Part shown: in pieces, positions 1 through 64,000 of the stretch
Layout: every line of letters begins with the position of its first letter
Numbering within the stretch: position 1 is the first letter of the stretch
From: Deltaproteobacteria bacterium
GTDB taxonomy: Bacteria; Myxococcota_A; Polyangia; Haliangiales; Haliangiaceae
Direction of reading: 5' to 3'
Assembly: GCA_025353585.1 (NCBI GenBank)
Contig: JANXOM010000233.1
Coordinates: 1 to 64,000, forward strand
Length of the DNA stretch: 64,000 nucleotides
The notes under the pieces: model-generated
Told to the model about the DNA's origin: nothing
Database searches by the model: none
The model's input: the letters and a program-made list of their open reading frames with translations, nothing else
Position numbers and translations under genes: made by a program

Positions 1-655
<655 letters not shown>

Positions 656-659
<4 letters not shown>

Positions 660-1423
660 CGCTCGAACCCCCAGCGCACGCTGTCGATCCGCGCGAGCCG
701 CGCGAACACCGCGTCGAGGCCGATGCCGATCGCGCCGATCGCGATCATCGCCGACACCACGAGGTCCATGCGCAGGCCGTTGCGCGCGTCCATGACGAGG
801 TAGCCGAGCCCGCTGCGCACCGCGATCATCTCCGCCGCGACATCGACCATCCACGCGACGCCGATCGCCACGCGCAGCGCCGTGACGAGGTCGGGCAGGA
901 TCGCGGGCAGCGTGATCTTGAAGAGGACGCGCAGCGGCGGTAGCTCCATGTCCTCCGCGACGCGGTAGTAGACCTTCGGGACGCCGGCGGCGGCGGCCGA
1001 CGTCGCGAGCACGAGCTGGAAGAACGTGGCGATGAACAGGATGAAGATCGCGGGCGGATCGCCGATGCCGAACCAGATGATCGCGAACGGGATCCAGGCG
1101 ATCGGCGAGAGCGACCGGAAGAAGTTCACCCACGGCAGGAGCGCCTGGCGCGTGGAGGCGGACCGGCCGATGACGAGGCCGAGCGGCACCGCCGTGACGA
1201 CGGCCGTGACGAAGCCCCACGCGACGCGGTAGAGCGAGGCGACGGCGTCATCGAGCAGCCGGCCGGAGGCGACCTCGCCCGCGAAGGCGCGCGCCACGGC
1301 GTCGGGCGCGGGGACGGTGCCGGTCGGGAACGCGCCGAGCGCGCTCGCGGTCCACCAGATCGCGAGGATCACGAGGCCGGTCAAGAGCGGACGGACGAAG
1401 CGCACCCGCGCGCATCCTGGCAC
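656..1423 (-). CDS. ABC transporter permease, SsuC/TauC/NrtB type
   Basis: Inner-membrane permease of 255 residues, the usual length for this family. It has a hydrophobic N-terminal segment (about residues 12-30), a periplasmic stretch, then a multi-helix core with the BPD_transp_1 cytoplasmic loop (EAA-type loop around residues 155-180, with LPAILPDL) that docks on the ATPase. It pairs with the ATPase gene through a four-base overlap. Together they resemble importers for nitrate, taurine or alkanesulfonates, but the substrate is not determined here. The start is the ATG at 1423; a GTG a few codons downstream would also leave the first membrane helix intact. The family assignment is firm and the substrate is open. 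Confidence 0.88.
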
Positions 1424-1503
1424 GGCGGGGCAAAACGCACAAAAGCACGCGGTAGCGCAAAACCTGACAATAGGCTGACAATGGCGGCCGCTATCACGCG
1501 GAG

Positions 1504-2186
1504 ATGCTGCACACCGTCGAGGCGCCCGACGCGGCCCGCGCGGCCCGCGCGCGTGACTTCATCGGCGCGGGCGACGAGCTGGCGCCGCTCTACGCGGCCG
1601 CCGCCGAGGATCCGCCGTTCGCTGCCGTCGTGGCGAAGCTGCACGGGCTCCACCACGTGCGCTTCCTGACGCTCGAGGAGATCGCGGTCTACTGCGTCCT
1701 CGTGCAGCGCTCGCCGATGACGCTCGCGGCGCGCATGAAGGTGCAGTTCCTCGCGCGGTTCGGCCGGCCGGTCCGCGCGGGCGGCGGGGCGCTCGAGGCG
1801 ATGCCGGAGATGAGCGCATTGCTCCATCTCGACGCGACGCGATCGCCGACGCGATCGGCCACCGGCGCAAGGCCGCGATGATCGTCGACGTCGTGCGCGG
1901 GGTCGCGGCGCTCGGCGAGCCGTTCCTGCGGACGGCGCCGTACACCGTCGCGCGCGATGCGCTGCTCGCGATTCGCGGGATCGGACCGTTCTCGGCGGCG
2001 GCGATCCTCTTGCGGGGGCTCGGTCGGATGGACGAGCTGCCGTGGAGCGCGGCGTTCGACACGGCCGGCGAGCAGATCTACGGCGCGGCGTTCTCGCGCG
2101 CGGTCGTCGAGCGACGCTACGGTCGGCACATCGGCTACTGGTCGTTCTACGCCCGCACCCGCGGCGCCCGTTCGGCGCGGATGTAA
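1504..2186 (+). pseudogene. HhH-GPD DNA glycosylase (AlkA-like), split by a frameshift
   Basis: Two reading frames together make one HhH-GPD base-excision glycosylase, the family that flips out and removes alkylated bases. The first frame (1504 to about 1830) gives the N-terminal helices, including VLVQRSPMTLAARM. The second frame continues with IGHRRKAAMIVDVV, the helix-hairpin-helix LLAIRGIGPFSAAAILL and RMDELPW, where the Asp is the likely catalytic residue. The frames differ by one base and switch around 1800-1850; sensible family sequence continues upstream of the ATG at 1878 in the second frame (SRRDAIADAIGHRRKAA). This reads as one lost base, or two gained, in an otherwise well-preserved gene. 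It may be a young pseudogene or a sequencing or assembly indel. The C-terminus (HIGYWSFYAR) looks complete. Confidence 0.75.
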
Positions 2187-2196
2187 GGTCGGCGGC

Positions 2197-2925
2197 ATGA
2201 AGACCCAGTGGCTCACGATCCACACCGCGGACAGCCCGATGCGCGCGTACTGCGCGTCGCCCGATGGCGCCGAGGCGGGCCCGGCGATCCTCGTTCTCCA
2301 GGAGGCGTTCGGGGTCGACGCGTACGTGCGCAGCGTGTGCGATCGGCTCGCCGACGCGGGCTTCGTGGCGCTCGCGCCGGAGTTGTTCCACCGGATCGGC
2401 GCGCACGTGGAGTACGGCTACGACGAGCACGCCAAGGCGATCGCCGCGATCAGCGCGCTCACGGTCGCCCAGGTCGAGGACGACTGCGGCGCGGCGCTCG
2501 CGGAGCTGCGCGCGCACGCGGACGTCGATCCGAAGCGGCTCGGCGTGGTCGGGTTCTGCTTCGGCGGCTACTGCGCGGTGTTGACCGGGCTGACGACGGC
2601 CGTCGCGGCCGTCGTGGCGTTCTATCCGGGCGGCCTGAGCGAGGCGCGCCCCGGCCGGCAGACGCCGCCGCTGCTCGACCGGATCCCGAAGCTGCGCGCC
2701 GCGACGCTCGTCCACTTCGGCGGCGACGACAAGAGCATCCCGCCCGCGCACGTCGCGCAGCTGAAGGCCGCGCTCGAGAAGTCGCCGTCGCGGCACGAGG
2801 TGAGCGTGTACCCGGGCGCAGGACACGCATTCCACAACCAGGACCGCCCGACAGGCTTTGACCCGCAGGCGGCCGAGGACGCGTGGCACGCCACGCTCGG
2901 CTGGTTCAAGGCCATGCTCGCGTGA
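2197..2925 (+). CDS. Dienelactone hydrolase family protein
   Basis: Cytoplasmic alpha/beta-hydrolase of 242 residues, close to the usual length of the family. The dienelactone hydrolase signature is complete: Glu36 in LVLQEAFG, the nucleophile Cys121 in VVGFCFGGY, Asp near 177 in HFGGDD and His210 in GAGHAFH. Classical members open dienelactones in chlorocatechol breakdown. Most genomic members are general carboxylesterases, and nothing nearby points to aromatic degradation, so the substrate is unknown. The ATG at 2197 was chosen because the family begins here and the longer frame upstream reads through the preceding glycosylase gene. Confidence 0.9.
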   Translation: MKTQWLTIHTADSPMRAYCASPDGAEAGPAILVLQEAFGVDAYVRSVCDRLADAGFVALAPELFHRIGAHVEYGYDEHAKAIAAISALTVAQVEDDCGAALAELRAHADVDPKRLGVVGFCFGGYCAVLTGLTTAVAAVVAFYPGGLSEARPGRQTPPLLDRIPKLRAATLVHFGGDDKSIPPAHVAQLKAALEKSPSRHEVSVYPGAGHAFHNQDRPTGFDPQAAEDAWHATLGWFKAMLA

Positions 2926-2987
2926 GCCCCGTCACCGATCAGGAATAAAGCCCCACCGGCGGCCGGGGGCGTGTAGCGTCCGCCGCC

Positions 2988-4625
2988 ATGATGTCCTCGC
3001 GCCGGATCCTGACGCTGCTGCTGTTCATGGTTGGCTGCGGCGGCTCGAGCGCGGGCACCCCGGACTCCGGTGGCGGCACGCCCGATGGCGCGCCTGGCCA
3101 CGACGCCGCCATCGACGCGCACCCGGACGCGCGCGCCGCGTGCACCGACACGCCGGCGAACTGCGCGGCCGCGTGGGAGCAGACCGCGTCGGACACGTAC
3201 GACGGCCTCCAGGGCGATCCCGGCGGCCTCGCCACGTTCCTGCGCGCCGTCCCCAAGGGCGGCGACCTCCACAACCACCTGTCCGGCGCGGTCTACGCCG
3301 AGACGTTGCTCGGCTGGGGCGCGACCGACGGCGACTGCGTCAACAGCGCGACGGACAGCGCGGTCAACCACAGCGCGTGCTCGGCGACGAACCTCGCGAT
3401 CCCGAGCTCGGGCTCGTTCTTCGATGCGATCGTGGCGGCGTGGTCGATGAAGGACTTCACGCCCCCGACCGGCAGCACGGGACATGACCACTTCTTCTCG
3501 ACGTTCGGCAAGTTCGGCCTCATCGCCGGCCTCCACCGCAACGACGGGCTCGCGGACGTCGCGCAGCGCGCGTACGACGAGAACGAGGTCTATGTCGAGA
3601 CGATGTTCAACCTCGGCAAGAACACCGGCACCCTGTCCGCGTCGCTCTCGACCGGCACGTTGACGGCGGCGGATCTGCCGGCGCTCTACGCGAAGATCAC
3701 GACGAACGCGGGCTTCGCGACGGCGATCACGAACGACGCCAACGTCGTGACGTCGGCCTACGCGGGCTATCGCCACGCGCTCGGCTGCGATGACCTCGGG
3801 TCGCCGGCGGCGTGCACCGTGGAGATGCGGTTCATTGCGCAGGTCTCGCGCACGGGCGCGTCGGACCAGGTGTTCGGCCAGCTGATCGGCTCGTTCGAGA
3901 TGGCGAAGCAGACGGGGCTCATCGTCGGCGCGAACCTGTCCTCGCCCGAGGACGACTCGTCGTCGCTCACCAACTACAACTTGCAGATGGCGATGCTCGA
4001 CTTCCTGCACACGCAGTACGCCGGCACGAGCCCGCTGCACATCACGCTGCACGCGGGCGAGCTCGTCCCTGCGCAGCTGCCGCCGGGCAACACGTTCCAC
4101 ATCCGCGCGGCGGTCGAGACGGGGCACGCGGAGCGCATCGGCCACGGGCTCGACGTCGAGGCGGAGTCGGATCCCGAGGCGCTGCTGACGGAGATGGCGG
4201 CGGCGAAGGTGCTCGTCGAGGTGTGCCTGTCGAGCAACACGCAGATCCTCGGCATCAGCGGCACGGCGCACCCGCTCGCGCAGTACCTCGCGCACGGCGT
4301 GCCGGTCGCGCTCGGGACGGATGACCAGGGCGTCTCGCGCTCGAGCATGGCCGGCGAGTACCTCCGCGCGGCGCTCGACCAGCACCTGACCTACCGCCAG
4401 CTGAAGACGCTGGCGCGCAACAGCCTCGAGCACGCGTTCCTGCCGGGCCCGAGCCTGTGGTCGCCCGACGTCGGCACGCCGGTGACCGCCTGCGCGGCGA
4501 CCGCCACCATGGGCATCGGCGACGACCCGAACCCGGCCTGCGCGGCCTACCTGGCGACCTCCGAGCGCGCCACGATCCAGTGGTCCCTCGAGCACAACTT
4601 CCTCGTGTTCGAGTCCGCGCTGTGA
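2988..4625 (+). CDS. Secreted adenosine deaminase-like lipoprotein
   Basis: Metal-dependent deaminase of the adenosine/AMP deaminase superfamily, 545 residues. An N-terminal hydrophobic stretch ends in MVGC (Cys17), a probable lipobox, followed by a Gly/Asp/Pro-rich linker, so export to the envelope is likely. Zinc-site motifs are all present: HNHLSG (His95, His97), HAGE (His355), a His in GHGLD near 386 and GTDDQG with the metal-binding Asp445. The late SLEHAFL motif is also typical. Exported members resemble ADGF/ADA2 growth-factor-type deaminases and could salvage extracellular adenosine. The substrate (adenosine or another purine nucleoside) is inferred from the family. Two adjacent ATG codons open the frame; the first is used. 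Confidence 0.88.
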   Translation: MMSSRRILTLLLFMVGCGGSSAGTPDSGGGTPDGAPGHDAAIDAHPDARAACTDTPANCAAAWEQTASDTYDGLQGDPGGLATFLRAVPKGGDLHNHLSGAVYAETLLGWGATDGDCVNSATDSAVNHSACSATNLAIPSSGSFFDAIVAAWSMKDFTPPTGSTGHDHFFSTFGKFGLIAGLHRNDGLADVAQRAYDENEVYVETMFNLGKNTGTLSASLSTGTLTAADLPALYAKITTNAGFATAITNDANVVTSAYAGYRHALGCDDLGSPAACTVEMRFIAQVSRTGASDQVFGQLIGSFEMAKQTGLIVGANLSSPEDDSSSLTNYNLQMAMLDFLHTQYAGTSPLHITLHAGELVPAQLPPGNTFHIRAAVETGHAERIGHGLDVEAESDPEALLTEMAAAKVLVEVCLSSNTQILGISGTAHPLAQYLAHGVPVALGTDDQGVSRSSMAGEYLRAALDQHLTYRQLKTLARNSLEHAFLPGPSLWSPDVGTPVTACAATATMGIGDDPNPACAAYLATSERATIQWSLEHNFLVFESAL

Positions 4626-4647
4626 GACTCGCGAAGATCGACCGCGG

Positions 4648-5568
4648 TTAATTCTTCTTCTTCGGCTTCGACAGCCCGAACGCCACCGCCCCCACGATGA
4701 GCACGTTGGCGACGAGGGTGGAGAGGCCGAGCGGCTCGTGGCTGACGGCCGCCCCGAGGAGGACGGCGAGGATCGGGTTGATGTACGCGTAGCTGGTCGC
4801 CACGATCGGGCGCGCGTTGCGCAAGAGCCAGTTGTAGGCCGTGAACGCGACGATCGAGCCGAACACGATCAGGTAGGCGAGGCAGAGCCAGCTCTGGGTG
4901 CTCGCGTCGGTGGGGATCCGCTCGCCGCGCAGCGCGCCCACGACGGCGAGGACCGCGCCGCCGGTGATCATCTGCGTCGCCGGCACCATCCACGTGCCGT
5001 GCGCCTGGCCCTGCCTGGGGATCTTGCGCGAGAGCACCGAGCCGAGCGCCCAGCACACCGGCGAGCCGAGCAGCAGCGCTACGTGCCGCGGCTCGCCCGC
5101 GAGCGCCGGGCCGCCCATCAGCACGATGACGCCGATGAAGCCGAGCACGAGCGATGCCCACTCGCGCACGCTGGGCCGCTCCCCCGTGAGGACGCCGAGC
5201 ACGCCGACCCACAGCGGCATCGTCGCACAGACGACGGCGGCGCCGCCGGACGAGACGCTCGTCTCCGCGATCGCGACGAGGCCGTTACCCCCGAGGAAGA
5301 GCAGCGTGCCGGGGACGGCCGCGCGGAGCCACTCGCGCCGGCCGGGCCAGGGCACGCCGCGCCGCCGCGCGACCTCGAACATCACCGTGCCCGCGACGAG
5401 GAACCGGATGCTCGCCATGAGCAGCGGCGGCAGGTCATGCACGGCCAGGCGCATCGCGAGGTATGTCGAGCTCCACACGACGTAGACGGCCGCGAGGCTC
5501 GCGACCAGGCGCGGGTCGAGGGGAGCCCGGGCGGGCGAGTCGGCGATGGGAGGGTGCACGCGATCCAT
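4648..5568 (-). CDS. EamA/DMT-family membrane exporter
   Basis: A ten-helix drug/metabolite transporter of 306 residues with the two tandem EamA halves visible: VVWSSTYLAMRL begins the first half and the second runs from about residue 165 (GSPVCWALGSVLS) to the Lys-rich C-terminus (LSKPKKKN). YdcZ/RhtA/YedA-like members export amino acids and related metabolites. The ATG at 5568 is chosen because the protein aligns with the family from there; the frame upstream reads through the regulatory gap. It is transcribed divergently from a MocR-type regulator, a common pairing in which the regulator senses an amine or amino acid and controls the transporter. The substrate is not known. Confidence 0.88.
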   Translation of the reverse strand: MDRVHPPIADSPARAPLDPRLVASLAAVYVVWSSTYLAMRLAVHDLPPLLMASIRFLVAGTVMFEVARRRGVPWPGRREWLRAAVPGTLLFLGGNGLVAIAETSVSSGGAAVVCATMPLWVGVLGVLTGERPSVREWASLVLGFIGVIVLMGGPALAGEPRHVALLLGSPVCWALGSVLSRKIPRQGQAHGTWMVPATQMITGGAVLAVVGALRGERIPTDASTQSWLCLAYLIVFGSIVAFTAYNWLLRNARPIVATSYAYINPILAVLLGAAVSHEPLGLSTLVANVLIVGAVAFGLSKPKKKN

Positions 5569-5584
5569 GGTGAGGCTTGCCCGC

Positions 5585-5697
5585 GAGCAGTACAGAGACA
5601 CGATATGGGCGTGCCGGCCAGTACAGTCTGCCTGTGCGGCCTCCGCGCCGTTGAACCTGTACTGGTCGGGAACGGATGCGATGGGTACACTGGGCAG
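5585..5697. promoter_or_regulatory. Divergent promoter/operator region with three CTGTACTG-type boxes
   Basis: The gap between the divergent EamA and MocR genes holds the 8-mer CAGTACAG at 5588-5595 and again at 5619-5626, a 31-base offset. Its exact reverse complement CTGTACTG lies at 5657-5664, and a weaker relative (GGGTACACTG) at about 5683-5692. Spaced direct repeats are typical of MocR-family binding sites, so this is probably where the regulator binds to control itself and the transporter. The core promoter elements are not clear enough to call. Confidence 0.55.
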
Positions 5698-5700
5698 GTG

Positions 5701-7131
5701 GTGGCCACCGGTGGGTTCCTGTACGAGCACCTCGCCGACGAGCTGGGCCAGGCGATCGAGCGCGGCGCGCTGCGGGCCGGCGATCGGTTGCCGTCGGTGC
5801 GGCGGCTCGCGCAGGAGCGCCGCGTCAGCGTGGCCACGGTCCTCGAGGCCTACCTGCGGCTCGAGAACGCGGGCGCGATCGAGGTGCGGCCGAAATCGGG
5901 CCACTTCGTCCGCCGGCGCGGGTCGCCCTCGGCGGCGCCGCGGACCGCGCGGCCATGCACGACGCCGTCGCGCGTGTCGGTGGGTAGCGCGTACACGAAG
6001 ATCCTCGAGGCGATGCGCGATCCCGAGCTGCTCCCGCTCGGCTGCGCGACGATCGACGCGTCGTACCTGCCGATCACGGCGCTGAACCGGATCATCGCGC
6101 AGCTGACGCGCGAGATGACGTCGCTCGGGGCGCGCTACGAGGGCGCGCCCGGCCTGCTCACGCTGCGGCGGCAGATCGCGCGGCGCGCCGTCGACACGGG
6201 TGTCGCGCTATCCGAGGGCGAGCTGTGCACGACGATCGGCGCGACGGAGGGCCTGTCCCTGGCGCTGCGGGCGGTGGCGCGGCCCGGTGACGTCATCGCG
6301 GTGGAGTCGCCGGCGTATTTCGGCGTGCTGCAGGCGATCGAGAGCCTCGGGCTGCGCGCGCTCGAGATCCCGGCGCACCCGCGGACGGGCCTCGACGTCT
6401 CGGCGTTCGAGGAGATCGTGCGCAGCCAGCCGGTGCGCGCGCTGATGATCTGCCCGACGGTCTCGAACCCGCTCGGCGCGATCATGGAGGACGACGAGCG
6501 CGAGCGGCTCGTGCGCATCACGCGTCGCCACGACATCCCGGTCATCGAGGACGACGTCTACGGCGAGCTCGTGTGGGACGGCTCGCGGCCGCGCTCGCTG
6601 CGCTCGTTCGCGGGGCCGAGCGAGGACAGCCACGTCGTGACCGTCAGCTCGGTGAGCAAGACGCTGGCGCCGGGGTACCGCGTCGGCTGGATCGCGGGCG
6701 GGCGCTGGCACGATCAGATCGTACGGCTGAAGTACGGACAGTCGCTCGCGTGCCCGGCGCTGCTCGGCATGGCGGTGGCGGAGTTCCTCGCGTCGGGGGG
6801 CTACGACCGGCACCTGCGCCGGATGCGCGCGGCGATCGCGGGCAACGTCGAGCGCTATCGCGAGGCGATCCTCGCCGCCTTTCCCGACGGCACCCGCGTC
6901 TCCGCGCCGCGCGGCGGGTACGTCCTGTGGGTCGAGCTGCCGCACGGCAACGACGCGCTCGTCCTGCACGAGGCCGCGCTGAGGAAGCGGATCGTCGTGG
7001 CGCCCGGGCCGCTGTTCTCGGCGCGCGCGCGGTTCTCGAACTTCATCCGGATCTCGTGCGGGACGCCGTGGTCCGAGCGCACCGACGAAGGGATCCGCAC
7101 CCTCGCGCGCCTCGTGACGACCGCGCGCTGA
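5701..7131 (+). CDS. MocR-type regulator (GntR winged helix fused to PLP aminotransferase fold)
   Basis: A 476-residue fusion. Residues about 5-70 form a GntR-type winged helix (LPSVRRLAQERRVSVATV, then KSGHFVRRR), followed by a linker and a fold-type I aminotransferase domain. The PLP lysine is Lys320 in SSVSKTLAPGYR; TVSNPLG and EDDVYGELVW are further cofactor-site motifs. MocR proteins bind an amino acid or vitamin B6 through the aminotransferase domain and switch DNA binding. The start is uncertain: GTG at 5701 or 5698 fits the family, while an ATG at 5605 would place two operator boxes inside the gene. It probably controls the divergent EamA exporter; direct enzymatic activity is unlikely but possible. 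Confidence 0.88.
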   Translation: MATGGFLYEHLADELGQAIERGALRAGDRLPSVRRLAQERRVSVATVLEAYLRLENAGAIEVRPKSGHFVRRRGSPSAAPRTARPCTTPSRVSVGSAYTKILEAMRDPELLPLGCATIDASYLPITALNRIIAQLTREMTSLGARYEGAPGLLTLRRQIARRAVDTGVALSEGELCTTIGATEGLSLALRAVARPGDVIAVESPAYFGVLQAIESLGLRALEIPAHPRTGLDVSAFEEIVRSQPVRALMICPTVSNPLGAIMEDDERERLVRITRRHDIPVIEDDVYGELVWDGSRPRSLRSFAGPSEDSHVVTVSSVSKTLAPGYRVGWIAGGRWHDQIVRLKYGQSLACPALLGMAVAEFLASGGYDRHLRRMRAAIAGNVERYREAILAAFPDGTRVSAPRGGYVLWVELPHGNDALVLHEAALRKRIVVAPGPLFSARARFSNFIRISCGTPWSERTDEGIRTLARLVTTAR

Positions 7132-7228
7132 TCGCGTGCGCGGGCGCCTCGCGACCTTCCCCTCCCCGGCAGCGTCGGGGGACGTCACGCCTGGACCGTG
7201 CACCGTGCTTACGTGCGAGACTCGCGCG

Positions 7229-8329
7229 GTGAGCCGCACCGGCCCGTTCCTCGCCGCCGTCGCGCTCTCCGCGTGCGGCTCGTCGACCGCCGCGCCCCCG
7301 GACGCGCCTCCGCCCGCGTGGACCCTCGGCCCACCCCTGCCTGGCCGGCGCCTCGAGCCCGGCGTCACCGCGCTCGGCGATCAGCTCGTCGTGCTCGGCG
7401 GCTTCGACACCGGCCTCACCGAGGGCCTCCACATCACCACCGAGGTCGACGTGCTCGACACGGCCCTCGGCTCGGCCGACCAGAAGTGGACGCCGCTCCC
7501 CGAGTCGCCGCGCGCGTGGACCCATATCCAGCTCGCCGCGTCCGGCTCGATCCTCTACTTGCTCGGCGGTCTCTCCGGCGCGGACTACGTGGCCGCCGGC
7601 GATGCGTTCGCGCTGAACACGGCCGACGCTGGGCCCGCGTGGACGCCGCTCGCTCCGCTCCCGACCGGCCGCGAGCGCGGCTCGGCGGCGGTCATCGTGG
7701 CCGCGCCGCGCATCTACCTCCTCGGCGGCGCCGGCACCAACGTCGCCCTCGCGACGAACCTCTACTACGACATCGTGATGAACGCGTGGTGCCCCGGCCC
7801 GGCCTGCCCCGCCGACCAGCAGCTCCCCGATCTCCCGGCGGCGCGCTCGCACCCGGCCGGCACCCGCCTCGCCGACGGCACGCTCGTCCTCGTCGGCGGT
7901 CTCGCCACGCTCGACTCCACGCAGCCGGAGGCGGACGTGTGGTGGCTCCCCGTCGACCAGCAGAACGCAGCCGGCCACTGGGTCACGAAGACGCCGATGC
8001 CGCGCGCGCGCGGCGGCTGCGCCTCGGGCCAGCTCGGCGGTCGCCTCGTCTGCGCGGGCGGCGAGGCCGGCGCGGCGGCGCTCCACGTCGTCGAGGCCTA
8101 CGAGCCCGCGCTCGACGGCACGCCGCCGGATCCGGCCCTCGGGTCGCCGTGGACCGAGCTGCCCGACCTGCCGCGCGCGCGCGCAGGGGCCCAGGGCACC
8201 GCGATCGGCCAGCGCCTCTTCGTGCCCGGCGGCGCCGAGGAGCTGCAATATGTTCCGCTCGATACCCTGCTCGTCTTCGATCTGCTCGACGCCGACACCG
8301 GGTCGGCCGCGAAGCTTGGTTCGCCGTAG
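7229..8329 (+). CDS. Kelch-repeat lipoprotein
   Basis: Predicted envelope protein of 366 residues. The GTG at 7229 is preferred because it gives a short signal peptide ending in a lipobox (VALSAC, Cys near residue 12) before a Ser/Ala/Pro-rich linker. The rest is a beta-propeller: several kelch-type blades show GG pairs after hydrophobic strands (LVVLGGF, LYLLGGL, IYLLGGA, LVLVGGL, LVCAGGE, LFVPGGA) and downstream Trp residues (WTLGPPLPG, WTPLPESPR, WTELPDLPR). Kelch propellers mediate protein or carbohydrate contacts; no catalytic site is visible. Its partner is unknown. The DUF2330 gene follows after a short gap on the same strand. Confidence 0.75.
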   Translation: MSRTGPFLAAVALSACGSSTAAPPDAPPPAWTLGPPLPGRRLEPGVTALGDQLVVLGGFDTGLTEGLHITTEVDVLDTALGSADQKWTPLPESPRAWTHIQLAASGSILYLLGGLSGADYVAAGDAFALNTADAGPAWTPLAPLPTGRERGSAAVIVAAPRIYLLGGAGTNVALATNLYYDIVMNAWCPGPACPADQQLPDLPAARSHPAGTRLADGTLVLVGGLATLDSTQPEADVWWLPVDQQNAAGHWVTKTPMPRARGGCASGQLGGRLVCAGGEAGAAALHVVEAYEPALDGTPPDPALGSPWTELPDLPRARAGAQGTAIGQRLFVPGGAEELQYVPLDTLLVFDLLDADTGSAAKLGSP

Positions 8330-8345
8330 ATCGTTTCGCGCGCCG

Positions 8346-9899
8346 ATGCGTTTGCGGCTGGAGATGACTCGCGCCTCCACGCTCGCGCTCACCCTCGCTG
8401 CCGTCGCCTCGCTCGCCCAGCTCCCGCACGCGGATGCCTTCTGCGGGTTCTACGTCGGCGGCGCCGGTGCCCAGATGTTCAACAACGCGACGCAGGTCGT
8501 CCTCATGCGGCAGGGCACGACGACGATCCTGTCGATGCAGAACAACTACCAGGGGCCGCCCGAGCGCTTCGCGATGGTGGTCCCGGTGCCTGTCGTCGTC
8601 CACAAGGACCAGGTGCAGACGTTACCCCGCGAAATCTTCGACAAGGTCGATACGCTCGGCGCGCCTCGGCTCGTCGAGTACTGGGAGGCCGATCCGTGCG
8701 CGGTGGATGCCGAGCGGGATCCATCCAACATGGTCTTGGAGGAGGACGAGGCCATGCCGTCCGCGCCGCCGCCGCAGTCCAAGAGCGCGCGCGAGTACCA
8801 CGTGAAGATCGAGGCGCAGTTCTCCGTCGGCGAGTACGACATCGCGGTCCTCTCCGCCAAGGAGTCGACGGGGCTCGACGGCTATCTGCGCGCGAATCAC
8901 TACGAGATCCCCGCCGGCGCGGAGCCGCTCCTGCGCCCGTATGTCGAGGCGGGCACGAAGTTCTTCGTCGCGAAGGTCGATCCGACGAAGGTGAAGTTCG
9001 TGACCGGCATGGCGACGCTCTCGCCGCTGCGCTTCTTCTACGATAGCCCGGACTTCGCGCTGCCGATCCGGCTCGGCCTCGCGAGCTCGCCGGGCACGCA
9101 GGATCTGATCGTCAGCGTGCTCGCGCCGGGCGACACGCGCTACGAGGTCGCGAACTACAAGAACGTCACGATCCCGACGAACCTCGTCGTGAAGGAGGAC
9201 GTGCGCACGCGCTTCGCGGAGTTCTACGCGGCGCTGTTCGACCACACGATCGCCGAGGTGCCGGGCGCCGTCGTGACGGAGTACGCGTGGAGCGCGAGCA
9301 GCTGCGATCCGTGCCCCGGCCCGACGCTCGATCCGAACGACCTCGCCACGCTCGGCGCCGACGTGCTCGGTCGCCTCTACAGCGCCAACGCGGGCGGCAT
9401 CGACTTCACGCTGACGCGCCTGCACGCGCGCTACGGCAAGGACATCACGCAGGACCTGCAGTTCCGCGCCGTCGCGCCGATCGCGGGGGGCCGCGGCATC
9501 CCCGACGCCGACGGCAAGCTCGACACCGCCGTCTCGCGCGAGGGCGTGAACAACTTCCAGGGCCGCTACCTGATGCTGCATCCGTGGCGCGGAGCGGTGT
9601 CCTGCGCGTCGCCGCGCCGCGGTCGCTGGGGCGGCCCGCCCGAGAACCCGAGCCAGCAGATCGCGCTGCCGGCGACGAAGACCGCGTTCGCGCCGCGCGG
9701 CCACCTGGAGCTCGGCGCCCTCGTCGAGGGCATCCCGCAGGCGGGCCTGCTCGACAGCAAGGGCATCGCGCTGCCGATCCCGCTGCACCAGCCGCAGGGC
9801 TGCGGCGGCTGCGAGGCGGGCGGCGCAGGGGGTGCGGCGAGCGCGCTCGGGGCGGGCGCGGTGGCGCTGCTGCTGCGGCGCAAGCGGCGGCGGGGCTGA
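8346..9899 (+). CDS. DUF2330 surface protein with MYXO-CTERM-type sorting tail
   Basis: A 517-residue exported protein. A signal peptide ends around HADA, followed at once by the conserved FCGFYV start of DUF2330, and the domain continues through MVVPVPVVV. The C-terminus has CGGCEAGGAGG, a hydrophobic stretch and a final LLLRRKRRRG. This is the Cys/Gly, transmembrane, Arg-rich pattern of MYXO-CTERM sorting signals, which are known from myxobacteria and thought to be processed during surface anchoring. The biochemical role of DUF2330 is not known. ATG codons at 8346 and 8364 are both plausible starts; the latter gives a shorter signal peptide. Neither has a clear ribosome binding site. Confidence 0.82.
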   Translation: MRLRLEMTRASTLALTLAAVASLAQLPHADAFCGFYVGGAGAQMFNNATQVVLMRQGTTTILSMQNNYQGPPERFAMVVPVPVVVHKDQVQTLPREIFDKVDTLGAPRLVEYWEADPCAVDAERDPSNMVLEEDEAMPSAPPPQSKSAREYHVKIEAQFSVGEYDIAVLSAKESTGLDGYLRANHYEIPAGAEPLLRPYVEAGTKFFVAKVDPTKVKFVTGMATLSPLRFFYDSPDFALPIRLGLASSPGTQDLIVSVLAPGDTRYEVANYKNVTIPTNLVVKEDVRTRFAEFYAALFDHTIAEVPGAVVTEYAWSASSCDPCPGPTLDPNDLATLGADVLGRLYSANAGGIDFTLTRLHARYGKDITQDLQFRAVAPIAGGRGIPDADGKLDTAVSREGVNNFQGRYLMLHPWRGAVSCASPRRGRWGGPPENPSQQIALPATKTAFAPRGHLELGALVEGIPQAGLLDSKGIALPIPLHQPQGCGGCEAGGAGGAASALGAGAVALLLRRKRRRG

Positions 9900-10124
9900 T
9901 CAGAGGCGCGCGTCGAACAGCGGCCGGGCAGCCGCATGCCCCGCGTCCAGGTGCCGCGGCGTCGGGGAACCCGCCGCCGTCGTGGCTCGCGTCGAACCGC
10001 ATGCCGCCAGCGTGCGCCACGCCGCCGCCATCCGTCGGGAACGGGCGGGTCCCGAGGCTCCGCCGCACGCGGTGACGGCGATGACGATGGCCGGAGTCGC
10101 GAACCACGTGATTGTTCAACGCAT
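9900..10124 (-). pseudogene. Decayed copy of the small lipoprotein gene at 11861-12079
   Basis: Read on the minus strand from the ATG at 10124, this stretch parallels the intact gene at 11861-12079. It keeps the lipobox region (VTACGGASGP against SACGGASGP) and the ending (PLFDARL against PLFDSSL). Codon 3 is a stop (ATG CGT TGA), and the Gly/Asp-rich middle is out of frame: DGGGVAHAGG and DGGGFPDAA appear in a neighbouring frame. It therefore has a nonsense change and at least two indels. It lies directly against the stop codon of the DUF2330 gene on the opposite strand, and marks one end of the Imm1-like island. Confidence 0.65.
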
Positions 10125-10297
10125 GGCGGGTGCATTGTATCGCCGACGCCGAGGCGACCGGCTGCTCGAGAAGCGAGCTGGCGGAAGCGACCGGGGAGCC
10201 CCTTCGGCGCGCGTTATCTGACGCAGATATCTCACAACGCCCGTCAATCCCCGCGACCACGAATTGCAGGTAACACCTCGCGCGTCCGTTCACGTCG

Positions 10298-10700
10298 TCA
10301 GTCTTTTCCCCAGCTCATCGTCCGACCCAGCGTGCCGCTGTCGTAGAAGATCTTCGCGGCGGTCAACGCCCACGCGGTCGGCAGGATTCGCATCTCGTCG
10401 TACTCGCCGCCGTGCCCCCGACCCACGGCCTTCGTCCCGCGGCGGCCTACGAATCGTCTGTCAGGCTATAATAGCCGGGGTCTCCATTCGTCGCATTGAC
10501 CATCAGGCGACCACTCCATTGTCTGTACAGAATCATACTATGACTCGCTGCCTTCTCGTTTAATCAGGCTGACCATCACTCTCCTGATCCATCGAGCGCC
10601 GCTATCGAACTAGGCAGGAGGGCCCATTCGGGCTTTTTTGCCGAGAAAGCTGGCCGCGGCGCTCTCGCCATTCATCGATCAACATGAGCTTTACGAACAT
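10298..10700 (-). pseudogene. Decayed third Imm1-like immunity gene
   Basis: The minus strand contains a broken relative of the two intact Imm1-like genes next door, of the same overall length. From the ATG at 10700 it reads MFVKLMLIDEWRERRGQ, matching MYVRILLVDDWHGQR of the 11308-11712 gene. Then come SSIAALDGS, in-frame stops, GRLMVNATNGDPGYYSLTDDS followed by a stop, and finally YDEMRILPTAWALTAAKIFY...GTLGRTMSWGKD before the terminal stop at 10298. Several frame changes separate these blocks, so no full-length product is expected. Base composition here is clearly less GC-rich than the flanking chromosome. Confidence 0.7.
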
Positions 10701-10759
10701 TCTGTGCTCAAGATATGCGCGCGCTCCGGCGACGACATCGGCCGTCGGGTCCGCGTCGA

Positions 10760-11167
10760 TCAGTAGTCACGGCGCCAAACGAGCCTGGAATCCAGCTGGC
10801 CCGTCTCGAAGAATGTCCTCGCCGCGGACGTGGCCCACTCCAAGGGAACACACGTCATCTCATCGACCTCAGTATCTTGCCCGCCGATGTACCGGAGGCG
10901 CTTGAGCTGCGCCCGCGACGAGTCGACGAGAGTGTAATACGTCTGGTCAGGCCCGGTCGCGTTGACAATGCCACGACTATCCCACTGGCCAGATACCGTC
11001 AGGGATGACTCGCCGCCATCGCGATCAGAAACAACAACGATCGTTCGGCGGATGCCGTCGAGTGCGGAGATCGCATCTCTCACCGCTTCCCATTGCGGGC
11101 CGAGCGAGCTGACGCCGTGATCATCATCGTCGTACAAATCGTCGGCAAATAATGCTGTCACGTGCAT
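10760..11167 (-). CDS. Imm1-like immunity protein, copy B
   Basis: A 135-residue cytoplasmic protein resembling the Imm1 immunity family, whose members neutralise polymorphic-toxin effectors such as nuclease or deaminase domains. Features include WEAVRDAISALDGI, SLTVSGQW, IVNATGPDQTYYTLVD, a GGQDTEVDE turn and the C-terminal LEWATSAARTFFETGQL ending in LVW, the pattern typical of Imm1 C-termini. It is about as long as its neighbour at 11308-11712 and alignable with it end to end. The ATG at 11167 fits this alignment; the frame upstream is unrelated. No toxin gene is adjacent, so the target is unknown. The Imm1 name rests on motif recognition only. Confidence 0.65.
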   Translation of the reverse strand: MHVTALFADDLYDDDDHGVSSLGPQWEAVRDAISALDGIRRTIVVVSDRDGGESSLTVSGQWDSRGIVNATGPDQTYYTLVDSSRAQLKRLRYIGGQDTEVDEMTCVPLEWATSAARTFFETGQLDSRLVWRRDY

Positions 11168-11307
11168 CGTCTTTCCTATTCGCGTTCGCGGCTTCACAGG
11201 ACACACGAACATGTTCCCGGTACTTAACCTCGAGTCTCGTAAGCCCGAGCCCCCTCTGGACGTCGTCGTAGCGCGATGCGACCAGCTTGCCTCGGCCACC
11301 TTCGCGC

Positions 11308-11712
11308 TCAATCCTTGTCCCACCGCAACGTCGGCTCCAGGCGACCGCTTTCGTAAAAGGTCCTTGCGGCGACCAGCGCCCACTCGATCGGCACGATCCG
11401 CGGTTCGTGATATTCGCCATCCTGACCGCCGACACACAGGAGTCGCGTCGTGATCGGCTGCGCTCCATCGACCACGCTGACGTAATCCAACTCGTGATTC
11501 GTCGCGTTGACCATCACCCGCCCGCCCCACGCTCCAGAAATCAGCATGCAGGAGTCGCCAGCGTCGTGCGCGAGCAGGCTGACCATCACCTTAGCGACGC
11601 CGTCGAGCGCCGCGATCGAAGCCGTCACCAGCTCCCACCCGGGATCTCTGGTCTCCACGACCCGGCACCGCTGACCGTGCCAGTCATCGACAAGAAGAAT
11701 TCGAACGTACAT
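11308..11712 (-). CDS. Imm1-like immunity protein, copy A
   Basis: A 134-residue paralogue of copy B. It opens with MYVRILLVDDWHG and continues WELVTASIAALDGV, CMLISGAWGG, VMVNATNHELDYVSVVDGA, GGQDGEYHEP and WALVAARTFYESGRL, ending TLRWDKD. The final block is the best match to the Imm1 immunity family. It is separated from copy B by 140 bases and from the small lipoprotein gene upstream by 148 bases, all on the same strand, so an operon is possible. The region is less GC-rich than its surroundings, which suits recent transfer. No cognate toxin is in view. Confidence 0.68.
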   Translation of the reverse strand: MYVRILLVDDWHGQRCRVVETRDPGWELVTASIAALDGVAKVMVSLLAHDAGDSCMLISGAWGGRVMVNATNHELDYVSVVDGAQPITTRLLCVGGQDGEYHEPRIVPIEWALVAARTFYESGRLEPTLRWDKD

Positions 11713-11860
11713 TGCTCATGCCCCATCGGGCGGCACGACCCAGTGTACGACGATAGACGCACCGAGACGTGGTTAACCGTTAGCGGCGCTGCCCGCGCGC
11801 GCGGCGTGCCGCATTCTGGCGAGTCGTGTGCCCGCGCGCCAACCGGAGCGCTCGAGAGAA

Positions 11861-12079
11861 TCAGAGGCTCGAGTCGAACAGCGGCGGCGCGTCGACGTGC
11901 GCATCCGGGTGCGCGGCATCGGGGAAGAAGCCACCGTCGCCGCGATTTGCATCTCGGAGCCCGCCACCATCACGGCCGATACCGCCGCCGTCCAACGGTA
12001 ACGGGCCCGATGCCCCACCGCACGCTGAGGCAGCGATGACCGTGGCCGTGACCAGGAACCGCATGGTTGTTCGACGCAT
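11861..12079 (-). CDS. Small Asp/Gly-rich lipoprotein
   Basis: A 72-residue predicted lipoprotein. The N-terminus MRRTTMRFLVTATVIAASAC gives a basic start, hydrophobic core and lipobox (SAC, Cys20). The mature part is low-complexity: DGGGIGRDGGG, RGDGGFFPDAAHPDAHVDAPP. Such Asp/Gly linkers are common after lipidated cysteines in myxobacteria. Here the linker is the whole protein, so this may be a stub of a longer lipoprotein or a genuine small surface peptide. A decayed duplicate lies at 9900-10124, on the far side of the three Imm1-like genes. The function is unknown. Confidence 0.6.
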   Translation of the reverse strand: MRRTTMRFLVTATVIAASACGGASGPLPLDGGGIGRDGGGLRDANRGDGGFFPDAAHPDAHVDAPPLFDSSL

Positions 12080-12126
12080 GCCTGCGTGCGTTGCAACGAC
12101 GGCGCCAAGCGGCAATCCTTCCCGAG

Positions 12127-12795
12127 ATGCGCATCCTGCTCGTGCGGCACGGCGAGTCGCTCGGCAACGTGGATCCGCTGATCCACGCCACGACCGCGGA
12201 CCACGCGGTCCCGCTCTCCGAGCGCGGCAAGGAGCAGGCGCGCGAGGCGGGCCGCGTCATCGACACCTACTACGCGAAGACGTTCGCGGACGAGGAGAAG
12301 CCCCGCGTCCGCCTCTGGGTCTCGCCGTACCAGCGCACGCGCCAGACCGCCGACATGCTCGCGGAGACGGCCGGTGCGTGGATCACCGATCGGTTCGAGC
12401 ACATCCTGCTCTGCGAGCAGCAGTTCGGCCTCTTCGACGGCGTCGCCGAGGACGACCTCCCCAAGCGCTTCCCCGCCGAGTGGTCCTACTACGACATGCT
12501 GTGCCGCTTCGGCGGCAAGTTCTGGGCGCGCATGCCGCAGGGCGAGAGCCGCTTCGACGTGGCGAAGCGCATCCACCAGGCGTTCGGCACGTTTCACCGC
12601 GACGCGGTCGAGCACGGCATCCGCGAGATCATCGTGGTGTGCCACGGCGTGACGCTGCGCGCGTTCGTGATGATGTGGAGCCACCTCTCGCCGGAGTGGT
12701 TCGAGGCCGAGAAGAACCCGGGAAACGCGGCCGTGCGGTTGATCGAGGCCGGCGAGGATCGCGGATATCTATTTCCAGGCTATCAACGGGTATGA
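12127..12795 (+). CDS. Histidine phosphatase family protein
   Basis: Phosphoglycerate-mutase-like phosphatase of 222 residues. The catalytic RHGES motif stands at residues 7-11 (LLVRHGESLGN), with WVSPYQRTRQT carrying the second active-site Arg near residue 63, and the late His in VVCHGVTLRAF. It acts through a phosphohistidine; the family covers sugar phosphates, cofactor precursors and phosphoproteins, so the substrate is open. The ATG at 12127 is where family similarity begins. The stop overlaps the start of the next gene by four bases, suggesting co-translation. Confidence 0.88.
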   Translation: MRILLVRHGESLGNVDPLIHATTADHAVPLSERGKEQAREAGRVIDTYYAKTFADEEKPRVRLWVSPYQRTRQTADMLAETAGAWITDRFEHILLCEQQFGLFDGVAEDDLPKRFPAEWSYYDMLCRFGGKFWARMPQGESRFDVAKRIHQAFGTFHRDAVEHGIREIIVVCHGVTLRAFVMMWSHLSPEWFEAEKNPGNAAVRLIEAGEDRGYLFPGYQRV

Positions 12796-13106
12796 CGTGC
12801 GCGCGCTGCGGCGCCGAGTACGAGGGCAAGAAGCGGCGCTGGTGCGCGGACTGCGAGGTCGGCTACGACGGGTGGGTGCGCCAGTACGCGACCGACATGA
12901 TCGCGCCCGTGCTCGGCGCCATGGTCGTGGTGGTCACGTGCGCGGTGGGCCTACCGCTCCTCGGCGTGCCGACGCTGGTCGCGGTGGCCGGGGCGCTCGG
13001 CGGCTTCGCCACGCTGGCCGGGCTCACGCAGCTCAACATCCGCCGGCGGCGCAAGCAGTTCCGCCTGGCCGTGCCGCCGCGCGCGTACTTGCCGGCCAAG
13101 ACGTGA
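12792..13106 (+). CDS. Small zinc-ribbon membrane protein
   Basis: A 104-residue protein not assigned to a named family. It starts with a CxxC...CxxC knuckle (MTCARCGAEY and RWCADCEVGY, residues 3-20) that could bind zinc. Two hydrophobic helices follow around residues 38-75, then a basic stretch (NIRRRRKQFR) and a short tail, so the zinc ribbon and tail probably face the cytoplasm. The ATG overlaps the preceding phosphatase stop (ATGA), so the two are likely made together. No enzymatic motif is visible. Confidence 0.65.
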   Translation: MTCARCGAEYEGKKRRWCADCEVGYDGWVRQYATDMIAPVLGAMVVVVTCAVGLPLLGVPTLVAVAGALGGFATLAGLTQLNIRRRRKQFRLAVPPRAYLPAKT

Positions 13107-13130
13107 CGGTAAGCGCGCTGCTTACGGCAA

Positions 13131-13267
13131 AGCCGCTGAGGAAGAAGAGGTCAGAGGAGCCGCACCGGAAATAGGTTGTAGCCGGCTGGTCAGAGCGCCA
13201 ACCATCTCTCCTCCGGGCTCCTCTGACCTCCTCTTCCTCGGCGCCTCTGCGCTATATGCAACGCACC
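13131..13267. repeat. Long hairpin repeat, copy 1
   Basis: An imperfect inverted repeat in the gap between two convergent genes. The left arm includes GAAGAAGAGGTCAGAGGAGC at 13141-13160. The right arm includes GGCTCCTCTGACCTCCTCTT at 13216-13235 and runs on into GCGCCTCTGCGCTATATGCAACGC. Arm words recur at 34645-34808 and 57055-57227. The centre carries GGTTGTAGCCGGCTGG...GCGCCAACC, the reverse complement of the copy 3 centre, so this copy is inserted in the opposite orientation. It may act as a transcription terminator, but its conservation points to a mobile or REP-like family. Confidence 0.75.
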
Positions 13268-13285
13268 GACTGTTGCCCCCGACCG

Positions 13286-14035
13286 TCAGCGCGATTCGTA
13301 CACCACGCGCGCCGGCAGCTCGAACGCCGTCAAGAAGCCGCCCTTGCCGCACGCGGTGTCGAGGCCAATGCAGGCCGGGCCGGCCCAGAGGTCCGTCGGG
13401 TCGTCGGGCGTGTGCGTCGAGAGCTCGTTCGGCAGCGTGCGGGTGGTCGTGTGGCCGAACACGACCAGCTTGCCGCGATAGTTCGCGAAGAAGTCGCGGT
13501 CGCGGAGCCAGAGCAGCGCGCGCTGCGGCTTGACCTCGCGCGGGTGCGGAAAGCCGTCTCCGACCCGCTTGACGCCCGCGTGCACGTAGATCGCGTGCTC
13601 GTCCTCGTAGAAGAACGGCAGCGCGCGCATCCACGCCACCACGTCCTTCGGGAAGAACGCGCCCTTCGACATCGACTCGAGCTCGCGCTTGTCCGGGCTC
13701 TCCTCCTCCGTCGGCGCGGGCTTGCCCGCGAACGAGCGGTACGTCTCGAGGCAGCCGTTGCCGCGCGGGAAGATGAACTCGAGCCACCCGGCGTCGATCA
13801 CCTGCAGCCACGCGTCCTCGTGGTTGCCGCGGAGCGCGACGACCTTCATCGGCCCATTCTTCTCGAGCTCGCGCACGCGCGCGACGACGGCCTGCGAGTG
13901 CGGGCCGCGGTCGATATAGTCGCCGAGGAAGACGAGCGTGTCGTCGGCCGTCAGCGCCGGCAAGCGCGAGAGCAGCTCCTCGAGCTCCTCGAGGTCGCCG
14001 TGGATGTCACCGATGGCGAACGTGCGAGCGGCCAT
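13286..14035 (-). CDS. Calcineurin-like metallophosphatase (bacterial PrpA/ApaH-like type)
   Basis: A 249-residue two-metal phosphatase. All metal-site motifs are present: GDIHG at about residues 8-12, GDYIDRGP near 37-44, LRGNHED near 68-74, a His in YVHAG and GHTTTRTLP towards the C-terminus. PPP-type enzymes of this size act on phosphoproteins or dinucleoside polyphosphates; the choice cannot be made here. The ATG at 14035 follows the family start. Its first 29 bases overlap the 3' end of the upstream gene on the same strand, which suggests coupled expression. Confidence 0.9.
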   Translation of the reverse strand: MAARTFAIGDIHGDLEELEELLSRLPALTADDTLVFLGDYIDRGPHSQAVVARVRELEKNGPMKVVALRGNHEDAWLQVIDAGWLEFIFPRGNGCLETYRSFAGKPAPTEEESPDKRELESMSKGAFFPKDVVAWMRALPFFYEDEHAIYVHAGVKRVGDGFPHPREVKPQRALLWLRDRDFFANYRGKLVVFGHTTTRTLPNELSTHTPDDPTDLWAGPACIGLDTACGKGGFLTAFELPARVVYESR

Positions 14036-15227
14036 GCGCGTCATCATACCAGCGCAGCACGTCGATCGTGGCCGGAGCCTGCGCGGCGAGCGGCTCGATC
14101 ACCAGGCGCGGATGCCCCATATGGATGACGAGATCGAAGCCGTCGAGGAGGCCGTCCGGACCGCCGTGCGCGGGGCCGGCCGGATCGCTGCGGTCCTCCC
14201 AGAGCGCCGCGACGTGATCCCAGTCGCGCGGCGTGTGGTGCGCGAGCGTGCCGCCGTAGTCGATGCGGATCAGATCGCCGGGCCGGACGTCGGGGATCGG
14301 GTGGGCGGGCGTGCCGTGCTCGTCGAGCTCGACGGCGGCGGCGATGGTCGCGGCGTACGCGGGGAGGCCGGCGACGTTGGTGTATTCGCGATCGAGGCGG
14401 CCCGTGCGGCGGAGGGCGCCGACCATGACGTCCGCGCAGTCGGCACCCGTGAAGCGATCGGTCTGGTGCCCGCGCCCGGTGCCGGCGGAGCCGAAGACCT
14501 CGGGGACGAGGAGGTAGCTCGAGAGCCAGCCGAGGAAGTCATCGCCGCGGCGGCGGGAGACGCGGTGGACGGCGGCGGTGATGCCGTAGGTGTCGGTCGC
14601 CTCGGCGCCAGGGGTGACGAGGTCGGTCGCCACACCTGGGAGCTCGACCTCGGCCTTGTAGCGGATGGTGCCGAGGTCGGCGAGCGGTTGGGCGTCGGGC
14701 TCGCCGGCGGTGACGGTGGCCGCGATGGGGTCCGCGTCGCCGAATGGGCGGACGACGCGCTCGAAGTAGTCGATCGCGTCGAAGCCGAGCCAGCGGCCGA
14801 AGGTGGCGGGCGTGGTGGAGACGTTGGAGTAGAAGTCGCTGGTGGCGCCGTTGCGCGCGGGGGTGATGCGGTAGCCGTGCGGCTCGACGGTGGACCACTG
14901 GATGCGGGTGCCTGCGGGGAGCGGGCGACGATCGGCGGCCGCGATGGGGTGGGACGAGAGCTGGAGCACGCTGGTGGCGGCGATGGCGGCGGGGACGAGG
15001 ACGAGGCGGTGCTTGTGGTCGTGGTCGTGCGCGAGGATGACGACGGCGAGCTCGGCTGGTTGGTCGGCCCGGGCTTCGGTGGGGAGATCGGACCAGGGGC
15101 CGTCGCCGACGCGGCCGACGATGAGGGCGCGATCGACGGAAATGGGGTCGGACCCCATTTCCGGGGCCGCGGACGCGGTGGTTGCGGCGACGAGCGCGAG
15201 GGCGGGGATGGCGACGGCGCGACGCAT
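14007..15227 (-). CDS. Secreted protein with possible NlpC/P60-like cysteine peptidase domain
   Basis: A 406-residue exported protein with a clear signal peptide (MRRAVAIPALALVAATTASA). It is not firmly assigned. The C-terminal third has the layout of a papain-like peptidase: a Cys in FTGADCADVMVGALRRTG, then PGDLIRIDYG, then a His in DWDHVAALWED and a final GFDLVIHMG strand. That resembles NlpC/P60 or amidase domains that cut peptidoglycan, but the N-terminal part is unfamiliar. Codons just after the signal peptide contain a 27-base perfect palindrome (15137-15163) that encodes PEMGSDPIS. The gene overlaps the downstream metallophosphatase gene by 29 bases. Confidence 0.55.
   Translation of the reverse strand: MRRAVAIPALALVAATTASAAPEMGSDPISVDRALIVGRVGDGPWSDLPTEARADQPAELAVVILAHDHDHKHRLVLVPAAIAATSVLQLSSHPIAAADRRPLPAGTRIQWSTVEPHGYRITPARNGATSDFYSNVSTTPATFGRWLGFDAIDYFERVVRPFGDADPIAATVTAGEPDAQPLADLGTIRYKAEVELPGVATDLVTPGAEATDTYGITAAVHRVSRRRGDDFLGWLSSYLLVPEVFGSAGTGRGHQTDRFTGADCADVMVGALRRTGRLDREYTNVAGLPAYAATIAAAVELDEHGTPAHPIPDVRPGDLIRIDYGGTLAHHTPRDWDHVAALWEDRSDPAGPAHGGPDGLLDGFDLVIHMGHPRLVIEPLAAQAPATIDVLRWYDDAHGRSHVRHR
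15137..15163. repeat. Perfect 13-base-arm palindrome inside a coding region
   Basis: Two exact 13-base arms around a single central base, with core GGGGTCGGACCCC flanked by CGGAAAT and ATTTCCG. The palindrome lies in frame within the secreted-protein gene at 14007-15227, where it encodes MGSDPIS directly after the predicted signal peptide. Short GGGGTC/GACCCC palindromes of this type occur as dispersed elements in many proteobacterial genomes. Confidence 0.7.
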
Positions 15228-15320
15228 CGCTCGGTGATGACGCGCCGAGGAGAAGAGATCGATGAAATTATTCGGCGGCGGCAGACGTACGCGACTCTCG
15301 TTTGCGACGGAGACGTCGCG

Positions 15321-15364
15321 CGTTTGCGTCCACGTTTGCGTTTACGTTTGCGTTTGCGTTTGCG
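15321..15364. repeat. Hexamer tandem repeat (CGTTTG)n
   Basis: Seven consecutive hexamers read CGTTTG, CGTCCA, CGTTTG, CGTTTA, CGTTTG, CGTTTG, CGTTTG, ending two bases before the stop codon of the PhzF gene. The array lies in the gap between two minus-strand genes. Copy number could vary by slippage. It contains no gene. Confidence 0.7.
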
Positions 15365-15365
15365 A

Positions 15366-16214
15366 TCAGCGGACGGAGAGGGTGCCCGTGCCGAGCTCGA
15401 TCGTCTCGCCGGAGACGTGGATGTGCTCGTCGACGCGGAGGTGGAGACGCGACGGCCGGTGGACCGCGGTGCCCTGCGAGATCGTTGCAACGATGGGCAG
15501 GTTTGCTTTGGTGGCCTTGAAGTAGCCGCCGAGGTTCGCGCACGCGGAGCCCGTGGCCGGATCCTCGATGACCGCGCCATGCTGCGTGAAGAAGAACCGC
15601 GCCTCGATCGCGAGGGGCGACGTTCGCGCCCAGACGTAGGCCATCGCCTCGTCGCGCGACGGCGCGAAGCCGTGCTCCGCCAGCTGCGACGGGATCGGCG
15701 TGGCCGCGCGCACATGGGCGACGGTCGTCAGCGGAATCACCAGCTGCTCGACGCCCGTGTTCACCCACAGCGGCTCGGTCGCGAGCGCGGCCTCGGGGAG
15801 CGAGAGCATCGCCGCCAGCTGCGCGCGTGTCGCCGCGGGCGCCCGCGTCGTCGGCGCTCGCGCCGCCTGCAGCGTCCACGTGTCGCCTTCACGCACCACC
15901 GGCACGAGGCCGGCGTGCATCGACAGCGTCACCCGCTCGAGCCCGCGCGCCGCCCCGATCACGGAGGCCGTGCCGAGCGTCGGGTGCCCCGCGAAGGGCA
16001 TCTCGAAGCTCGGCGTGAAGATGCGCACGTGCGCGGTGGCCGCCGGCTCGCGCGCCGGCAGCACGAACGTCGTCTCCGACAGGTTCATCTGCCGCGCCAG
16101 CGCCTGCATGTCCTCGTCGGACAACCCGCGCGCGTCCGGGAACACGCACAGCGGATTTCCCGAGAGCCGCGCACCGTCGACCGTGAACACGTTGACGATG
16201 TGGAACGCGTACAT
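15366..16214 (-). CDS. PhzF family isomerase/epimerase-like protein
   Basis: A 282-residue protein of the phenazine-biosynthesis PhzF fold, related to diaminopimelate epimerase. Family landmarks are the N-terminal FHIVNVFTVDG and GNPLCVFPDA, a Glu in NLSETTFVL at the position of the PhzF catalytic Glu, FEMPFAGHPTLGTA and the late EDPATGSACANLGGY. No other phenazine genes are near, so it is more likely a general isomerase than part of antibiotic synthesis. The ATG at 16214 (MYAFHIVNVF) matches the family start; the in-frame ATG five codons earlier would add an unusual extension. Confidence 0.9.
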   Translation of the reverse strand: MYAFHIVNVFTVDGARLSGNPLCVFPDARGLSDEDMQALARQMNLSETTFVLPAREPAATAHVRIFTPSFEMPFAGHPTLGTASVIGAARGLERVTLSMHAGLVPVVREGDTWTLQAARAPTTRAPAATRAQLAAMLSLPEAALATEPLWVNTGVEQLVIPLTTVAHVRAATPIPSQLAEHGFAPSRDEAMAYVWARTSPLAIEARFFFTQHGAVIEDPATGSACANLGGYFKATKANLPIVATISQGTAVHRPSRLHLRVDEHIHVSGETIELGTGTLSVR

Positions 16215-16267
16215 GCCGCGACTATGCACACATCGACGACGCGCGCGGATGGCCGATGCACGTGGAC

Positions 16268-16819
16268 ATGCGTCTTCGCGCCGTCCTGCTGACGGCCCTC
16301 CTCGGCGCGGCCGGCTGCTATCCGACCGTGACCGCGGGCTACGACACCACCTCCACCGTCCGCGGTCCGCTCGCGCCGTTCGTCAGCACCCGCCCCGATG
16401 CGCGCAACTACGCGTTCGGGGTCGGGGGTGGAGCGCGGGACTTCACGCTCGAGGTCGGCGTCCAGCCGCGCGCCGCGGCCGACGCGCTCGTCTCGCCCGC
16501 CGCCCAGCCGAGCGCCCGGGGCACCGCGCCGCGCTACCTGATCTCGAGCGGCTCCCTCGATCTCCGGTGGACGGCGATCCGCTATCACATGCTGTCGGCG
16601 AACCTCCACATCGGCCCGGCCGTCGGCGGCATGGTCGATCGCGCCCGCGGCGACTTCGCGTTCGCGCAGGGCTTCCGCAGCGGCACCGGCGTCGCGCTCT
16701 CGTGGCGGCGCATCACCGCGTTCGTCGATTACTACTACGGCGCGCTCGCGTTCAGCGATGGCCCCGCCGCCGGCACCTCGCACATGTCCGGGATCACCGT
16801 CGGGGTCGGCATACGCTAA
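16268..16819 (+). CDS. Putative outer-membrane lipoprotein
   Basis: A 183-residue protein of no named family. It begins MRLRAVLLTALLGAAGC, a convincing lipobox with the lipidated Cys at residue 17. The mature part alternates short hydrophobic and polar stretches with Gly turns and aromatic residues (YAFGVGGGARDFTLEVGV, LDLRWTAIRYHMLS, AFVDYYYGALAF) and ends in VGVGIR, which suggests a small beta-barrel or lipocalin-like fold. The next gene starts ten bases downstream. Function unknown. Confidence 0.6.
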   Translation: MRLRAVLLTALLGAAGCYPTVTAGYDTTSTVRGPLAPFVSTRPDARNYAFGVGGGARDFTLEVGVQPRAAADALVSPAAQPSARGTAPRYLISSGSLDLRWTAIRYHMLSANLHIGPAVGGMVDRARGDFAFAQGFRSGTGVALSWRRITAFVDYYYGALAFSDGPAAGTSHMSGITVGVGIR

Positions 16820-16829
16820 GCTGCCCTCC

Positions 16830-17642
16830 GTGCCCGCCACGGTCGTCGACGCGGTCCGCTCGCCGCTCCCCTGCGCGTGTCGCTGCCACGAGCGCCTGAG
16901 CCTGGACGAGCGCGCCGCCGGCATCGCCGCCCTCTATCGCTTCGACGACGCGATGCGCGGCTGGGGGCAGACCGTGATCTGGGACCTCGCCGCGCCGACC
17001 CTGTGGCGCCTGCAGCAGCACGCGCCCGACGCGAAGTGGGTCGCCGTGCGCGACGGCGGCTGCATTCACGCGCGCCTGCTCGGCTTCTGCGTGCACGAGC
17101 TCGTCCACGCGATGTGCGGCGATCCCACGCGCCCGAACTACGGCACGCCCGTTGGCCTCCCGTACGGTGTCCCCGAGGACGTCGCGCCCGCCGACGAGGC
17201 CGCGTTCCTGCACCCGTTCAATCAACACGAGGCACGCGCGTGGGTTGGCCTCGGCGCGGTCGCGTATCACCTCTTCCAGATCGAGTGGGAGCTGCTCCCC
17301 GCGCGCGATGTCGGCACGTACGGCTTCGCCGGGGGCACCGCGCTCGTCGACGTTCCGCCCGGCTATCGCAAGGTCGCGCACTACGACCGCGGTCAGCAGC
17401 GGCGCCGCTACGACGCGCTCGCGCAGAGGCTCGAGCAGGAGGCGGCCGGCTGGTTCACGGCGGAGAAGCTCGGCGAGATCGAGGCAAGATTTGCTGCCGC
17501 CGAGGCGATCGGGAAGCTGTCGCGCCCTGTCGCATACCCCTCGCCGCGTGAGATGGCGCGCGTGAAGCCGCAACCACCGGGTCGCAACGACCTCTGCTCC
17601 TGCGGGTCCATGCGAAAGTTCAAACAATGTTGCGGTGCCTGA
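16830..17642 (+). CDS. SEC-C motif protein with an HExxH metal-site motif
   Basis: A 270-residue protein, not assigned to a characterised family. Two elements stand out. CVHELVHAMCGDP in the first half contains HExxH, the zinc-protease signature. The C-terminus PGRNDLCSCGSMRKFKQCCG is a SEC-C zinc motif like that at the end of SecA. SEC-C tails bind ribosomes or SecB in SecA and occur on many unknown proteins. Whether the HELVH motif is catalytic is unclear, because no obvious third ligand is seen. The GTG start at 16830 follows the previous stop closely; the end overlaps the next gene by 16 bases, so the genes form an operon. Confidence 0.6.
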   Translation: MPATVVDAVRSPLPCACRCHERLSLDERAAGIAALYRFDDAMRGWGQTVIWDLAAPTLWRLQQHAPDAKWVAVRDGGCIHARLLGFCVHELVHAMCGDPTRPNYGTPVGLPYGVPEDVAPADEAAFLHPFNQHEARAWVGLGAVAYHLFQIEWELLPARDVGTYGFAGGTALVDVPPGYRKVAHYDRGQQRRRYDALAQRLEQEAAGWFTAEKLGEIEARFAAAEAIGKLSRPVAYPSPREMARVKPQPPGRNDLCSCGSMRKFKQCCGA

Positions 17643-20449
17643 TCCTCCTCGGTTCGCTCTCCCTGACCTCTCTCGTCGCGTGCTCTGGCGCGGCGAAACC
17701 ACCGCCGGCCCCGCCGGCCGTGCCGGGTCCGCCGCCGCCCGCCGGGCCCGCGGCGTCCGACGCGCTCTCGCCGCCGCAGCCGACGCTGCGCCTGCCCACG
17801 AACTTTCGCCCGACGAGCTACGCGGCGCGGCTCGCGGTCGATCCGGACAAGAAGACGTTCGACGGCGACATCGCGATCACGGGCTCCGTGGCCGCGCGCA
17901 GCTCGCTCGTGTGGCTGCACGGCCGCCACCTCCGCGTCACCGCCGCGACGGCCACCCACGCCAGCGGACCGCCCATCGCGCTCACCGTCACGCCCACCGG
18001 CGAGGATCTCCTCGCGCTCCACGCGGCCGCGCCGCTCGATCCGGGCCCGTGGACGCTGCACCTCGCGTACGCCGGCGACTTCGACGAGGTCGGCACGGCC
18101 GGCGCGTTCCGCCAGACGATCGGCGCCGACCACTATGTGTTCTCGCAGCTCGAGGCGATCTACGGGCGCCGCGTGTTCCCGTGCGTGGACGAGCCGGACT
18201 CGAAGGTCCCGTGGCAGCTCACGCTCGACGTGCCCACCGCCCTCACCGCCGTCGCGAACACCCCCGAGACGCACCGCGAGGCCCTCGACGCCACGCACGT
18301 GCGCGTGGCGTACGCCGTCACGCAGCCGCTGCCCGTGTACCTCATCGCGTTCGGCGTCGGCCCGCTCGAGATCCTCGATGCAGGCAAGACGAAGGCCGGC
18401 GTCCCGGTCCGCGTCGTCACGCTCCACGGCCGCGCCGCCGACGCGCAGTACGCCGTCAAGACGACGGCGAGCATCGTCGACACGCTGACCGACTACTTCG
18501 GGATCCCGTACGCGTATCCCAAGCTCGACGTGATGACGATCCCGCTCACCGTCGGGTTCTCCGCGATGGAGAACGCGGGCCTCGTGACGTTCACCGAGAA
18601 CGTCATGCTGTTCGACCAGAAGCACCCGTCGGCCGCCCGCCAGTACACGTGGGTCCTCGTCGCCGCGCACGAGCTCGCGCACCAGTGGTTCGGCGACTAC
18701 GTCACCACGAAGTGGTGGGACGACATCTGGCTCAACGAGGGCTTCGCGAACTGGATGGAGAAGAAGGCGGTCGAGACGATGATTCCGGCCTGGCACGTCG
18801 AGCTCTCGGAGCTGTCGATGCGCGACGGCGCGCTCGGCGCCGATGGCCTCACGTCTGCGCGCAAGGTCCGTCAGCCGATCGAGAGCGTCGGCGACATCGA
18901 CACCGCGTTCGACGGCATCACGTATGACAAGGGCGCGAGCGTGCTCAACATGTTCGAGAGCTACCTCGGGCACGACGTGTTCCAGAAGGGCGTCCGCGCG
19001 TACCTGGGCTCGCGCGCGCACGGCAACGCGACGTCGGCCGACTTCATCGGCGCGATGAACGCCGCGTCGGGGAAGGACCTCACGCGCGCGTTCAGCAGCT
19101 TCCTCGACCAGGGCGGGGCGCCGGAGATCAGCGCCACGATCGCCTGTGATGGCGCGCCGCGCTTGAAGCTCGCGCAGAAGCGCTACGTGCCGCCGGGCGC
19201 CCCCGCCCCCGCAGGCGCCCAGACGTGGATCGTGCCGGTGTGCGTGGCGTTCGACCGCGACGGCAAGCGCGCCGAGGCGTGCACCGTGCTCGACACGGCG
19301 ACGGCCGAGCTGCCGCTGCCCGGCGGCAAGAAGTGTCCGCGCTGGGCGCTGCCGAACGTCGGCGGGCGCGGCTACTACCACATCGCGCCGTCGGCGAGCG
19401 AGGTCACCGCGCTGCGCGACGAGGCGTGGGAGCAGCTGACGTGGACCGAGCGCCGCGCGCTCTACACCGACGTGGGCGAGGAGGTCGCCGCCGGCCGGTT
19501 GCCGCTGGCGCTCGGGCTCTCGTTCGTGCCGAAGTTCCTCGCCGGCGGGGACCGCTTCACCATCGGCGATGCGGTCGGGTTCGCGACCGCGTTCGACGGC
19601 GTGATGCCCGATGACCTGCGCCCGAAGTACGAGGCGTGGCTCCGCGCGACGTTCGGGCCCGGCGCCACGAAGGCCGGGCTCGTGCCGCGCGCCGGTGATG
19701 ACCTCGACACCGAGTCCACGCGGGCGCAGCTCGTCGCGGTCGTCGTGGGCCTGGGGCGCGATCCGGGGCTGACCGCGGAGGCCGTGCGCCTCGCCAGCGA
19801 CTGGCGGCAGCTCCCGCAGGCGGTGCGCGGCTCGATCCTCGCGACCGCCGTGGACGCGAACCCGGAGCTGTTCGAGCGCACGCTGCGCGAGGCTCCCACG
19901 GAGAAGGTCCAGAACGACCGCCAGGAGATGCTCGGCGCGCTCGCGTCCGTGCGCGATCCCGCGCGGCACGTGGCGGCGCTCGGGCTCGTGCTCGACCCCA
20001 AGGTCGATATCCGCGAGTCGATGTGGATGCTGTTCGGCGGCCGCGATCGGGCGGCGCAGGACGTCTCGCGCACGTTCTTTCGCGAGCATCAGGTCGCCAT
20101 CCTCGCGCGCATCCCGCACGAGGACACGACCGGCTCGGCGACGGCGCTCGCGGGCGTCTTCGCGTCGGTCTGCGATCCGGCGCGGCGCGACGAGGCCGTC
20201 AAGACGATCCACGCGATGTTCGACGCGTTCCCCGGCTCCGCGCGTCCGCTCGCGCAGGAAGAGGAGGGCCTCGACCAGTGCATCGCGCGCCGGGCGATCT
20301 CGCTCCCGCAGGTGCGCGCGTGGGTCGGCGGCCTGAAGTTGCCGAAGCCGGGCAAGACGCCGGCCGGCGCGGCGGCGGGGAAGACGCTACCCGGGCCGAT
20401 GCTCGAGAAGCCGCCCGAGAAGGCGCCGAAGAAGAAACCGAAGAAGTAG
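17627..20449 (+). CDS. M1 family zinc aminopeptidase, lipoprotein
   Basis: A 940-residue aminopeptidase N-type enzyme that removes N-terminal residues from peptides. The N-terminus MLRCLILLGSLSLTSLVAC is a lipobox signal, followed by a Pro-rich linker, so it sits in the envelope rather than the cytosol. The exopeptidase motif appears as SAMEN (about residues 312-316), with the zinc site HELAH at 348-352 and Glu371 in NEGFANW, the exact HExxHx18E spacing. A long helical C-terminal domain fills the second half and ends in a Lys/Pro-rich tail. It overlaps the preceding gene by 16 bases. It probably feeds on host or prey peptides in the periplasm or at the cell surface. Confidence 0.92.
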   Translation: MLRCLILLGSLSLTSLVACSGAAKPPPAPPAVPGPPPPAGPAASDALSPPQPTLRLPTNFRPTSYAARLAVDPDKKTFDGDIAITGSVAARSSLVWLHGRHLRVTAATATHASGPPIALTVTPTGEDLLALHAAAPLDPGPWTLHLAYAGDFDEVGTAGAFRQTIGADHYVFSQLEAIYGRRVFPCVDEPDSKVPWQLTLDVPTALTAVANTPETHREALDATHVRVAYAVTQPLPVYLIAFGVGPLEILDAGKTKAGVPVRVVTLHGRAADAQYAVKTTASIVDTLTDYFGIPYAYPKLDVMTIPLTVGFSAMENAGLVTFTENVMLFDQKHPSAARQYTWVLVAAHELAHQWFGDYVTTKWWDDIWLNEGFANWMEKKAVETMIPAWHVELSELSMRDGALGADGLTSARKVRQPIESVGDIDTAFDGITYDKGASVLNMFESYLGHDVFQKGVRAYLGSRAHGNATSADFIGAMNAASGKDLTRAFSSFLDQGGAPEISATIACDGAPRLKLAQKRYVPPGAPAPAGAQTWIVPVCVAFDRDGKRAEACTVLDTATAELPLPGGKKCPRWALPNVGGRGYYHIAPSASEVTALRDEAWEQLTWTERRALYTDVGEEVAAGRLPLALGLSFVPKFLAGGDRFTIGDAVGFATAFDGVMPDDLRPKYEAWLRATFGPGATKAGLVPRAGDDLDTESTRAQLVAVVVGLGRDPGLTAEAVRLASDWRQLPQAVRGSILATAVDANPELFERTLREAPTEKVQNDRQEMLGALASVRDPARHVAALGLVLDPKVDIRESMWMLFGGRDRAAQDVSRTFFREHQVAILARIPHEDTTGSATALAGVFASVCDPARRDEAVKTIHAMFDAFPGSARPLAQEEEGLDQCIARRAISLPQVRAWVGGLKLPKPGKTPAGAAAGKTLPGPMLEKPPEKAPKKKPKK

Positions 20450-20456
20450 GAACCCT

Positions 20457-20489
20457 CGCCAGATTGGCCGCCAGGACGCCAATCTGGCG
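20457..20489. terminator. Bidirectional terminator hairpin
   Basis: Perfect 12-base arms CGCCAGATTGGC (20457-20468) and GCCAATCTGGCG (20478-20489) enclose a nine-base loop between two convergent genes. There is no T-run on either side, so termination would depend on the stem alone. Its symmetry and position fit a shared terminator. Confidence 0.65.
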
Positions 20490-20512
20490 GGCGGGCCGAG
20501 CTCGCAGGCAGG

Positions 20513-22366
<1,854 letters not shown>

Positions 22367-22513
22367 GGCGGTCCTCTCCTCGGCCGCTCGAGTCGAGGGC
22401 CGGACGTTCTCTCCCACAGTGCCGCCGCCCCGGCCGCCGGTTACATCATCGCCCGCTTTTCTCCTTGGCTCGGACTTGGCGTCCGTGGCGGCTTGGCGGT
22501 TAGTCTGCGATCT

Positions 22514-23731
22514 GTGAAGGGAGCGCTCGCCGCCGTCGTGCTGTCCCTCGCGAGCACCCACGCCCTCGCCGCGCCCGCCAAGCCGGCACCGCCGCCGCCG
22601 CCGGCCCAGTTTGACGACGCGGCGGCCCTCGGCCCGTTCACGACCGCCCTCGCCGCCCAGCGCGCCGGCACCGTCGACCACCCGCTCCGCGTCGCGTACT
22701 TCGGCGATTCGTTGACCGCCGACGACCAGATCACGGGCGAGCTGCGCCGCCGCCTGCAGGAGGCCCTCGGCGATGGCGGCCCCGGCTTCGTCTTCGCCCT
22801 CGCCCCGCACCCGATGTGCGAGCACCGCGCGGTCCGCCGCAGCGCGAGCGGCGGCTGGCGCGTCAACGGCCTGTCCACCACCATCCCCGGCGATCACCTG
22901 CTCGGCCTCGGCGGCAGCGCGGAGACCGACGACGACGGCACCGTCACCCTCACGCCGACCGGCCCCGTCCGCGCCGTCGACGTGCACTACCTCGCGCAGC
23001 CTCACGGCGGCGCCCTCGATCTGGTCGCCGATGGCACCGTCGTCGACACGATCGCCACCGCCGACGAGCACAAGCGCGCCGCGTTCGAGCGCGCCGCCGT
23101 CCCCGCGGGCACGAAGCACATCTCGCTCCGCGCGCACGGCCGCGTCCGTCTGTTCGGCGCGGCCCTCGAGGCGGCGAGCGGCGCCGTCGTCGATAACCTC
23201 GGCGTCGTCAGCGGCACCGTGAAGCAGATCGCGACCTTCGATCTCCCCGCCCACCTGCAGAACCAGCTCGCCCACCGCGCCGCCGATCTCGTCGTCATCA
23301 TGTACGGCACGAACGAGGCGGAGTGGCTGCGCGCGAAGGGCGCCGGCATGGAGGAGCACGAGAAGCTGTTCGGCGAGCTCCTCGCCACCGTCCGCGCCGC
23401 GAACCCCGCCGGCGCCTGCCTCGTCGTCTCGCCGCTCGACCAGCTCGACTGGCGCGAGGAGAAGATGCCCGCGCGCACGTCGATCCCCGCGATGGTCGAG
23501 GCCCAGCGCCGCGCGGCCCACGCGGCGGGCTGCGCGTTCTGGGACACCTACGCGTGGATGGGCGGCGCGGGCGCGTCGCGCGATTGGTACCGCAAGGGCT
23601 GGATCGTCGCCGACTTCCAGCACCCGACCACGGCCGGCGCGGAGCGCATCGCCGGCGCCCTGTACGCAGGCCTTGTCGGCGGGGCCACGGGCGGCGGCGC
23701 GGGCGCGGTCAGCGCGAAGTCATCGCCCTGA
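22514..23731 (+). CDS. Secreted SGNH/GDSL-type hydrolase
   Basis: A 405-residue exported esterase-fold protein. Starting at the GTG at 22514 gives a signal peptide (VKGALAAVVLSLASTHALA). SGNH blocks are in order: block I YFGDSLTADD with the nucleophile Ser66, an Asn in VIMYGTNEAEW and the catalytic pair in DFQHPTTAGAERIA (Asp367, His370). A beta-rich insert of about 130 residues (around 120-250) separates block I from the rest, as in carbohydrate-acetyl esterases of this superfamily. The substrate is unknown; cell-wall or polysaccharide O-acetyl groups are reasonable candidates. The end is Gly/Ala-rich. Confidence 0.8.
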   Translation: MKGALAAVVLSLASTHALAAPAKPAPPPPPAQFDDAAALGPFTTALAAQRAGTVDHPLRVAYFGDSLTADDQITGELRRRLQEALGDGGPGFVFALAPHPMCEHRAVRRSASGGWRVNGLSTTIPGDHLLGLGGSAETDDDGTVTLTPTGPVRAVDVHYLAQPHGGALDLVADGTVVDTIATADEHKRAAFERAAVPAGTKHISLRAHGRVRLFGAALEAASGAVVDNLGVVSGTVKQIATFDLPAHLQNQLAHRAADLVVIMYGTNEAEWLRAKGAGMEEHEKLFGELLATVRAANPAGACLVVSPLDQLDWREEKMPARTSIPAMVEAQRRAAHAAGCAFWDTYAWMGGAGASRDWYRKGWIVADFQHPTTAGAERIAGALYAGLVGGATGGGAGAVSAKSSP

Positions 23732-23772
23732 AACATCCGCGGCCACCATCTTGCTGGATGCTCACGTAGCCG

Positions 23773-25710
23773 ATGCAGTCTGTCTCCAACCGCGTGATCT
23801 TGCTGGCCTCCGTCGCGACGTGGGGGACCACGCTGTGGAGTGGAGTCGCCGCCGCGGACGGCACGAACGCCGAGCCGACCCCGGCCGTCCTCTCCGACGC
23901 CGACCTGGCCGCCGCCTCCCAGCAGCTCGCCGAGGAGCAGATCGTCATCTACGACGAGCGCCCCGACAAGCCGTTCGATCGCGACACCGAGGTCCGCCTG
24001 ACCGGCGAGCAGCTCGCCGCGCGCGGCGCCACCGACCTCGCCACCGCGCTCTCGCTCCTCTCCGACATCACGGTCCGCGACGCCGGCCGCGGCGGCTTCA
24101 ACATCGACGTGCGCGGCGGCCGCAAGGGCGAGGTCGCGGTGCTCGTCGACGGCGTCCTCGTCACCGACCCGTACTACGGCACGTTCGATCTCTCCTCGAT
24201 CCCGATCACGGACATCGTCCAGATCCGCGTCTCCACGACGCCGCAGTCCCCGATCGACGGCCCCGGCGGCCCCGGCGGCGTCATCGAGGTCCACACGCGC
24301 GACGCGTTCGGCCCGCAGCTCGTCGTCGCGCGCGTCACCGGCGACTCGCTGCCGAGCACCGGCGTCAGCGGGACGTTCCGCGCGCCCATCACCGACAAGC
24401 TCGCCCTGCGCGCCTCGGCGTCCGGCACGGACAGCGCGCGCTCGCTGACGCTCAAGGCGCCGTTCGACTCCATCGATCAGGCGTACCGCGACGCGAACGG
24501 CTCGGCGCGCGTCGAGTACCGCGAGGGCAAGCGCCGCATCGCCCTCGACGGCTTCCTCGACGACCGCCACTACATCAACCCGCCGAGCGAGAGCTCGACC
24601 GCGTTCTTGCTCGTCGATCGCGAGACCTCCGCGCGCACGAGCCTCAAGGCCGACGACACGTGGGGCAAGACGGCCGTGCAGGCGTCGGCCTACGAGCACT
24701 ACCTGCTCCGCCGGTCGCTGAACTTCACGGATCCGACGTACGCGCACCAGACCGGGCTCGAGGATCTGCACGCGTGGCGCACCGGCGGGCAGGTGCTCGC
24801 GACGCGTCCGATCACGAAGGAGCTCCGCTGGGCCGCGTCGGCGACGGTGGATCGCGAGGACGTGCGCGTCGGTGCGCTGACCCGCGCGCCGACGACCGGG
24901 GACACGACGATCGTCGAGGCCGCCGCCGATCTCCAGTACGAGCACGGGACGGTGCGGCTCGACGGCGCGGTCGGCGTGGCGGCGCCGTTCGGCATCGCCG
25001 CCGATCCGTGGCCGGAGGCGAAGCTCGTCGCGAAGTGGCGGCCGGGCTACGGCAACCTCGAGATCTCGGCGACGGGCGGGCGCAAGGGCCGCGTCCCCAG
25101 CCTCCGCGAGCGCTTCGAGCCGGGCGACGGCAACCCGGCCCTCGGCCCCGAGCTAGATACGCACGGCGAGGTCCGCGCCGTCGAGCACATCACCGATCGC
25201 GTGCACGTCGAGGTCGCGCCGTTCTACCGGCACCAGACCGGCACCGTCCGCACGAGCAACGTGCAGGACCCGATGGATCCGAGCTTCGGCAAGCTCGTCA
25301 ACCTCGGCCGCGTGAACTTCTACGGCGCCGACGTCCTCGGGCGCATCCGCGTGCAGCGCCGGGTCGAGGTCGGCGGCGGCTACAGCTACGTCAAGGCGCA
25401 CAGCGACACGACCGGCGACGATCCGCTCGACCGGCTGCCGCACCACCGCTGGGACGCGTGGGGCCAGGTCACGCCGCGGGCAGACCTCACCGGCCTCGTG
25501 CGCCTGACGTTCTTCGGCGAGAGCCAGAACCAGGGCATGACGCTCGCGGGCTACACGCAGCTCGAGGCCACCGGCACCTGGCAGATCACGCGCGCGTACA
25601 TGCTGGTGCTGCGCGGCGCGGACCTCACCAACACGCGGCCGGAGACGCGGCCCGGCGTCCTCGGCGCAGGGCGCACCGTGTACGCCGTCTTTCAGGCCAG
25701 CTGGGATTGA
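23773..25710 (+). CDS. TonB-dependent outer-membrane receptor
   Basis: A 645-residue receptor with signal peptide, a plug domain (residues about 70-175; LTGEQLAARGATDLATAL, FNIDVRGGRKGEVAVLVDG, GPGGPGGVIEVHTR) and a 22-strand-type barrel ending in the aromatic VYAVFQASWD. It imports siderophores, cobalamin or other large ligands using TonB energy. No TonB/ExbB/ExbD or periplasmic transporter genes are in the window, so the ligand is unknown. The TonB box may lie near EEQIVIYDE (residues about 55-63), which resembles the acidic box seen in some vitamin or copper receptors. It follows the SGNH gene by about 40 bases. Confidence 0.88.
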   Translation: MQSVSNRVILLASVATWGTTLWSGVAAADGTNAEPTPAVLSDADLAAASQQLAEEQIVIYDERPDKPFDRDTEVRLTGEQLAARGATDLATALSLLSDITVRDAGRGGFNIDVRGGRKGEVAVLVDGVLVTDPYYGTFDLSSIPITDIVQIRVSTTPQSPIDGPGGPGGVIEVHTRDAFGPQLVVARVTGDSLPSTGVSGTFRAPITDKLALRASASGTDSARSLTLKAPFDSIDQAYRDANGSARVEYREGKRRIALDGFLDDRHYINPPSESSTAFLLVDRETSARTSLKADDTWGKTAVQASAYEHYLLRRSLNFTDPTYAHQTGLEDLHAWRTGGQVLATRPITKELRWAASATVDREDVRVGALTRAPTTGDTTIVEAAADLQYEHGTVRLDGAVGVAAPFGIAADPWPEAKLVAKWRPGYGNLEISATGGRKGRVPSLRERFEPGDGNPALGPELDTHGEVRAVEHITDRVHVEVAPFYRHQTGTVRTSNVQDPMDPSFGKLVNLGRVNFYGADVLGRIRVQRRVEVGGGYSYVKAHSDTTGDDPLDRLPHHRWDAWGQVTPRADLTGLVRLTFFGESQNQGMTLAGYTQLEATGTWQITRAYMLVLRGADLTNTRPETRPGVLGAGRTVYAVFQASWD

Positions 25711-25849
25711 CCACGCGCACGCCAGCCTGGCCGCCGAGCCGCCGGGCGCCGAGCGGGCCGCCAGCAGCGCACCGCAAATGGAACGCGCGCGCATGTCTTC
25801 GGGCGTCGTGCGCATTCTCGGGGCCGGCGCGAGGCCGCACACCAACGGC

Positions 25850-26749
25850 ATGAGCGCTTCGCCCTCGAGCTCCCCTCTCGCGATCGCCGTCATCGGGCTC
25901 GGCGGGATCGGCAGCATGTTCGCGTACCACCTCGCGCGGGCCGGCCACGCCGTGACCGCCATCGCGCGGCCCGGGTCTCCTCGCCTCGCGCAACTGCAGC
26001 GCGACGGCGGCCTCGTGACCACGACCGGCGAGCGCGCGGCGGTGCGCGTGGCGGACGCGCTGGACGAGGCCACGGCCTACGATCTCGTCGTCGTCACCAC
26101 GCTCGCGCACCAGGTCGACGCGGTGCTGCCGGCGCTGCAGCGGAGCCCCGCGCGGCACGTCCAGTTCATGTTCAACACGTTCGACCCGGAGCGCCTGCGC
26201 GCGGCGGTGGGCGCGGAGCGGTGCTCGCTCGGCATGCCGTTCGTGCGGGCGCGCGTCGACGGCGCCGGCGCATTCGACGGCCAGACGAACCCCGGGCAGA
26301 AGACGCTCCACGGCGATCCGCGCTGGGCGGACGTGTTCCGCGCGGCCGGCCTGCCGTCGGCGGTGGAGCCGGACATGGCCCTGTGGCTGCGCTGCCACGT
26401 GCCGATGTGCATCGCGTTCGAGAGCATCTCGATCGCCGGCGAGCGGCGCGGCGGCGGCGCGTCGTGGGCCGAGGCGATGACCGTGGCGCGGGGCATGCGC
26501 GGCGGCTTCGCGGTGCTGCGCGGGCTCGGCTACCGCATCTACCCGTCGGCCAAGGCGATGTTCAGCCGGTGCCCGACCGGCGTGCTCGCCTGCCTGCTCT
26601 GGTCGATCTCGCGCATCACCAGCTTTCGCGAGCTCCTGGCGACGGGGACCCAGGAGTGTCGCGCGCTGGTCGACGGCATGAGCGCGGCCGCCACCGGTCG
26701 CCCGACGCTGGACGCCGCCGTCGCCGCGCTCACCGCCGCGCGGCCCTGA
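25850..26749 (+). CDS. Ketopantoate reductase family protein (PanE/ApbA)
   Basis: A 299-residue NADPH-dependent oxidoreductase. The N-terminal Rossmann motif is clear (IAVIGLGGIGSMFAYHLARAG, residues about 12-32), followed by TTLAHQVDAVLPAL and a helical C-terminal domain with a possible catalytic Lys in YPSAKAMF. True PanE makes pantoate for coenzyme A; many homologues reduce other 2-oxoacids. The middle of the protein is rather divergent (HVQFMFNTFDPERL in place of the usual QNG motif), so pantothenate synthesis is not assured. The ATG at 25850 is the start that leaves a normal-length N-terminus. Confidence 0.78.
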   Translation: MSASPSSSPLAIAVIGLGGIGSMFAYHLARAGHAVTAIARPGSPRLAQLQRDGGLVTTTGERAAVRVADALDEATAYDLVVVTTLAHQVDAVLPALQRSPARHVQFMFNTFDPERLRAAVGAERCSLGMPFVRARVDGAGAFDGQTNPGQKTLHGDPRWADVFRAAGLPSAVEPDMALWLRCHVPMCIAFESISIAGERRGGGASWAEAMTVARGMRGGFAVLRGLGYRIYPSAKAMFSRCPTGVLACLLWSISRITSFRELLATGTQECRALVDGMSAAATGRPTLDAAVAALTAARP

Positions 26750-26820
26750 GCCCGCGTCTTCGCGAGCGATCTCCTCCGGACAGGCGCCGGCGGCGGCGCC
26801 GATAAGCCGATCGACAGAGA

Positions 26821-26837
26821 CCGCGATTTATTCGCGG
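26821..26837. terminator. Possible short hairpin between convergent genes
   Basis: CCGCGA and TCGCGG form six-base arms around TTTAT, between the ends of the ketopantoate reductase and AraC genes. The stem is short and no T-run follows, so it is only a candidate terminator. Confidence 0.35.
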
Positions 26838-26853
26838 GCTCCGATCCGCCCGG

Positions 26854-27765
26854 TCAGCGCATGGCCGCGCGCTGATAGTGCCGCGGCGCGACGCCGATGA
26901 TCCGCTTGAACGCGGTGCTGAACGCGCTCTCCGAGGCGTAGCCGAGCGCGGTCGCGAGCGCGGCGATCGAGACCTGCTCCTCGCGGAGCCGGCGCTGCGC
27001 GAGCCGCATGCGCCACGCCGTCAGGTAGCCGAGCGGCGTCGTGCCGGCCACGGCGCGGAAGTGCACCGCGAACCGCGTCCGCGACATCCCCGACGCCTTC
27101 GCGAGCTCCTCGACGCGCCACGCGCGCCCGGGCTCGTCGTGCACGAGCCGCAAGGCCGGGCCGATCCGCGCGTCGCCCGTCGCGCGCAACCAGCCGGCCG
27201 GCAGCGCGGGCGAGTCGGCCACGTGGGCGCGCAGGAGCTGCGTGAAGAGGAGCTGCGCGAGCTGCGCCGACGCGATGTCGCTCCCCGGCAGGGTCGAGGT
27301 CCGCTCGGCGACGAGCTGCTGCAGGATCCACCGCAGCGGCGCGGCGTGCGGGGACGCGGCGCGCACGAGGATCCGCTCGGGGAGCGCGTCGAGGAGGAGC
27401 GCGGCGCGAAATGGGTCGAGCGCGACCCGCCCGGCGATCACCACGCACCCCGAGCCATCGCCGATGGTCTCGCTCGCCCCGCTCAGGTCGCGGAGCGCCA
27501 CGTCGATCGGCGTCGCGCGCAGGTCGCTCGCCAGGGTGAAGGCGCGCCGGCCCGGGAGGAGCCCGACGTCGCCGGCCTCGAGGCGCAACGCCGCGCGCTG
27601 TCCGTCCACGCGCAGCCAGCACGCCCCGCTCGCGATCGCGGAGAACACGATCTGATGCGGGGCCGGGAAGCGGAGCGCCCAGGTGCCGCCCGCCGCGAAG
27701 CCGCCGGAGACAACAGACGTTGGCTCGACCAGCCGCAGGATGTCGGAGAACGGGTCGGTCGACAT
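26854..27765 (-). CDS. AraC family transcriptional regulator with cupin-type sensor domain
   Basis: A 303-residue regulator. The N-terminal half is a cupin-like sensor typical of the AraC_binding/cupin_6 group (ALRFPAPHQIVFSAIASG, ALRLEAGDVGLLPG). The C-terminal 100 residues contain two helix-turn-helix units: VEELAKASGMSRTRFAVHF and IAALATALGYASESAFSTAFKR, ending in the family PRHYQR. This cupin_6 group often controls neighbouring oxidoreductase or hydrolase genes. The convergent ketopantoate-reductase-like gene is the nearest, but no operator was identified. The effector is unknown. Confidence 0.9.
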   Translation of the reverse strand: MSTDPFSDILRLVEPTSVVSGGFAAGGTWALRFPAPHQIVFSAIASGACWLRVDGQRAALRLEAGDVGLLPGRRAFTLASDLRATPIDVALRDLSGASETIGDGSGCVVIAGRVALDPFRAALLLDALPERILVRAASPHAAPLRWILQQLVAERTSTLPGSDIASAQLAQLLFTQLLRAHVADSPALPAGWLRATGDARIGPALRLVHDEPGRAWRVEELAKASGMSRTRFAVHFRAVAGTTPLGYLTAWRMRLAQRRLREEQVSIAALATALGYASESAFSTAFKRIIGVAPRHYQRAAMR

Positions 27766-27781
27766 GCAGCGCGGCCCCGCT

Positions 27782-27947
27782 CGCTAACCCGGCGACCACT
27801 CGAGGTGATTCGATATGGCGAGCACTCGTGCGCGAGGGCGAGGCGCGGCGGAGTCCGCTACCCGGCGTGACGGACGGGTACGCAACGATGCCGGCGCGTG
27901 CGATGCGATGTGAGAGCGAGTCACTTCAGGTGGTCTCCGGGTTAGCG
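27782..27947. repeat. Inverted repeat pair bracketing a 112-base spacer
   Basis: A 27-base sequence at 27782-27808 (begins CGCTAACCCGGCGACCACT) is repeated in inverse orientation at 27921-27947 (ends GTCTCCGGGTTAGCG), with about five mismatches. The spacer holds no gene. The right arm includes the stop codon of the minus-strand gene that ends at 27942. It may be a small non-autonomous mobile element or a large terminator. Confidence 0.55.
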
Positions 27948-28865
27948 ATTCACGGCGAGCATCGCGCTGACGCTCTCGGGCGTGGCCAGCTGCACGCGGA
28001 GCTGCACGGGGCGGCCGGCCGCGTCCGCGTCGAGATAGACCGGGAAGACGCCGTCGCCCCAGCTCGTGAAGAACAGGACCGCCCGCGCGCCCGCCACGTC
28101 GATCGCGCCGACGCCATGCGGGTCTTTGCGCGCCGCCGCGAGCGCGTGAAAGTGGTGCGAGTGCGGACGGAAGTCGGTCGCGAGGAGCCAGTGGTTCTGC
28201 GCCTTGAGCCGCCCCGCCTGGTCGGCGCGCGCCTCCGCCTCCGCGAGGGGCAGGTTCGCCCAGCCGTGGCCCTCGGGCGCGGCCGGGGCCCGCACCGCGC
28301 GCGCCAGGTGCCCGGCATCGCGGCCCCAGAACACGAAGTCCGCGAGGCCGTCGAGGCTGTCCTCGTGCCGCCAGTGATCGAGGGCCTCGTGGTCGATGGC
28401 GATGAGGCGCGCGAAGTCGACGCCGGCCTCGCCGAGCTTCGTCGAGCTCGCGACCTTGCCGTCGCCGAGGGCGATCGCGATGCAGTCCCAGCACTTCGCG
28501 AACCGGCCCTGCCCCAGCCGCCGCCCGACCACCGGCAGCGGCCGGTCCGCCGGCACGCTCGCCACGATCATCGCGGGCTCCAGCGCCGCGCGCGGCAAGT
28601 ACCCGACGAGCCCGACGTCGAAGATCGCCAGCCGGCCCGAGGGCGCCGTCACCGAGCCGAGGACCATGTCGTCTTCGACCAGACTCTCCGTCGCCGCCCG
28701 CCTCTTCACCACGGCCCGCTTCGCCGGCTTCGCGTTGGTCTGCTTGGCGGCTGGCTTGGCGGCCCCGCGGGTGGTCCGAGCGGGTGTCTTCGTCTTCGTC
28801 TTCGCCTTCGCCGACTTCTCGGTGGTCGTCTTCTTCTTCGCCGTGGACTTCTTCGCGCGAGCCAT
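27942..28865 (-). CDS. Lys/Ala-rich tail fused to DUF4241-like domain
   Basis: A 307-residue protein. Residues 1-58 are a disordered basic tail of Lys, Ala, Thr and Pro (ARAKKSTAKKKTT, KAKTKTKTPARTTRG), similar to histone-H1-like tails that bind nucleic acid. From about residue 60 a folded domain follows, ending in VLFFTSWGDGVFPVYLD and a short beta segment. The GDGVFPVY signature resembles DUF4241, a family of unknown function. The tail suggests DNA or RNA association, but no catalytic residues are evident. The family match is from memory and moderate. Confidence 0.55.
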   Translation of the reverse strand: MARAKKSTAKKKTTTEKSAKAKTKTKTPARTTRGAAKPAAKQTNAKPAKRAVVKRRAATESLVEDDMVLGSVTAPSGRLAIFDVGLVGYLPRAALEPAMIVASVPADRPLPVVGRRLGQGRFAKCWDCIAIALGDGKVASSTKLGEAGVDFARLIAIDHEALDHWRHEDSLDGLADFVFWGRDAGHLARAVRAPAAPEGHGWANLPLAEAEARADQAGRLKAQNHWLLATDFRPHSHHFHALAAARKDPHGVGAIDVAGARAVLFFTSWGDGVFPVYLDADAAGRPVQLRVQLATPESVSAMLAVNR

Positions 28866-28885
28866 GCGCGCAGCTTACTGATTCT

Positions 28886-30532
28886 CTACTTCAGCGTCGC
28901 GTTGATCATCACGTAGCCGGCATCGCCACCGACCGAGACATCCTGCATCACGAGGCCCTCGACCTGCGGCAGCGGGATGCCGCCGAGGAGCGCCGTCACC
29001 GACGCGAGCTGCGCGCCGAGGCCGAGCTTCACGGCCTGCGAGAGGTCGGCGTCTTCGAGGTGCGTCGCGTTCGGGACCGTCGTGTCGACGTCGACGTTGA
29101 GGTCCGGCGTACCGAGCTGGATGGCCACGCCGTAGCCGTTGTTAGCCGTCGCGACCGCGAGGTCGACCTTCGCGTTCATGTAGGCCACGGCGACCGGCTG
29201 GCCGACGAGCGTGAACTCCATCTTCATGTCGCCGAGGAAGAGGCGCATCTTGCCGTCGGCCGGGTCGGCGCTGATCATCGGCGGCGTCGACATGCTGAGG
29301 TTGATGTTGTCGAACGAGCCGCCCGGGGTCGGCATCGAGATCGTCAGCAGATCGAGCGCGGTCAGCTCGGCGAGCGCCTCGTTCGCGAGGTCGTCGGCCA
29401 TGCCCATCGTGAGGCCATCGCCCGGGGTCATCGTCGGCGTGCCATTGTCCGTGTAGATGAAGCCGGGCGACGTCTCGGCGCCCTCGATCATGAAGCTCGT
29501 CGAGAGCGCGACGACGGCGCCCGTCGGATCGAACGAGAGGTCCGTGGGGACGACCGTGATGTCGACCGTCTTGCCGAGGAGGTTCAGCTGCTTGGGGCCC
29601 GCGAGGCCGCCGAGCGCCTGGTTCATCATCGGGCCCATGAACTTCTCGGCCGACGTCGAGATGATCGAGCCGATGAGGTGGTTCATGTCGATCATGTCGA
29701 GGATCTTGCCGGGGACGCCGCCCGCGTCGAGGTGAAAGTTCGTCAGCTCGACGTTCGGGCTCGCGAGCGTGGTGGTGAAGCCGTTCATGCCGTCGGGCGA
29801 GACGAGGAGCGTGCCCGTGACGACGACCTTGTCCGCCGTGACCTCCATCGTCTCCGAGCCGTCGACGCACGCGACCGCGAAGTTCGCGTGGGCGGGGACA
29901 TCGAGGCCGTCGATCTCGAGGCTGAAGGCGAGGCCGCCGTCGACCGGCGTCAGCGAGACGATCGCGTTCTGGAGCTTCAGGTCGTCGATGAACGCCTGGT
30001 CGTAGAGGCAGTCCGCGCCGTCGGGGTCGCCCGCGTGCTGCATGGGCTGGAGCGGCGCGAGCATCGCGCCAAAGTCGAAGCCGGTGAGGACCGTGCTCGC
30101 GGCCTGCGAGATCTTGCCGAACGCGTTCGTCGAGATCGACGCCACCATCGCGTTGTCGATGTTCGAGCCGACCGGGCGGACGTCGCCGGCGTGGACCGAG
30201 CGCGTGTCCGTCGCCTTGCCGCCAGCGGCATCGACGGCCTCGGTGTGGAGCTGCGACGCGCCCGCCTGGATCTGGACGGAGGCCGTGAACTGGCCGTCCG
30301 CGCCGACGGTCGCCGCGACGTGGTTGACCGTGACGGACGCGATCGGCTGACCGCTCGCGTTGGGGAGCGCCGTGCCGGTCACCGTGATGGTGCCCGCGCC
30401 GTTCTGCACCAGGCTGCGCTGCGGCGAGGTGATCGTCAGCACCGGCGGCTCGGCCTGGACGCCAGGCCCCGTGTCGCACGCGACGAAGGCGAGGAGGCAC
30501 AGACCGGACGCGAGGCGGAGAAGGTTGCGCAC
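28886..30532 (-). CDS. Large lipoprotein with N-terminal Ig-like domain
   Basis: A 548-residue predicted lipoprotein: MRNLLRLASGLCLLAFVAC supplies a signal and lipobox. Residues about 30-115 look like an immunoglobulin-type adhesion module (VLTITSPQRSLV, ITVTGTAL, ASVTVNHVAATVGADGQFTASV). The remainder consists of repeated two-stranded amphipathic beta segments with Met-rich stretches (SAEKFMGPMMNQALGG, LTMGMADDLANEALAEL), somewhat reminiscent of BPI/LBP-like lipid-binding proteins, though this is a weak impression. No enzyme motifs. It may bind lipid or act in surface adhesion. Upstream lies about 200 bases without a gene. Confidence 0.65.
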   Translation of the reverse strand: MRNLLRLASGLCLLAFVACDTGPGVQAEPPVLTITSPQRSLVQNGAGTITVTGTALPNASGQPIASVTVNHVAATVGADGQFTASVQIQAGASQLHTEAVDAAGGKATDTRSVHAGDVRPVGSNIDNAMVASISTNAFGKISQAASTVLTGFDFGAMLAPLQPMQHAGDPDGADCLYDQAFIDDLKLQNAIVSLTPVDGGLAFSLEIDGLDVPAHANFAVACVDGSETMEVTADKVVVTGTLLVSPDGMNGFTTTLASPNVELTNFHLDAGGVPGKILDMIDMNHLIGSIISTSAEKFMGPMMNQALGGLAGPKQLNLLGKTVDITVVPTDLSFDPTGAVVALSTSFMIEGAETSPGFIYTDNGTPTMTPGDGLTMGMADDLANEALAELTALDLLTISMPTPGGSFDNINLSMSTPPMISADPADGKMRLFLGDMKMEFTLVGQPVAVAYMNAKVDLAVATANNGYGVAIQLGTPDLNVDVDTTVPNATHLEDADLSQAVKLGLGAQLASVTALLGGIPLPQVEGLVMQDVSVGGDAGYVMINATLK

Positions 30533-30740
30533 GGGGAGGTCCTAGAGCAACCATCGCGCCAGCCTGGATGACGGGGCGCGTCACCGCCCCCGGGGGCCAC
30601 AGGCGCGCAGATCGACCCAATTCGCGCGCCAGAGCGCGACGCAACGCGGCGAGATCTGACGAACCGGCTACTGGATCAGACGGCGCCTCTCCTCGCGGGA
30701 CCCTGGCAACGGCTACCCCGGTCGCCGGGGAGCCCGTGCC

Positions 30741-31160
30741 TCACTTCTGCACATCGGTGCCCACCACGTTGCCCACGCCGCGCCGCGTCAGGATCGCGTG
30801 CAGCCGCGGCCGCAGATCGCCTTGCAGGATGATCGCATCGTCTTCCACGACACCGCCGCAGCCGAGCTCGCGCTTGAGCTCGCTGCACCAGCGCTCGAGC
30901 TCCGCCGGCGGCAAGCCGAGCTTTTCGATCGCCGTCACCAGCTTCCCGCCGCGACCTTTCTTTTCGTAGCGGACGACCGCGCGCGCCGGACCTTTCGGCG
31001 TGCGAACGATCACCGCCGGTGTCGGGCCCTCCTTGCTCGGCAGCTTCTCGCGCATCGCCTCGAGCTTCGCGAACGGGTTCGCCGTGAGCGGGGACGACCC
31101 TCCCGCCGCGGCGTCGAGAGGAGGTCTTCCGGTCGGCAATTTCGGCTGCTTGGCGGACAT
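30741..31160 (-). CDS. SUI1/YciH-type translation initiation factor-like protein
   Basis: A 139-residue homologue of eIF1/YciH. The C-terminal SUI1 fold is clear: VIVRTPKGPARAVVRYEKKGRGGKLVTAIEKLGLP, LKRELGCGGVVEDDAIILQGD and the final RRGVGNVVGTD. The first 45 residues are a Pro/Ala-rich extension. In bacteria YciH helps initiation-codon discrimination in vitro and is linked to stress translation. The ATG at 31160 is chosen because the upstream codons of the longer frame do not match the family. It stands alone between a lipoprotein gene and a divergent kinase gene. Confidence 0.88.
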   Translation of the reverse strand: MSAKQPKLPTGRPPLDAAAGGSSPLTANPFAKLEAMREKLPSKEGPTPAVIVRTPKGPARAVVRYEKKGRGGKLVTAIEKLGLPPAELERWCSELKRELGCGGVVEDDAIILQGDLRPRLHAILTRRGVGNVVGTDVQK

Positions 31161-31279
31161 GCGCACACGCGAGCATACGCCCGCTCGGACGCGCACGTTG
31201 TCGTCGGAAAACGACAGTTGGAAACTGAAGATGCACGCTTTACCGACGAGAACGCCGGATTCATCATCGTCGGATCACG

Positions 31280-33373
<2,094 letters not shown>

Positions 33374-33483
33374 TTCGACCGGTCCAACCGGTGAAAGCCT
33401 GGCAGATCTCGACACAGATCGCCGCCAGACGTCGTTTATTCAGGTACTTGGCAAGTGGTCCGACCGTTGCTCCTGTGGTGACC

Positions 33484-34083
33484 ATGACCAGGACGCTCGC
33501 CGTCGCCACCGCTGCTCTCGTGCTCGCGCTCGTCGCCGCTCGCCCCGCCCACGCCCAGGCCCCCGGGACGATCGGGGTCTCCGCGCCCGCCGACCCCGAC
33601 GCGCCGCCGCCGGTCCTCGACCACTACATCGCCGTCGGTGGCGGCGTCGGGGCGTACAACCAGCTCCTCCTCGCCGGCGCGCAGGTCGACGCGGGCCTGC
33701 GGATCCCGGGCTCGCCGATCTGGCTCCACGGCACGGTCGGCGCGGGCTCGGCCGCGTGGCTCTTCGATAGTGGCAACGGCTCGTTCTCGCGCGCCACCGC
33801 CGGGTTCGAGGCGCATGGCTGTTTGCTCCGCAACACGTTCTGCGTGTTCGGCGGCGCCGATCTCGGCATCTTCCACGCGGCGTACACCGGCACCGATAGC
33901 TACTCGTCCGGCGGCATGGACGTCGTCGACTCCAGCCGCCTCGTGGCCGTCCCGCGCGCCGGCTTCGACGTGGGCAGCCAGACCATGCGCTTCCGCTGGA
34001 CGCTGGACGTGCCGCTCGACCTCGGCGGCGCGGACCCGTCGGGCGGCGCGGTCGTCGCGATCGCCGTCGCCCATCGCTGGTAG
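33484..34083 (+). CDS. Predicted outer-membrane beta-barrel protein
   Basis: A 199-residue exported protein with a signal peptide ending around AHAQA. The mature part has alternating polar/hydrophobic strands separated by Gly turns (HYIAVGGGVGAYNQLLLAG, LWLHGTVGAGSAAW, FRWTLDVPLDLGG) and ends in AIAVAHRW, a C-terminal aromatic residue as in many outer-membrane proteins. An eight-stranded porin-like barrel is plausible. Two Cys residues (LLRNTFCVF and HGCLL) might form a disulphide. No family name can be assigned. It begins about 110 bases after the kinase stop. Confidence 0.6.
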   Translation: MTRTLAVATAALVLALVAARPAHAQAPGTIGVSAPADPDAPPPVLDHYIAVGGGVGAYNQLLLAGAQVDAGLRIPGSPIWLHGTVGAGSAAWLFDSGNGSFSRATAGFEAHGCLLRNTFCVFGGADLGIFHAAYTGTDSYSSGGMDVVDSSRLVAVPRAGFDVGSQTMRFRWTLDVPLDLGGADPSGGAVVAIAVAHRW

Positions 34084-34157
34084 CCCGGCGCCCGATGAAA
34101 GATCGGAGCCGTGTCCACCGGGCGCGGACCTCGCGGCTCTACGTGCCGGAGGTTTCC

Positions 34158-34622
34158 ATGTCGCGCGTGATCGCCCTGACCGTCACTGCTGCTGTCTCCG
34201 CGCTCGTCGCGGCCCACGTCGCCTCGTGCGTCAACGTCGCGCCGGGAGCCGTGGCGGTGGGTCCCGGCGTGCCCGTCGCGCCGATCCCGCCGATGCTGCT
34301 CGGCGAGCAGGTCGTGGTGTTCACGGCGCCCGGCCAGCAGTGCGGCCCCGGCGCCGCGTGCAACTTCGAGTGCCCCGAGGGCAACTGCAGCTTCACGTGC
34401 GCGGCCGGCTCGACGTGCAACGTCGACTGCCCCGGCGGGAACTGCCAGCTCGGGTGCGAGGGCGGCGCCGTCTGCAACTTCGAGTGCGCCGGCGGCAACT
34501 GCACGACCGCGTGCGCCGGTGGCTCGACCTGCAACGTCGACTGTGACGGCGGCTCCTGCAGCGCCAGCTGTGCTCCCGGCGCGAGCTGCGCCGGCCACTG
34601 CGCGGGCGGCTCCTGTAGCTGA
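34158..34622 (+). CDS. Cysteine-repeat lipoprotein
   Basis: A 154-residue predicted lipoprotein. The ATG at 34158 is chosen because GGAGG stands five bases upstream and because it gives a signal ending in AHVASC. After a hydrophobic Pro/Gly linker (to about residue 60) the rest is a run of cysteines spaced with Gly/Asn: CNFECPEGNCSF, STCNVDCPGGNCQLGC, CNFECAGGNC, STCNVDCDGGSC. The unit is roughly 24 residues with four to five Cys each, too regular for chance. Such arrays form compact disulphide or metal-binding rods. No known domain name is claimed. The coding end runs into the repeat-rich gap that follows. Confidence 0.72.
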   Translation: MSRVIALTVTAAVSALVAAHVASCVNVAPGAVAVGPGVPVAPIPPMLLGEQVVVFTAPGQQCGPGAACNFECPEGNCSFTCAAGSTCNVDCPGGNCQLGCEGGAVCNFECAGGNCTTACAGGSTCNVDCDGGSCSASCAPGASCAGHCAGGSCS

Positions 34623-34644
34623 CGGTTCGCGCGTTGCGTCTGCT

Positions 34645-34808
34645 CGTTGCGTAGCGCAGAGGCGCAGAGGAGGAGGAGGTCAGAGGAGACGACGGAGAGG
34701 TTTGGCGCCAGGGAGGCCGATCCCACGGCCGCCGCACCCCTGGAATCAAACCCCTTCCGATCGTCTCCTCTGACCTCCTCCTCCTCTGCGCCTCTGCGCT
34801 ACGCAACG
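34645..34808. repeat. Long hairpin repeat, copy 2 (perfect 48-base arms)
   Basis: Bases 34645-34692 and 34761-34808 are exact reverse complements over 48 bases, with a 68-base spacer. The arms open with CGTTGCGTAGCGCAGAGGCG and contain GAGGTCAGAGGAG. The same arm words occur in copies 1 and 3. It lies between the cysteine-repeat lipoprotein and the convergent pirin gene. The stem would form a very stable structure in RNA or single-stranded DNA. Confidence 0.9.
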
Positions 34809-34843
34809 CCCAGACGCAACGCCCAGGCGCGACGCGCCGACTC

Positions 34844-35863
34844 TCAGCGGCGCTCGACGCGGCCGTCGGCGTGGCGGGCGAAGCGGCCCTCGGTGCGCGC
34901 GTGGACCGGGTCGTCGGACGGCCACGGCCAGCCGCCGAATCGCGTGCGCTGGTAGTCGGCGAACGCTTGCTGGATCTCGGCGCGCGTGTTCATCACGAAC
35001 GGGCCGTGCTGCACGACGGGCTCGCCGATCGGCTTGCCCTGCAGCAGCAGCATTTCGGTCTCGACGTCGCCGGCCACGAGCGTCACCGCCGCATCGCCGA
35101 CGAGCGCGACCGCGCTGGCTCGCACCGCGCGATCGGCGACGCGCGCCGAGCCGCAAAACACGTAGAGCGTGCGGTTCGTCCCCGCCTTCGCCGGCGGGAG
35201 CGTCCACGCCGCGTTCGGCGCCATCTTGATCGTCCAGATCGCGACGTCCGCCTCGGCGCGCGCGGCCCACGAGTTCGGCGGCGGCGGCGGCGCGCTCGCG
35301 GTGACGTCGGGCAGCCGGCCCGCGATGGTCACGACCTCGGTGATGCGGCCGGCCGCGTCGGTCAGGACGTGCCGCGGGATCGCGTCCGCCCACAACATCG
35401 TGAAATACGGATCCACCAGCTTGTCCGCCTTGGGCAGGTTCAGCCAGATCTGGAACAGCTCCAGCGGGTTCGCGGCCGTCGCCTCCAGGAGCGGGAACAT
35501 CTCGGCGTGCGAGACGCCCTTGCCGGCGGTGAGCCACTGCGTGTCGCCGCCACCGAAGCGCGCGGCCGCGCCCAGGGAATCGCTGTGGTCGATGAGCCCG
35601 CGGCGCACCACCGTCACGGTCTCGAAGCCGCGGTGCGGGTGCTGCGAGAAGCCCGGCACCTCCGTGCCGTGATACATGCGCCAGCCGTCCTTGCCGGCGA
35701 AGTCCTGCCCGAGGTCGCGCCCGGCCAGCGAGGCGACAGGGCCCATCTTGTCGTTGCCGGCCGGGTAGGCGTCGTCGTGGTGCACGCAGAACAGGAAAGG
35801 ATCCGGCGTTTGCCACGGGAATCCGAGGGCGGACACCGAGAGGATGGGGTCGCGGGTGGACAT
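34844..35863 (-). CDS. Pirin family protein
   Basis: A 339-residue bicupin. The N-terminal cupin holds the pirin metal-site motifs: HPHRGFETVTVV (His at the first positions), DTQWLTAGKGVSHAEM and FQIWLNLP. The second cupin ends in a variable C-terminus. Bacterial pirins include quercetin 2,3-dioxygenases and regulators of pyruvate dehydrogenase; the role here cannot be told. In the gap upstream, GTAAC-N4-GTTAC at 35876-35889 is a small inverted repeat that could be an operator. The next gene lies divergently about 160 bases away. Confidence 0.9.
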   Translation of the reverse strand: MSTRDPILSVSALGFPWQTPDPFLFCVHHDDAYPAGNDKMGPVASLAGRDLGQDFAGKDGWRMYHGTEVPGFSQHPHRGFETVTVVRRGLIDHSDSLGAAARFGGGDTQWLTAGKGVSHAEMFPLLEATAANPLELFQIWLNLPKADKLVDPYFTMLWADAIPRHVLTDAAGRITEVVTIAGRLPDVTASAPPPPPNSWAARAEADVAIWTIKMAPNAAWTLPPAKAGTNRTLYVFCGSARVADRAVRASAVALVGDAAVTLVAGDVETEMLLLQGKPIGEPVVQHGPFVMNTRAEIQQAFADYQRTRFGGWPWPSDDPVHARTEGRFARHADGRVERR

Positions 35864-36026
35864 GGTGCGGCCACTGTAACCACCGTTACGACGCCGGACA
35901 CCGGCCGCCCGCGGCGCAGACTGTTCCGCGACGGCCTACCCCTCGGGCTCCACGCCGCCGCCGGTCCCGCCTGCGGCGATCCCGCGCCAGGTCCAAGGCC
36001 GGGCCCGGCCACGGTGTCGAACAGCC

Positions 36027-36950
36027 GTGACGGCACGACGAATGTCCGGGGTGGCCGCGGCGACGCTCGCGTTGGCCGGGCTGTGGGCGCTCGGCGCGCC
36101 GGCGCGCGCGGCGCCGAAACCGCTCCAGACGGTGGTGCTCGAGGACGTGCCGTGGGTGAAGCAGAAGCCGGACTTCTGCGGTGAGGCGTGCGTGGAGATG
36201 GCAGCGCGTCGGCTTGGCGAGGCCTACGACCAGGACGACGTGTTCGACGAGACGGGCCTCGATCCGGGCCTCGGCCGCGGCGCGTACACGCCCGACCTCG
36301 TGCGCGCGGTCAAGCGGCTCGGCTTCGCGCCGCCGTCGATCTACACGCTCGTCGACGGACGCGATCCGCAGCGCAGCCTCGACGCGGAGCTCGCGAAGCT
36401 GCACGCCGACCTGATGCGCGGCGTCCCGAGCATCGTGTGCATGCACTACGACGACCAGCCGCACACGACCGAGCACTTCCGCCTCGTCGTCGGCTACGAC
36501 GCCGAGCACGACGAGATCGTCTATCACGAGCCGGCGGAGGAGGCGGGCGCGTATCGCCACATGAGCCGGGCGCGGCTCGAGAAGCTGTGGCAGCTGCCGT
36601 CGGCGGATCCCGCGAAGCGCGTGCTCGTCCGCATCGCGCTCGTGCCGGGCAAGCTCGCCGAGCCGGCCGCCCGGTCCGCCCGGGCCCCGGTACCCGCGGC
36701 GCTCGTACAGCACGTGATGGCGCTCCGCGAGCGCATCGACGCCGCGCACCTGGGGCTGAACGTCCACGTGTCCGGGCGGTTCATCGTCGCAGGGCCCGCG
36801 AGCAAGGCCGTGCTCGCGTACGCGGCGAGCCACGCGCCGGCGACCGGCGAGGTCGATGTCATCGTGTTCCCCGACCACGCGACCTACGCGCGCGCCGCGG
36901 AGGCGCTCGTGGTCGGTGACGCGCTGTTCGTGGATCCATCGGCCCTGTAG
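36027..36950 (+). CDS. C39-like cysteine peptidase, secreted
   Basis: A 307-residue exported protein with a signal peptide (MSGVAAATLALAGLWALGAPARA). The peptidase_C39-like core has the nucleophile Cys51 in KQKPDFCGEACVEMAARRLG and the partner His150 in TEHFRLVVGYDAEHDEIVYHEPA, with Asp in the same motif. C39 domains remove leader peptides from bacteriocins or act as bacterial papain-like proteases. The C-terminal 100 residues are alpha/beta (AGPASKAVLAYAASH, DVIVFPDHATYARAA) and unassigned. No bacteriocin genes are near. The start may be 36027 or the ATG at 36042, which gives a shorter signal. Confidence 0.72.
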   Translation: MTARRMSGVAAATLALAGLWALGAPARAAPKPLQTVVLEDVPWVKQKPDFCGEACVEMAARRLGEAYDQDDVFDETGLDPGLGRGAYTPDLVRAVKRLGFAPPSIYTLVDGRDPQRSLDAELAKLHADLMRGVPSIVCMHYDDQPHTTEHFRLVVGYDAEHDEIVYHEPAEEAGAYRHMSRARLEKLWQLPSADPAKRVLVRIALVPGKLAEPAARSARAPVPAALVQHVMALRERIDAAHLGLNVHVSGRFIVAGPASKAVLAYAASHAPATGEVDVIVFPDHATYARAAEALVVGDALFVDPSAL

Positions 36951-36971
36951 GGCTGCGGTCCCGGCGCTTGC

Positions 36972-37664
36972 CTAGTTGATCGTCCACTGGACGACGGCGC
37001 CGCGGGACGCCCACGCCTGCTCGCAGTCGCGCACGACCTCGGCCAGCGCGGCGATCTCGCTCGCGGCCGTCGCGCTCACGTCGAGGTCGAGCCGCTTCTC
37101 CACGATGCTCGCGCCGCGCGTGACCGCCGCCCGCGGGATCTCGCGGCCGGGCATCAGGTCCGACACGCCGACGACGGCGCGGTGCCTCAGGAGCGCGTCC
37201 AGGCGATCGAGCCCGCTGCTGCCGCAGTGGACGAGGGCGATGCCGCCGTCGCCGTTCGCGTGGGCCGTGGCGACGACCTCGGCGAGCTCGTAGTCGGTCG
37301 CCCGCCCGACGGAGACGACGAGCGGCTTGCCGGTGCGCGCGGCCGCCGCGATGAGATCGAGATCCGAACAATCGAACGCGAGCGCGAACGCCGGGGCGCC
37401 GCACCAGTCGAGGCGCGCGACCATGCTCTCGTCGAGGGCCGTCGCGAGCGGTGCGATCCGCCGCGCCTCCGCGTGGTCGAAGAGGCGCGCGCACCAGCCC
37501 CAGGGCATGGCGGTCAGCTTGACCGCGTCGACCTTGCTGTCGGCCGCGGCGTCCATCGCGGCGACCGCGCGTTCGAAGCTGCCCAGGCGGCGGCCGTCGA
37601 GCGCCGCGACGATGAAGGGCGGATGATCCACACCAATCGGCCGACCGATCTCCAACGCCATCAT
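36972..37664 (-). CDS. Short NeuB-like TIM-barrel protein
   Basis: A 230-residue protein that keeps the order of the N-acetylneuraminate synthase (NeuB) core: SKVDAVKLTAMPWG where NeuB has its substrate-contact strand, IALVHCGSSGLDRL in place of LLHCTSSYP, VVGVSDLMPGREIPRAAVTRGASIVEKRLDLD in place of the GYSDH...GA.iIEKH region. It lacks the C-terminal antifreeze-like SAF domain, and several metal and substrate residues of NeuB are changed (for example no His in SDLMPG or EKRL). It is probably a divergent NeuB relative of other function. It ends close to the C39 gene on the opposite strand. Confidence 0.6.
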   Translation of the reverse strand: MMALEIGRPIGVDHPPFIVAALDGRRLGSFERAVAAMDAAADSKVDAVKLTAMPWGWCARLFDHAEARRIAPLATALDESMVARLDWCGAPAFALAFDCSDLDLIAAAARTGKPLVVSVGRATDYELAEVVATAHANGDGGIALVHCGSSGLDRLDALLRHRAVVGVSDLMPGREIPRAAVTRGASIVEKRLDLDVSATAASEIAALAEVVRDCEQAWASRGAVVQWTIN

Positions 37665-37777
37665 CGAGCTCGGTTATCGGACGAACCCGGGCGCCCGTCA
37701 AACAGGTACCGGCGCGGGGCGGGGCGCCGGCTCGCCGCGAGGTCGGCGTTCGCCTTGTCGCGGAGGCCCCTGGCGGG

Positions 37778-38530
37778 TCAAATTCTGACGAGGCCGTCGA
37801 CCCGCGGCGCGTCGAGGGCGCGGCGGGTGGCGGCGCGAGCGTGGACGAGCGCCGCGCGACCAGCGTCGAGCTTGAACGGGCCGGAGCGCGGCACGTCCTC
37901 GATCACCAGCGTCACCATGTTCTCGCGCACGGGGATCGCGAGGTCGCGCTCGCGGCGCCAGGGCGAGCGCGAGGAGATGTGGTGGTACAGGACGCGCGTG
38001 CCGAGCGGAACGCCGGCGAGGCCCGGGCGATCGCGGATGCCACCATCCCAGTAGGGACGGCGATCGATCCACACCGGATGGAACATCGCGGGGACGCAGC
38101 AGGACGCGCGGATCGCGAGCGGCAGATCGCCCGTGGTGAGCGCGGCGGTGCGCGCGCGCAGGATATCGAACACGCTGATCGCGACGGGGATGCGACACGC
38201 GCCGAACGTGGTGACCGGGAGCATCGCGCGGAGGAGCGCGTCGAACTTGGCGCCGGCGAGGAGGCCGAGACCGGGCCGCGGGTCCCAGAAGTCCTCGCGC
38301 GCGAGGCCATTCAGGATGGCGCCGAACGCCCCGGGGGCCAGGCCCGCGGCCCAGGCGCCGCCGACCAGCGCGCCGGCGCTCGAGCCCGCGACGGCGGCGG
38401 GCGTGGCCCCCGCGCCGAGGAGCTCCTCGAGCATCCCCGTGTGCGCGAAGAACGAGAAGAACCCGCTCGACAGGACGAGCGTGAAGGGACCCTCGGCGAG
38501 CCAGGCGCGCAGCGTGGGAGATCGGGACAC
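37778..38530 (-). CDS. Patatin-like phospholipase
   Basis: A 250-residue lipid acyl hydrolase with the patatin dyad: nucleophile Ser51 in GSSAG and Asp162 in YWDGGIRD. The oxyanion region reads LSSGFFSFFAHTGMLEEL, with SG in place of the usual GGG. The GTG at 38530 is the start that fits the family; longer in-frame extensions are Arg/Pro-rich noise. The class ranges from phospholipase effectors to internal lipid-turnover enzymes; no secretion signal is seen, so an internal role is likelier. It is divergent from the two small genes that follow. Confidence 0.82.
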   Translation of the reverse strand: MSRSPTLRAWLAEGPFTLVLSSGFFSFFAHTGMLEELLGAGATPAAVAGSSAGALVGGAWAAGLAPGAFGAILNGLAREDFWDPRPGLGLLAGAKFDALLRAMLPVTTFGACRIPVAISVFDILRARTAALTTGDLPLAIRASCCVPAMFHPVWIDRRPYWDGGIRDRPGLAGVPLGTRVLYHHISSRSPWRRERDLAIPVRENMVTLVIEDVPRSGPFKLDAGRAALVHARAATRRALDAPRVDGLVRI

Positions 38531-38553
38531 CGCGGAGCTTGTTAGGATGGGCC

Positions 38554-39440
38554 ATGCGCGCAGGCAAGGTCTGGCTGGTGCTGATGTTCCTCGGGACGGG
38601 CGCCGGAGCCGCGCGCGCGGACAAGACGACCGACGAGCTCCAGGCGGGCTACGAGAAGCAAGCGGCCGCGTGCGCGACCCAGGCCGGTGGCGTCGCGAAG
38701 GTCGCCGAGGGCGCCGCGCGGTTGCAAGGCGGTCTCGTCGGCGCGGAGCACGACGCGCTGGACGCTGACCTCGCGAAGCTGGCCAAGGGCAAGACGGCCG
38801 TCGACGGGTACTGCGCCGACCTCGCGGCCGCGCTCGAGCTCCTGCACGGCAACCCCGGCGCGAAGTACCGGGCGCTCGAGCGGCAGCTCGACGAGCACGA
38901 TAACAAGATCCGGCGGGCGCGCGCGGACAGCAGGCGCGCCCGCGGGAGCTCGAGCCGGTGATTCGTGCGCTGGTCCCGCGGATCAACGCGCGAGCGCCCC
39001 CCGCGCCGGCCGCACCAGACAGGCGCGCGCCGGTGAGGTTCCCCAGCGGGCGGAGCGTGGAGCTGCCCGGGCTCGCCGGCGCGTGGCGCATGGCCGGGAC
39101 GCCGACGAGCGACACGGTCGATTACACGGAGGGCAAGCTCACGGCGAGCATCTGGACCAAGCCGTTCGAAGGCGCGACGTGCGAGCAGGAGAAGCGCGTG
39201 GCCGGCGGCGCTGCCGAGGCGCGCGCGATCAGCGAGGCGGCGAAGGCGGTCGGCGTCGCATGGACGACGCGCGGCACGGTCCAGGGCGCCGCGCCGCGGG
39301 CGACGGCGTTCGCGTGCGTCCCCGGTGGGTCTGGCGGCTGGATGGGGTTCGTGACGATCGACGGCGCCGTGCCGCCCGCGGCGACCCGCGACGCGCTGGA
39401 CGCGCTGATGCTCGCGATGCTCGCCGCCCAGAACCCTTGA
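38554..39440 (+). pseudogene. Secreted helical protein, apparently split by a one-base frame change
   Basis: Two overlapping reading frames (38554-38961, 135 residues, with signal peptide; and 38958-39440, 160 residues, starting at a GTG with a GTGA overlap) look like one protein. The first ends in a charged helix DEHDNKIRRARADSRRA and the second frame, read back from its start, continues the same helix (RELEPVIRALVPRINA) without a break. If joined, this is about 295 residues: signal peptide, helical N-domain and a C-domain of mixed alpha/beta (LTASIWTKPF, GGWMGFVTIDG). Function unknown. Alternatively two overlapping genes are translated separately. Confidence 0.6.
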
Positions 39441-39442
39441 GG

Positions 39443-39820
39443 TTACCCGTGGAAGACGCGGCTCGAGAAGATCTGCCCGGCCGCGTTCACCTCGAGCACC
39501 TCGGCGATCGGCATGTCCGGCTCGCCCGGCGCGTGCCGCGTGTACTCCATCACCACGCGCTCCAGATCCGCCGTCAGCGCGCTCGCCACGTAGCGCAGCT
39601 CCGGCAGCCGCTCGAACGCGTCCGCCCACCACGCCCGCAACGCCGCCTTGCCGCGCAGGAGCCCCCCCGTCTCCGGGTGCCGCGCGCGGATCTTCGGCGA
39701 CGTGTGCACGGCGTCGTCCGCGTAGAGCGCGAGCAAGCCGTCCAGGTCCTTCGCCGCGAAGCAGGCGAGCCAGCGCTCCGCGATCGTGCGCAGCGCGGCC
39801 GGGGTCCGTTCTAGGTCCAT
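39443..39820 (-). CDS. NTF2/SnoaL-like domain protein
   Basis: A 125-residue small cone-shaped fold protein. It starts with the NTF2-like helices ERTPAALRTIAERWLACFAAKDLDGLLALYADDAV, followed by a phosphate-loop-like turn and beta strands with LRYVASALTADLERVVMEYTR. SnoaL-like proteins include ketosteroid-isomerase-type enzymes and ligand-binding proteins; no specific catalytic set can be assigned. It stands alone, with its stop two bases from the end of the gene on the other strand. Confidence 0.75.
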   Translation of the reverse strand: MDLERTPAALRTIAERWLACFAAKDLDGLLALYADDAVHTSPKIRARHPETGGLLRGKAALRAWWADAFERLPELRYVASALTADLERVVMEYTRHAPGEPDMPIAEVLEVNAAGQIFSSRVFHG

Positions 39821-39844
39821 GGGCCGACTATAGGCGCAGCCGGG

Positions 39845-40051
39845 CTAGGCGATGATCCGCGGCGGTTGCCCCTCGGGCGCCGGGTCGACGATCCGCTCGG
39901 GCACGTCACCCGGCGTCGGCGGCTCGGCCGGCGGATCTTCGCGCTGCGCGGGATCGCGCTCCGGCGGGTCCTGCTCCGGCGGAGCCTCGTCGGGATCGTT
40001 CGGGTCGCGGGCCGGCGGCTGATCCGGATCGAGCTCGGGCGTGATTGGCAT
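39845..40051 (-). CDS. Small Pro/Asp/Glu-rich protein
   Basis: A 68-residue protein made almost entirely of Pro, Asp, Glu and Ala, with dipeptide-like patterns (DPDQPPARDPNDPDEAPPEQDP). No fold, signal or membrane segment is visible; it would be disordered and acidic. Short acidic Pro-rich proteins of this kind recur in bacteria without known function. The reading frame is open from an ATG at 40051, and the next gene starts about 180 bases away on the other strand, leaving room for its own promoter. Coding status is likely but not certain. Confidence 0.45.
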   Translation of the reverse strand: MPITPELDPDQPPARDPNDPDEAPPEQDPPERDPAQREDPPAEPPTPGDVPERIVDPAPEGQPPRIIA

Positions 40052-40233
40052 CTCGCACGGCGCTGCAAGTGTCGCGCGCGCGCAAGTCCGTGCCGTGACT
40101 CGCGGCCCCCGTGCGCATACGCTCGCGCGACGTGGCGATACGCTCACCGTGATCTGCGCGCTCGATCGCGGACGAAGTTCTGCGTGGTTGCGCAAGGCCA
40201 CGAGCTGGGCCGCTCCTTGCACAGGGAGCCGCC

Positions 40234-41355
40234 GTGCCCGTCGCCCACACCACGTTCGACCGCAAGACGCGGACGGCGACGGTGCGTGTGGCCGGCGACG
40301 TCTCCCTGACGACGGCCAAGGAGTTCTACGGGCACATGCGCGGCGTCGCCCGCCGTCGCGATGTCAGGAGCGTTGTCCTCGACTTCGAGAAGGCCGGCCG
40401 CGTCGACTCGTCCGGCCTCGCCGTCGTCTCACTCGCGGCCCGGATGATGGAGCGCGGCGGCAAGGCGTTCGATCTCGTCCACCTCGGCGAAACCCACCGC
40501 GCCGCGCTCGATCTCCTGCCGCGCGACGCCGTCGCGGTCGCCGACGAGACCGACCACCCCGGGTTCGTCCGCCGCGTCGGCATGTCGATCCTCGACTACC
40601 AGGACGCCGGGGCCGCATTCCTCGCGCTCCTCGCCGACACCGGGCGTCAGCTCCTCTACGTCATCACCCGCAAGAAGCGGCTCCCCGTCGGCGCGCTGAC
40701 GGATCAGATCGAGAAGATGGGCGTCGACGCCGTCGGCATCGTCGGCCTCCTCGGCCTCCTCCTCGGGACCACGCTTGCCTTTCAGGGCATCGTGCTCCTG
40801 CAGCGCTTCGGCGCCGGTGTGTTCGTCGCCGACATGATCGGCATCTCCATGGTCCGCGAGTTCGGTCCGATGATGACCGCCATCATCTTGACCGGCCGCA
40901 CCGGCGCCGCCATCGCCGCCGAGCTCGGCACGATGAAGGTCCGCGACGAGCTCGACGCGCTCACGACGATGGGCGTCTCGCCGACGCGCTTCCTGCTCCT
41001 GCCGCGGCTGCTCGCGCTCAGCATCGTGCAGCCGGCGCTGTCCTTGATGTCGATGTTCCTCGGGATCGGCGGCGGCATGATCATCGCCGCGCTCGTCCTC
41101 CACCTGCCGCCGGACCTGTTCTGGGATCGTATCGTCGCGCGCATCACGTTCGGCGACTTCCTGCACGGCATGGGCAAGAGCCTCATCTTCGCGTGGATCA
41201 TCGGCTTCACCGGCAGCCACCTCGGCATGCGCGCGAGCGCCAACTCCACGAGCGTCGGCGCGGCCACCACGCGCACGGTCGTGGTCAGCGTCTTCTTCAT
41301 CATCGTGGTCGATGCCGTCGCCGCGACGATCTCCACCATCGGAGCCCACCCGTGA
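40234..41355 (+). CDS. MlaE-type lipid ABC transporter permease with fused STAS domain
   Basis: A 373-residue inner-membrane permease. Residues about 10-100 form a STAS domain (VRVAGDVSLTTAKEF, VVLDFEKAGRVDSSGLAVVSL) that in E. coli is the separate subunit MlaB. From about residue 155 the MlaE fold follows with ISMVREFGPMMTAIILTGRTGAAIAAELGTMKV, the family signature, then several helices. The complex moves phospholipids or other lipids between outer and inner membranes. It is the first gene of a four-gene operon. The start is the ATG at 40234. Confidence 0.92.
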   Translation: MPVAHTTFDRKTRTATVRVAGDVSLTTAKEFYGHMRGVARRRDVRSVVLDFEKAGRVDSSGLAVVSLAARMMERGGKAFDLVHLGETHRAALDLLPRDAVAVADETDHPGFVRRVGMSILDYQDAGAAFLALLADTGRQLLYVITRKKRLPVGALTDQIEKMGVDAVGIVGLLGLLLGTTLAFQGIVLLQRFGAGVFVADMIGISMVREFGPMMTAIILTGRTGAAIAAELGTMKVRDELDALTTMGVSPTRFLLLPRLLALSIVQPALSLMSMFLGIGGGMIIAALVLHLPPDLFWDRIVARITFGDFLHGMGKSLIFAWIIGFTGSHLGMRASANSTSVGAATTRTVVVSVFFIIVVDAVAATISTIGAHP

Positions 41356-42170
41356 AGGTCGAGACCCGCACGTCCGCGGACGTCCTGTTGACCTGCCGCG
41401 ACGTCAGCGTCGGCTACGAGGACAAGGCGATCCTGTCCGGCGTCGATCTGGAGATCGTGCGCGGCGAGATCGTCACCCTCCTCGGCGGTAGCGGCTGCGG
41501 CAAGTCGACGATGCTGCGCGCGATCACCGGGCTGCAGGCCCCGCTGGCCGGCCACATCGAGCTCCTCGGCCAGGACATGTACGCCCTCGACAACGAGGCG
41601 CGCCGGGTGCTCCTCCGCCGCACGGGCATGGCGTTCCAGCAGGATGCGCTGTTCGGTTCGCTGACGATCCAGGAGAACGTCGGCTTGCCGCTGCGCGAGC
41701 TGACGAAGCTCCCCGAGCCGGTCATCCGCGAGATGATCCGCATCAAGCTGGCGCTCGTGGGGCTCTCCGGCTTCGAGAAGCGCTACCCGCCGACCCTGTC
41801 CGGCGGGCAGCGCAAGCGGGCGGCCCTCGCGCGCGCGTCGATCCTCGATCCGGAGATCATCTTCTGCGACGAGCCGTCGGCGGGCCTCGATCCGATCGTG
41901 GCCGCCGGCCTCGACGAGACGCTCTGCCAGTTCCGCGACGTCCTCGGCGTGACGATCGTCGTGGTGACGCACGAGCTCGACAGCATCCGCACCATCTCCG
42001 ACCGCGCCGTCATGTTCGGCGGCGGCAAGATCATGGCGATGGGCTCCGTCGCCGACCTCGAGGCCTCGACGGACGAGGCCGTCTACAACTTCTTTCACCG
42101 GGTCGCGGCCGAACGGCCGGGCCGCGCCGGTGACGGCGTCGACCGCTTACACCACGCGAGGACCGCATGA
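41352..42170 (+). CDS. MlaF-type lipid ABC transporter ATPase
   Basis: A 272-residue ATPase starting at a GTG that overlaps the permease stop by four bases. Walker A GGSGCGKST is at about residues 45-53, with signature LSGGQRKRAALARA, Walker B IIFCDEPSAGLDP and H-loop VVTHELDS. The FGSLTIQENVGLPLRE region is typical of Mla/Ttg2 ATPases. It powers lipid transport with the fused STAS-MlaE permease before it and the MCE protein after it. The C-terminal tail beyond residue 255 is rich in Arg, Ala and His. Confidence 0.92.
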   Translation: MKVETRTSADVLLTCRDVSVGYEDKAILSGVDLEIVRGEIVTLLGGSGCGKSTMLRAITGLQAPLAGHIELLGQDMYALDNEARRVLLRRTGMAFQQDALFGSLTIQENVGLPLRELTKLPEPVIREMIRIKLALVGLSGFEKRYPPTLSGGQRKRAALARASILDPEIIFCDEPSAGLDPIVAAGLDETLCQFRDVLGVTIVVVTHELDSIRTISDRAVMFGGGKIMAMGSVADLEASTDEAVYNFFHRVAAERPGRAGDGVDRLHHARTA

Positions 42171-43087
42171 CCGATCGACGCAAGCAACTCCGGGTCGGCA
42201 TCTTCGCGATCATCTCCGCCGCGCTCGTCGCCGTGGTGCTGATCATCTTCGGGGGCATGCGCTTCTGGAAGCACCACGACCGCTACGTCGTCGAGTTCGA
42301 CGACAGCGTCATGGGCCTCGAGAAGGGCGCGCCGGTCTACATGAACGGCATCAAGTGCGGCACGGTCGGCGACATCCGGCTCGCGCCCGATGACCTCAGC
42401 CGCGTCCGGATCGAGGTCAGCCTCGACGAGGGCACGCCCGTCCACACCGACACGCACGCGTTCCTCAGCCTCGCGGGCATCACCGGGCTCAAGGTGATCG
42501 ATCTCAAGGGAGGGTCGCTGACCTCGCCGCTGACGCCGCCGGACGGCACGATCGTCGCGGGCGTCGGCACGCTGGACAAGCTGCAGAAGAAGGCGGAGCA
42601 GCTCGCGGACCAGACCGGCCAGATCATGGACCGCGCGAACAAGATCTTCGACGCGGCGGGCAAGGTCGCCGACGGGGCGAACCAGCTGATGGTGAACCTC
42701 AACGCCTCCGTCGACCCGAAGATGATGGCCGCGATCATGGGCAGCACGCGCCAGGCCTCCGAGAACCTCGTCGCCACGACGGCGGACATGCACGCGCTCG
42801 TCGCCGAGAACCGCAAGTCGCTCAAGACGTCGCTCGACACGGTCGCGCTCGCGACGAAGAGCGCGCAGGACCTGATGGACAACCAGGTCGTCGCGATGGT
42901 CGCGAACGCCAACGACCTCATCGGCGACATGCGCGGCGTGGTGCACAGCAACGAGAACATCCTGCAATCGGCGATGTCTGACATCCGCCAGGCGTCGCGG
43001 TCCTTCAAGGACCTCGCGCGCGAGGTCAAAGAGAAGCCGTCCCGCCTGCTGTTCTCGGCGACCCAGCCGGAGAGGAAGCTGCCATGA
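42167..43087 (+). CDS. MCE (MlaD-like) lipid-binding protein
   Basis: A 306-residue protein with an N-terminal membrane anchor (IFAIISAALVAVVLIIFGG) and one MCE domain (about residues 40-120: YVVEFDDSVMGLEKGAPVYMNGIKCGTVGDI). A long helical C-terminal region of about 180 residues follows, with heptads (MDRANKIFDAAGKVADGANQLM, LVATTADMHALVAENRKSLK), longer than E. coli MlaD. MCE hexamers form the lipid-carrying ring or tube; the long helices suggest a needle-type extension towards the outer membrane as in PqiB or LetB-like systems. Four-base overlaps link it to both neighbours. Confidence 0.9.
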   Translation: MTDRRKQLRVGIFAIISAALVAVVLIIFGGMRFWKHHDRYVVEFDDSVMGLEKGAPVYMNGIKCGTVGDIRLAPDDLSRVRIEVSLDEGTPVHTDTHAFLSLAGITGLKVIDLKGGSLTSPLTPPDGTIVAGVGTLDKLQKKAEQLADQTGQIMDRANKIFDAAGKVADGANQLMVNLNASVDPKMMAAIMGSTRQASENLVATTADMHALVAENRKSLKTSLDTVALATKSAQDLMDNQVVAMVANANDLIGDMRGVVHSNENILQSAMSDIRQASRSFKDLAREVKEKPSRLLFSATQPERKLP

Positions 43088-43707
43088 GCAAATACCTGGT
43101 CATCGCCCTGCTCGCCGCGTGCAGCGGCAGCGTCCCGCAGACGCGCTACTACCAGCTCGCGTCGCCGGCGCAGGCGCCCGCGACCGAGGACGGAGGCAGC
43201 GTGCTCGCGATCGAGCCGCTGGTCACCGAGGGCGCGTACGACGACGAGCGCATGGTCTACCGCCTCGATCCGGTGCGCTTCGACTACTACGCGTACCACC
43301 ACTGGTCCACGACGCCGGGCGCGATGGTCGGCGGCTACCTGCAGCAGGCGCTCGCGCGGAGCGGCAAGTTCCGCTCGGTGGTGCGCGACACGACGAAGGA
43401 CACCTCGGTGGTGCTCGGCGGTCGCGTCACGGCGATCGAGGAGATCGACGAGAGCAAGACGCGATGGGTCGGTCACCTCGCCGTGGAGCTCACGCTGACG
43501 GACGCGAAGAGCGGCGAGATCCTGTGGTCGCATCCTTACGAGCAGCGCGAGCCGCTGACGGCCCAGACGCCCGAGGCCCTCGCGCGCGCGATCGGGACCG
43601 CGATGGACCACATCGTCCAGGACGCGACCCCGGCGATCACGGATCTCGCCGACAAGCAGGCGCGCGCGCGGGGCCTCACCGGGACGCCGCCCGTCGCCAA
43701 AGATTAG
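43084..43707 (+). CDS. ABC-type transport auxiliary lipoprotein (PqiC/LetB-partner type)
   Basis: A 207-residue lipoprotein, final gene of the Mla-type operon. MSKYLVIALLAAC is a short lipobox signal. The mature part belongs to the ABC_trans_aux family: TRYYQLASPAQ, LAIEPLVTEGAYDDERMVYRLDP, then YYAYHHWSTTPGAMVGGYLQQALARSGKF and WVGHLAVELTLTDAKSGEILWSHPYE. Such proteins (PqiC-like) form an outer-membrane ring for MCE tubes. Together with the fused STAS/MlaE, MlaF and long MCE protein this gives a complete trans-envelope lipid conduit without a soluble MlaC carrier. Confidence 0.9.
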   Translation: MSKYLVIALLAACSGSVPQTRYYQLASPAQAPATEDGGSVLAIEPLVTEGAYDDERMVYRLDPVRFDYYAYHHWSTTPGAMVGGYLQQALARSGKFRSVVRDTTKDTSVVLGGRVTAIEEIDESKTRWVGHLAVELTLTDAKSGEILWSHPYEQREPLTAQTPEALARAIGTAMDHIVQDATPAITDLADKQARARGLTGTPPVAKD

Positions 43708-43851
43708 CGCTTCGAGCGGGTTGCGACGGGCCCAGGACGCCCGCGCGACGGTCGCAGGACGCGTGCGCGACCCGAGAAATCGACAATTGCGACGGCCGCG
43801 ACACCTGTGACAAGTGTCGACCGCGTGGGCATGGCGTGGCTCTTAGAGAGC

Positions 43852-44187
43852 ATGAAGATCACATCCCCCGCTCGCCTCGCTGTGTCCCTCGCGCTCGCGC
43901 TCGGCGCGTGTGCCCCCGCCGTCACCTCGTCGTCGACGACCGCGCCGCATCCGGTCGACGTCGCCGCCGTCCGCCGCGAGATCAAGGGCGAGATCGCCCA
44001 CGACGCGTCGGGCCGCCTGCCCGCCGATCGCCAGATCGTCAGCATGGGGCACGTGACCCGCGAGCTCGCGGTCGTCTACACGGACCGCGAGGGCAAGCGC
44101 CTCGAGGAGACCTGGGTTCGCTCGGGCGCCGCGTGGACGCTGAAGGACGCGCAGCCGATCGGCCAGGAGACGGCGAGCGTTCGCTAG
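43852..44187 (+). CDS. Small lipoprotein
   Basis: A 111-residue predicted lipoprotein. Starting at the ATG at 43852 gives MKITSPARLAVSLALALGAC, a well-formed lipobox. The mature domain has a helical stretch (VRREIKGEIAHDASGRL) and three strands (VTRELAVVYTDREGKRLEETWVRSGAAWTLK). No known family. It ends four bases into the convergent DoxX-like gene. Upstream, CGACAC...GTGTCG at 43799-43819 is a weak inverted repeat. Confidence 0.6.
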   Translation: MKITSPARLAVSLALALGACAPAVTSSSTTAPHPVDVAAVRREIKGEIAHDASGRLPADRQIVSMGHVTRELAVVYTDREGKRLEETWVRSGAAWTLKDAQPIGQETASVR

Positions 44188-44576
44188 ACGGTCGCGCGAC
44201 GGGCCGCGGTTGGCTTCGTGTACCAGTACGCCCACGCGATGAAGACGACCTGCAGCGGCAGCCGACCCCACAACGCCCACGCGGGCAGCGGGTCGCCGCC
44301 GAGCGGGCTGATGGCGTGGATCGCCATGTTGAGGTTCGCGGGGAAGATGGCCACGAACAAGGCGATCAGGCCCCACGCCGCGAGGCGGCGCGTGGCCGGC
44401 AAGATCAGCCCGAGGCCTCCGGCGATCTCGGCCGCGCCGGACAGATAGACAAGCAGCAGCGGCGCGGGCAACCACGCCGGGACGATGGCCGCGTACGGCT
44501 CCGGGCGGATGAAGTGCAGCACGCCGGCGCCGACCATGCCGACGGTGAGTAGCCAGCGGAGTCCGGTCTTCACCAT
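44184..44576 (-). CDS. DoxX-like small membrane protein
   Basis: A 130-residue four-helix membrane protein of the DoxX family: LLTVGMVGAGVLHFIRPEPYAAIVPAWLPAPLL, LSGAAEIAGGLGLI, LIALFVAIFPANLNMAIHAI and VVFIAWAYWYTKP. The HF(I/V)RP motif and the PANL-N turn mark the YphA/DoxX-like branch. Members are often near redox or stress genes; the biochemical role is not settled. Its start is 8 bases from the end of the SRPBCC gene on the same strand, so the two could be co-transcribed with the ArsR gene upstream. Confidence 0.82.
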   Translation of the reverse strand: MVKTGLRWLLTVGMVGAGVLHFIRPEPYAAIVPAWLPAPLLLVYLSGAAEIAGGLGLILPATRRLAAWGLIALFVAIFPANLNMAIHAISPLGGDPLPAWALWGRLPLQVVFIAWAYWYTKPTAARRATV

Positions 44577-44583
44577 CGCGATA

Positions 44584-45051
44584 CTACGCCGGCGTGGTGG
44601 CGGTCGTCGCGGCGAAGGAGGTGAGGATCAGGCCCCAGCCCTCGTTCATGCGGTCGCGCTGCGTCGGCGCGCCCTCGCCGAAGCGCTCGAGGGAGCGGTG
44701 CTCGAAGTCGACCTGCGTGCGCGTTGGCGACAGCGCCGTGAAGCGGACCTCCACCTCGGTGACGAAGTCCGGGTCGTACGCGTACGCCCGCGTGAGCTGC
44801 CACGCGAGCACGAGGCGGCGCGGCGGGTCCCACGCGAGGACCTTGCCCCACATGCACTCCTGACCGTCCTCGGTAATCTCGTACCAGCGGCCGCCTTCGT
44901 GGGGCTCGATCACGCAAGCCTTCAACGGCGAGGCGCCGATGTGGTAGGTCTTCGGCCACCACGCAGTCATGTGGGCCGTGAACAAGCGAAACGCGCGCTC
45001 GGCCGGCGCCTCCACGACGAGCTGCTTCTGGATCGATAGAGCATCAGGCAT
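44584..45051 (-). CDS. SRPBCC (AHSA1-type) domain protein
   Basis: A 155-residue START-like fold protein (AHA1 homology type): IQKQLVVEAPAERAFRLFTAHMTAWWPKTYHIG, GGRWYEITEDGQECMWGKVLAWDPPRRLVLAWQL and VEVRFTALSPTRTQVDFEHRSLERFGEGA. These small lipid- or ligand-binding proteins are very often paired with ArsR regulators in one operon, as here: the start overlaps the ArsR stop by eight bases. The ligand is unknown. The ATG at 45051 (MPDALSIQ) is the family start; the longer frame is noise. Confidence 0.88.
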   Translation of the reverse strand: MPDALSIQKQLVVEAPAERAFRLFTAHMTAWWPKTYHIGASPLKACVIEPHEGGRWYEITEDGQECMWGKVLAWDPPRRLVLAWQLTRAYAYDPDFVTEVEVRFTALSPTRTQVDFEHRSLERFGEGAPTQRDRMNEGWGLILTSFAATTATTPA

Positions 45052-45361
45052 CGGTCTCCTCCTTCTCCGCGGCCGCCTTGAAGGCCGCGAGCGCGTGGTC
45101 CCAGAACCGGTCGAGGTAGCCGCGCATGGCGGCGATGCCGCGCATGTCGACGCGGTAGACGCGGCGCGTGCCGTCACGGTCGTGCGCGACGAGGCCGGCG
45201 GCGGCGAGGACCTTCAGGTGCTGCGAGACCGCGGGCCGCGAGACCGGCAAGCCATCGGCGATCTGCTGCACCGACAACGGCCGGCGCGCGAGGCGCTCGA
45301 ACACCGCCCGCCGGGTCGGGTCGGCGAGCGCGGCGAACCCCGCTGATTGGTGCGTCGCCAC
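45044..45361 (-). CDS. ArsR family transcriptional regulator
   Basis: A 105-residue winged-helix repressor: FAALADPTRRAVFERLARRPLSVQQIADGLPVSRPAVSQHLKVLAAAGLVAHDRDGTRRVYRVD. The DGTRRVYRVD wing and the absence of metal-binding Cys pairs place it in the non-metal YdeT/SRPBCC-linked group. It begins at a GTG (45361). Directly upstream lies a palindrome (45366-45383) that probably serves as its own operator. It most likely controls itself, the SRPBCC gene and perhaps the DoxX-like gene. Confidence 0.9.
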   Translation of the reverse strand: MATHQSAGFAALADPTRRAVFERLARRPLSVQQIADGLPVSRPAVSQHLKVLAAAGLVAHDRDGTRRVYRVDMRGIAAMRGYLDRFWDHALAAFKAAAEKEETDA

Positions 45362-45365
45362 TTAC

Positions 45366-45383
45366 GGTAAGATATCACTTACC
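45366..45383. promoter_or_regulatory. ArsR operator candidate
   Basis: GGTAAG-N6-CTTACC, an 18-base near-perfect palindrome, lies five bases upstream of the ArsR GTG start. Its position would block the start region when occupied, as expected for autoregulation. Confidence 0.6.
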
Positions 45384-45397
45384 ATCTGCCGCGTCCA

Positions 45398-45438
45398 GGT
45401 GTCCGGCACCCGGCCACAAACAAAGGGGCCAGGCCCCT
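45398..45438. repeat. Paired short palindromes near the YbaK gene end
   Basis: GGTGTCCGGCACC (near-palindrome, 45398-45410) is followed by AGGGGCC-A-GGCCCCT (45424-45438), a perfect seven-base-arm stem, right before the YbaK stop codon on the minus strand. Both may act as a terminator for that gene and for the divergent transcripts. The second resembles the GGGGTC/GACCCC palindrome at 15137. Confidence 0.5.
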
Positions 45439-45439
45439 G

Positions 45440-45916
45440 TTAGGCGGCGGCGTCGACGAGGATCGGGGCCAGGAGCGCCTGGGCGGCCAGGGGCGAGAGC
45501 GAGACGAGGAAGCCGCGGGCGCCGCCGTTGATCCAGATGCGCGGCAGGTCGAGGATCGTGCGCTGCACGTAGATCGGCATCGCGCGACGCAGGCCGAACG
45601 GCGACGTGCCGCCGACCTGGTAGCCGCTGTGGCGGTCGGCCACGTCGGGCGTGCAGGGCGCGACGGTCTTGACGCCGAGCGCGCGCGCCAGGGCCTTCGT
45701 CGAGACCTCGCGGTCGCCATGCATGAGGATGCAGAGCGGGGCCCGCGTGTCGGTCTCCATGATGAGGGTCTTGATCACGGCGTGCTCGTCCACGCCCAGG
45801 GCCGCGGCCGACGCCGCCGTCCCGCCGCGCGGCTCCCAGGTGTAGAGGTGCGGCTCGAACGCGACCCCTCCGGAGCGCAGCGCGCGGATCGCCATCGTGA
45901 CCGGGTGCTTGGCCAT
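45440..45916 (-). CDS. YbaK/EbsC family aminoacyl-tRNA deacylase
   Basis: A 158-residue trans-editing protein that removes wrongly attached amino acids from tRNA (Cys-tRNA-Pro in the best studied case). Key features: the conserved Lys in DEHAVIKTLIM, EVSTKALARALGVKTV, YQVGGTSPFGLRRAMPIYV and the final INGGARGFLVSLSP. The GTSPFG motif is the substrate pocket of the YbaK group. The ATG at 45916 matches the family start. It is divergent from the next gene by 21 bases. Confidence 0.92.
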   Translation of the reverse strand: MAKHPVTMAIRALRSGGVAFEPHLYTWEPRGGTAASAAALGVDEHAVIKTLIMETDTRAPLCILMHGDREVSTKALARALGVKTVAPCTPDVADRHSGYQVGGTSPFGLRRAMPIYVQRTILDLPRIWINGGARGFLVSLSPLAAQALLAPILVDAAA

Positions 45917-45937
45917 GTCGGGAGCTAAGCTTCCCGC

Positions 45938-46435
45938 ATGTCGAAGATCAAGCTGATCGCCGCGCTCGCCCTCGTGTCCGGTGCCGCGGTCGGCGCCTAT
46001 GAATGGAAGGCCTCTCGGGCCGCGGATCGCGGCCAGCGCGTCGTCGATCGCATCTGGATCGATCACATGCCGACGTCGCAGACCGACAAGATCAACGTGT
46101 TCCTCGCCCTCTCCGAGGAGGCCGCCGGCCAGCAGGTCGGTGCGTTCCAGAAGTCATCGATGTGGGCCGGCGAGCACGAGCTCTTCACGTACGACAAGCA
46201 GGGCGGCAAGCTCGTCGTGACCTTCCCGCAGACGAACGACACCGAGGAGCTCGTCGCCACGGCCACGCGCTGCGACCACGGCGAGATGGACTTCTGCCTC
46301 GAGCTCGACGGCGGCACGCGCGGGGTGCACAAGTACTACTCGCGCAAGGGCTGGGAGATCGAGGGCGGCTCGCACGCGCTGACCGAGGTCGAGCAGCGCA
46401 TCGAGCAGATCGAGAAGGCCGCGCCCGCGAAGTAG
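45938..46435 (+). CDS. Unassigned exported protein
   Basis: A 165-residue protein with an N-terminal hydrophobic segment (IKLIAALALVSGAAVGAYEW) that may be a membrane anchor or signal. The rest contains INVFLALSEEAAGQQVGAFQKSSM, then strands (KLVVTFPQTNDTEELVATATRC, FCLELDGG) and a charged C-terminal helix. Two Cys residues (RCDHGEMDFC) could form a disulphide. No family recognised. Confidence 0.6.
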   Translation: MSKIKLIAALALVSGAAVGAYEWKASRAADRGQRVVDRIWIDHMPTSQTDKINVFLALSEEAAGQQVGAFQKSSMWAGEHELFTYDKQGGKLVVTFPQTNDTEELVATATRCDHGEMDFCLELDGGTRGVHKYYSRKGWEIEGGSHALTEVEQRIEQIEKAAPAK

Positions 46436-46440
46436 CAGCC

Positions 46441-47040
46441 TCAGTTGCGATCCTCGCGCTGGGCCTCGGCCATCAGCGCGAGCAGCGCGACCGCGAGCAC
46501 GAACCGCGGATCCAGCCGTGACGGCTGCACGTCGACGGTGAACTCCTTCGTGAAGAACCGGAACTGCTGCTTGATGAACGCGACCTGCTGGCCGTCGACG
46601 AAGATCCCGTGCTTCGACGTCAGCATCGGGATGAACCGCCGCAGAATGGACGCACCCAGCTCCTGCGCGTAGCCGATCTCGGTGCCCGTCGCGTCGTGGA
46701 TGATGAACTTGTCGCGGATGATCGACGAGAGGCCCTTCTTCTCGACCGTGCCGAGCACCTGCCCCGTCGTGATGTCGGTGACCATGAACGAGTAGTTGAT
46801 CGCGATCATCTGCTGGCTCTTCACGAGCAGCTGCGGCTTCGTCTGCGCCTCGTCGGCGTACACCACGAACTCCTCGCGCAGCTTCAGCAGCGGATGCTTG
46901 ATGTACATCCACAGCTGGCCGTCGGCGGTGAACACGCGGAACACGCGCTCGAAGACCGACCAGAACTTGCGCTTGATCGTGTAGTGGTTCTGGGTGGCGA
47001 GAGAGACGCCGCCCACTTCCTTGACGAGCTCGGTCGACAT
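46441..47040 (-). CDS. Phospholipid scramblase/LURP-one-like protein
   Basis: A 199-residue protein resembling the tubby/scramblase-like fold: YTIKRKFWSVFERVFRVFTADGQLWMYIKHPLLKLREEFVVY, YSFMVTDITTGQVLGTVEKKGL and a C-terminal hydrophobic helix (DPRFVLAVALLALMAEAQ). The FERVFRVFTADGQLWMYIKHPLLKLREEF block is typical of bacterial LURP-one-related proteins, which have no settled biochemical function. The short hydrophobic end suggests membrane attachment. It begins with the ATG at 47040. Confidence 0.7.
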   Translation of the reverse strand: MSTELVKEVGGVSLATQNHYTIKRKFWSVFERVFRVFTADGQLWMYIKHPLLKLREEFVVYADEAQTKPQLLVKSQQMIAINYSFMVTDITTGQVLGTVEKKGLSSIIRDKFIIHDATGTEIGYAQELGASILRRFIPMLTSKHGIFVDGQQVAFIKQQFRFFTKEFTVDVQPSRLDPRFVLAVALLALMAEAQREDRN

Positions 47041-47065
47041 GCGATCCCGAGGTTCTACTACGGTT

Positions 47066-47590
47066 CTACTCGACCGCGATCGGGAGCTTGGTGTCGATGA
47101 CGCCGGCCGGTATCGTGAGCTGCACGTGCACCGTGTACGCGCCGGGCGGGAACGGATCGCCGAGCGGCTGCCCGGTGTCCGACGGGCCATCCCACTGGCG
47201 CCCCGGCCAGTTGAGCACGCCGCCGTACGTGCCCGCCGGGATCGTGATGGCCTCGCCCGGATCCTCGGAGCACAGGCCGACATCGCAGGTCGGGCAGTAC
47301 CGCGCGTTCGACCCGGTGATCTCGGTGACGGTGAACGAGGAGGGGTCGTTCGTCGTGGGCGTGCAGTTCGCGTGGGGCCCCGTCATGAACGAGAGCGGAC
47401 TCGCGATGGTCGTCGAGTAGGTGAACGAGCCCGCGGCGCCGCTCGCGAACGTGCAGCTGTCCGTGCTGAGCGCGATGCTCACGCCGGGGATCGCGGGCGA
47501 CGAGCCGGTCGTGCTGCACGGTAGCGGATCGGCGCACGCTCCCGCGCCGCCCGCCAGGAGGGCCATCGCGATGGAGACGGGGCTTCGCAT
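47066..47590 (-). CDS. Lipoprotein of unknown function
   Basis: A 174-residue predicted lipoprotein (MRSPVSIAMALLAGGAGAC). The mature part is Ser/Thr/Pro-rich beta structure with five further Cys (CSTTGSSP, SCTF, NCTP, YCPTCDVGLCSED), suggesting several disulphides, and ends in strands (YTVHVQLTIPAGVIDTKLPI). No family name. It lies between the scramblase-like gene and a divergent small zinc-ribbon gene. Confidence 0.6.
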   Translation of the reverse strand: MRSPVSIAMALLAGGAGACADPLPCSTTGSSPAIPGVSIALSTDSCTFASGAAGSFTYSTTIASPLSFMTGPHANCTPTTNDPSSFTVTEITGSNARYCPTCDVGLCSEDPGEAITIPAGTYGGVLNWPGRQWDGPSDTGQPLGDPFPPGAYTVHVQLTIPAGVIDTKLPIAVE

Positions 47591-47626
47591 GCCGGCATCT
47601 TACCCCACGCGCGGTATGCTCGCCCG

Positions 47627-47950
47627 ATGTCGCGCAAGCGGCCGGAGCGCCCGGCGCGGACGGAGAAGCGCGTGTTCGAGCGCGGGCTCCGGCAGGTCGT
47701 GCGCGACCGCGAGCGGATCGCGCTGCTCGCGGTGGGCGGCAGCGCGGAGCACCCCATCCGGGTGCCATCGCCGGCGGTGATCGAGGGGCGACTCGCGGCC
47801 ATGCCGTGTCCGCAGTGCGCGGGAGCCTATCGGCTCGTCGAGGACGAAGCCCCCGGCGGCGGCGTGCGCGCATGCCGCGTCACGTGCCGGCAGTGCGGTG
47901 TGTCACGGACCCTGTGGTTCAAGCTCGCGCCGCCGGACGAGCCGAACTGA
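47627..47950 (+). CDS. Small zinc-ribbon-like protein
   Basis: A 107-residue protein with a basic N-terminus (MSRKRPERPARTEKRVFERGLRQV) and a C-terminal pair of knuckles: CPQC in AMPCPQCAGAY and CRQC in VTCRQCGVSRT, about 25 residues apart, which would hold one zinc. No other motif. Function unknown; RNA or protein binding is typical of such folds. Confidence 0.6.
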   Translation: MSRKRPERPARTEKRVFERGLRQVVRDRERIALLAVGGSAEHPIRVPSPAVIEGRLAAMPCPQCAGAYRLVEDEAPGGGVRACRVTCRQCGVSRTLWFKLAPPDEPN

Positions 47951-47973
47951 CGCTGCAGACCACGCCTGGCGGA

Positions 47974-48210
47974 CTATTCGTCGACCTTGTCGCCGGCGTG
48001 GCTCAGCTTGTCCTTCGCCGCATGCGCGGCGTCCTTCACCGCGCTGCCCGCGTCCTTCAGCTTGTTGCCGACGGCGACGCCGGCGTCCTTCACCTTGTCC
48101 GCCGCGTCGTGCGCCAGATCCTTCGCCGCGCCGGTCGCCTTGTCGACGCCGAGCTTGGCCTTGTCCGCCGCGATGTTGATCTTGTCCTTGATCTCGTTGT
48201 TGGTGCTCAT
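47974..48210 (-). CDS. LEA-like amphipathic helical protein
   Basis: A 78-residue protein of almost pure Ala, Lys and Asp with an 11-residue period: IAADKAKLGVDKATGAAKDLAHDAADKVKDAGVAVGNKLKDAG. This is the late-embryogenesis-abundant/YtxH-like pattern of amphipathic helices that fold on drying or membrane contact and protect proteins. No signal peptide. Its stop lies 24 bases beyond the end of the zinc-ribbon gene on the other strand. Confidence 0.75.
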   Translation of the reverse strand: MSTNNEIKDKINIAADKAKLGVDKATGAAKDLAHDAADKVKDAGVAVGNKLKDAGSAVKDAAHAAKDKLSHAGDKVDE

Positions 48211-48426
48211 GATGACCGGAGGTAGTGCAGCCCCGATGCCAGCCGACCAGGTGCGTCAACTGCGCGAGATCGCGTTGACCGCGGCGCACACCCCCGGGCA
48301 GCGGCGCGCATGTGCCAGGCCGCCACAACCTGACATGTACCGTCGGAGGTTGAACGGTTTCTGCCGACCCGACCCAGCAAGATCAACTAGCTACGACGCG
48401 GCACATCGGTTGCGATAGGCCCCGCC

Positions 48427-50862
48427 ATGTCGAGGTCTGTTCGGTACGTCGGGTGGCTCGAGCGGCGCGCGCGCGTGATCTTCACCCTCTCGGCGCTCGT
48501 GGTCGCCGGCGCGCTCTACCTCGTGGCCGCGCGCCTGCCGCTCTACGCCGACTTCGCGTACCTCCTCCCGCGGGACGCGCCAGCCGTTCGCGATCTCGAG
48601 GCGCTCTCCGCGCGCCGCGACGCCAAGGACACCATGCTGCTCCTGGTCGTCGCGCCGGATGCGGCGACCCGCGCCGCGGCCGCCGACGCCGCCGCCGTGG
48701 GCGTGCGCGCGCTCGGGCCGGATCTCGTGGCCCGCGTCGACGCCGACGACGCCACCACGCGCGCGTTCATCGGGGCCCACCGCGACCTCTACGTCCCGCT
48801 CTCCGATCTCCAGGCCGCGCGCGACGCCCTCGCCCGCCGCATCCACGCGGCCAAGCTCGCCGCGAACCCGCTCTTCATCGACCTCGACGACGCGCCGGCG
48901 ACGCCCGATCCCCAGCTCGCCGATCTCCGCGCCAAGCGCGCGGATGCCGACGCCCGCCTCGCCCGCTCGGCCAACATCTCCGCCGACGGCACGACGCAGG
49001 TCCTCGTCATCTCCACGGCGTTCCGCGCGACCGACATCGTGCGCGACCACGCGCTCCAGGCGCAGCTCGACGAGCTCGCCGGCCAGCTCCGCGCCGCGCA
49101 CCCGGGCGTCCAGATCGGCTTCACGGGCGGCGTGACGACGTCGGTGGCCGAGCAGCGCGCGCTCGTCCGCGGCGTCCTCCTGTCGAGCCTCATCACCACG
49201 CTCCTCGTCGCGTTCGTCCTTTATGTCCACCTGCGCAACCTGCGGCTCCTCGCGCTCCTCACCGCGAACATCATCGCGGCCACGCTCGTGGCGTTCGGGA
49301 TCGCGGCGCTGACCGTCGGCCACCTGAACGCGGCGACGGCGTTCCTCGGCGCGATCATCGCGGGCAACGGCGTCAACTACGGCATCTTGCTCGTGGCGCG
49401 CTTCCTCGAGGAGCGCCGCGCGCCGGGGGCGTCGGCGCCCGCCGCGCTCGCCACCGCGATCGCCGGTACGCTCAAGCCCACGCTCGTCGCGTCGCTCGGC
49501 GCGGCGATCGCGTACGGCGCGCTCGCGGCCACGCACTTCCGCGGCTTCGCCGACTTCGCCATCATCGGCGGCGTCGGGATGCTCGTGTGCTGGGTCGCGT
49601 CGTTCGTGCTCCTGCCCGCGTTGATCCTGCGGGTCGTGCCGGCCCCGCGGCGCGCCGTGTCGCCGTTGTTCGGCGCGGCCGTGCTGCGCGCGTTCGGGTT
49701 CCGCCGCCCCGCGCTCGTGTGCGCCCTCGCCGGCGTGGCCACGCTCGGCTGCGCGGTCGCGACGTACCGCTACGCGGCGCACGATCCTTTCGAGTACGAC
49801 ATGACCCAGCTGCGGTCGTCGGCGGCCGACGCGGTCCTCGCGCGCAAGTGGATGCGCGTCTCCGACGAGGCCTTCGGGCGCGGCCTCGCCGGCATGGCCG
49901 GGCAGACGTTCATCGCCGTCGAGCGCGCGGACCAGATCCCGGCCGTCGTGGACGCGCTGCATGGCCTCGCCGCGCGCGAGCCGATGATCGGCCCGGTGCG
50001 GTCGATCCTCGACGTGGTCCCCGCCGACCAGGACGCGAAGCTCGCCGTCCTCGCCGACATCCGCGCGCAGCTGGACGCCGCCGGCGACGCGGTCCCGGCG
50101 GATGTGCGCGACCTCCGACCCGCCGAAGACCTGCGCGCCGTCACGGTCGCGGACCTGCCGCCCGAGCTCGCGACGAAGCTGACGGAGCGCGACGGCCGCG
50201 TCGGCCTCATGGTCTCCGTCCGGCCGGGCGCGCGGTTCGACGAGTGGAACGGCCACGACCTCGTCGCGTTCGCGGCCGCCGTTCGCCAGCTGCGCGTCGC
50301 CGGCGATGCGCACGTCGTGACCGCGGGGCCGAGCGTCCTCTTCGCCGACGTCATCACCACGATCCAGGGCGACGGGCCGCGCGTCACGGGCGTCGCCGCG
50401 CTCGGCCTCCTGGTCATGGTGCTCGTCGTCGTCGGCCCGCGCCGCCGCGGCCTCGCCGTCCTGCTCGCCACGACCGCCGGCAGCCTCGGCATGATCGCGG
50501 TCTGCGCCGCGTTCGGCCTCAAGGTGAACTTCCTCGACTTCGTGGCGCTGCCGATCACGCTCGGCCTCGGCGTGGACTACGCGATCAACGTGGCCGACCG
50601 CGCGGCCAAGGGCGACCCGCGCATCGCGCTGCGCTCGACCGGCGGCACCGTGCTCGTGTGCTCGCTGACCACGATGATCGGCTACACGTCGCTCCTCGTC
50701 AGCGACAACCTCGCGATCCGCGGCTTCGGGCTCGCCTCGCTGATCGGCGAGATCACGTGCGTGCTCGCCGCGCTCATCATCGTGCCCGCCGTGATGTCGG
50801 TGCGGTCAGGTGGTCAGCGGCGCGTCGCGACCGATGAAGCTCTGCTCGCGCTCGCGCGATGA
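48427..50862 (+). CDS. RND/MMPL superfamily exporter, HpnN-like
   Basis: An 811-residue inner-membrane transporter with two repeated halves, each a periplasmic domain plus six helices. RND signatures appear in both: AAIIAGNGVNYGILLVARFLEE in the first and ITLGLGVDYAINVADRAAKG in the second. The halves are separated by a periplasmic stretch with Pro/Asp-rich loops (residues about 440-620). This layout fits the HpnN/MMPL group that moves hopanoids or lipids to the outer membrane. No hopanoid synthesis genes are in the window, so the lipid substrate is an inference from the fold. Confidence 0.85.
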   Translation: MSRSVRYVGWLERRARVIFTLSALVVAGALYLVAARLPLYADFAYLLPRDAPAVRDLEALSARRDAKDTMLLLVVAPDAATRAAAADAAAVGVRALGPDLVARVDADDATTRAFIGAHRDLYVPLSDLQAARDALARRIHAAKLAANPLFIDLDDAPATPDPQLADLRAKRADADARLARSANISADGTTQVLVISTAFRATDIVRDHALQAQLDELAGQLRAAHPGVQIGFTGGVTTSVAEQRALVRGVLLSSLITTLLVAFVLYVHLRNLRLLALLTANIIAATLVAFGIAALTVGHLNAATAFLGAIIAGNGVNYGILLVARFLEERRAPGASAPAALATAIAGTLKPTLVASLGAAIAYGALAATHFRGFADFAIIGGVGMLVCWVASFVLLPALILRVVPAPRRAVSPLFGAAVLRAFGFRRPALVCALAGVATLGCAVATYRYAAHDPFEYDMTQLRSSAADAVLARKWMRVSDEAFGRGLAGMAGQTFIAVERADQIPAVVDALHGLAAREPMIGPVRSILDVVPADQDAKLAVLADIRAQLDAAGDAVPADVRDLRPAEDLRAVTVADLPPELATKLTERDGRVGLMVSVRPGARFDEWNGHDLVAFAAAVRQLRVAGDAHVVTAGPSVLFADVITTIQGDGPRVTGVAALGLLVMVLVVVGPRRRGLAVLLATTAGSLGMIAVCAAFGLKVNFLDFVALPITLGLGVDYAINVADRAAKGDPRIALRSTGGTVLVCSLTTMIGYTSLLVSDNLAIRGFGLASLIGEITCVLAALIIVPAVMSVRSGGQRRVATDEALLALAR

Positions 50863-50909
50863 GAGGTCGGGGCTGCGGCGCGAGCGCCGTGATGGTCCCC
50901 GAGCTGGCC

Positions 50910-51357
50910 GACCGCGCGCTCACGCTCGAGCGGATCGGTTCGACCTCGTATTGCTCGCGGCGCGCGCGCTCCACGCGATCATCGACCACGTGGGGTTGCG
51001 CGCGTTCGTCAAGACGACCAGCAGCAAAGGCCTCCACGTCGTGTCGCCGCTCGACGGCCACGCCACGTTCCCCCAGGCCTCCGCGTTCGCCGCCGCGGTC
51101 ACCGGGCTCCTGTGCGCGCGCCACCCGGCGGAGCTCACCTCCGAGTTCGACAAGGAGGACCGCCGCGGCCGGCTGTTCCTCGACACCACGCGCAACGCCC
51201 CGGCGCTACCGTCGTCGCGGCTCGCCGAAGCGCTTCGCCCCGACGCCACACGCGCCGCGACGTCCGCGCCCGCCTCGATGCCCGGGGCGACCCGCGGGCC
51301 GACCTGCGGGCGACGCCCGGCTCGATCGCGGCGGCGGCCACGCGGCTCGGGATATAG
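50910..51357 (+). pseudogene. Relic of a LigD-type DNA polymerase/primase domain
   Basis: The plus strand between the RND gene and the mechanosensitive channel holds fragments of the LigD polymerase domain in different frames: FDLVLLAARALHAIIDHVGLRAFVKTTSSKGLHVVSPLDGH, then EFDKEDRRGRLFLDTTRN, and in another frame DPRADLRATPGSIAAAATRLG. LigD polymerase domains normally carry FVKTTGGKGLHVVVPL at this point. The catalytic DLD motif upstream and the C-terminal PYSLRARPGAPVSTPL stretch are gone, and no complete reading frame exists. It is what remains of a non-homologous-end-joining ligase gene. Confidence 0.65.
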
Positions 51358-51365
51358 TTTTCGCT

Positions 51366-52907
51366 GTGACCGCAGATCTCGGGTGGCTCCTCGGTGTGTT
51401 CGTGGGCGTGGTCGTCGTCGCCGCGCTCGTCAACCGGCTCTCGCCCATGCACCGGCCACGCCTCCGGCGCGCGCTCGTGCTGTTCGCGCTGACGGTCACG
51501 GCGTGGGCGGGGAGCTGCGCGCTCGCCACCGCGCACCAGGACGCGTGGTCGGGCTACTTCCAGATCACGTCCGAGATCACGCGCCTCCTGGTCGTCATCA
51601 ACCTCGCCGGCCTCCTCGTGTTCCTCGTCCTGCTGCCGCGCGTGGGCCTCGTCCTGCCCGTCATCGCCGGCGAGCTCATGGCGGCGTTCGGTTACGTGAT
51701 GGCCACGATGGGCACCCTCGCGAAGCACGACATCGACCTCACCGGCGCGTTCGCCACGGGCGCGGTGGTCAGCGCCGTGCTCGCGATCTCCCTGCAAACG
51801 ACGCTCGGCAACATCCTCGGCGGCGTCGCGCTGCAGCTCGACGGCTCGATCCACGAGGGCGACTGGATCCAGCTCGAGAACGGCAAGCAAGGCAAGGTCC
51901 GCGCGATCCGCTGGCGCCACACGCTCGTCGAGACGCGTGACTGGGCGACGATCGTGGTGCCGAACGCGGCGCTCCTCGGGAATAACATCACGCTGCTCGG
52001 CACGCGCGAGGGCCGCAAGACGCCCGCGCGGATGTGGGTCTACTTCAACGTCGACTTCCGGTACCCGCCGACGCGCGTGATCCAGGTCGTGACCGACGCG
52101 GTGGTTGGCTCCCCGATCGAGAACGTCTCCAGCGATCCGCTGCCGAACTGCGTGTGCATCGACTTCGCAAAGGACAACCGCGACAGCTTCGCGTATTACG
52201 CGCTCCGGTACTGGATCAAGGACCTCGCCACCGACGACGGCACGAACTCGCGCGTGCGCGCGCGCATCTACGCGGCGCTGCGCCGCGCCGAGATCCCGCT
52301 CGCGATCCCGGCGCAGATGCAGATCATGGAGCTGCACAACGAGTCGCACGCCGCGCGGCACGCCAAGCGCGAGGCCGAGACGCACTTCGCCGCCATCAAG
52401 ACCGTCAACCTGCTGCGCGCGCTCGACGAGCCCGAGCTGCGCACCCTCGCCGACGGCCTCCTCCACGCGCCGTTCGCCGCCGGCGAGATCATGACGCGGC
52501 AGGGCGCCACGGCGCACTGGCTCTACATCATGACCAGCGGCCGCGCCGAGATCCGGGCGAACGTGGACCCCGACGGTGACGGGCCCGCGAAGTCGTTGAC
52601 GCGCGTCGTGGCGACCTTGACCGCGCCCGACTTCTTCGGCGAGATGGGCCTGATGACCGGCGAGCCGCGCTCGGCGGACGTGTTCGCGGTGACGGACGTC
52701 GACTGCTTCCGGCTCGGCAAGGCGACGTTCGAGCGCGTGCTGATCGCGCGGCCCGAGATCGCCGTCGAGCTCGCGCACAACATGGCGGCGCGGCGGGTCG
52801 AGCTGATCGCGGCGCGCGAGGGCCTCGACGAGGCGGCGCGCAAGGTCCGCGAGGCGACCGAGCACGAGCGCATCCTCGGCGGCATCAAGGGCTTCTTCGG
52901 TCTGTGA
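51366..52907 (+). CDS. MscS-type mechanosensitive channel with cyclic-nucleotide-binding domain
   Basis: A 513-residue membrane protein. Four N-terminal helices lead to the MscS pore and vestibule (FATGAVVSAVLAISLQTTLGNILGGVALQLDG, ENGKQGKVRAIRWRHTLVETRDWATIVVPNA). From about residue 345 a cyclic-nucleotide-binding domain follows: LLRALDEPELRTLADGLLHAPFAAGEIMTRQG, DFFGEMGLMTGEPRSADVFAVTDVDC. MscS-cNMP fusions open or close with cAMP or cGMP and membrane tension. The GTG at 51366 is the likely start. The pore-lining region has the usual Gly/Ala pattern. Confidence 0.9.
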   Translation: MTADLGWLLGVFVGVVVVAALVNRLSPMHRPRLRRALVLFALTVTAWAGSCALATAHQDAWSGYFQITSEITRLLVVINLAGLLVFLVLLPRVGLVLPVIAGELMAAFGYVMATMGTLAKHDIDLTGAFATGAVVSAVLAISLQTTLGNILGGVALQLDGSIHEGDWIQLENGKQGKVRAIRWRHTLVETRDWATIVVPNAALLGNNITLLGTREGRKTPARMWVYFNVDFRYPPTRVIQVVTDAVVGSPIENVSSDPLPNCVCIDFAKDNRDSFAYYALRYWIKDLATDDGTNSRVRARIYAALRRAEIPLAIPAQMQIMELHNESHAARHAKREAETHFAAIKTVNLLRALDEPELRTLADGLLHAPFAAGEIMTRQGATAHWLYIMTSGRAEIRANVDPDGDGPAKSLTRVVATLTAPDFFGEMGLMTGEPRSADVFAVTDVDCFRLGKATFERVLIARPEIAVELAHNMAARRVELIAAREGLDEAARKVREATEHERILGGIKGFFGL

Positions 52908-52951
52908 CGAGCGGGCGGACGCCCCGGCCGCGTGGCGGTTCAACTCTCGCG

Positions 52952-54358
52952 TCAGAGGTCGCTGAAGCGGTCGTTGCGCGCCCCGTTGGTCCGATCGAGG
53001 TGGATCGACAGGTTCAACGAGCCCGTCATCGCGAGCGGCTCGGCGTAAGACAGGCGCGAGAGCACGGCGTAGTCGGTCGCGTCGACAGCGGCCGGATCCG
53101 GCGGGGGCAGCTCGCGCTTCGTGACGGAGAATGACGCGCTGATGTCGACGTGGCCGCCGAGCTTGACGTCGATGTACGGCGCGGCCGTGATCTGGTGGCG
53201 GCGGCCGGGGTGGATGACCTCGCCCGCGACGACGAGCTCGATGCCGAGGCCGACCTTGTCCTTGCGGATCGAGCCGTCCGCGATGATCCCGTGGATCGGG
53301 TACGCGGCGGTCGTCTCGCCGAGCGTGTCGCGCAGGTTGTAGCCGTCGGCCTGGAAGCCGGCGTAATAGAGAATGGCGAGGCGGTTGCCGCGCGGGTCGT
53401 CGGCCTTGTAGCCATCCCACTCGACGCCGGCCTTCGCGTTGACGGTGTAGCGGTACTGGCCGTTCGGATCATCGCGGTACCAGTTGGAGTGGCCGCCAAA
53501 GGACCACTGATCGTCGTAGAGCCACGCGCCGGTGATGCCGGCGTTGAGCGCCCACTGGTCGGTGTTCGTCGAGACGATGGTGCCATCGTTCAACATCAGC
53601 GGCGGCTGCCGGTTGAGGGCGCCGCTCGCGGAGAGGCCGGCGGAGAGGCGCTTGGTCTTGTCGAGGTGCGAGACGTTGAGGTTCGTGTAGCCGTTGTAGG
53701 TCTTGTACTGCTGCGTGCGGCTGCCGAAGCCCCCGATGTTGAGCGACACGTCCCACGGGCGCGTCGGGGGCGCGGCGGCGGCGGTCTTCGCGTCCGGGAC
53801 GCCGAGCGCGACGGTCACGAGGTCGGGGAACCGCGCGGCCACGAACAGCGAGATGCCGCGCAGGAAGACGGGCTCGAGCTGCGCGCGCTGGGCATCGTCT
53901 TCGGCGCGCGAGTCGATCTCGGTGTCGATCTCGATGACGGGGGGCGCGCCGGGCAGGCGGCCGACGAACCGCATGTGGACGTGGTCGGCGAGCGCGACCT
54001 CCTGGATGCTGACGTAGAGGGAGACGTCGGCCGCGGCGCGCGGGGCGTTGAGGAGGACCTTATTGGCGTCGATGAAGCCGAGGAGAAAGGCGGGGCAGGC
54101 CTTGGTCCGGCCCGAGCTCTCGCAGTTGAGATCCACGCGGATCGGGCCGGCCGTGCCGGGTGGTGGCGGCGGCGGCGGCGGCGCCCTCCGCACGTGCGAG
54201 ATCGGAGCTGGCGGCGGGGCAGCGGTCGGCGGCGGCGGCGGCGGCGTGATGGGCTCGACGGGCGCCGGCGGGGCCGGATCGGGAGCCGGCTGCGCGTACG
54301 CCGTCCCGGTTAGCCCGAGGACCGCCGCGACCACCCACGCCCGGCGCGCAAACATCAC
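52952..54358 (-). CDS. Outer-membrane protein with Pro-rich linker
   Basis: A 468-residue exported protein: signal peptide, then a Pro/Ala-rich linker (about 22-68), a mixed alpha/beta domain to about residue 190 (RVDLNCESSGRTKACPAFLLGFID, ADHVHMRFVGRLP) and a beta-barrel-like remainder rich in aromatic residues (YNGYTNLNVSHLDKTKRL, QWSFGGHSNWYRDD, YYAGFQADGYNLRD) ending RFSDL. The arrangement of a folded domain in front of a barrel suggests an outer-membrane protein of unknown role. Its C-terminus is close to the channel gene on the other strand. Confidence 0.6.
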   Translation of the reverse strand: MMFARRAWVVAAVLGLTGTAYAQPAPDPAPPAPVEPITPPPPPPTAAPPPAPISHVRRAPPPPPPPPGTAGPIRVDLNCESSGRTKACPAFLLGFIDANKVLLNAPRAAADVSLYVSIQEVALADHVHMRFVGRLPGAPPVIEIDTEIDSRAEDDAQRAQLEPVFLRGISLFVAARFPDLVTVALGVPDAKTAAAAPPTRPWDVSLNIGGFGSRTQQYKTYNGYTNLNVSHLDKTKRLSAGLSASGALNRQPPLMLNDGTIVSTNTDQWALNAGITGAWLYDDQWSFGGHSNWYRDDPNGQYRYTVNAKAGVEWDGYKADDPRGNRLAILYYAGFQADGYNLRDTLGETTAAYPIHGIIADGSIRKDKVGLGIELVVAGEVIHPGRRHQITAAPYIDVKLGGHVDISASFSVTKRELPPPDPAAVDATDYAVLSRLSYAEPLAMTGSLNLSIHLDRTNGARNDRFSDL

Positions 54359-54453
54359 GGGGATGGTGACACGAGGACCGCCCCGAGATTGCGCGGCGGT
54401 CCCCGATAAACCGCCCCTCGACCGCCAGCGGGGTCGCCCCCTGTTGGCGTGCG

Positions 54454-55371
54454 TCAGTGGTGAACAGCGCGCACGATGCGGACGATCTCCTCCGGATCAT
54501 CCGTCACGTGCAGCAACTGCAGGTCGGCGGCCGAGATCCGGTGCCCGCTCAGCACGGACGTGCGCAACCACTCGATCAACCCGCCCCAGTAGGCCGACCC
54601 GAAGAGCACCACCGGGAAATGCGACAGCTTCCCGGTCTGGATGAGCGTCAACGCCTCGAATAGCTCGTCGAGCGTCCCGAACCCGCCGGGGAACACCACG
54701 AACGCGAGCGCGTACTTGATGAACATCGTCTTCCGCACGAAGAAGTACCGAAAGTTGATCGCGGTATCGACGTAAGGGTTCGTGGTCTGCTCGAACGGCA
54801 GCTCGATGTTGCAGCCGATCGAGCGGCCCTTGCCCTCGCGCGCGCCGCGGTTCGCGGCCTCCATGATGCCGGGGCCGCCGCCGGTGACGATGGAGAAGCC
54901 CGCATGTGCGAGGAGGAGCGCCGTGCGCTGCGCGGCGGCGTAGGCCGGATCGTCGGGCGAGGTGCGCGCGGAGCCAAAGATCGTGACGGCGGGGGCGATG
55001 TCGGCGAGGGTGTCGAAGCCCTCGACGAACTCGCTCGCGATGCGCATCACGCGCCAGGTGTCGGTGCGGCGAAAGTCGACCGGCGCGGTCGGCGAGGCGG
55101 GGGTGGCGAGGAGCTTCTCGTCTTCGGTGACGATCGCCTCCGGATCGCGGATGGTGTCGTCGATCGGGACGACGGCGCGGCGGCGGCGACCGCGGCGTGG
55201 CGGTTCGCGACCCGCGGCCCGATGGCCCTCGGCGATGCGCGCGCGTCCGGCGGCGAGCGCGGTGGCCTCGACGCGCGCCTGCTTGGCCCGCGCGGGGACG
55301 GCGGCGGCGGGCGCGACGATCTTCGTGGGCGGGCGCCCGCGCGGGGCGCGCGGCGTGCGCGGTGCGGCCAT
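54454..55371 (-). CDS. LOG family nucleoside-monophosphate phosphoribohydrolase-like protein
   Basis: A 305-residue protein of the LOG/TIGR00730 Rossmann family. Its signature is present: FGSARTSPDD, VTGGGPGIMEAANRGAREG and PGGFGTLDELFEALTLIQTGK. Family members hydrolyse nucleotide monophosphates and, in plant-associated species, release free cytokinin bases. Residues 1-60 form an extra Ala/Arg/Pro-rich tail not in typical members. The ATG at 55371 was chosen; another ATG at 55389 would add six residues. It is divergent from the RluA gene with almost no gap. Confidence 0.88.
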   Translation of the reverse strand: MAAPRTPRAPRGRPPTKIVAPAAAVPARAKQARVEATALAAGRARIAEGHRAAGREPPRRGRRRRAVVPIDDTIRDPEAIVTEDEKLLATPASPTAPVDFRRTDTWRVMRIASEFVEGFDTLADIAPAVTIFGSARTSPDDPAYAAAQRTALLLAHAGFSIVTGGGPGIMEAANRGAREGKGRSIGCNIELPFEQTTNPYVDTAINFRYFFVRKTMFIKYALAFVVFPGGFGTLDELFEALTLIQTGKLSHFPVVLFGSAYWGGLIEWLRTSVLSGHRISAADLQLLHVTDDPEEIVRIVRAVHH

Positions 55372-55387
55372 GGCCGCAGATGGTGCC

Positions 55388-57046
55388 ATGCGACAGCGGC
55401 TATGCTCGTGCCCCGTGCGCGTCTTCGCTCCGCAGCCGGCGGTCTCGGCGCTGCCCCCTCGGTTGCCGAGCCCGTTCGCGCGCGAACCGCACCCGATCGC
55501 GCGCCGCGCGGCCGCGGAGCTGAACGCGGAGCTCCGCGCCGGGCTCGCGGCGGATGCGCGGCTCGCGACGCCGGGCGGCGGCAAGATGTTCGGCGTGCTG
55601 GTGTGCCTCCGGCCGGCGGACGGCGTCGTGGGCTACCTGCGCGCGTTCAGCGGGATGCTCGGGGGGCGCTGGACGGTCGAAGGGTTCGCGCCGCCGGTCT
55701 TCGACGAGGCCGCGCGCGCGGCGTGGTGGCCGGCGAGCGAGGTCGAGCTCGCGTCGCTCGAGGCGCAGCGCGCGGAGCTCGGGGGGAGCGACGCGGCGCG
55801 GGCGGCGCGCGGGCGGCTGGCCGAGGTGAGCGCGCGGCACGCGGCGGAAGGCGACGAGATGAGAGCACGGCACGCGGCGAACCGCGCCGGGCGGCATGCG
55901 GCGCGGGCCGCAAGCGGACCTGCGGCCGCGGCCGGAACCGCTGACGCGCTCGACCAGGCGAGCCGGGCCGATACCGCCGAGAAGCGCGATCTGCGCGCCC
56001 GCCACGCCGCCGCGCTCGCGGCCGCGGCCGCCCCTGTCGCCACGCTCGACGCCGCCCTCGCCGCCCTCGCCGAAGCGCGCGCCGAGAAATCGCGCGGCTT
56101 CCTCGCGCGTATCCACGCGGGCTACACGCTCACCACGTTTCGCGGCGAGACGCGCGCGCTGCGCGACATCTTCGCGCCCGACGCGCCGCCGGGCGGGGCC
56201 GGTGACTGCGCGGCGCCCAAGCTGCTCGCGCACGCGCAGCGCCTCGGCCTGCGCCCGCTCGCGCTGGCCGAGCTCTGGTGGGGCGCGCCCCCCACGACCG
56301 GCGGCCGCCTCTCCGGCGCGTTTTATCCGGCCTGCCGCGGCAAGTGCGGCCCGCTCCTGCCCGCGCTCCTCGAGGGCCTGCCCACCGAGCTCGCGCCGCA
56401 GTTCGGCGGCGGCCCGATCGCCGCGGACGAGCCGCGCACGCTCTTCGCCGACGCGCACGTCGTCGTCGTGGCGAAGCCGTGCGGCCTGCTCTCCGTCCCC
56501 GGCCGCGGCGGGGCGCTCCGCGACTCGGTGCTCGCTCGCGTGCGCGCGCGCGATCCGGACGCCACCGGCCCGCTCGTCGTGCACCGCCTCGACCTCGACA
56601 CCTCCGGCGTGCTCCTGATCGCGCGCGATCCGGCGACGCACACGGCGCTGCAGGCGCAGTTCGCGCGCCGCGAGGTCACGAAGCGCTACATCGCCTGGCT
56701 CGACGGCGAGCTCGCCGCCGAGACCGGCACGATCGACCTGCCGCTGCGCGTCGACCTCGACGATCGCCCGCGCCAGCTCGTCGACCCCGCCCACGGCAAG
56801 CCCGCCGTCACCACCTATCGCGTCCTCGCGCGCGCCGGCGGCCGTACGCGCGTCGAGCTCTCGCCGCGGACCGGCCGCACCCACCAGCTCCGCGTCCACT
56901 GCGCCGTCGGCCTCGGCGCGCCGATCACCGGCGACCGCCTCTACGGCACGCCCGCCGATCGGCTGGAGCTGCACGCCGAGTCGCTGGCCTTTTTGCACCC
57001 GAGGACGGGAGAGCGCGTGGAGGTGCGCTGGCCGGCTCCCTTCTGA
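55388..57046 (+). CDS. RluA family pseudouridine synthase with long N-terminal region
   Basis: A 552-residue RNA-modifying enzyme. The catalytic domain (residues about 350-550) has VVHRLDLDTSGVLLIARDP with the catalytic Asp402 and ELSPRTGRTHQLRVHCA, LGAPITGDRLYG at the end. The first 340 residues are a helical Ala/Arg-rich region (EVSARHAAEGDEMRARHAANRAG) that probably forms a coiled coil, as in the long RluA subgroup. A GTG at 55415 is an alternative start. The target RNA is unknown. The stop lies a few bases before the long hairpin repeat (copy 3). Confidence 0.9.
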   Translation: MRQRLCSCPVRVFAPQPAVSALPPRLPSPFAREPHPIARRAAAELNAELRAGLAADARLATPGGGKMFGVLVCLRPADGVVGYLRAFSGMLGGRWTVEGFAPPVFDEAARAAWWPASEVELASLEAQRAELGGSDAARAARGRLAEVSARHAAEGDEMRARHAANRAGRHAARAASGPAAAAGTADALDQASRADTAEKRDLRARHAAALAAAAAPVATLDAALAALAEARAEKSRGFLARIHAGYTLTTFRGETRALRDIFAPDAPPGGAGDCAAPKLLAHAQRLGLRPLALAELWWGAPPTTGGRLSGAFYPACRGKCGPLLPALLEGLPTELAPQFGGGPIAADEPRTLFADAHVVVVAKPCGLLSVPGRGGALRDSVLARVRARDPDATGPLVVHRLDLDTSGVLLIARDPATHTALQAQFARREVTKRYIAWLDGELAAETGTIDLPLRVDLDDRPRQLVDPAHGKPAVTTYRVLARAGGRTRVELSPRTGRTHQLRVHCAVGLGAPITGDRLYGTPADRLELHAESLAFLHPRTGERVEVRWPAPF

Positions 57047-57054
57047 CGGTCTGT

Positions 57055-57227
57055 GCGTTGCGTTAACGCGTTGCATAGCGCCGAGGCGCCGAGGGAGAGG
57101 AGATCAGAGGAGCCGGAGCGGAAATGGTTGGCGCTCTGGGTAGCCGGCTACCAACCCATTCCGTTCCGGGCTCCTCTGATCTCTTCTTCCTCTGCGCCTC
57201 TGCGCTATGCAACGCGTCAACGCAACG
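57055..57227. repeat. Long hairpin repeat, copy 3
   Basis: Imperfect inverted repeat between two convergent genes. The left arm begins GCGTTGCGTTAACGCGTTGC and the right arm ends ATGCAACGCGTCAACGCAAC. Inner parts GATCAGAGGAGCCGGAGCGG and CCGGGCTCCTCTGATC pair well. The loop reads GGTTGGCGCTCTGGGTAGCC, the reverse of copy 1. The right arm overlaps the last codons and stop of the membrane kinase gene that ends at 57217, which encode SLR. Confidence 0.8.
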
Positions 57228-58980
57228 AGCGCACCGTCGGGCGCGCCCAGCCGCCCCGGGCGCCGAGGCCCTCGCCGTGCGCGCGGAGCTCGTCGGGCAA
57301 GGCGCTCTTGGTCGCCGCGGCCAGCGCGTCGCCGAGCTCGGCGGCCGTCGCGAAGCGGGCCGACGGCGCCTTGGCCAGGCCGATCGCCAGCACCGCGTCG
57401 ACGTCGCCCGGCAGCTTCGCCAGATCGCTCGGCCGCTGCGGCGCGGTGTGCACCACCCGGTACAAGGTCTCCGCGATGTCGCCGGCCGCGAACGGCGGGT
57501 AGCCCGTCAACGCGCGGTACGCGACGGCCGCGAGCGCGTACAGGTCCGTCCGGTGATCGACCTCCGCGCCGCGCGCCTGCTCGGGCGCCATGTACGACGG
57601 CGTGCCGACCACCTGGCCCTGCGTCAGCGTGTCGCCATGGTCGTGCAGGCGCGAGACCCCGAAGTCGAGGATCTTCCACGTCCCGCGGCTGAGGAACACG
57701 TTCTGCGGCTTGAGATCCCGATGGATCACGCCCGTCGCCGCCGCCGCGGTGATCCCGACGCCGACCTGGCGCACGAGGTCGACCACCTTCTCCGGCGACA
57801 GCGCGCGCTTGCCGCGCAGGATCTCCGACAGGGTGTGCCCCTCGAGCCGCTCCATCACGAGGTACGGCACCGGGTGGTCGCCGATCGCGATCACCTCCAC
57901 CACGTTCGGCGACCGCACGCCCGCCGCTGTCCGCAGCTCGCGCAGGAACCTTTGCACGTGCTGGGCGTTCGAGAGCGACGCCTGCGAGAGCAGCTTGATC
58001 GCCACGCTCGCCCCGCTCTTCGGATCCATCGCCGCGTAGACCTCGCCCATGGCGCCGCGCCCGATGACGTCGCCGAGCTCGTAGCCGCCGATCACTTGCC
58101 CCGTGAATCGGCCGCGGCCCGCGCGCAACGCCCGCTCGAGCTCCTCGCGCGCCTCGAACAGGAGCGCCTCGCGATGCGCCGCCTGCCGGACCGCCCGCTC
58201 GAGCTCGCCGAGCGCGACCAGCGCCGTCCGCCGCGACACGCGCGCCGTCACGAACGTCCCGCACAGCACGATCTGCACGAGGCCCTGCACGATCCACTGC
58301 GTCGATGCCGACAGCTCCACCGGCCGCACGAGCCCGGTGTCCCGCGTGACGTGCGTGATCACGAGGACCCCGATGAGCCCCTGCGCCGCCGCGCAGACCG
58401 TGTACACCGCGACGGCGAGCCGGCCGTTTTCGCCGAGACCCGTGAAGTACACGCCGAGCACGAGCAGCGTGCACGCGGGCGAGAACGAGCCGAAGTAGGG
58501 GATCGCGGCCGTCACCGCGACGGCCGGGATGAAGAAGCCGAGCGACGTCGACGGCAGCTTGTAGCGCAGCGGATCGCCGGTGCGCGCGAACAGGAACGCG
58601 ATCGCCCCGACCGCCGCGACCGCCGCGCCGAGCAAGATCTTCGTCGCGACTGGATCGCCGGGCAGCGCGAAGACCGACCCGCCACCCGCGATCACGAGCA
58701 CCAGCGCGATGCCGCAGAACCGCCGCGTCCGGAGCAGCTCGTCGCGCTCGAGCGCCTCCTTCGGCGAGCCGATCATCGTCGTGCCGCCCGTGTGAGGTAC
58801 GGCCGATCCCGCCGAGAGGAGCGACGGCGAGCTATCCGCGGTCAGGACCGGCGGGGCCTGCGCGGGGGCGCGCTTCACGGCCACGGTCGCTTCGGCGTCC
58901 CCCGCCGTGGCCGCCGCCGGATAGGCCACGGTCGCGGCCGTCGGGTCGCTGTTGCGTTCGCTGCCGTCTGAGCCCGCCAC
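57217..58980 (-). CDS. Ser/Thr protein kinase with N-terminal membrane domain
   Basis: A 587-residue kinase with reverse layout: the kinase domain is C-terminal (about residues 290-555). N-terminal residues about 80-250 hold six hydrophobic helices (CGIALVLVIAGGGSVFAL, ILLGAAVAAVGAIAFLFA, TLLVLGVYFTGLG), like a small sensor domain. Kinase motifs are canonical: IGRGAMGEVY, VAIKLLSQ, HRDLKPQNVFL, DFGVSRL, MAPEQARG. So this one, unlike the kinase at 31280, keeps the catalytic Asn. Its stop codon lies in hairpin repeat copy 3. The upstream gap carries the start of a small gene on the opposite strand. Confidence 0.9.
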   Translation of the reverse strand: MAGSDGSERNSDPTAATVAYPAAATAGDAEATVAVKRAPAQAPPVLTADSSPSLLSAGSAVPHTGGTTMIGSPKEALERDELLRTRRFCGIALVLVIAGGGSVFALPGDPVATKILLGAAVAAVGAIAFLFARTGDPLRYKLPSTSLGFFIPAVAVTAAIPYFGSFSPACTLLVLGVYFTGLGENGRLAVAVYTVCAAAQGLIGVLVITHVTRDTGLVRPVELSASTQWIVQGLVQIVLCGTFVTARVSRRTALVALGELERAVRQAAHREALLFEAREELERALRAGRGRFTGQVIGGYELGDVIGRGAMGEVYAAMDPKSGASVAIKLLSQASLSNAQHVQRFLRELRTAAGVRSPNVVEVIAIGDHPVPYLVMERLEGHTLSEILRGKRALSPEKVVDLVRQVGVGITAAAATGVIHRDLKPQNVFLSRGTWKILDFGVSRLHDHGDTLTQGQVVGTPSYMAPEQARGAEVDHRTDLYALAAVAYRALTGYPPFAAGDIAETLYRVVHTAPQRPSDLAKLPGDVDAVLAIGLAKAPSARFATAAELGDALAAATKSALPDELRAHGEGLGARGGWARPTVRSLR

Positions 58981-59095
58981 CAGCCTCCCATGCTAGCTGA
59001 CTGCGCGGCGCGGAAGCACGGTGTGCTCTCGAGCACCGGTCACGCCCCCTCTGCCGCCCCTCCCCGGCGGCATGGCGGTTGCTCATGTCCGTGGC

Positions 59096-59404
59096 ATGGA
59101 GTCCCTGCACGACCTCGATCCCCGCGCTGCTGTCGCCGCCAACCCGTTCGCCGCGGTCGGCGGGGCGTTCGTCGCCGGGGCCATGGCCGCCTGGCGCGCC
59201 GGCTCCAAGCGCCGCTCGGCCAGCGCCAACCTCGAGGCCCCGCGCCGCGGGCGCATGACGGCCCTGGCGCTCTCGCTCGGCATGATGCTGGCGAAGCGGG
59301 CCCTCCGCGAGGTCGCGATGCACCAGATCACGAAGTACGCGAAGCAGCGGTTCTCTGTCCGGGATGACGGCGACGACCACGCGTACGGGCACGCGCGCGC
59401 GTAA
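59096..59404 (+). CDS. Small protein of unknown function
   Basis: A 102-residue protein with an Ala-rich first half (DPRAAVAANPFAAVGGAFVAGAMAAWRAGS) that may be a short amphipathic or membrane-associated helix pair, then a basic stretch (KRRSASANLEAPRRGR) and a second helix (ALALSLGMMLAKRALREVAMHQITKYA). No family recognised. It sits in tandem with the methyltransferase gene 12 bases downstream. The longer frame upstream (from 59021) reads through the kinase gene's start region and is not preferred. Confidence 0.5.
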   Translation: MESLHDLDPRAAVAANPFAAVGGAFVAGAMAAWRAGSKRRSASANLEAPRRGRMTALALSLGMMLAKRALREVAMHQITKYAKQRFSVRDDGDDHAYGHARA

Positions 59405-59416
59405 GCTCCGCCCGGC

Positions 59417-60202
59417 ATGAGCTGGGACGCGATCCGCACGGAGCTGGAGGCCGAGCTCGGCGGACCGATCTCGATCGACCAGCTGTCGGGCGGGTCGACC
59501 GGCTGGCGCATCGCGCAGCGCGTCGGGGGCCATCGCCACTCGGCCGACGACGTGCTGACGGCCGACTACGCGCTCCGCCACGCCGGCGCGGCCACGCGCG
59601 CCCTCGATCTCGGCGCCGGCCTCGGCGGCGTGGGCCTGCTGGTCCTGTGGGGCCTCCCGCCCGGCTCCACGCTCGTGGCGGTCGAAGCGCAGGAGGTCAG
59701 CTACCGGCTGCTGCAGGCGAACCTCGACGGCAACGGTCTCGGCGAGCGCGTCGCGGCGCGCCACGGCGATCTCCGGGAGCTCGATATGCCGGAGAAGTTC
59801 GCGCTCGTGACCGGCAGTCCGCCGTACTTCCCCCTCGGGACCGGCGTCCTGCCCGACGACGCGCAGAAGGCCCACGCGCGCTTCGAGCTCCGCGGCGACG
59901 TGGCCGACTACGCCCGCGCCGCGGCCCGCCACCTCGCCCCGGACGGCGTGTTCGCGCTCTGCTTCCCGACGCCCCAGCGCGCCCGCGCCCTGGCCGGCCT
60001 CGCCGCGGCCGGCCTCGGCGTCCTCTCCTATCGGGACGTCATCCCGCGCGAGACGCTGCGCCCGCTGTTCACGCTGTTCCTCGCGCAGCTCGCGCCCGCC
60101 ACCACCACGATCGAGCCGCCGCTGGTCATCCGGACGGAGAACGGCGCGCTCTCCGAGGAGATGCGCGCCGTGCGGCGTCGGTTCGGATTTACCGAGAGCT
60201 AG
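59417..60202 (+). CDS. TrmN6-like methyltransferase
   Basis: A 261-residue class I methyltransferase. The SAM-binding strand LDLGAGLGGVGLLVLWGLPPG leads to the substrate motif VTGSPPYFPLG, the (N/D/S)PPY signature of N6-adenine methylases acting on tRNA. The adjacent N-terminal GWRIAQRVGGHRHSADDVLTADYAL is typical of TrmN6 (methylates A37 of tRNA-Val). N in NPPY is replaced by S here, also seen in relatives. The exact RNA target is inferred. Confidence 0.8.
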   Translation: MSWDAIRTELEAELGGPISIDQLSGGSTGWRIAQRVGGHRHSADDVLTADYALRHAGAATRALDLGAGLGGVGLLVLWGLPPGSTLVAVEAQEVSYRLLQANLDGNGLGERVAARHGDLRELDMPEKFALVTGSPPYFPLGTGVLPDDAQKAHARFELRGDVADYARAAARHLAPDGVFALCFPTPQRARALAGLAAAGLGVLSYRDVIPRETLRPLFTLFLAQLAPATTTIEPPLVIRTENGALSEEMRAVRRRFGFTES

Positions 60203-60206
60203 CGGG

Positions 60207-62537
60207 TCAGTACGCGGCCACCAGCGAGACGCCGGTGAAGGCCGAGTAGCCGCGCACCATCACGTAGTAGTCGCTCGCGGTGGTGTTGGTCGCCGTGCAG
60301 GACTCGGCGTTGCCGGTCACGTACGGGCGGCAGTCGTAGGTCGAGGTCGTCGGACGCGAGCCCTTGCGGGTGTAGAGGTCCGCGTCGCCCGTGCCGCCGC
60401 TGATGGAGACCTGCAGCGTCTTGCCGGCCGGGGCCGCGACGCGCCAGTACTGGTTGCTGCTCGCCGCGCCGGCCACGCCGGTCACCTTGACGCCGTTGGT
60501 GAGGTACGGGTCACCCGTGCCGCCACCGCCGCCGCCGCCCGCGCCGGTGTACGTGCCGGTCAGCGTGACGCCCGTGAAGGCCGCGTAGCCGTTGAGCAGG
60601 ACCCAGTACGTGCCGGCCGTCGGCGGCGTGATGGTGCAGGTCTCGGCGTTGCCGGTCTTGTAGGGGCGGCAGGTGTAGACGGTCGTCGTCGGCTTGTTGC
60701 CCTGGAGCACGTAGAGGTCGGCGTCGCCGGTGCCGCCGCTGATGGAGATCGTCAGCGAGGTCTCGCCGTTCGGCACGTTCATCTGCCAGAACTGCGAGCT
60801 GCCGGTCGCGCCGGAGATGCCGGTGATGGGCGTGCCGTTGACGAGCGTGCCGTCGGTGCTGCCGCCGCCGCCCGAGCCCGTGCCGCTGCCCGAGCCACCG
60901 CCGCCGCCCGAGCCGGAGCCCGTGCCGCTACCCGAGCCACCGCCGCCGCCCGTGCCGCTGCAGTCCGCCGGCGCCGTGCCGACCTTGACCGCGGCCCACG
61001 CGCAGCTGACGGCCGTGACGGTCGCCTGGTCGTAGCCGAGCGACGTCGCCGCCTGCTCCATCGCGGTCCGCACCGTCGCGAACTTCGCGGTCGAGGTCAG
61101 GATGTCCGTCTGCGCCTTGTAGAGGATGCGGATCGCCTTCGCCATGCCGATGCCGGGGACGTTGTTCGTCGTCTTGCCCGTCGGGTGGTGGCCGCCCGTG
61201 CTGAGGAGGCAGAAGGCGAGGTTGGCGACGCCGGAGCTGTAGTGGACGTCGAGGTTACCGACGGTGCTGGAGTAGACGTCGGCCGAGGCGCCGTCCTGGG
61301 CCGGGTTGCACATGTAGCGGAGCGCGGGCGGCAGCACGAGCTCGCCGATGAGCCACGTGTTCGTCGAGACGGCGAGCGTCCCGGTCTTGCCGCCGTCCAC
61401 CCAGGCCTCGACCCACGAGCCGAAGATGTCGGACATCGCCTCGTTCATGCCGCCGGACTCGCCGGAGTAGTTCAGGCCCGACTCGCTCTGCGTGACCGCG
61501 TGGGTCAGCTCGTGCGCCGTCACGTCGACCGCGCGGGGGAGCGGGAGGCAGTTCTGCGAGGCATCGCCGTCGCCGTAGACCATCTGCGAGACGCCGTCCC
61601 AGTACGCGTTGCAGTAGTTGTTGTCGTAGTGGACGGAGCTGATGAGCTGCGCGCCCGCGTTGTCGTAGGAGTCGCGACCAAAGAAGTTCTTGTAGGCCTC
61701 GTACGCGTCGCCCGTGCCGGCGTACGCGCCCTGGACATCGGCGTCGCTGCTCGACTGGCCCTCGGTGATCTTCAGCGTGCCGGGGAGCGAGGTGCCGTTG
61801 TTCGCCGAGTAGACCTTGCGGGCCTCGGCCGTGTTGATCTGCGGGTAGTCGGCGATGATCGCGCCGGTGTCGAGGTCGGTGTAGACCTTGTCGCGGGCGG
61901 GGCCGCCGTCGCGCGCGCCGGCCACCTCGGTCTCGTACGCCTTGTGGATGGCGCCGTCATCCGTCTGGATATAGACGACGCGGGTGGCGCCGGCCGACAT
62001 GTGCGAGAAGCGGGCGTCGGCCGCGATGCCGGACATCGCCTTGGCCTGCGCGATCGGGTTCTTGCCGAGGTCAGCGGAGATGTCGCCGCGCGCCGGGCCG
62101 TTGACCGAGTAGATGGCGCCCTTGACGTCGACGTGCACGACGAGCTCGCCGCCGATGACGTCGAGCCCGCCGGCCTTCTGGCTGTAGCGGAAGTGGCGGT
62201 TGCCCTCGTCGTCCACGTTCATCTTGCGCAGCGCGAGGTCGCCGGTCTCGAGGCGGAACGCCTTGAGGATCGGCGCCAGCGCCGGGCGCAGGGCCTGGTC
62301 CGCGGCGACGGGGTTGTCGTTCTGCATGTCGTTGACCTTCGTCATCTCGCCGACGATGTAGGTCGGCAGGCCGTCGGTCGTGTGCTCGAGCACCACGGCG
62401 TCCGGGAACTGCGAGAGCGCCGTCGAGACGTCGGTCGGCGAATCGGCCTTGTCGGTCGAGCCGACATCCGCGGTACACGCGGCAGCGAACGAGAGGCCGA
62501 GGAGGCCTAGCGTGAGACGGGTTCGACGAAACTTCAT
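60207..62537 (-). CDS. Secreted M4 metalloprotease (thermolysin-like) with two C-terminal PPC domains
   Basis: A 776-residue zinc endopeptidase. A lipobox-type signal (GLLGLSFAAAC) opens it, followed by an FTP/propeptide region. The catalytic domain has the thermolysin site VTAHELTHAVTQSESGLNYSGE (His near residue 340) and GGMNEAMSD with the third zinc ligand. After it comes a Gly/Ser-rich linker and two bacterial pre-peptidase C-terminal domains with ISISGGTGDADLYVLQGN and ISGGTGDADLYTRKGS. PPC domains are often cut off on maturation. A predatory or proteolytic role fits myxobacteria. The start is the ATG at 62537; an ATG four codons upstream is possible. Confidence 0.92.
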   Translation of the reverse strand: MKFRRTRLTLGLLGLSFAAACTADVGSTDKADSPTDVSTALSQFPDAVVLEHTTDGLPTYIVGEMTKVNDMQNDNPVAADQALRPALAPILKAFRLETGDLALRKMNVDDEGNRHFRYSQKAGGLDVIGGELVVHVDVKGAIYSVNGPARGDISADLGKNPIAQAKAMSGIAADARFSHMSAGATRVVYIQTDDGAIHKAYETEVAGARDGGPARDKVYTDLDTGAIIADYPQINTAEARKVYSANNGTSLPGTLKITEGQSSSDADVQGAYAGTGDAYEAYKNFFGRDSYDNAGAQLISSVHYDNNYCNAYWDGVSQMVYGDGDASQNCLPLPRAVDVTAHELTHAVTQSESGLNYSGESGGMNEAMSDIFGSWVEAWVDGGKTGTLAVSTNTWLIGELVLPPALRYMCNPAQDGASADVYSSTVGNLDVHYSSGVANLAFCLLSTGGHHPTGKTTNNVPGIGMAKAIRILYKAQTDILTSTAKFATVRTAMEQAATSLGYDQATVTAVSCAWAAVKVGTAPADCSGTGGGGGSGSGTGSGSGGGGGSGSGTGSGGGGSTDGTLVNGTPITGISGATGSSQFWQMNVPNGETSLTISISGGTGDADLYVLQGNKPTTTVYTCRPYKTGNAETCTITPPTAGTYWVLLNGYAAFTGVTLTGTYTGAGGGGGGGTGDPYLTNGVKVTGVAGAASSNQYWRVAAPAGKTLQVSISGGTGDADLYTRKGSRPTTSTYDCRPYVTGNAESCTATNTTASDYYVMVRGYSAFTGVSLVAAY

Positions 62538-62925
62538 ACGACGGGACAACTACATGAGCGATGCCACCGCTCCCTGCGCAGGTTGTGCACCGACGTGTCT
62601 CCGCGTCGTTGTTAGTGGGGGCGAGACCGCAACCAGTCGTGAGCGAGAACGTTCAGCGCCACGTGCGGGACATGGATCGTAAGCGCGCAGACGTTGCGGG
62701 TCGGCCCGTGTAGGCAACAGTGGGGGCGAGGTGCGACCTCACCTCCGGTTCAGCTGTCACGCCGCAGATAGCCCGTGTCATCTGTCAGGCGGAGTGATGC
62801 GACCGCGTGCGGTGTGCACGGGATGCGGGGTCGCGCCATGTCGTCACGTGTCCCGGGACGCCGCGGTTCCTTCTGCCTCTGGGCGATCGTCTTACATGGT
62901 CGGGCGATGTAGCTGACGCGTCGAG
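62538..62925. other. 388 bases without a recognised gene
   Basis: The gap between the divergently oriented M4 protease start and the BolA gene's end holds no convincing coding frame. Short frames here are Cys/Arg/His-rich noise. It must contain the protease promoter, but no clear sigma-70 or sigma-54 elements were seen. No hairpin longer than a few bases was recognised. Confidence 0.6.
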
Positions 62926-63183
62926 CTATGGGGTGCGTGTAGTCAGAGAGTCGACCGCGTGAACGGGTGGTTGTGCCCCGTTGATCAGGTGCTTGATCGA
63001 GCCGAGCACGAGCCGCTGGCTCTCGAGCAAGCTCTTGCCCACGAACACCGGCGAGACGACGGTGATGCGCCAGTGGCCGCCGCCGCCCGAGGCCTCGACC
63101 TTGGCGTCGGGGATGGCGGCGGTGATGCCCGCGATGATGGCGGTCTCTACGGAGCCCACGAAATCGGTCGGGTGATCGCTCAT
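62926..63183 (-). CDS. BolA family protein
   Basis: An 85-residue BolA/IbaG-like protein: VETAIIAGITAAIPDAKVEASGGGGHWRITVVSPVFVGKSLLESQRLVLGSIKHLI. The GGGGHWRI strand and VFVGKSLLESQRLV helix are the family core. BolA proteins pair with monothiol glutaredoxins in iron-sulphur handling and affect cell shape under stress. No glutaredoxin gene is in the window. The ATG at 63183 lies 140 bases from the divergent histone-like gene. Confidence 0.88.
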   Translation of the reverse strand: MSDHPTDFVGSVETAIIAGITAAIPDAKVEASGGGGHWRITVVSPVFVGKSLLESQRLVLGSIKHLINGAQPPVHAVDSLTTRTP

Positions 63184-63322
63184 GTGCTCTGCGTCGCACG
63201 GAATCCTTGCCGAGGCAAGGCATCAAGATCGTTGGGATCTTGCGCAGGAAACCGTGAGAACACGCCCGATCGAGCTTCCTGCCTTGTCGATGTCACACGG
63301 TTAGGGCAAGTTCCCCGGCCTC

Positions 63323-63589
63323 ATGGAGAACACCGAAACCACCTCGAACCACGCCGAGACCTCCAACGCGGGCGGCCGCTACGCCGAGCTGCAGCGCCTC
63401 GTGGCGGGTATGGCTGGCGACTTCGCCAAGTTCTATAACGACGGTAACAAGGCCGCGGGCACCCGCGTTCGCAACGCGATGCAGGAGCTCAAGACCTTCG
63501 CGCAGACGGTCCGCACGGAAGTCCAGACGATCAAGAACGGCGGCAAGGCCGGCGAGCCCGGCGCGGGCGACGGCGACGCCGAGGCGTAA
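63323..63589 (+). CDS. Histone H1-like (Hc1-type) nucleoid protein
   Basis: An 88-residue basic helical protein. ELQRLVAGMAGDFAKFYNDGNKAAGTRVRNAMQELKTFAQTVRTEVQTIK matches the pattern of chlamydial Hc1 and its bacterial relatives (DFxKFYxxGNKAAGTRxRxAxQxLK). Only the Hc1-like N-terminal domain is present; the usual Lys/Ala tail is replaced by a short Gly/Asp-rich end. It would bind DNA and help condense the nucleoid, perhaps during development. The spacing after the BolA gene gives it its own promoter. Confidence 0.78.
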   Translation: MENTETTSNHAETSNAGGRYAELQRLVAGMAGDFAKFYNDGNKAAGTRVRNAMQELKTFAQTVRTEVQTIKNGGKAGEPGAGDGDAEA

Positions 63590-63609
63590 GAAACGATCCG
63601 CTCGGCGGT

Positions 63610-64000
63610 TCAAGCTTCAGCGGGCCCCGGGCCCGCCGCGAGCTGAGCCTGGAGGGTGGTTGCATCCAGCTCCCCGACCGCACGCGCGACCACCAGGGTC
63701 GCGACGCCGTTGCCGACAATGTTGGTCAGCGCGCGCGCCTCGGACATGAAGCGATCGATGCCCAGGATGATCGCCAGGCCGGCCACGGGCACGTGACCGA
63801 CCGCGCCCAGCGTGGCCGCGAGCGTGATGAAGCCACTCCCGGTGACGCCAGCGGCGCCCTTGGACGTCAGCAGCAGCACGCCGAGGAGCCCGAGCTGATG
63901 CCAGAGATCGAGCGGCGTGTTCGTGGCCTGGGCGACGAACACCGCGGCCATCGTCAGGTAGATCGACGTGCCGTCCAGGTTGAACGAGTAGCCAGCCGGG
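63610..64000 (-). CDS. Dicarboxylate/cation symporter, DctA/GltP type (N-terminus beyond the window)
   Basis: The C-terminal 130 or so residues of a sodium- or proton-coupled dicarboxylate transporter lie here; the start is beyond the window end. The signature [25 protein letters not shown] of the second re-entrant loop is complete, followed by [22 protein letters not shown] (the [13 protein letters not shown] loop of the substrate site) and [16 protein letters not shown]. The substrate is probably C4-dicarboxylates such as fumarate or malate, or glutamate. The stop is 20 bases from the histone-like gene end. Confidence 0.9.

Follow-up and report, generated by a model that had tools for sequence, protein, structure and literature searches.

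A conserved array of direct and inverted boxes as the predicted operator of a MocR-type regulator and its divergent EamA exporter in Myxococcota

The window, that is, the whole 64-kb stretch of DNA analysed here, belongs to an 8.0-Mb genome in 437 contigs, and contains a MocR-type regulator gene that is divergent from the gene of an EamA exporter. The following features were assigned in the two genes and in the 129-bp gap between them:

4648–5568, minus strand: EamA/DMT exporter gene of the YedA type (Pfam EamA; NCBIfam YedA)
5588–5595, plus strand: box A, CAGTACAG, the exporter-side direct box (weight-matrix score 17.4)
5619–5626, plus strand: box B, CAGTACAG, 31 bp from A (weight-matrix score 15.6)
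5632–5639, minus strand: box C, a degenerate CTGTGCGG 25 bp before D, read from the sequence and under the weight-matrix cut-off
5657–5664, minus strand: box D, the mocR-side box, which reads CTGTACTG on the plus strand (weight-matrix score 18.5)
5686–5691, plus strand: TACACT, the –10-like hexamer of mocR, 17 bp after TGGTCG, with a presumed promoter role
5698–7131, plus strand: MocR-type regulator gene (Pfam GntR and Aminotran_1_2), with a probable GTG start at 5698 or 5701

A preliminary description had placed a repeated 8-mer between an EamA exporter and a MocR regulator, and Pfam matches confirmed both gene assignments. The exporter scored 292.2 bits against the YedA model NF008432, above the cut-off of 270. 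The regulator has the architecture of the MocR subfamily, with a GntR winged helix (PF00392) at residues 8–71 and an aminotransferase-like domain (PF00155) at residues 139–456. Its best NCBIfam match was YczR, at 241.6 bits under the NF052290 cut-off of 487.4, and it also fell under the cut-offs of the PdxR model NF052282 (226.5 bits, cut-off 320) and the GabR model (87.2 bits, cut-off 600). An adenosine deaminase-family protein of 545 residues (PF00962, 100.1 bits) is encoded at 2988–4625 on the plus strand, and the end of its gene adjoins the exporter gene.

All three copies of CAGTACAG in the window, counting both strands, lie inside the gap, at boxes A, B and D. Their positions, including the 31-base distance between A and B and the reverse complement at D, are those given in the preliminary description. 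Shuffles of the window contained 0.23 copies on average, and three copies in none of 100. The earlier inventory of three boxes was right as far as it went, but it missed that conservation reaches past eight bases, with the consensus CGACCRGYACAGAT in a weight-matrix alignment of relatives, and it missed the fourth box, C, which went uncounted because it is degenerate and scores below the cut-off. Relatives carry a better box at the position of C, and in the source genome this box is possibly weak or dead.

The 8-mer is not frequent across the source genome, with 73 copies compared to 200 of the reversed word, and the direct pair at 31-bp spacing without mismatches occurs once. When up to three mismatches were allowed the direct pair was found at five places, of which the second best has two mismatches. 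A search of the genome for a wider regulon found no further exact direct pair. Both extended single boxes, RCCRGYACAGWT, are overlapped by long open frames and lack another strict box (CRGYACAG) within 150 bp. The first 30 of the 73 genomic CAGTACAG loci likewise show no additional strict box within 70 bp; one of these 30 copies falls in an aminotransferase gene and is translated there as Gln-Tyr. Outside the gap, single strict boxes in the source genome look like chance occurrences. The genome's other MocR-like gene (C339) has no box in the 354 nt upstream, with up to one mismatch allowed. Ten perfect direct pairs were found in the 35 genomes of the order that were compared, 8 of them in a mocR/EamA gap, and only this perfect class stands out: pairs with at most one mismatch numbered 80, compared to 102 in the reversed control, and showed no excess.

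The MocR protein is present in 17 of these 35 genomes, the source genome included (E-value of 1e-60 or better), and in all 17 it is adjoined by a divergent EamA homologue. Position and this co-occurrence support the exporter as the predicted target of MocR, as the preliminary description had suggested. A sample of 377 genomes of the phylum yielded 19 with the MocR at 1e-80, five of them already in the set from the order. A set of 32 upstream stretches was assembled from the 17 loci of the order, all further phylum loci but the most distant (13 of 14), a contig-edge pair in genome G026 (L097), and locus L053; no box was seen by eye upstream of the MocR that was left out (L081, 40% identity). 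The 32 stretches, of 180 nt each, hold 83 strict boxes, compared to 1.23 expected from shuffles; the loci are related and hence do not amount to 32 independent tests, with MocR identity going down to 47% in the set. Every stretch holds at least one strict box, and 10 of the 32 hold one only, which up to 11 of 200 shuffles equal. The 124 stretches of 186 nt taken from inside the MocR genes contain no strict box. A coincidental set of repeats is extremely improbable, and chance or a frequent word as the source of the boxes was ruled out by the shuffles, the genome counts and the conservation. The earlier interpretation of the 8-mers as operator boxes is supported on comparative grounds: it withstood both checks proposed for refuting it, as the 8-mers are conserved in orthologous gaps and are infrequent in the genome.

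Outside the phylum set, gammaproteobacterial MocR relatives (L054–L062, 33–39% identity) have no EamA neighbour detectable by tblastn. Several of them have GGTACAGAT-like words upstream, as judged by eye. In L055, whose MocR is 37% identical, such a word lies near the MocR start, and the divergent gene is of the FixG/CcoG ferredoxin-like type; L056, L057 and L062 appear similar by eye.

Loci in which one of the two genes is missing or exchanged bear on which protein the boxes serve. No box array occurs in the 420 nt upstream of five exporter homologues that lack a MocR neighbour (in G004, G012, G011 and G008, and the second copy in G010); a sixth (G003) is cut by a contig end. The second copy in G010 has one lone word with one mismatch, and the exporter copy beside MocR in the same genome carries the boxes. 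Boxes are also kept where the type of exporter differs, next to a RarD-type EamA in L079, an EamA in L080, a different and incomplete EamA in L076, and a DUF2917-EamA in L069. In L053, a histidine kinase gene takes the exporter's place beside the MocR (74% identical), and just box D, on MocR's own promoter side, and the –10-like hexamer remain upstream. The best EamA homologue in the L053 genome (L125) is 40% identical and unlinked; a strict box, CTGTGCCG, lies 119 nt before the start of the match and is the sole one in the 3.8-kb locus, and it may mark an unlinked target or be due to chance. As a separate observation, the EamA exporter of L069 is fused to an N-terminal DUF2917 in one minus-strand open frame upstream of the MocR match, and L070–L072 have the same layout by sequence.

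Many genomes encode several regulators of the MocR class, and a different regulator, encoded elsewhere, could in principle bind the boxes and control the exporter, with the MocR gene a mere neighbour. We consider this improbable: the boxes track the MocR gene and not the exporter, being absent as an array from the five MocR-less exporters, retained by MocRs with other EamA types, and represented by D beside the histidine kinase. The design of the boxes also agrees with MocR motifs.

The geometry of the array was compared over the 32 loci by weight-matrix scan. The boxes occur in the order A> B> C< D<. On the exporter side, direct boxes are 31–32 bp apart in 25 of the 32 loci (32 bp in L042 and L069–L072), and on the mocR side, opposed boxes are 24–26 bp apart in 16. 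The distance between B and C varies, being 13–15 bp in L032–L036, L068 and L073, 23–24 bp in L069–L072, L077 and L079, and 42 bp in L039. The seven loci without a 31–32-bp pair at the cut-off are L038, in which the box layout is irregular, L040, L045, L053, L076, L079 and L080. By sequence comparison, the boxes are thus shown to be conserved, specific to gaps with a MocR gene, and mostly fixed in geometry, and the array has the two to four direct or inverted boxes at helical-turn spacing expected of a MocR operator.

In the window, TGGTCG (5663–5668) overlaps the end of box D. Among 30 hand-anchored loci, 20 have TACANT 21 bp after the D core, and in these the first ATG or GTG follows 5–10 nt past the hexamer. 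Because TACANT lies so close ahead of the probable start codon, a leaderless mocR transcript is predicted, in which D would cover the –35 region of the putative promoter. A scan with the sigma-70 consensus gave no site. No uniform –10 was seen for the exporter; one lying at a constant distance from box A was considered and dropped, as the alignment columns there were weak.

The regularity of D raises the alternative that D is the sole operator and serves autoregulation, with A and B as remnants or parts of a promoter, and MocR having no control over the exporter. The position of D is the most regular relative to the –10-like hexamer, and L053 retains D alone. Nevertheless, A and B carry the full box consensus, their spacing is the one maintained in 25 of the 32 loci, and they are missing from the five exporters without MocR, so that this alternative is unlikely.

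The boxes thus very probably serve the adjacent MocR-type regulator as its operator, within a divergent mocR/eamA promoter region. In the mechanism that we propose, the direct pair A–B on the exporter side would be read by a head-to-tail MocR dimer, as in GabR. Box D, which is opposed to this pair and accompanied by C where C is intact, would cover the mocR –35 region and lead to autorepression. The aminotransferase-like domain would bind PLP and probably an amino acid; this binding would shift the box preference of the dimer and so control the exporter. The known MocR mechanism fits because the spacings are fixed, D lies over the mocR promoter region, and the A–B module accompanies the exporter.

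A more detailed version of this proposal is tentative, and we hold it to be possible but doubtful as a whole: the operator would consist of two facing dimer sites, A–B for the exporter and C–D for mocR, and the ligand would select between two dimer conformations, one for each spacing, with a leaderless mocR transcript. Each of the facing pairs is direct with its own spacing (31–32 bp compared to 24–26 bp), and the distance between the pairs is variable. Where the exporter is absent, in L053, the A–B module is gone and D stays.

The putative ligand-binding pocket was examined in an alignment of 31 MocR proteins. The pocket residues line up with those of solved aminotransferases: Lys321, Asn257 and Arg451 are kept in all 31 proteins, and Asp286 and Tyr288 in 30. 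The role of each residue we take to be that of its counterpart in aspartate aminotransferase. For the ligand, the preliminary description had suggested an amino acid or an amine. An amino acid is a fair guess, because the pocket residues for PLP and carboxylate are retained, and the invariance of the PLP lysine and the C-terminal arginine across all 31 proteins slightly favours one that carries a carboxylate.

The predicted operator can be compared with known MocR systems. In the survey of Suvorova and Rodionov (2016), which covers 14 deltaproteobacterial genomes with 7 regulogs, the main text gives a pair of direct boxes with a single inverted one as the commonest motif (32% of regulons), with box distances of whole helical turns and conserved TGT/TGG groups (PMC5320631). 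For 8 regulogs the survey lists four boxes arranged as two opposed direct pairs, with an arrow sense that may differ from the one used here (PMC5320631). According to the same text, known MocRs often autorepress and control a divergent gene, bind as head-to-tail dimers to direct or mixed repeats, and, in the case of PdxR, alter their box preference with PLP; their targets include RhaT-family and other DMT transporters, and PdxQ regulons contain DMT-superfamily transporters (PMC5320631).

The present operator resembles these regulogs in its design of direct and inverted repeats and in its DMT-type transporter (PMC5320631, main text). It resembles PdxR and GabR in the GntR and aminotransferase architecture, in the direct or mixed repeats, and in the predicted pairing of autorepression with regulation of the divergent neighbour (PMC5320631, main text); the targets of PdxR and GabR are vitamin B6 or GABA genes, unlike the EamA exporter here. 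The main text of the survey contains neither 'myxococc' nor 'EamA', and no CTGTAC, GTACAG or AGTAC word, in contrast to the boxes described here (PMC5320631). The YczR/YczE pair, in the account given in PMC4944035, likewise consists of a MocR and a membrane protein encoded by divergent genes, with two direct repeats and one inverted repeat in the region between the genes. However, the YczR target is YczE and not an EamA exporter, and the YczR boxes of Gammaproteobacteria differ (GTCCACT/ACTGGAC, with 12-bp spacing to the inverted repeat) (PMC4944035). A MocR group combining the present box word with an EamA exporter was not found in the literature searched; the survey supplements and RegPrecise were outside its scope, and an overlapping group may exist. 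The assignment to a new regulog with a known kind of MocR switch is well supported by the comparative data.

These results provide a concrete predicted operator, backed by comparative tests, for a MocR in a Myxococcota group that the main text of the survey does not name (PMC5320631), and tie an EamA exporter to a sensor with a predicted PLP-binding domain. The DUF2917-EamA frame further ties a domain of unknown function to the MocR–exporter pair. Two spacings in one region, together with natural loci that lack one module, offer a convenient test of ligand-driven box choice, and if the reading with two dimer conformations is true, the proposed box-preference switch of MocR would be testable in a single natural region.

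Follow-up and report, generated by a model that had tools for sequence, protein, structure and literature searches.

A long hairpin with perfectly matched arms lies between two converging genes in the 64,000-nucleotide stretch of DNA analysed here (hereafter, the window), and it raises the question of whether such a structure is kept for its RNA or is one copy of a repeat that moves. The source genome is an 8.0-Mb high-GC draft of 437 contigs, ~90% complete and with some contig ends inside elements, and a window gene had its best protein matches among named genomes in Deltaproteobacteria, Kofleriaceae and Myxococcales MAGs, which points to an uncultured myxobacterium. As the sequence-only reading had described, the two 48-nt arms (34645-34692 and 34761-34808) are perfectly reverse-complementary and enclose a 68-nt spacer. 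The pairing reaches further outward, giving 62-nt arms of 97% identity with two mismatches (34631-34692 and 34761-34822). Folded as RNA, the region reached -175 kcal/mol against -85.6 +/- 4.2 for dinucleotide shuffles (z = -21), and chance was therefore excluded. On the left, outer units (34620-34652, plus strand) begin with TGACGGTTCGCGCGTTGC, which provides the gene at 34158-34622 with its TGA stop codon, and are followed by the left perfect arm (34645-34692, plus strand), which carries the octamer word GCGCAGAG twice at 34654-34670 and then a purine-rich tail ending in GGTCAGAGGAG. The spacer (34693-34760) holds an inner stem, GGTTTG...CAAACC. The right perfect arm (34761-34808, minus strand) is the reverse complement of the left, and the right outer units (34809-34846, minus strand) reach the stop codon of a pirin gene (34844-35863). 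The gene at 34158-34622, which ends at the element, is cysteine-rich with internally repeated units and had no match in a Pfam search.

The window has two further copies, and each of the three is found between convergent genes, in agreement with the earlier claim. The 13-kb copy (13105-13272; arms 13127-13161 and 13216-13250, 89% pairing) has a left arm of a second type (TTACGGCAAAGCCGCTGAGG) and a right arm of the first type, a loop related to the 57-kb loop in reverse orientation, and TGACGGT at both flanking stop codons. The 57-kb copy (57044-57238; arms 57045-57127 and 57156-57238, 82% pairing) is flush with the rluA stop codon (57044-57046), and a kinase gene (57217-58980) runs into its right outer unit, with its stop codon inside. 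The sequence-only reading had reported that the arm words recur in these two gaps; both copies are real, and the spelling needs small corrections, in that GCGCAGAGGCGCAGAGG is exact at 57189-57205 but differs by one letter at 13236-13252, and the word in the 57-kb copy is AGATCAGAGGAG instead of AGGTCAGAGGAG.

To count the family genome-wide, we combined pattern searches with an arm model of 58 positions built from 39 arms (cut-off E <= 0.01). The model matched 76 arms, corresponding to ~30-40 elements when weak single matches are allowed for, and a 35-nt arm word with at most 3 mismatches had 39 matches. Only three copies, all at orthologous positions in relatives, had been proposed as a sign of ordinary terminators, and this is not what the genome holds. 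In general, an element has an interior of ~58-106 nt that is enclosed by two inverted arms. From the outside, each arm has at least one outer unit TGACGGTTnnnGCGTTGC, sometimes tandemly duplicated, then two tandem VCGCNNAG words and a purine-rich tail ending in GGTCAGAGGAG; the consensus of this first type (type A) is GACGGTTnGnGCGTTGCGTAGCGCAGAGGCGCAGAGGAAGAnGAGGTCAGAGGAG. The second type (type B), TTACCGCAAAGCCGCTGAGG, is present in elements on contigs C74 and C56; in the 13-kb copy, an arm of one type faces an arm of the other. The arms occur as singles, inverted pairs and tandem clusters, a range also known from REPINs (PMC3116915). On two contigs (C394:1-5000 and C266:1-3500; loci L352 and L358), diverged family arms form tandem direct arrays at ~180 nt spacing.

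Six elements (C71, C39, C290_13 in reversed orientation, C290_57, C242 and C122) have related loops, with z of ~4.5-12 versus shuffles, and blastn of ~0.85 kb of flank per side showed these flanks to be unrelated. The same loop therefore stands at unrelated loci in either orientation, indicating that the unit was duplicated and dispersed, as the term dispersed repeat family had implied.

The 34.6-kb copy has the longest trustworthy perfect arms genome-wide (48 nt), in keeping with its earlier description as the best copy, followed by one on contig C131 (43 nt); all others reach at most 21 nt. Long, trustworthy perfect arms are thus found in 2 of ~29 measured copies, and elsewhere both arms diverged independently. 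The perfection had been taken to imply recent spread or strong selection, which becomes one option among others. The 34.6-kb copy may be a recent insertion, or its arms may have been re-matched by hairpin-templated replication; likewise, it and the C131 copy could be the youngest of the family or could have been re-matched via template switching, which passages of two papers (PMC8604942; PMC8794818) describe as a known process homogenising inverted repeat arms. An apparently longer perfect hairpin on C362 (59 nt) was rejected, its right arm lying at the contig end and conflicting with contig C264. Parts of one element and its flanks are common to C362 (end of L025), C264 (start of L051) and C280 (L022), in inverted orientation; the locus may be duplicated or vary among strains, or the assembly may have gone wrong across the hairpin. 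With flanks shared and the C362 right end in conflict with C264, a reading of C280 and C362 as sibling copies with arm conversion was dropped.

The 35-nt arm word, at up to 3 mismatches, had no match in a set of 55 relatives that includes 15 congeners, and a 26-base pattern had no exact match in the named genome collection, which may omit the source genome. Judged by these searches, the family appears nearly restricted to the source species. The arm model found 12 weak matches in the congener G009, with a core, ACCGCCAAGCCGCCGAGGACGCCAAGGTCAGAGGAGG, recognisably related to type B, and the family is therefore common to the genus at a deeper level with a spelling that differs per species. Similar designs were detected across Myxococcota, with inverted arm pairs in which each arm has 2-4 tandem RCGCNNAG octamers whose letters are genome-specific: ACGCCAAG in G007 and G004, ACGCGAAA in G012 directly after a pirin stop codon (L110), ACGCAAAG/GCGCGGAG in G201 (40 matches), and GCGCAAAG in G153 and G296. 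Both pair arrangements are present in these genomes, as in REP dimers. Three tandem octamers were found in 32 of the 284 sampled genomes, some of which are plain tandem arrays; the octamer pattern read backwards was not used as a chance level, as AGAG-type arrays match it too. These designs could reflect common ancestry or merely a shared recipe. A literature search for the arm words, short on subscription journals and so weak evidence of novelty, returned no relevant paper, and the wider class of myxobacterial repeats resembling this family is apparently undescribed. It is possible, and we propose it tentatively, that inverted arrays of ~8-nt VCGCNNAG words with genome-specific spelling form a widespread myxobacterial class whose elements would be moved, independently of RAYT transposases, by a system that targets stop codons. 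Among the loci inspected, the hairpin at L110, in the congener G012, stands at the 3' end of the same pirin gene that adjoins the 34.6-kb element in the window and is of other sequence (TTAACGCGAAAACGCGAAA words); a contig end of another myxobacterial genome (L303, G391:C3:1-1500) carries a long plain tandem array of ACGCTGAG octamers; and an inverted repeat TGTCATTCCGAACGCAGTGAGGAATCTG on a betaproteobacterial MAG contig (L142, 2547-2622) is an unrelated short hairpin.

The tips of the elements often abut stop codons. Where a gene ends at most 60 nt from a core arm, the end reads TGACGG in 17 of 43 cases; among other gene ends, this sequence stands at 1 of 56 in the window (p = 1e-6) and at 4 of 49 in the fetched loci (p = 4e-4). 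At the 57-kb copy, the rluA end reads ...PAPF-TGA|CGGTC. Of the 15 congeneric orthologs, 14 end at this very codon and the one in G009 ends two codons later, and therefore the element abuts the native stop codon and the gene was not truncated; all 15 orthologs are without the element. An empty site with both flanks conserved was not found, the pirin and rluA neighbours not being syntenic in the genus. By eye, no direct repeat that could be a target site duplication was evident outside the tips, where the borders are blurred by tandem outer units. The abutment could arise from an enzyme preference for TGA or from the survival of harmless insertions, and exact abutment in two fifths of the cases leans toward the former.

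Placement at gene ends also bears on an RNA function, namely that the elements are bidirectional terminators or mRNA 3'-end stabilisers kept between convergent genes for a useful hairpin. This would fit the great stability of the hairpin and the location of 15 of the 24 elements with both neighbours called between convergent genes, versus 15 of the 62 window gene pairs (p = 7e-5; the calls come from a simple codon-usage gene caller written for this analysis, and some, such as those on C87, may err). However, four of the remaining elements lie between minus-strand genes, two between plus-strand genes and three between divergent genes, and the rluA orthologs manage without the element. An intrinsic terminator has a GC-rich stem followed by a U-tract; no such T-run after a stem was detected in 34500-34950. 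The partners of a selected RNA hairpin or terminator should be more alike than strangers, and the core arms argue against either: across 18 type A elements, mismatches were 4.83/36 within and 4.76/36 between elements (permutation p = 0.63). Identity within elements was not in excess for the inner 22 nt (p = 0.13), and the outer 18 nt showed a weak excess (p = 0.03). The core pattern fits copies of one consensus in which each arm would have decayed independently. Neither compensatory change nor an Rfam family marks a structured RNA here, every Rfam match being below the gathering score and most being eukaryotic miRNA hairpins; plasmid and phage collections likewise gave nothing convincing for the element. 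The earlier suggestion of terminators is accordingly not borne out, and we regard a role as terminator or stabiliser as unlikely.

Mobility in turn invites the reading that these are strict REP/REPIN repeats, with one of the genome's Y1 (RAYT-like) transposases as their mobiliser. Seven PF01797 (RAYT) genes, which match the REP-associated tyrosine transposase model weakly, are present in the source genome; the inverted pairs are REPIN-like, REP termini likewise supply stop codons (PMC3733652), and GTAG occurs within the arm consensus, as a majority letter string only. Despite these seven genes, the RAYT with matching ends that the sequence-only reading had suggested looking for was not found. 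No arm pair lies within ~1.5 kb of any of 37 Y1/PF01797 loci (7 own and 30 in four congeners), a count in which contig gaps leave room, and three octamer-rich Myxococcota genomes, 94-98% complete, have no PF01797 gene; strict REP/RAYT membership is therefore not supported. Nor does the arm resemble a short, imperfect, tagged palindrome: a single 55-nt arm folds weakly as DNA, with z not beyond -1.4 versus shuffles, and a 37-nt core forms a 4-bp stem from two GCGC words of the source genome whose counterparts do not complement each other in type B or in most relatives. We consider movement by a resident Y1 enzyme unlikely. A search covering PF01797 genes found no parent transposase with matching ends. 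Beside three of four closely related Y1 (RAYT-like) genes of the source genome lies a distinct, very long inverted repeat (L058 2150-2492 on C323, L059 2562-2945 on C69 and L061 2160-2588 on C421), with arms of up to 114 nt and GGTTATCCACAAC and CCCGCCCCCAACCTTCGGTTTT words in several; these hairpins resemble the TIRtrons of Di Nocera et al. (PMC3733652). Alternatively, the elements could be binding arrays or slippage products, octamers that grew locally in tandem and were paired by template switching without any mobile element. The tandem octamers, the outer units that are at times duplicated, the genome-specific spelling in other Myxococcota and the failure to find a transposase would all suit such an origin, but local growth does not place the same loop at unrelated loci and leaves the abutment of stop codons unexplained, so that we find it very unlikely.

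The family was further compared with known repeat systems. REPINs are REP doublets that form hairpins (PMC3116915), and the elements share with them two inverted conserved ends, a less conserved spacer, a long hairpin, tandem clusters and the dispersal of inverted hairpin pairs in extragenic space. In contrast to REPINs, the ends are tandem octamer words with a purine tract and not a REP palindrome, the copies are fewer, no linked RAYT flanked by the same repeat was found, and the core arms showed no compensatory change. REPs tagged with GTAG or CGTC are palindromes of 20-40 bp that carry a single tag; among them, the CGTC REPs also occur without a known transposase, and TIR families can reach moderate abundance (PMC3733652). 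Tagged REPs and TIRtrons are similarly enriched at 3' ends and convergent junctions, and their termini give flanking genes stop codons (PMC3733652), whereas the arms here are ~55 nt and not palindromic. The TIRs of TIRYT genes are defined by the tyrosine transposase gene that they flank, and none was found here. Like the bacterial MITEs RUP, NEMIS/Correia, ERIC and Nezha (PMC3733652), the elements are short, non-coding and gene-adjacent, with inverted termini and several dispersed copies; unlike them, they consist mostly of their inverted arms, and neither a parent insertion sequence nor a target site duplication was found.

Taken together, we consider it likely that the 34.6-kb hairpin belongs to a family of dispersed, non-autonomous mobile repeats of a REPIN/MITE-like kind. 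The earlier suggestion of a mobile REP/MITE-like element gains support from the 76 arms, the shared loops at unrelated sites and the 15 congeners without a match at up to 3 mismatches. An enzyme supplied in trans would recognise the inverted arm pair, possibly as a single-stranded DNA hairpin, would copy or move it, and would prefer TGA stop codons as targets, leaving coding ends intact; after insertion, each arm would decay on its own. The family is real and dispersed and probably mobile; its octamer-built arm is unusual, and its abutment to stop codons is strong. If these were ordinary REPIN relatives, they would add a new family and not a new principle. If mobile as proposed, they would represent a repeat class of the Myxococcota, a phylum to which the cited REP literature gives little prominence; the arm grammar is simple, the placement at stop codons is precise, and at least three of the genomes have no RAYT gene, and the question of what moves transposase-less REP-like repeats would become testable.
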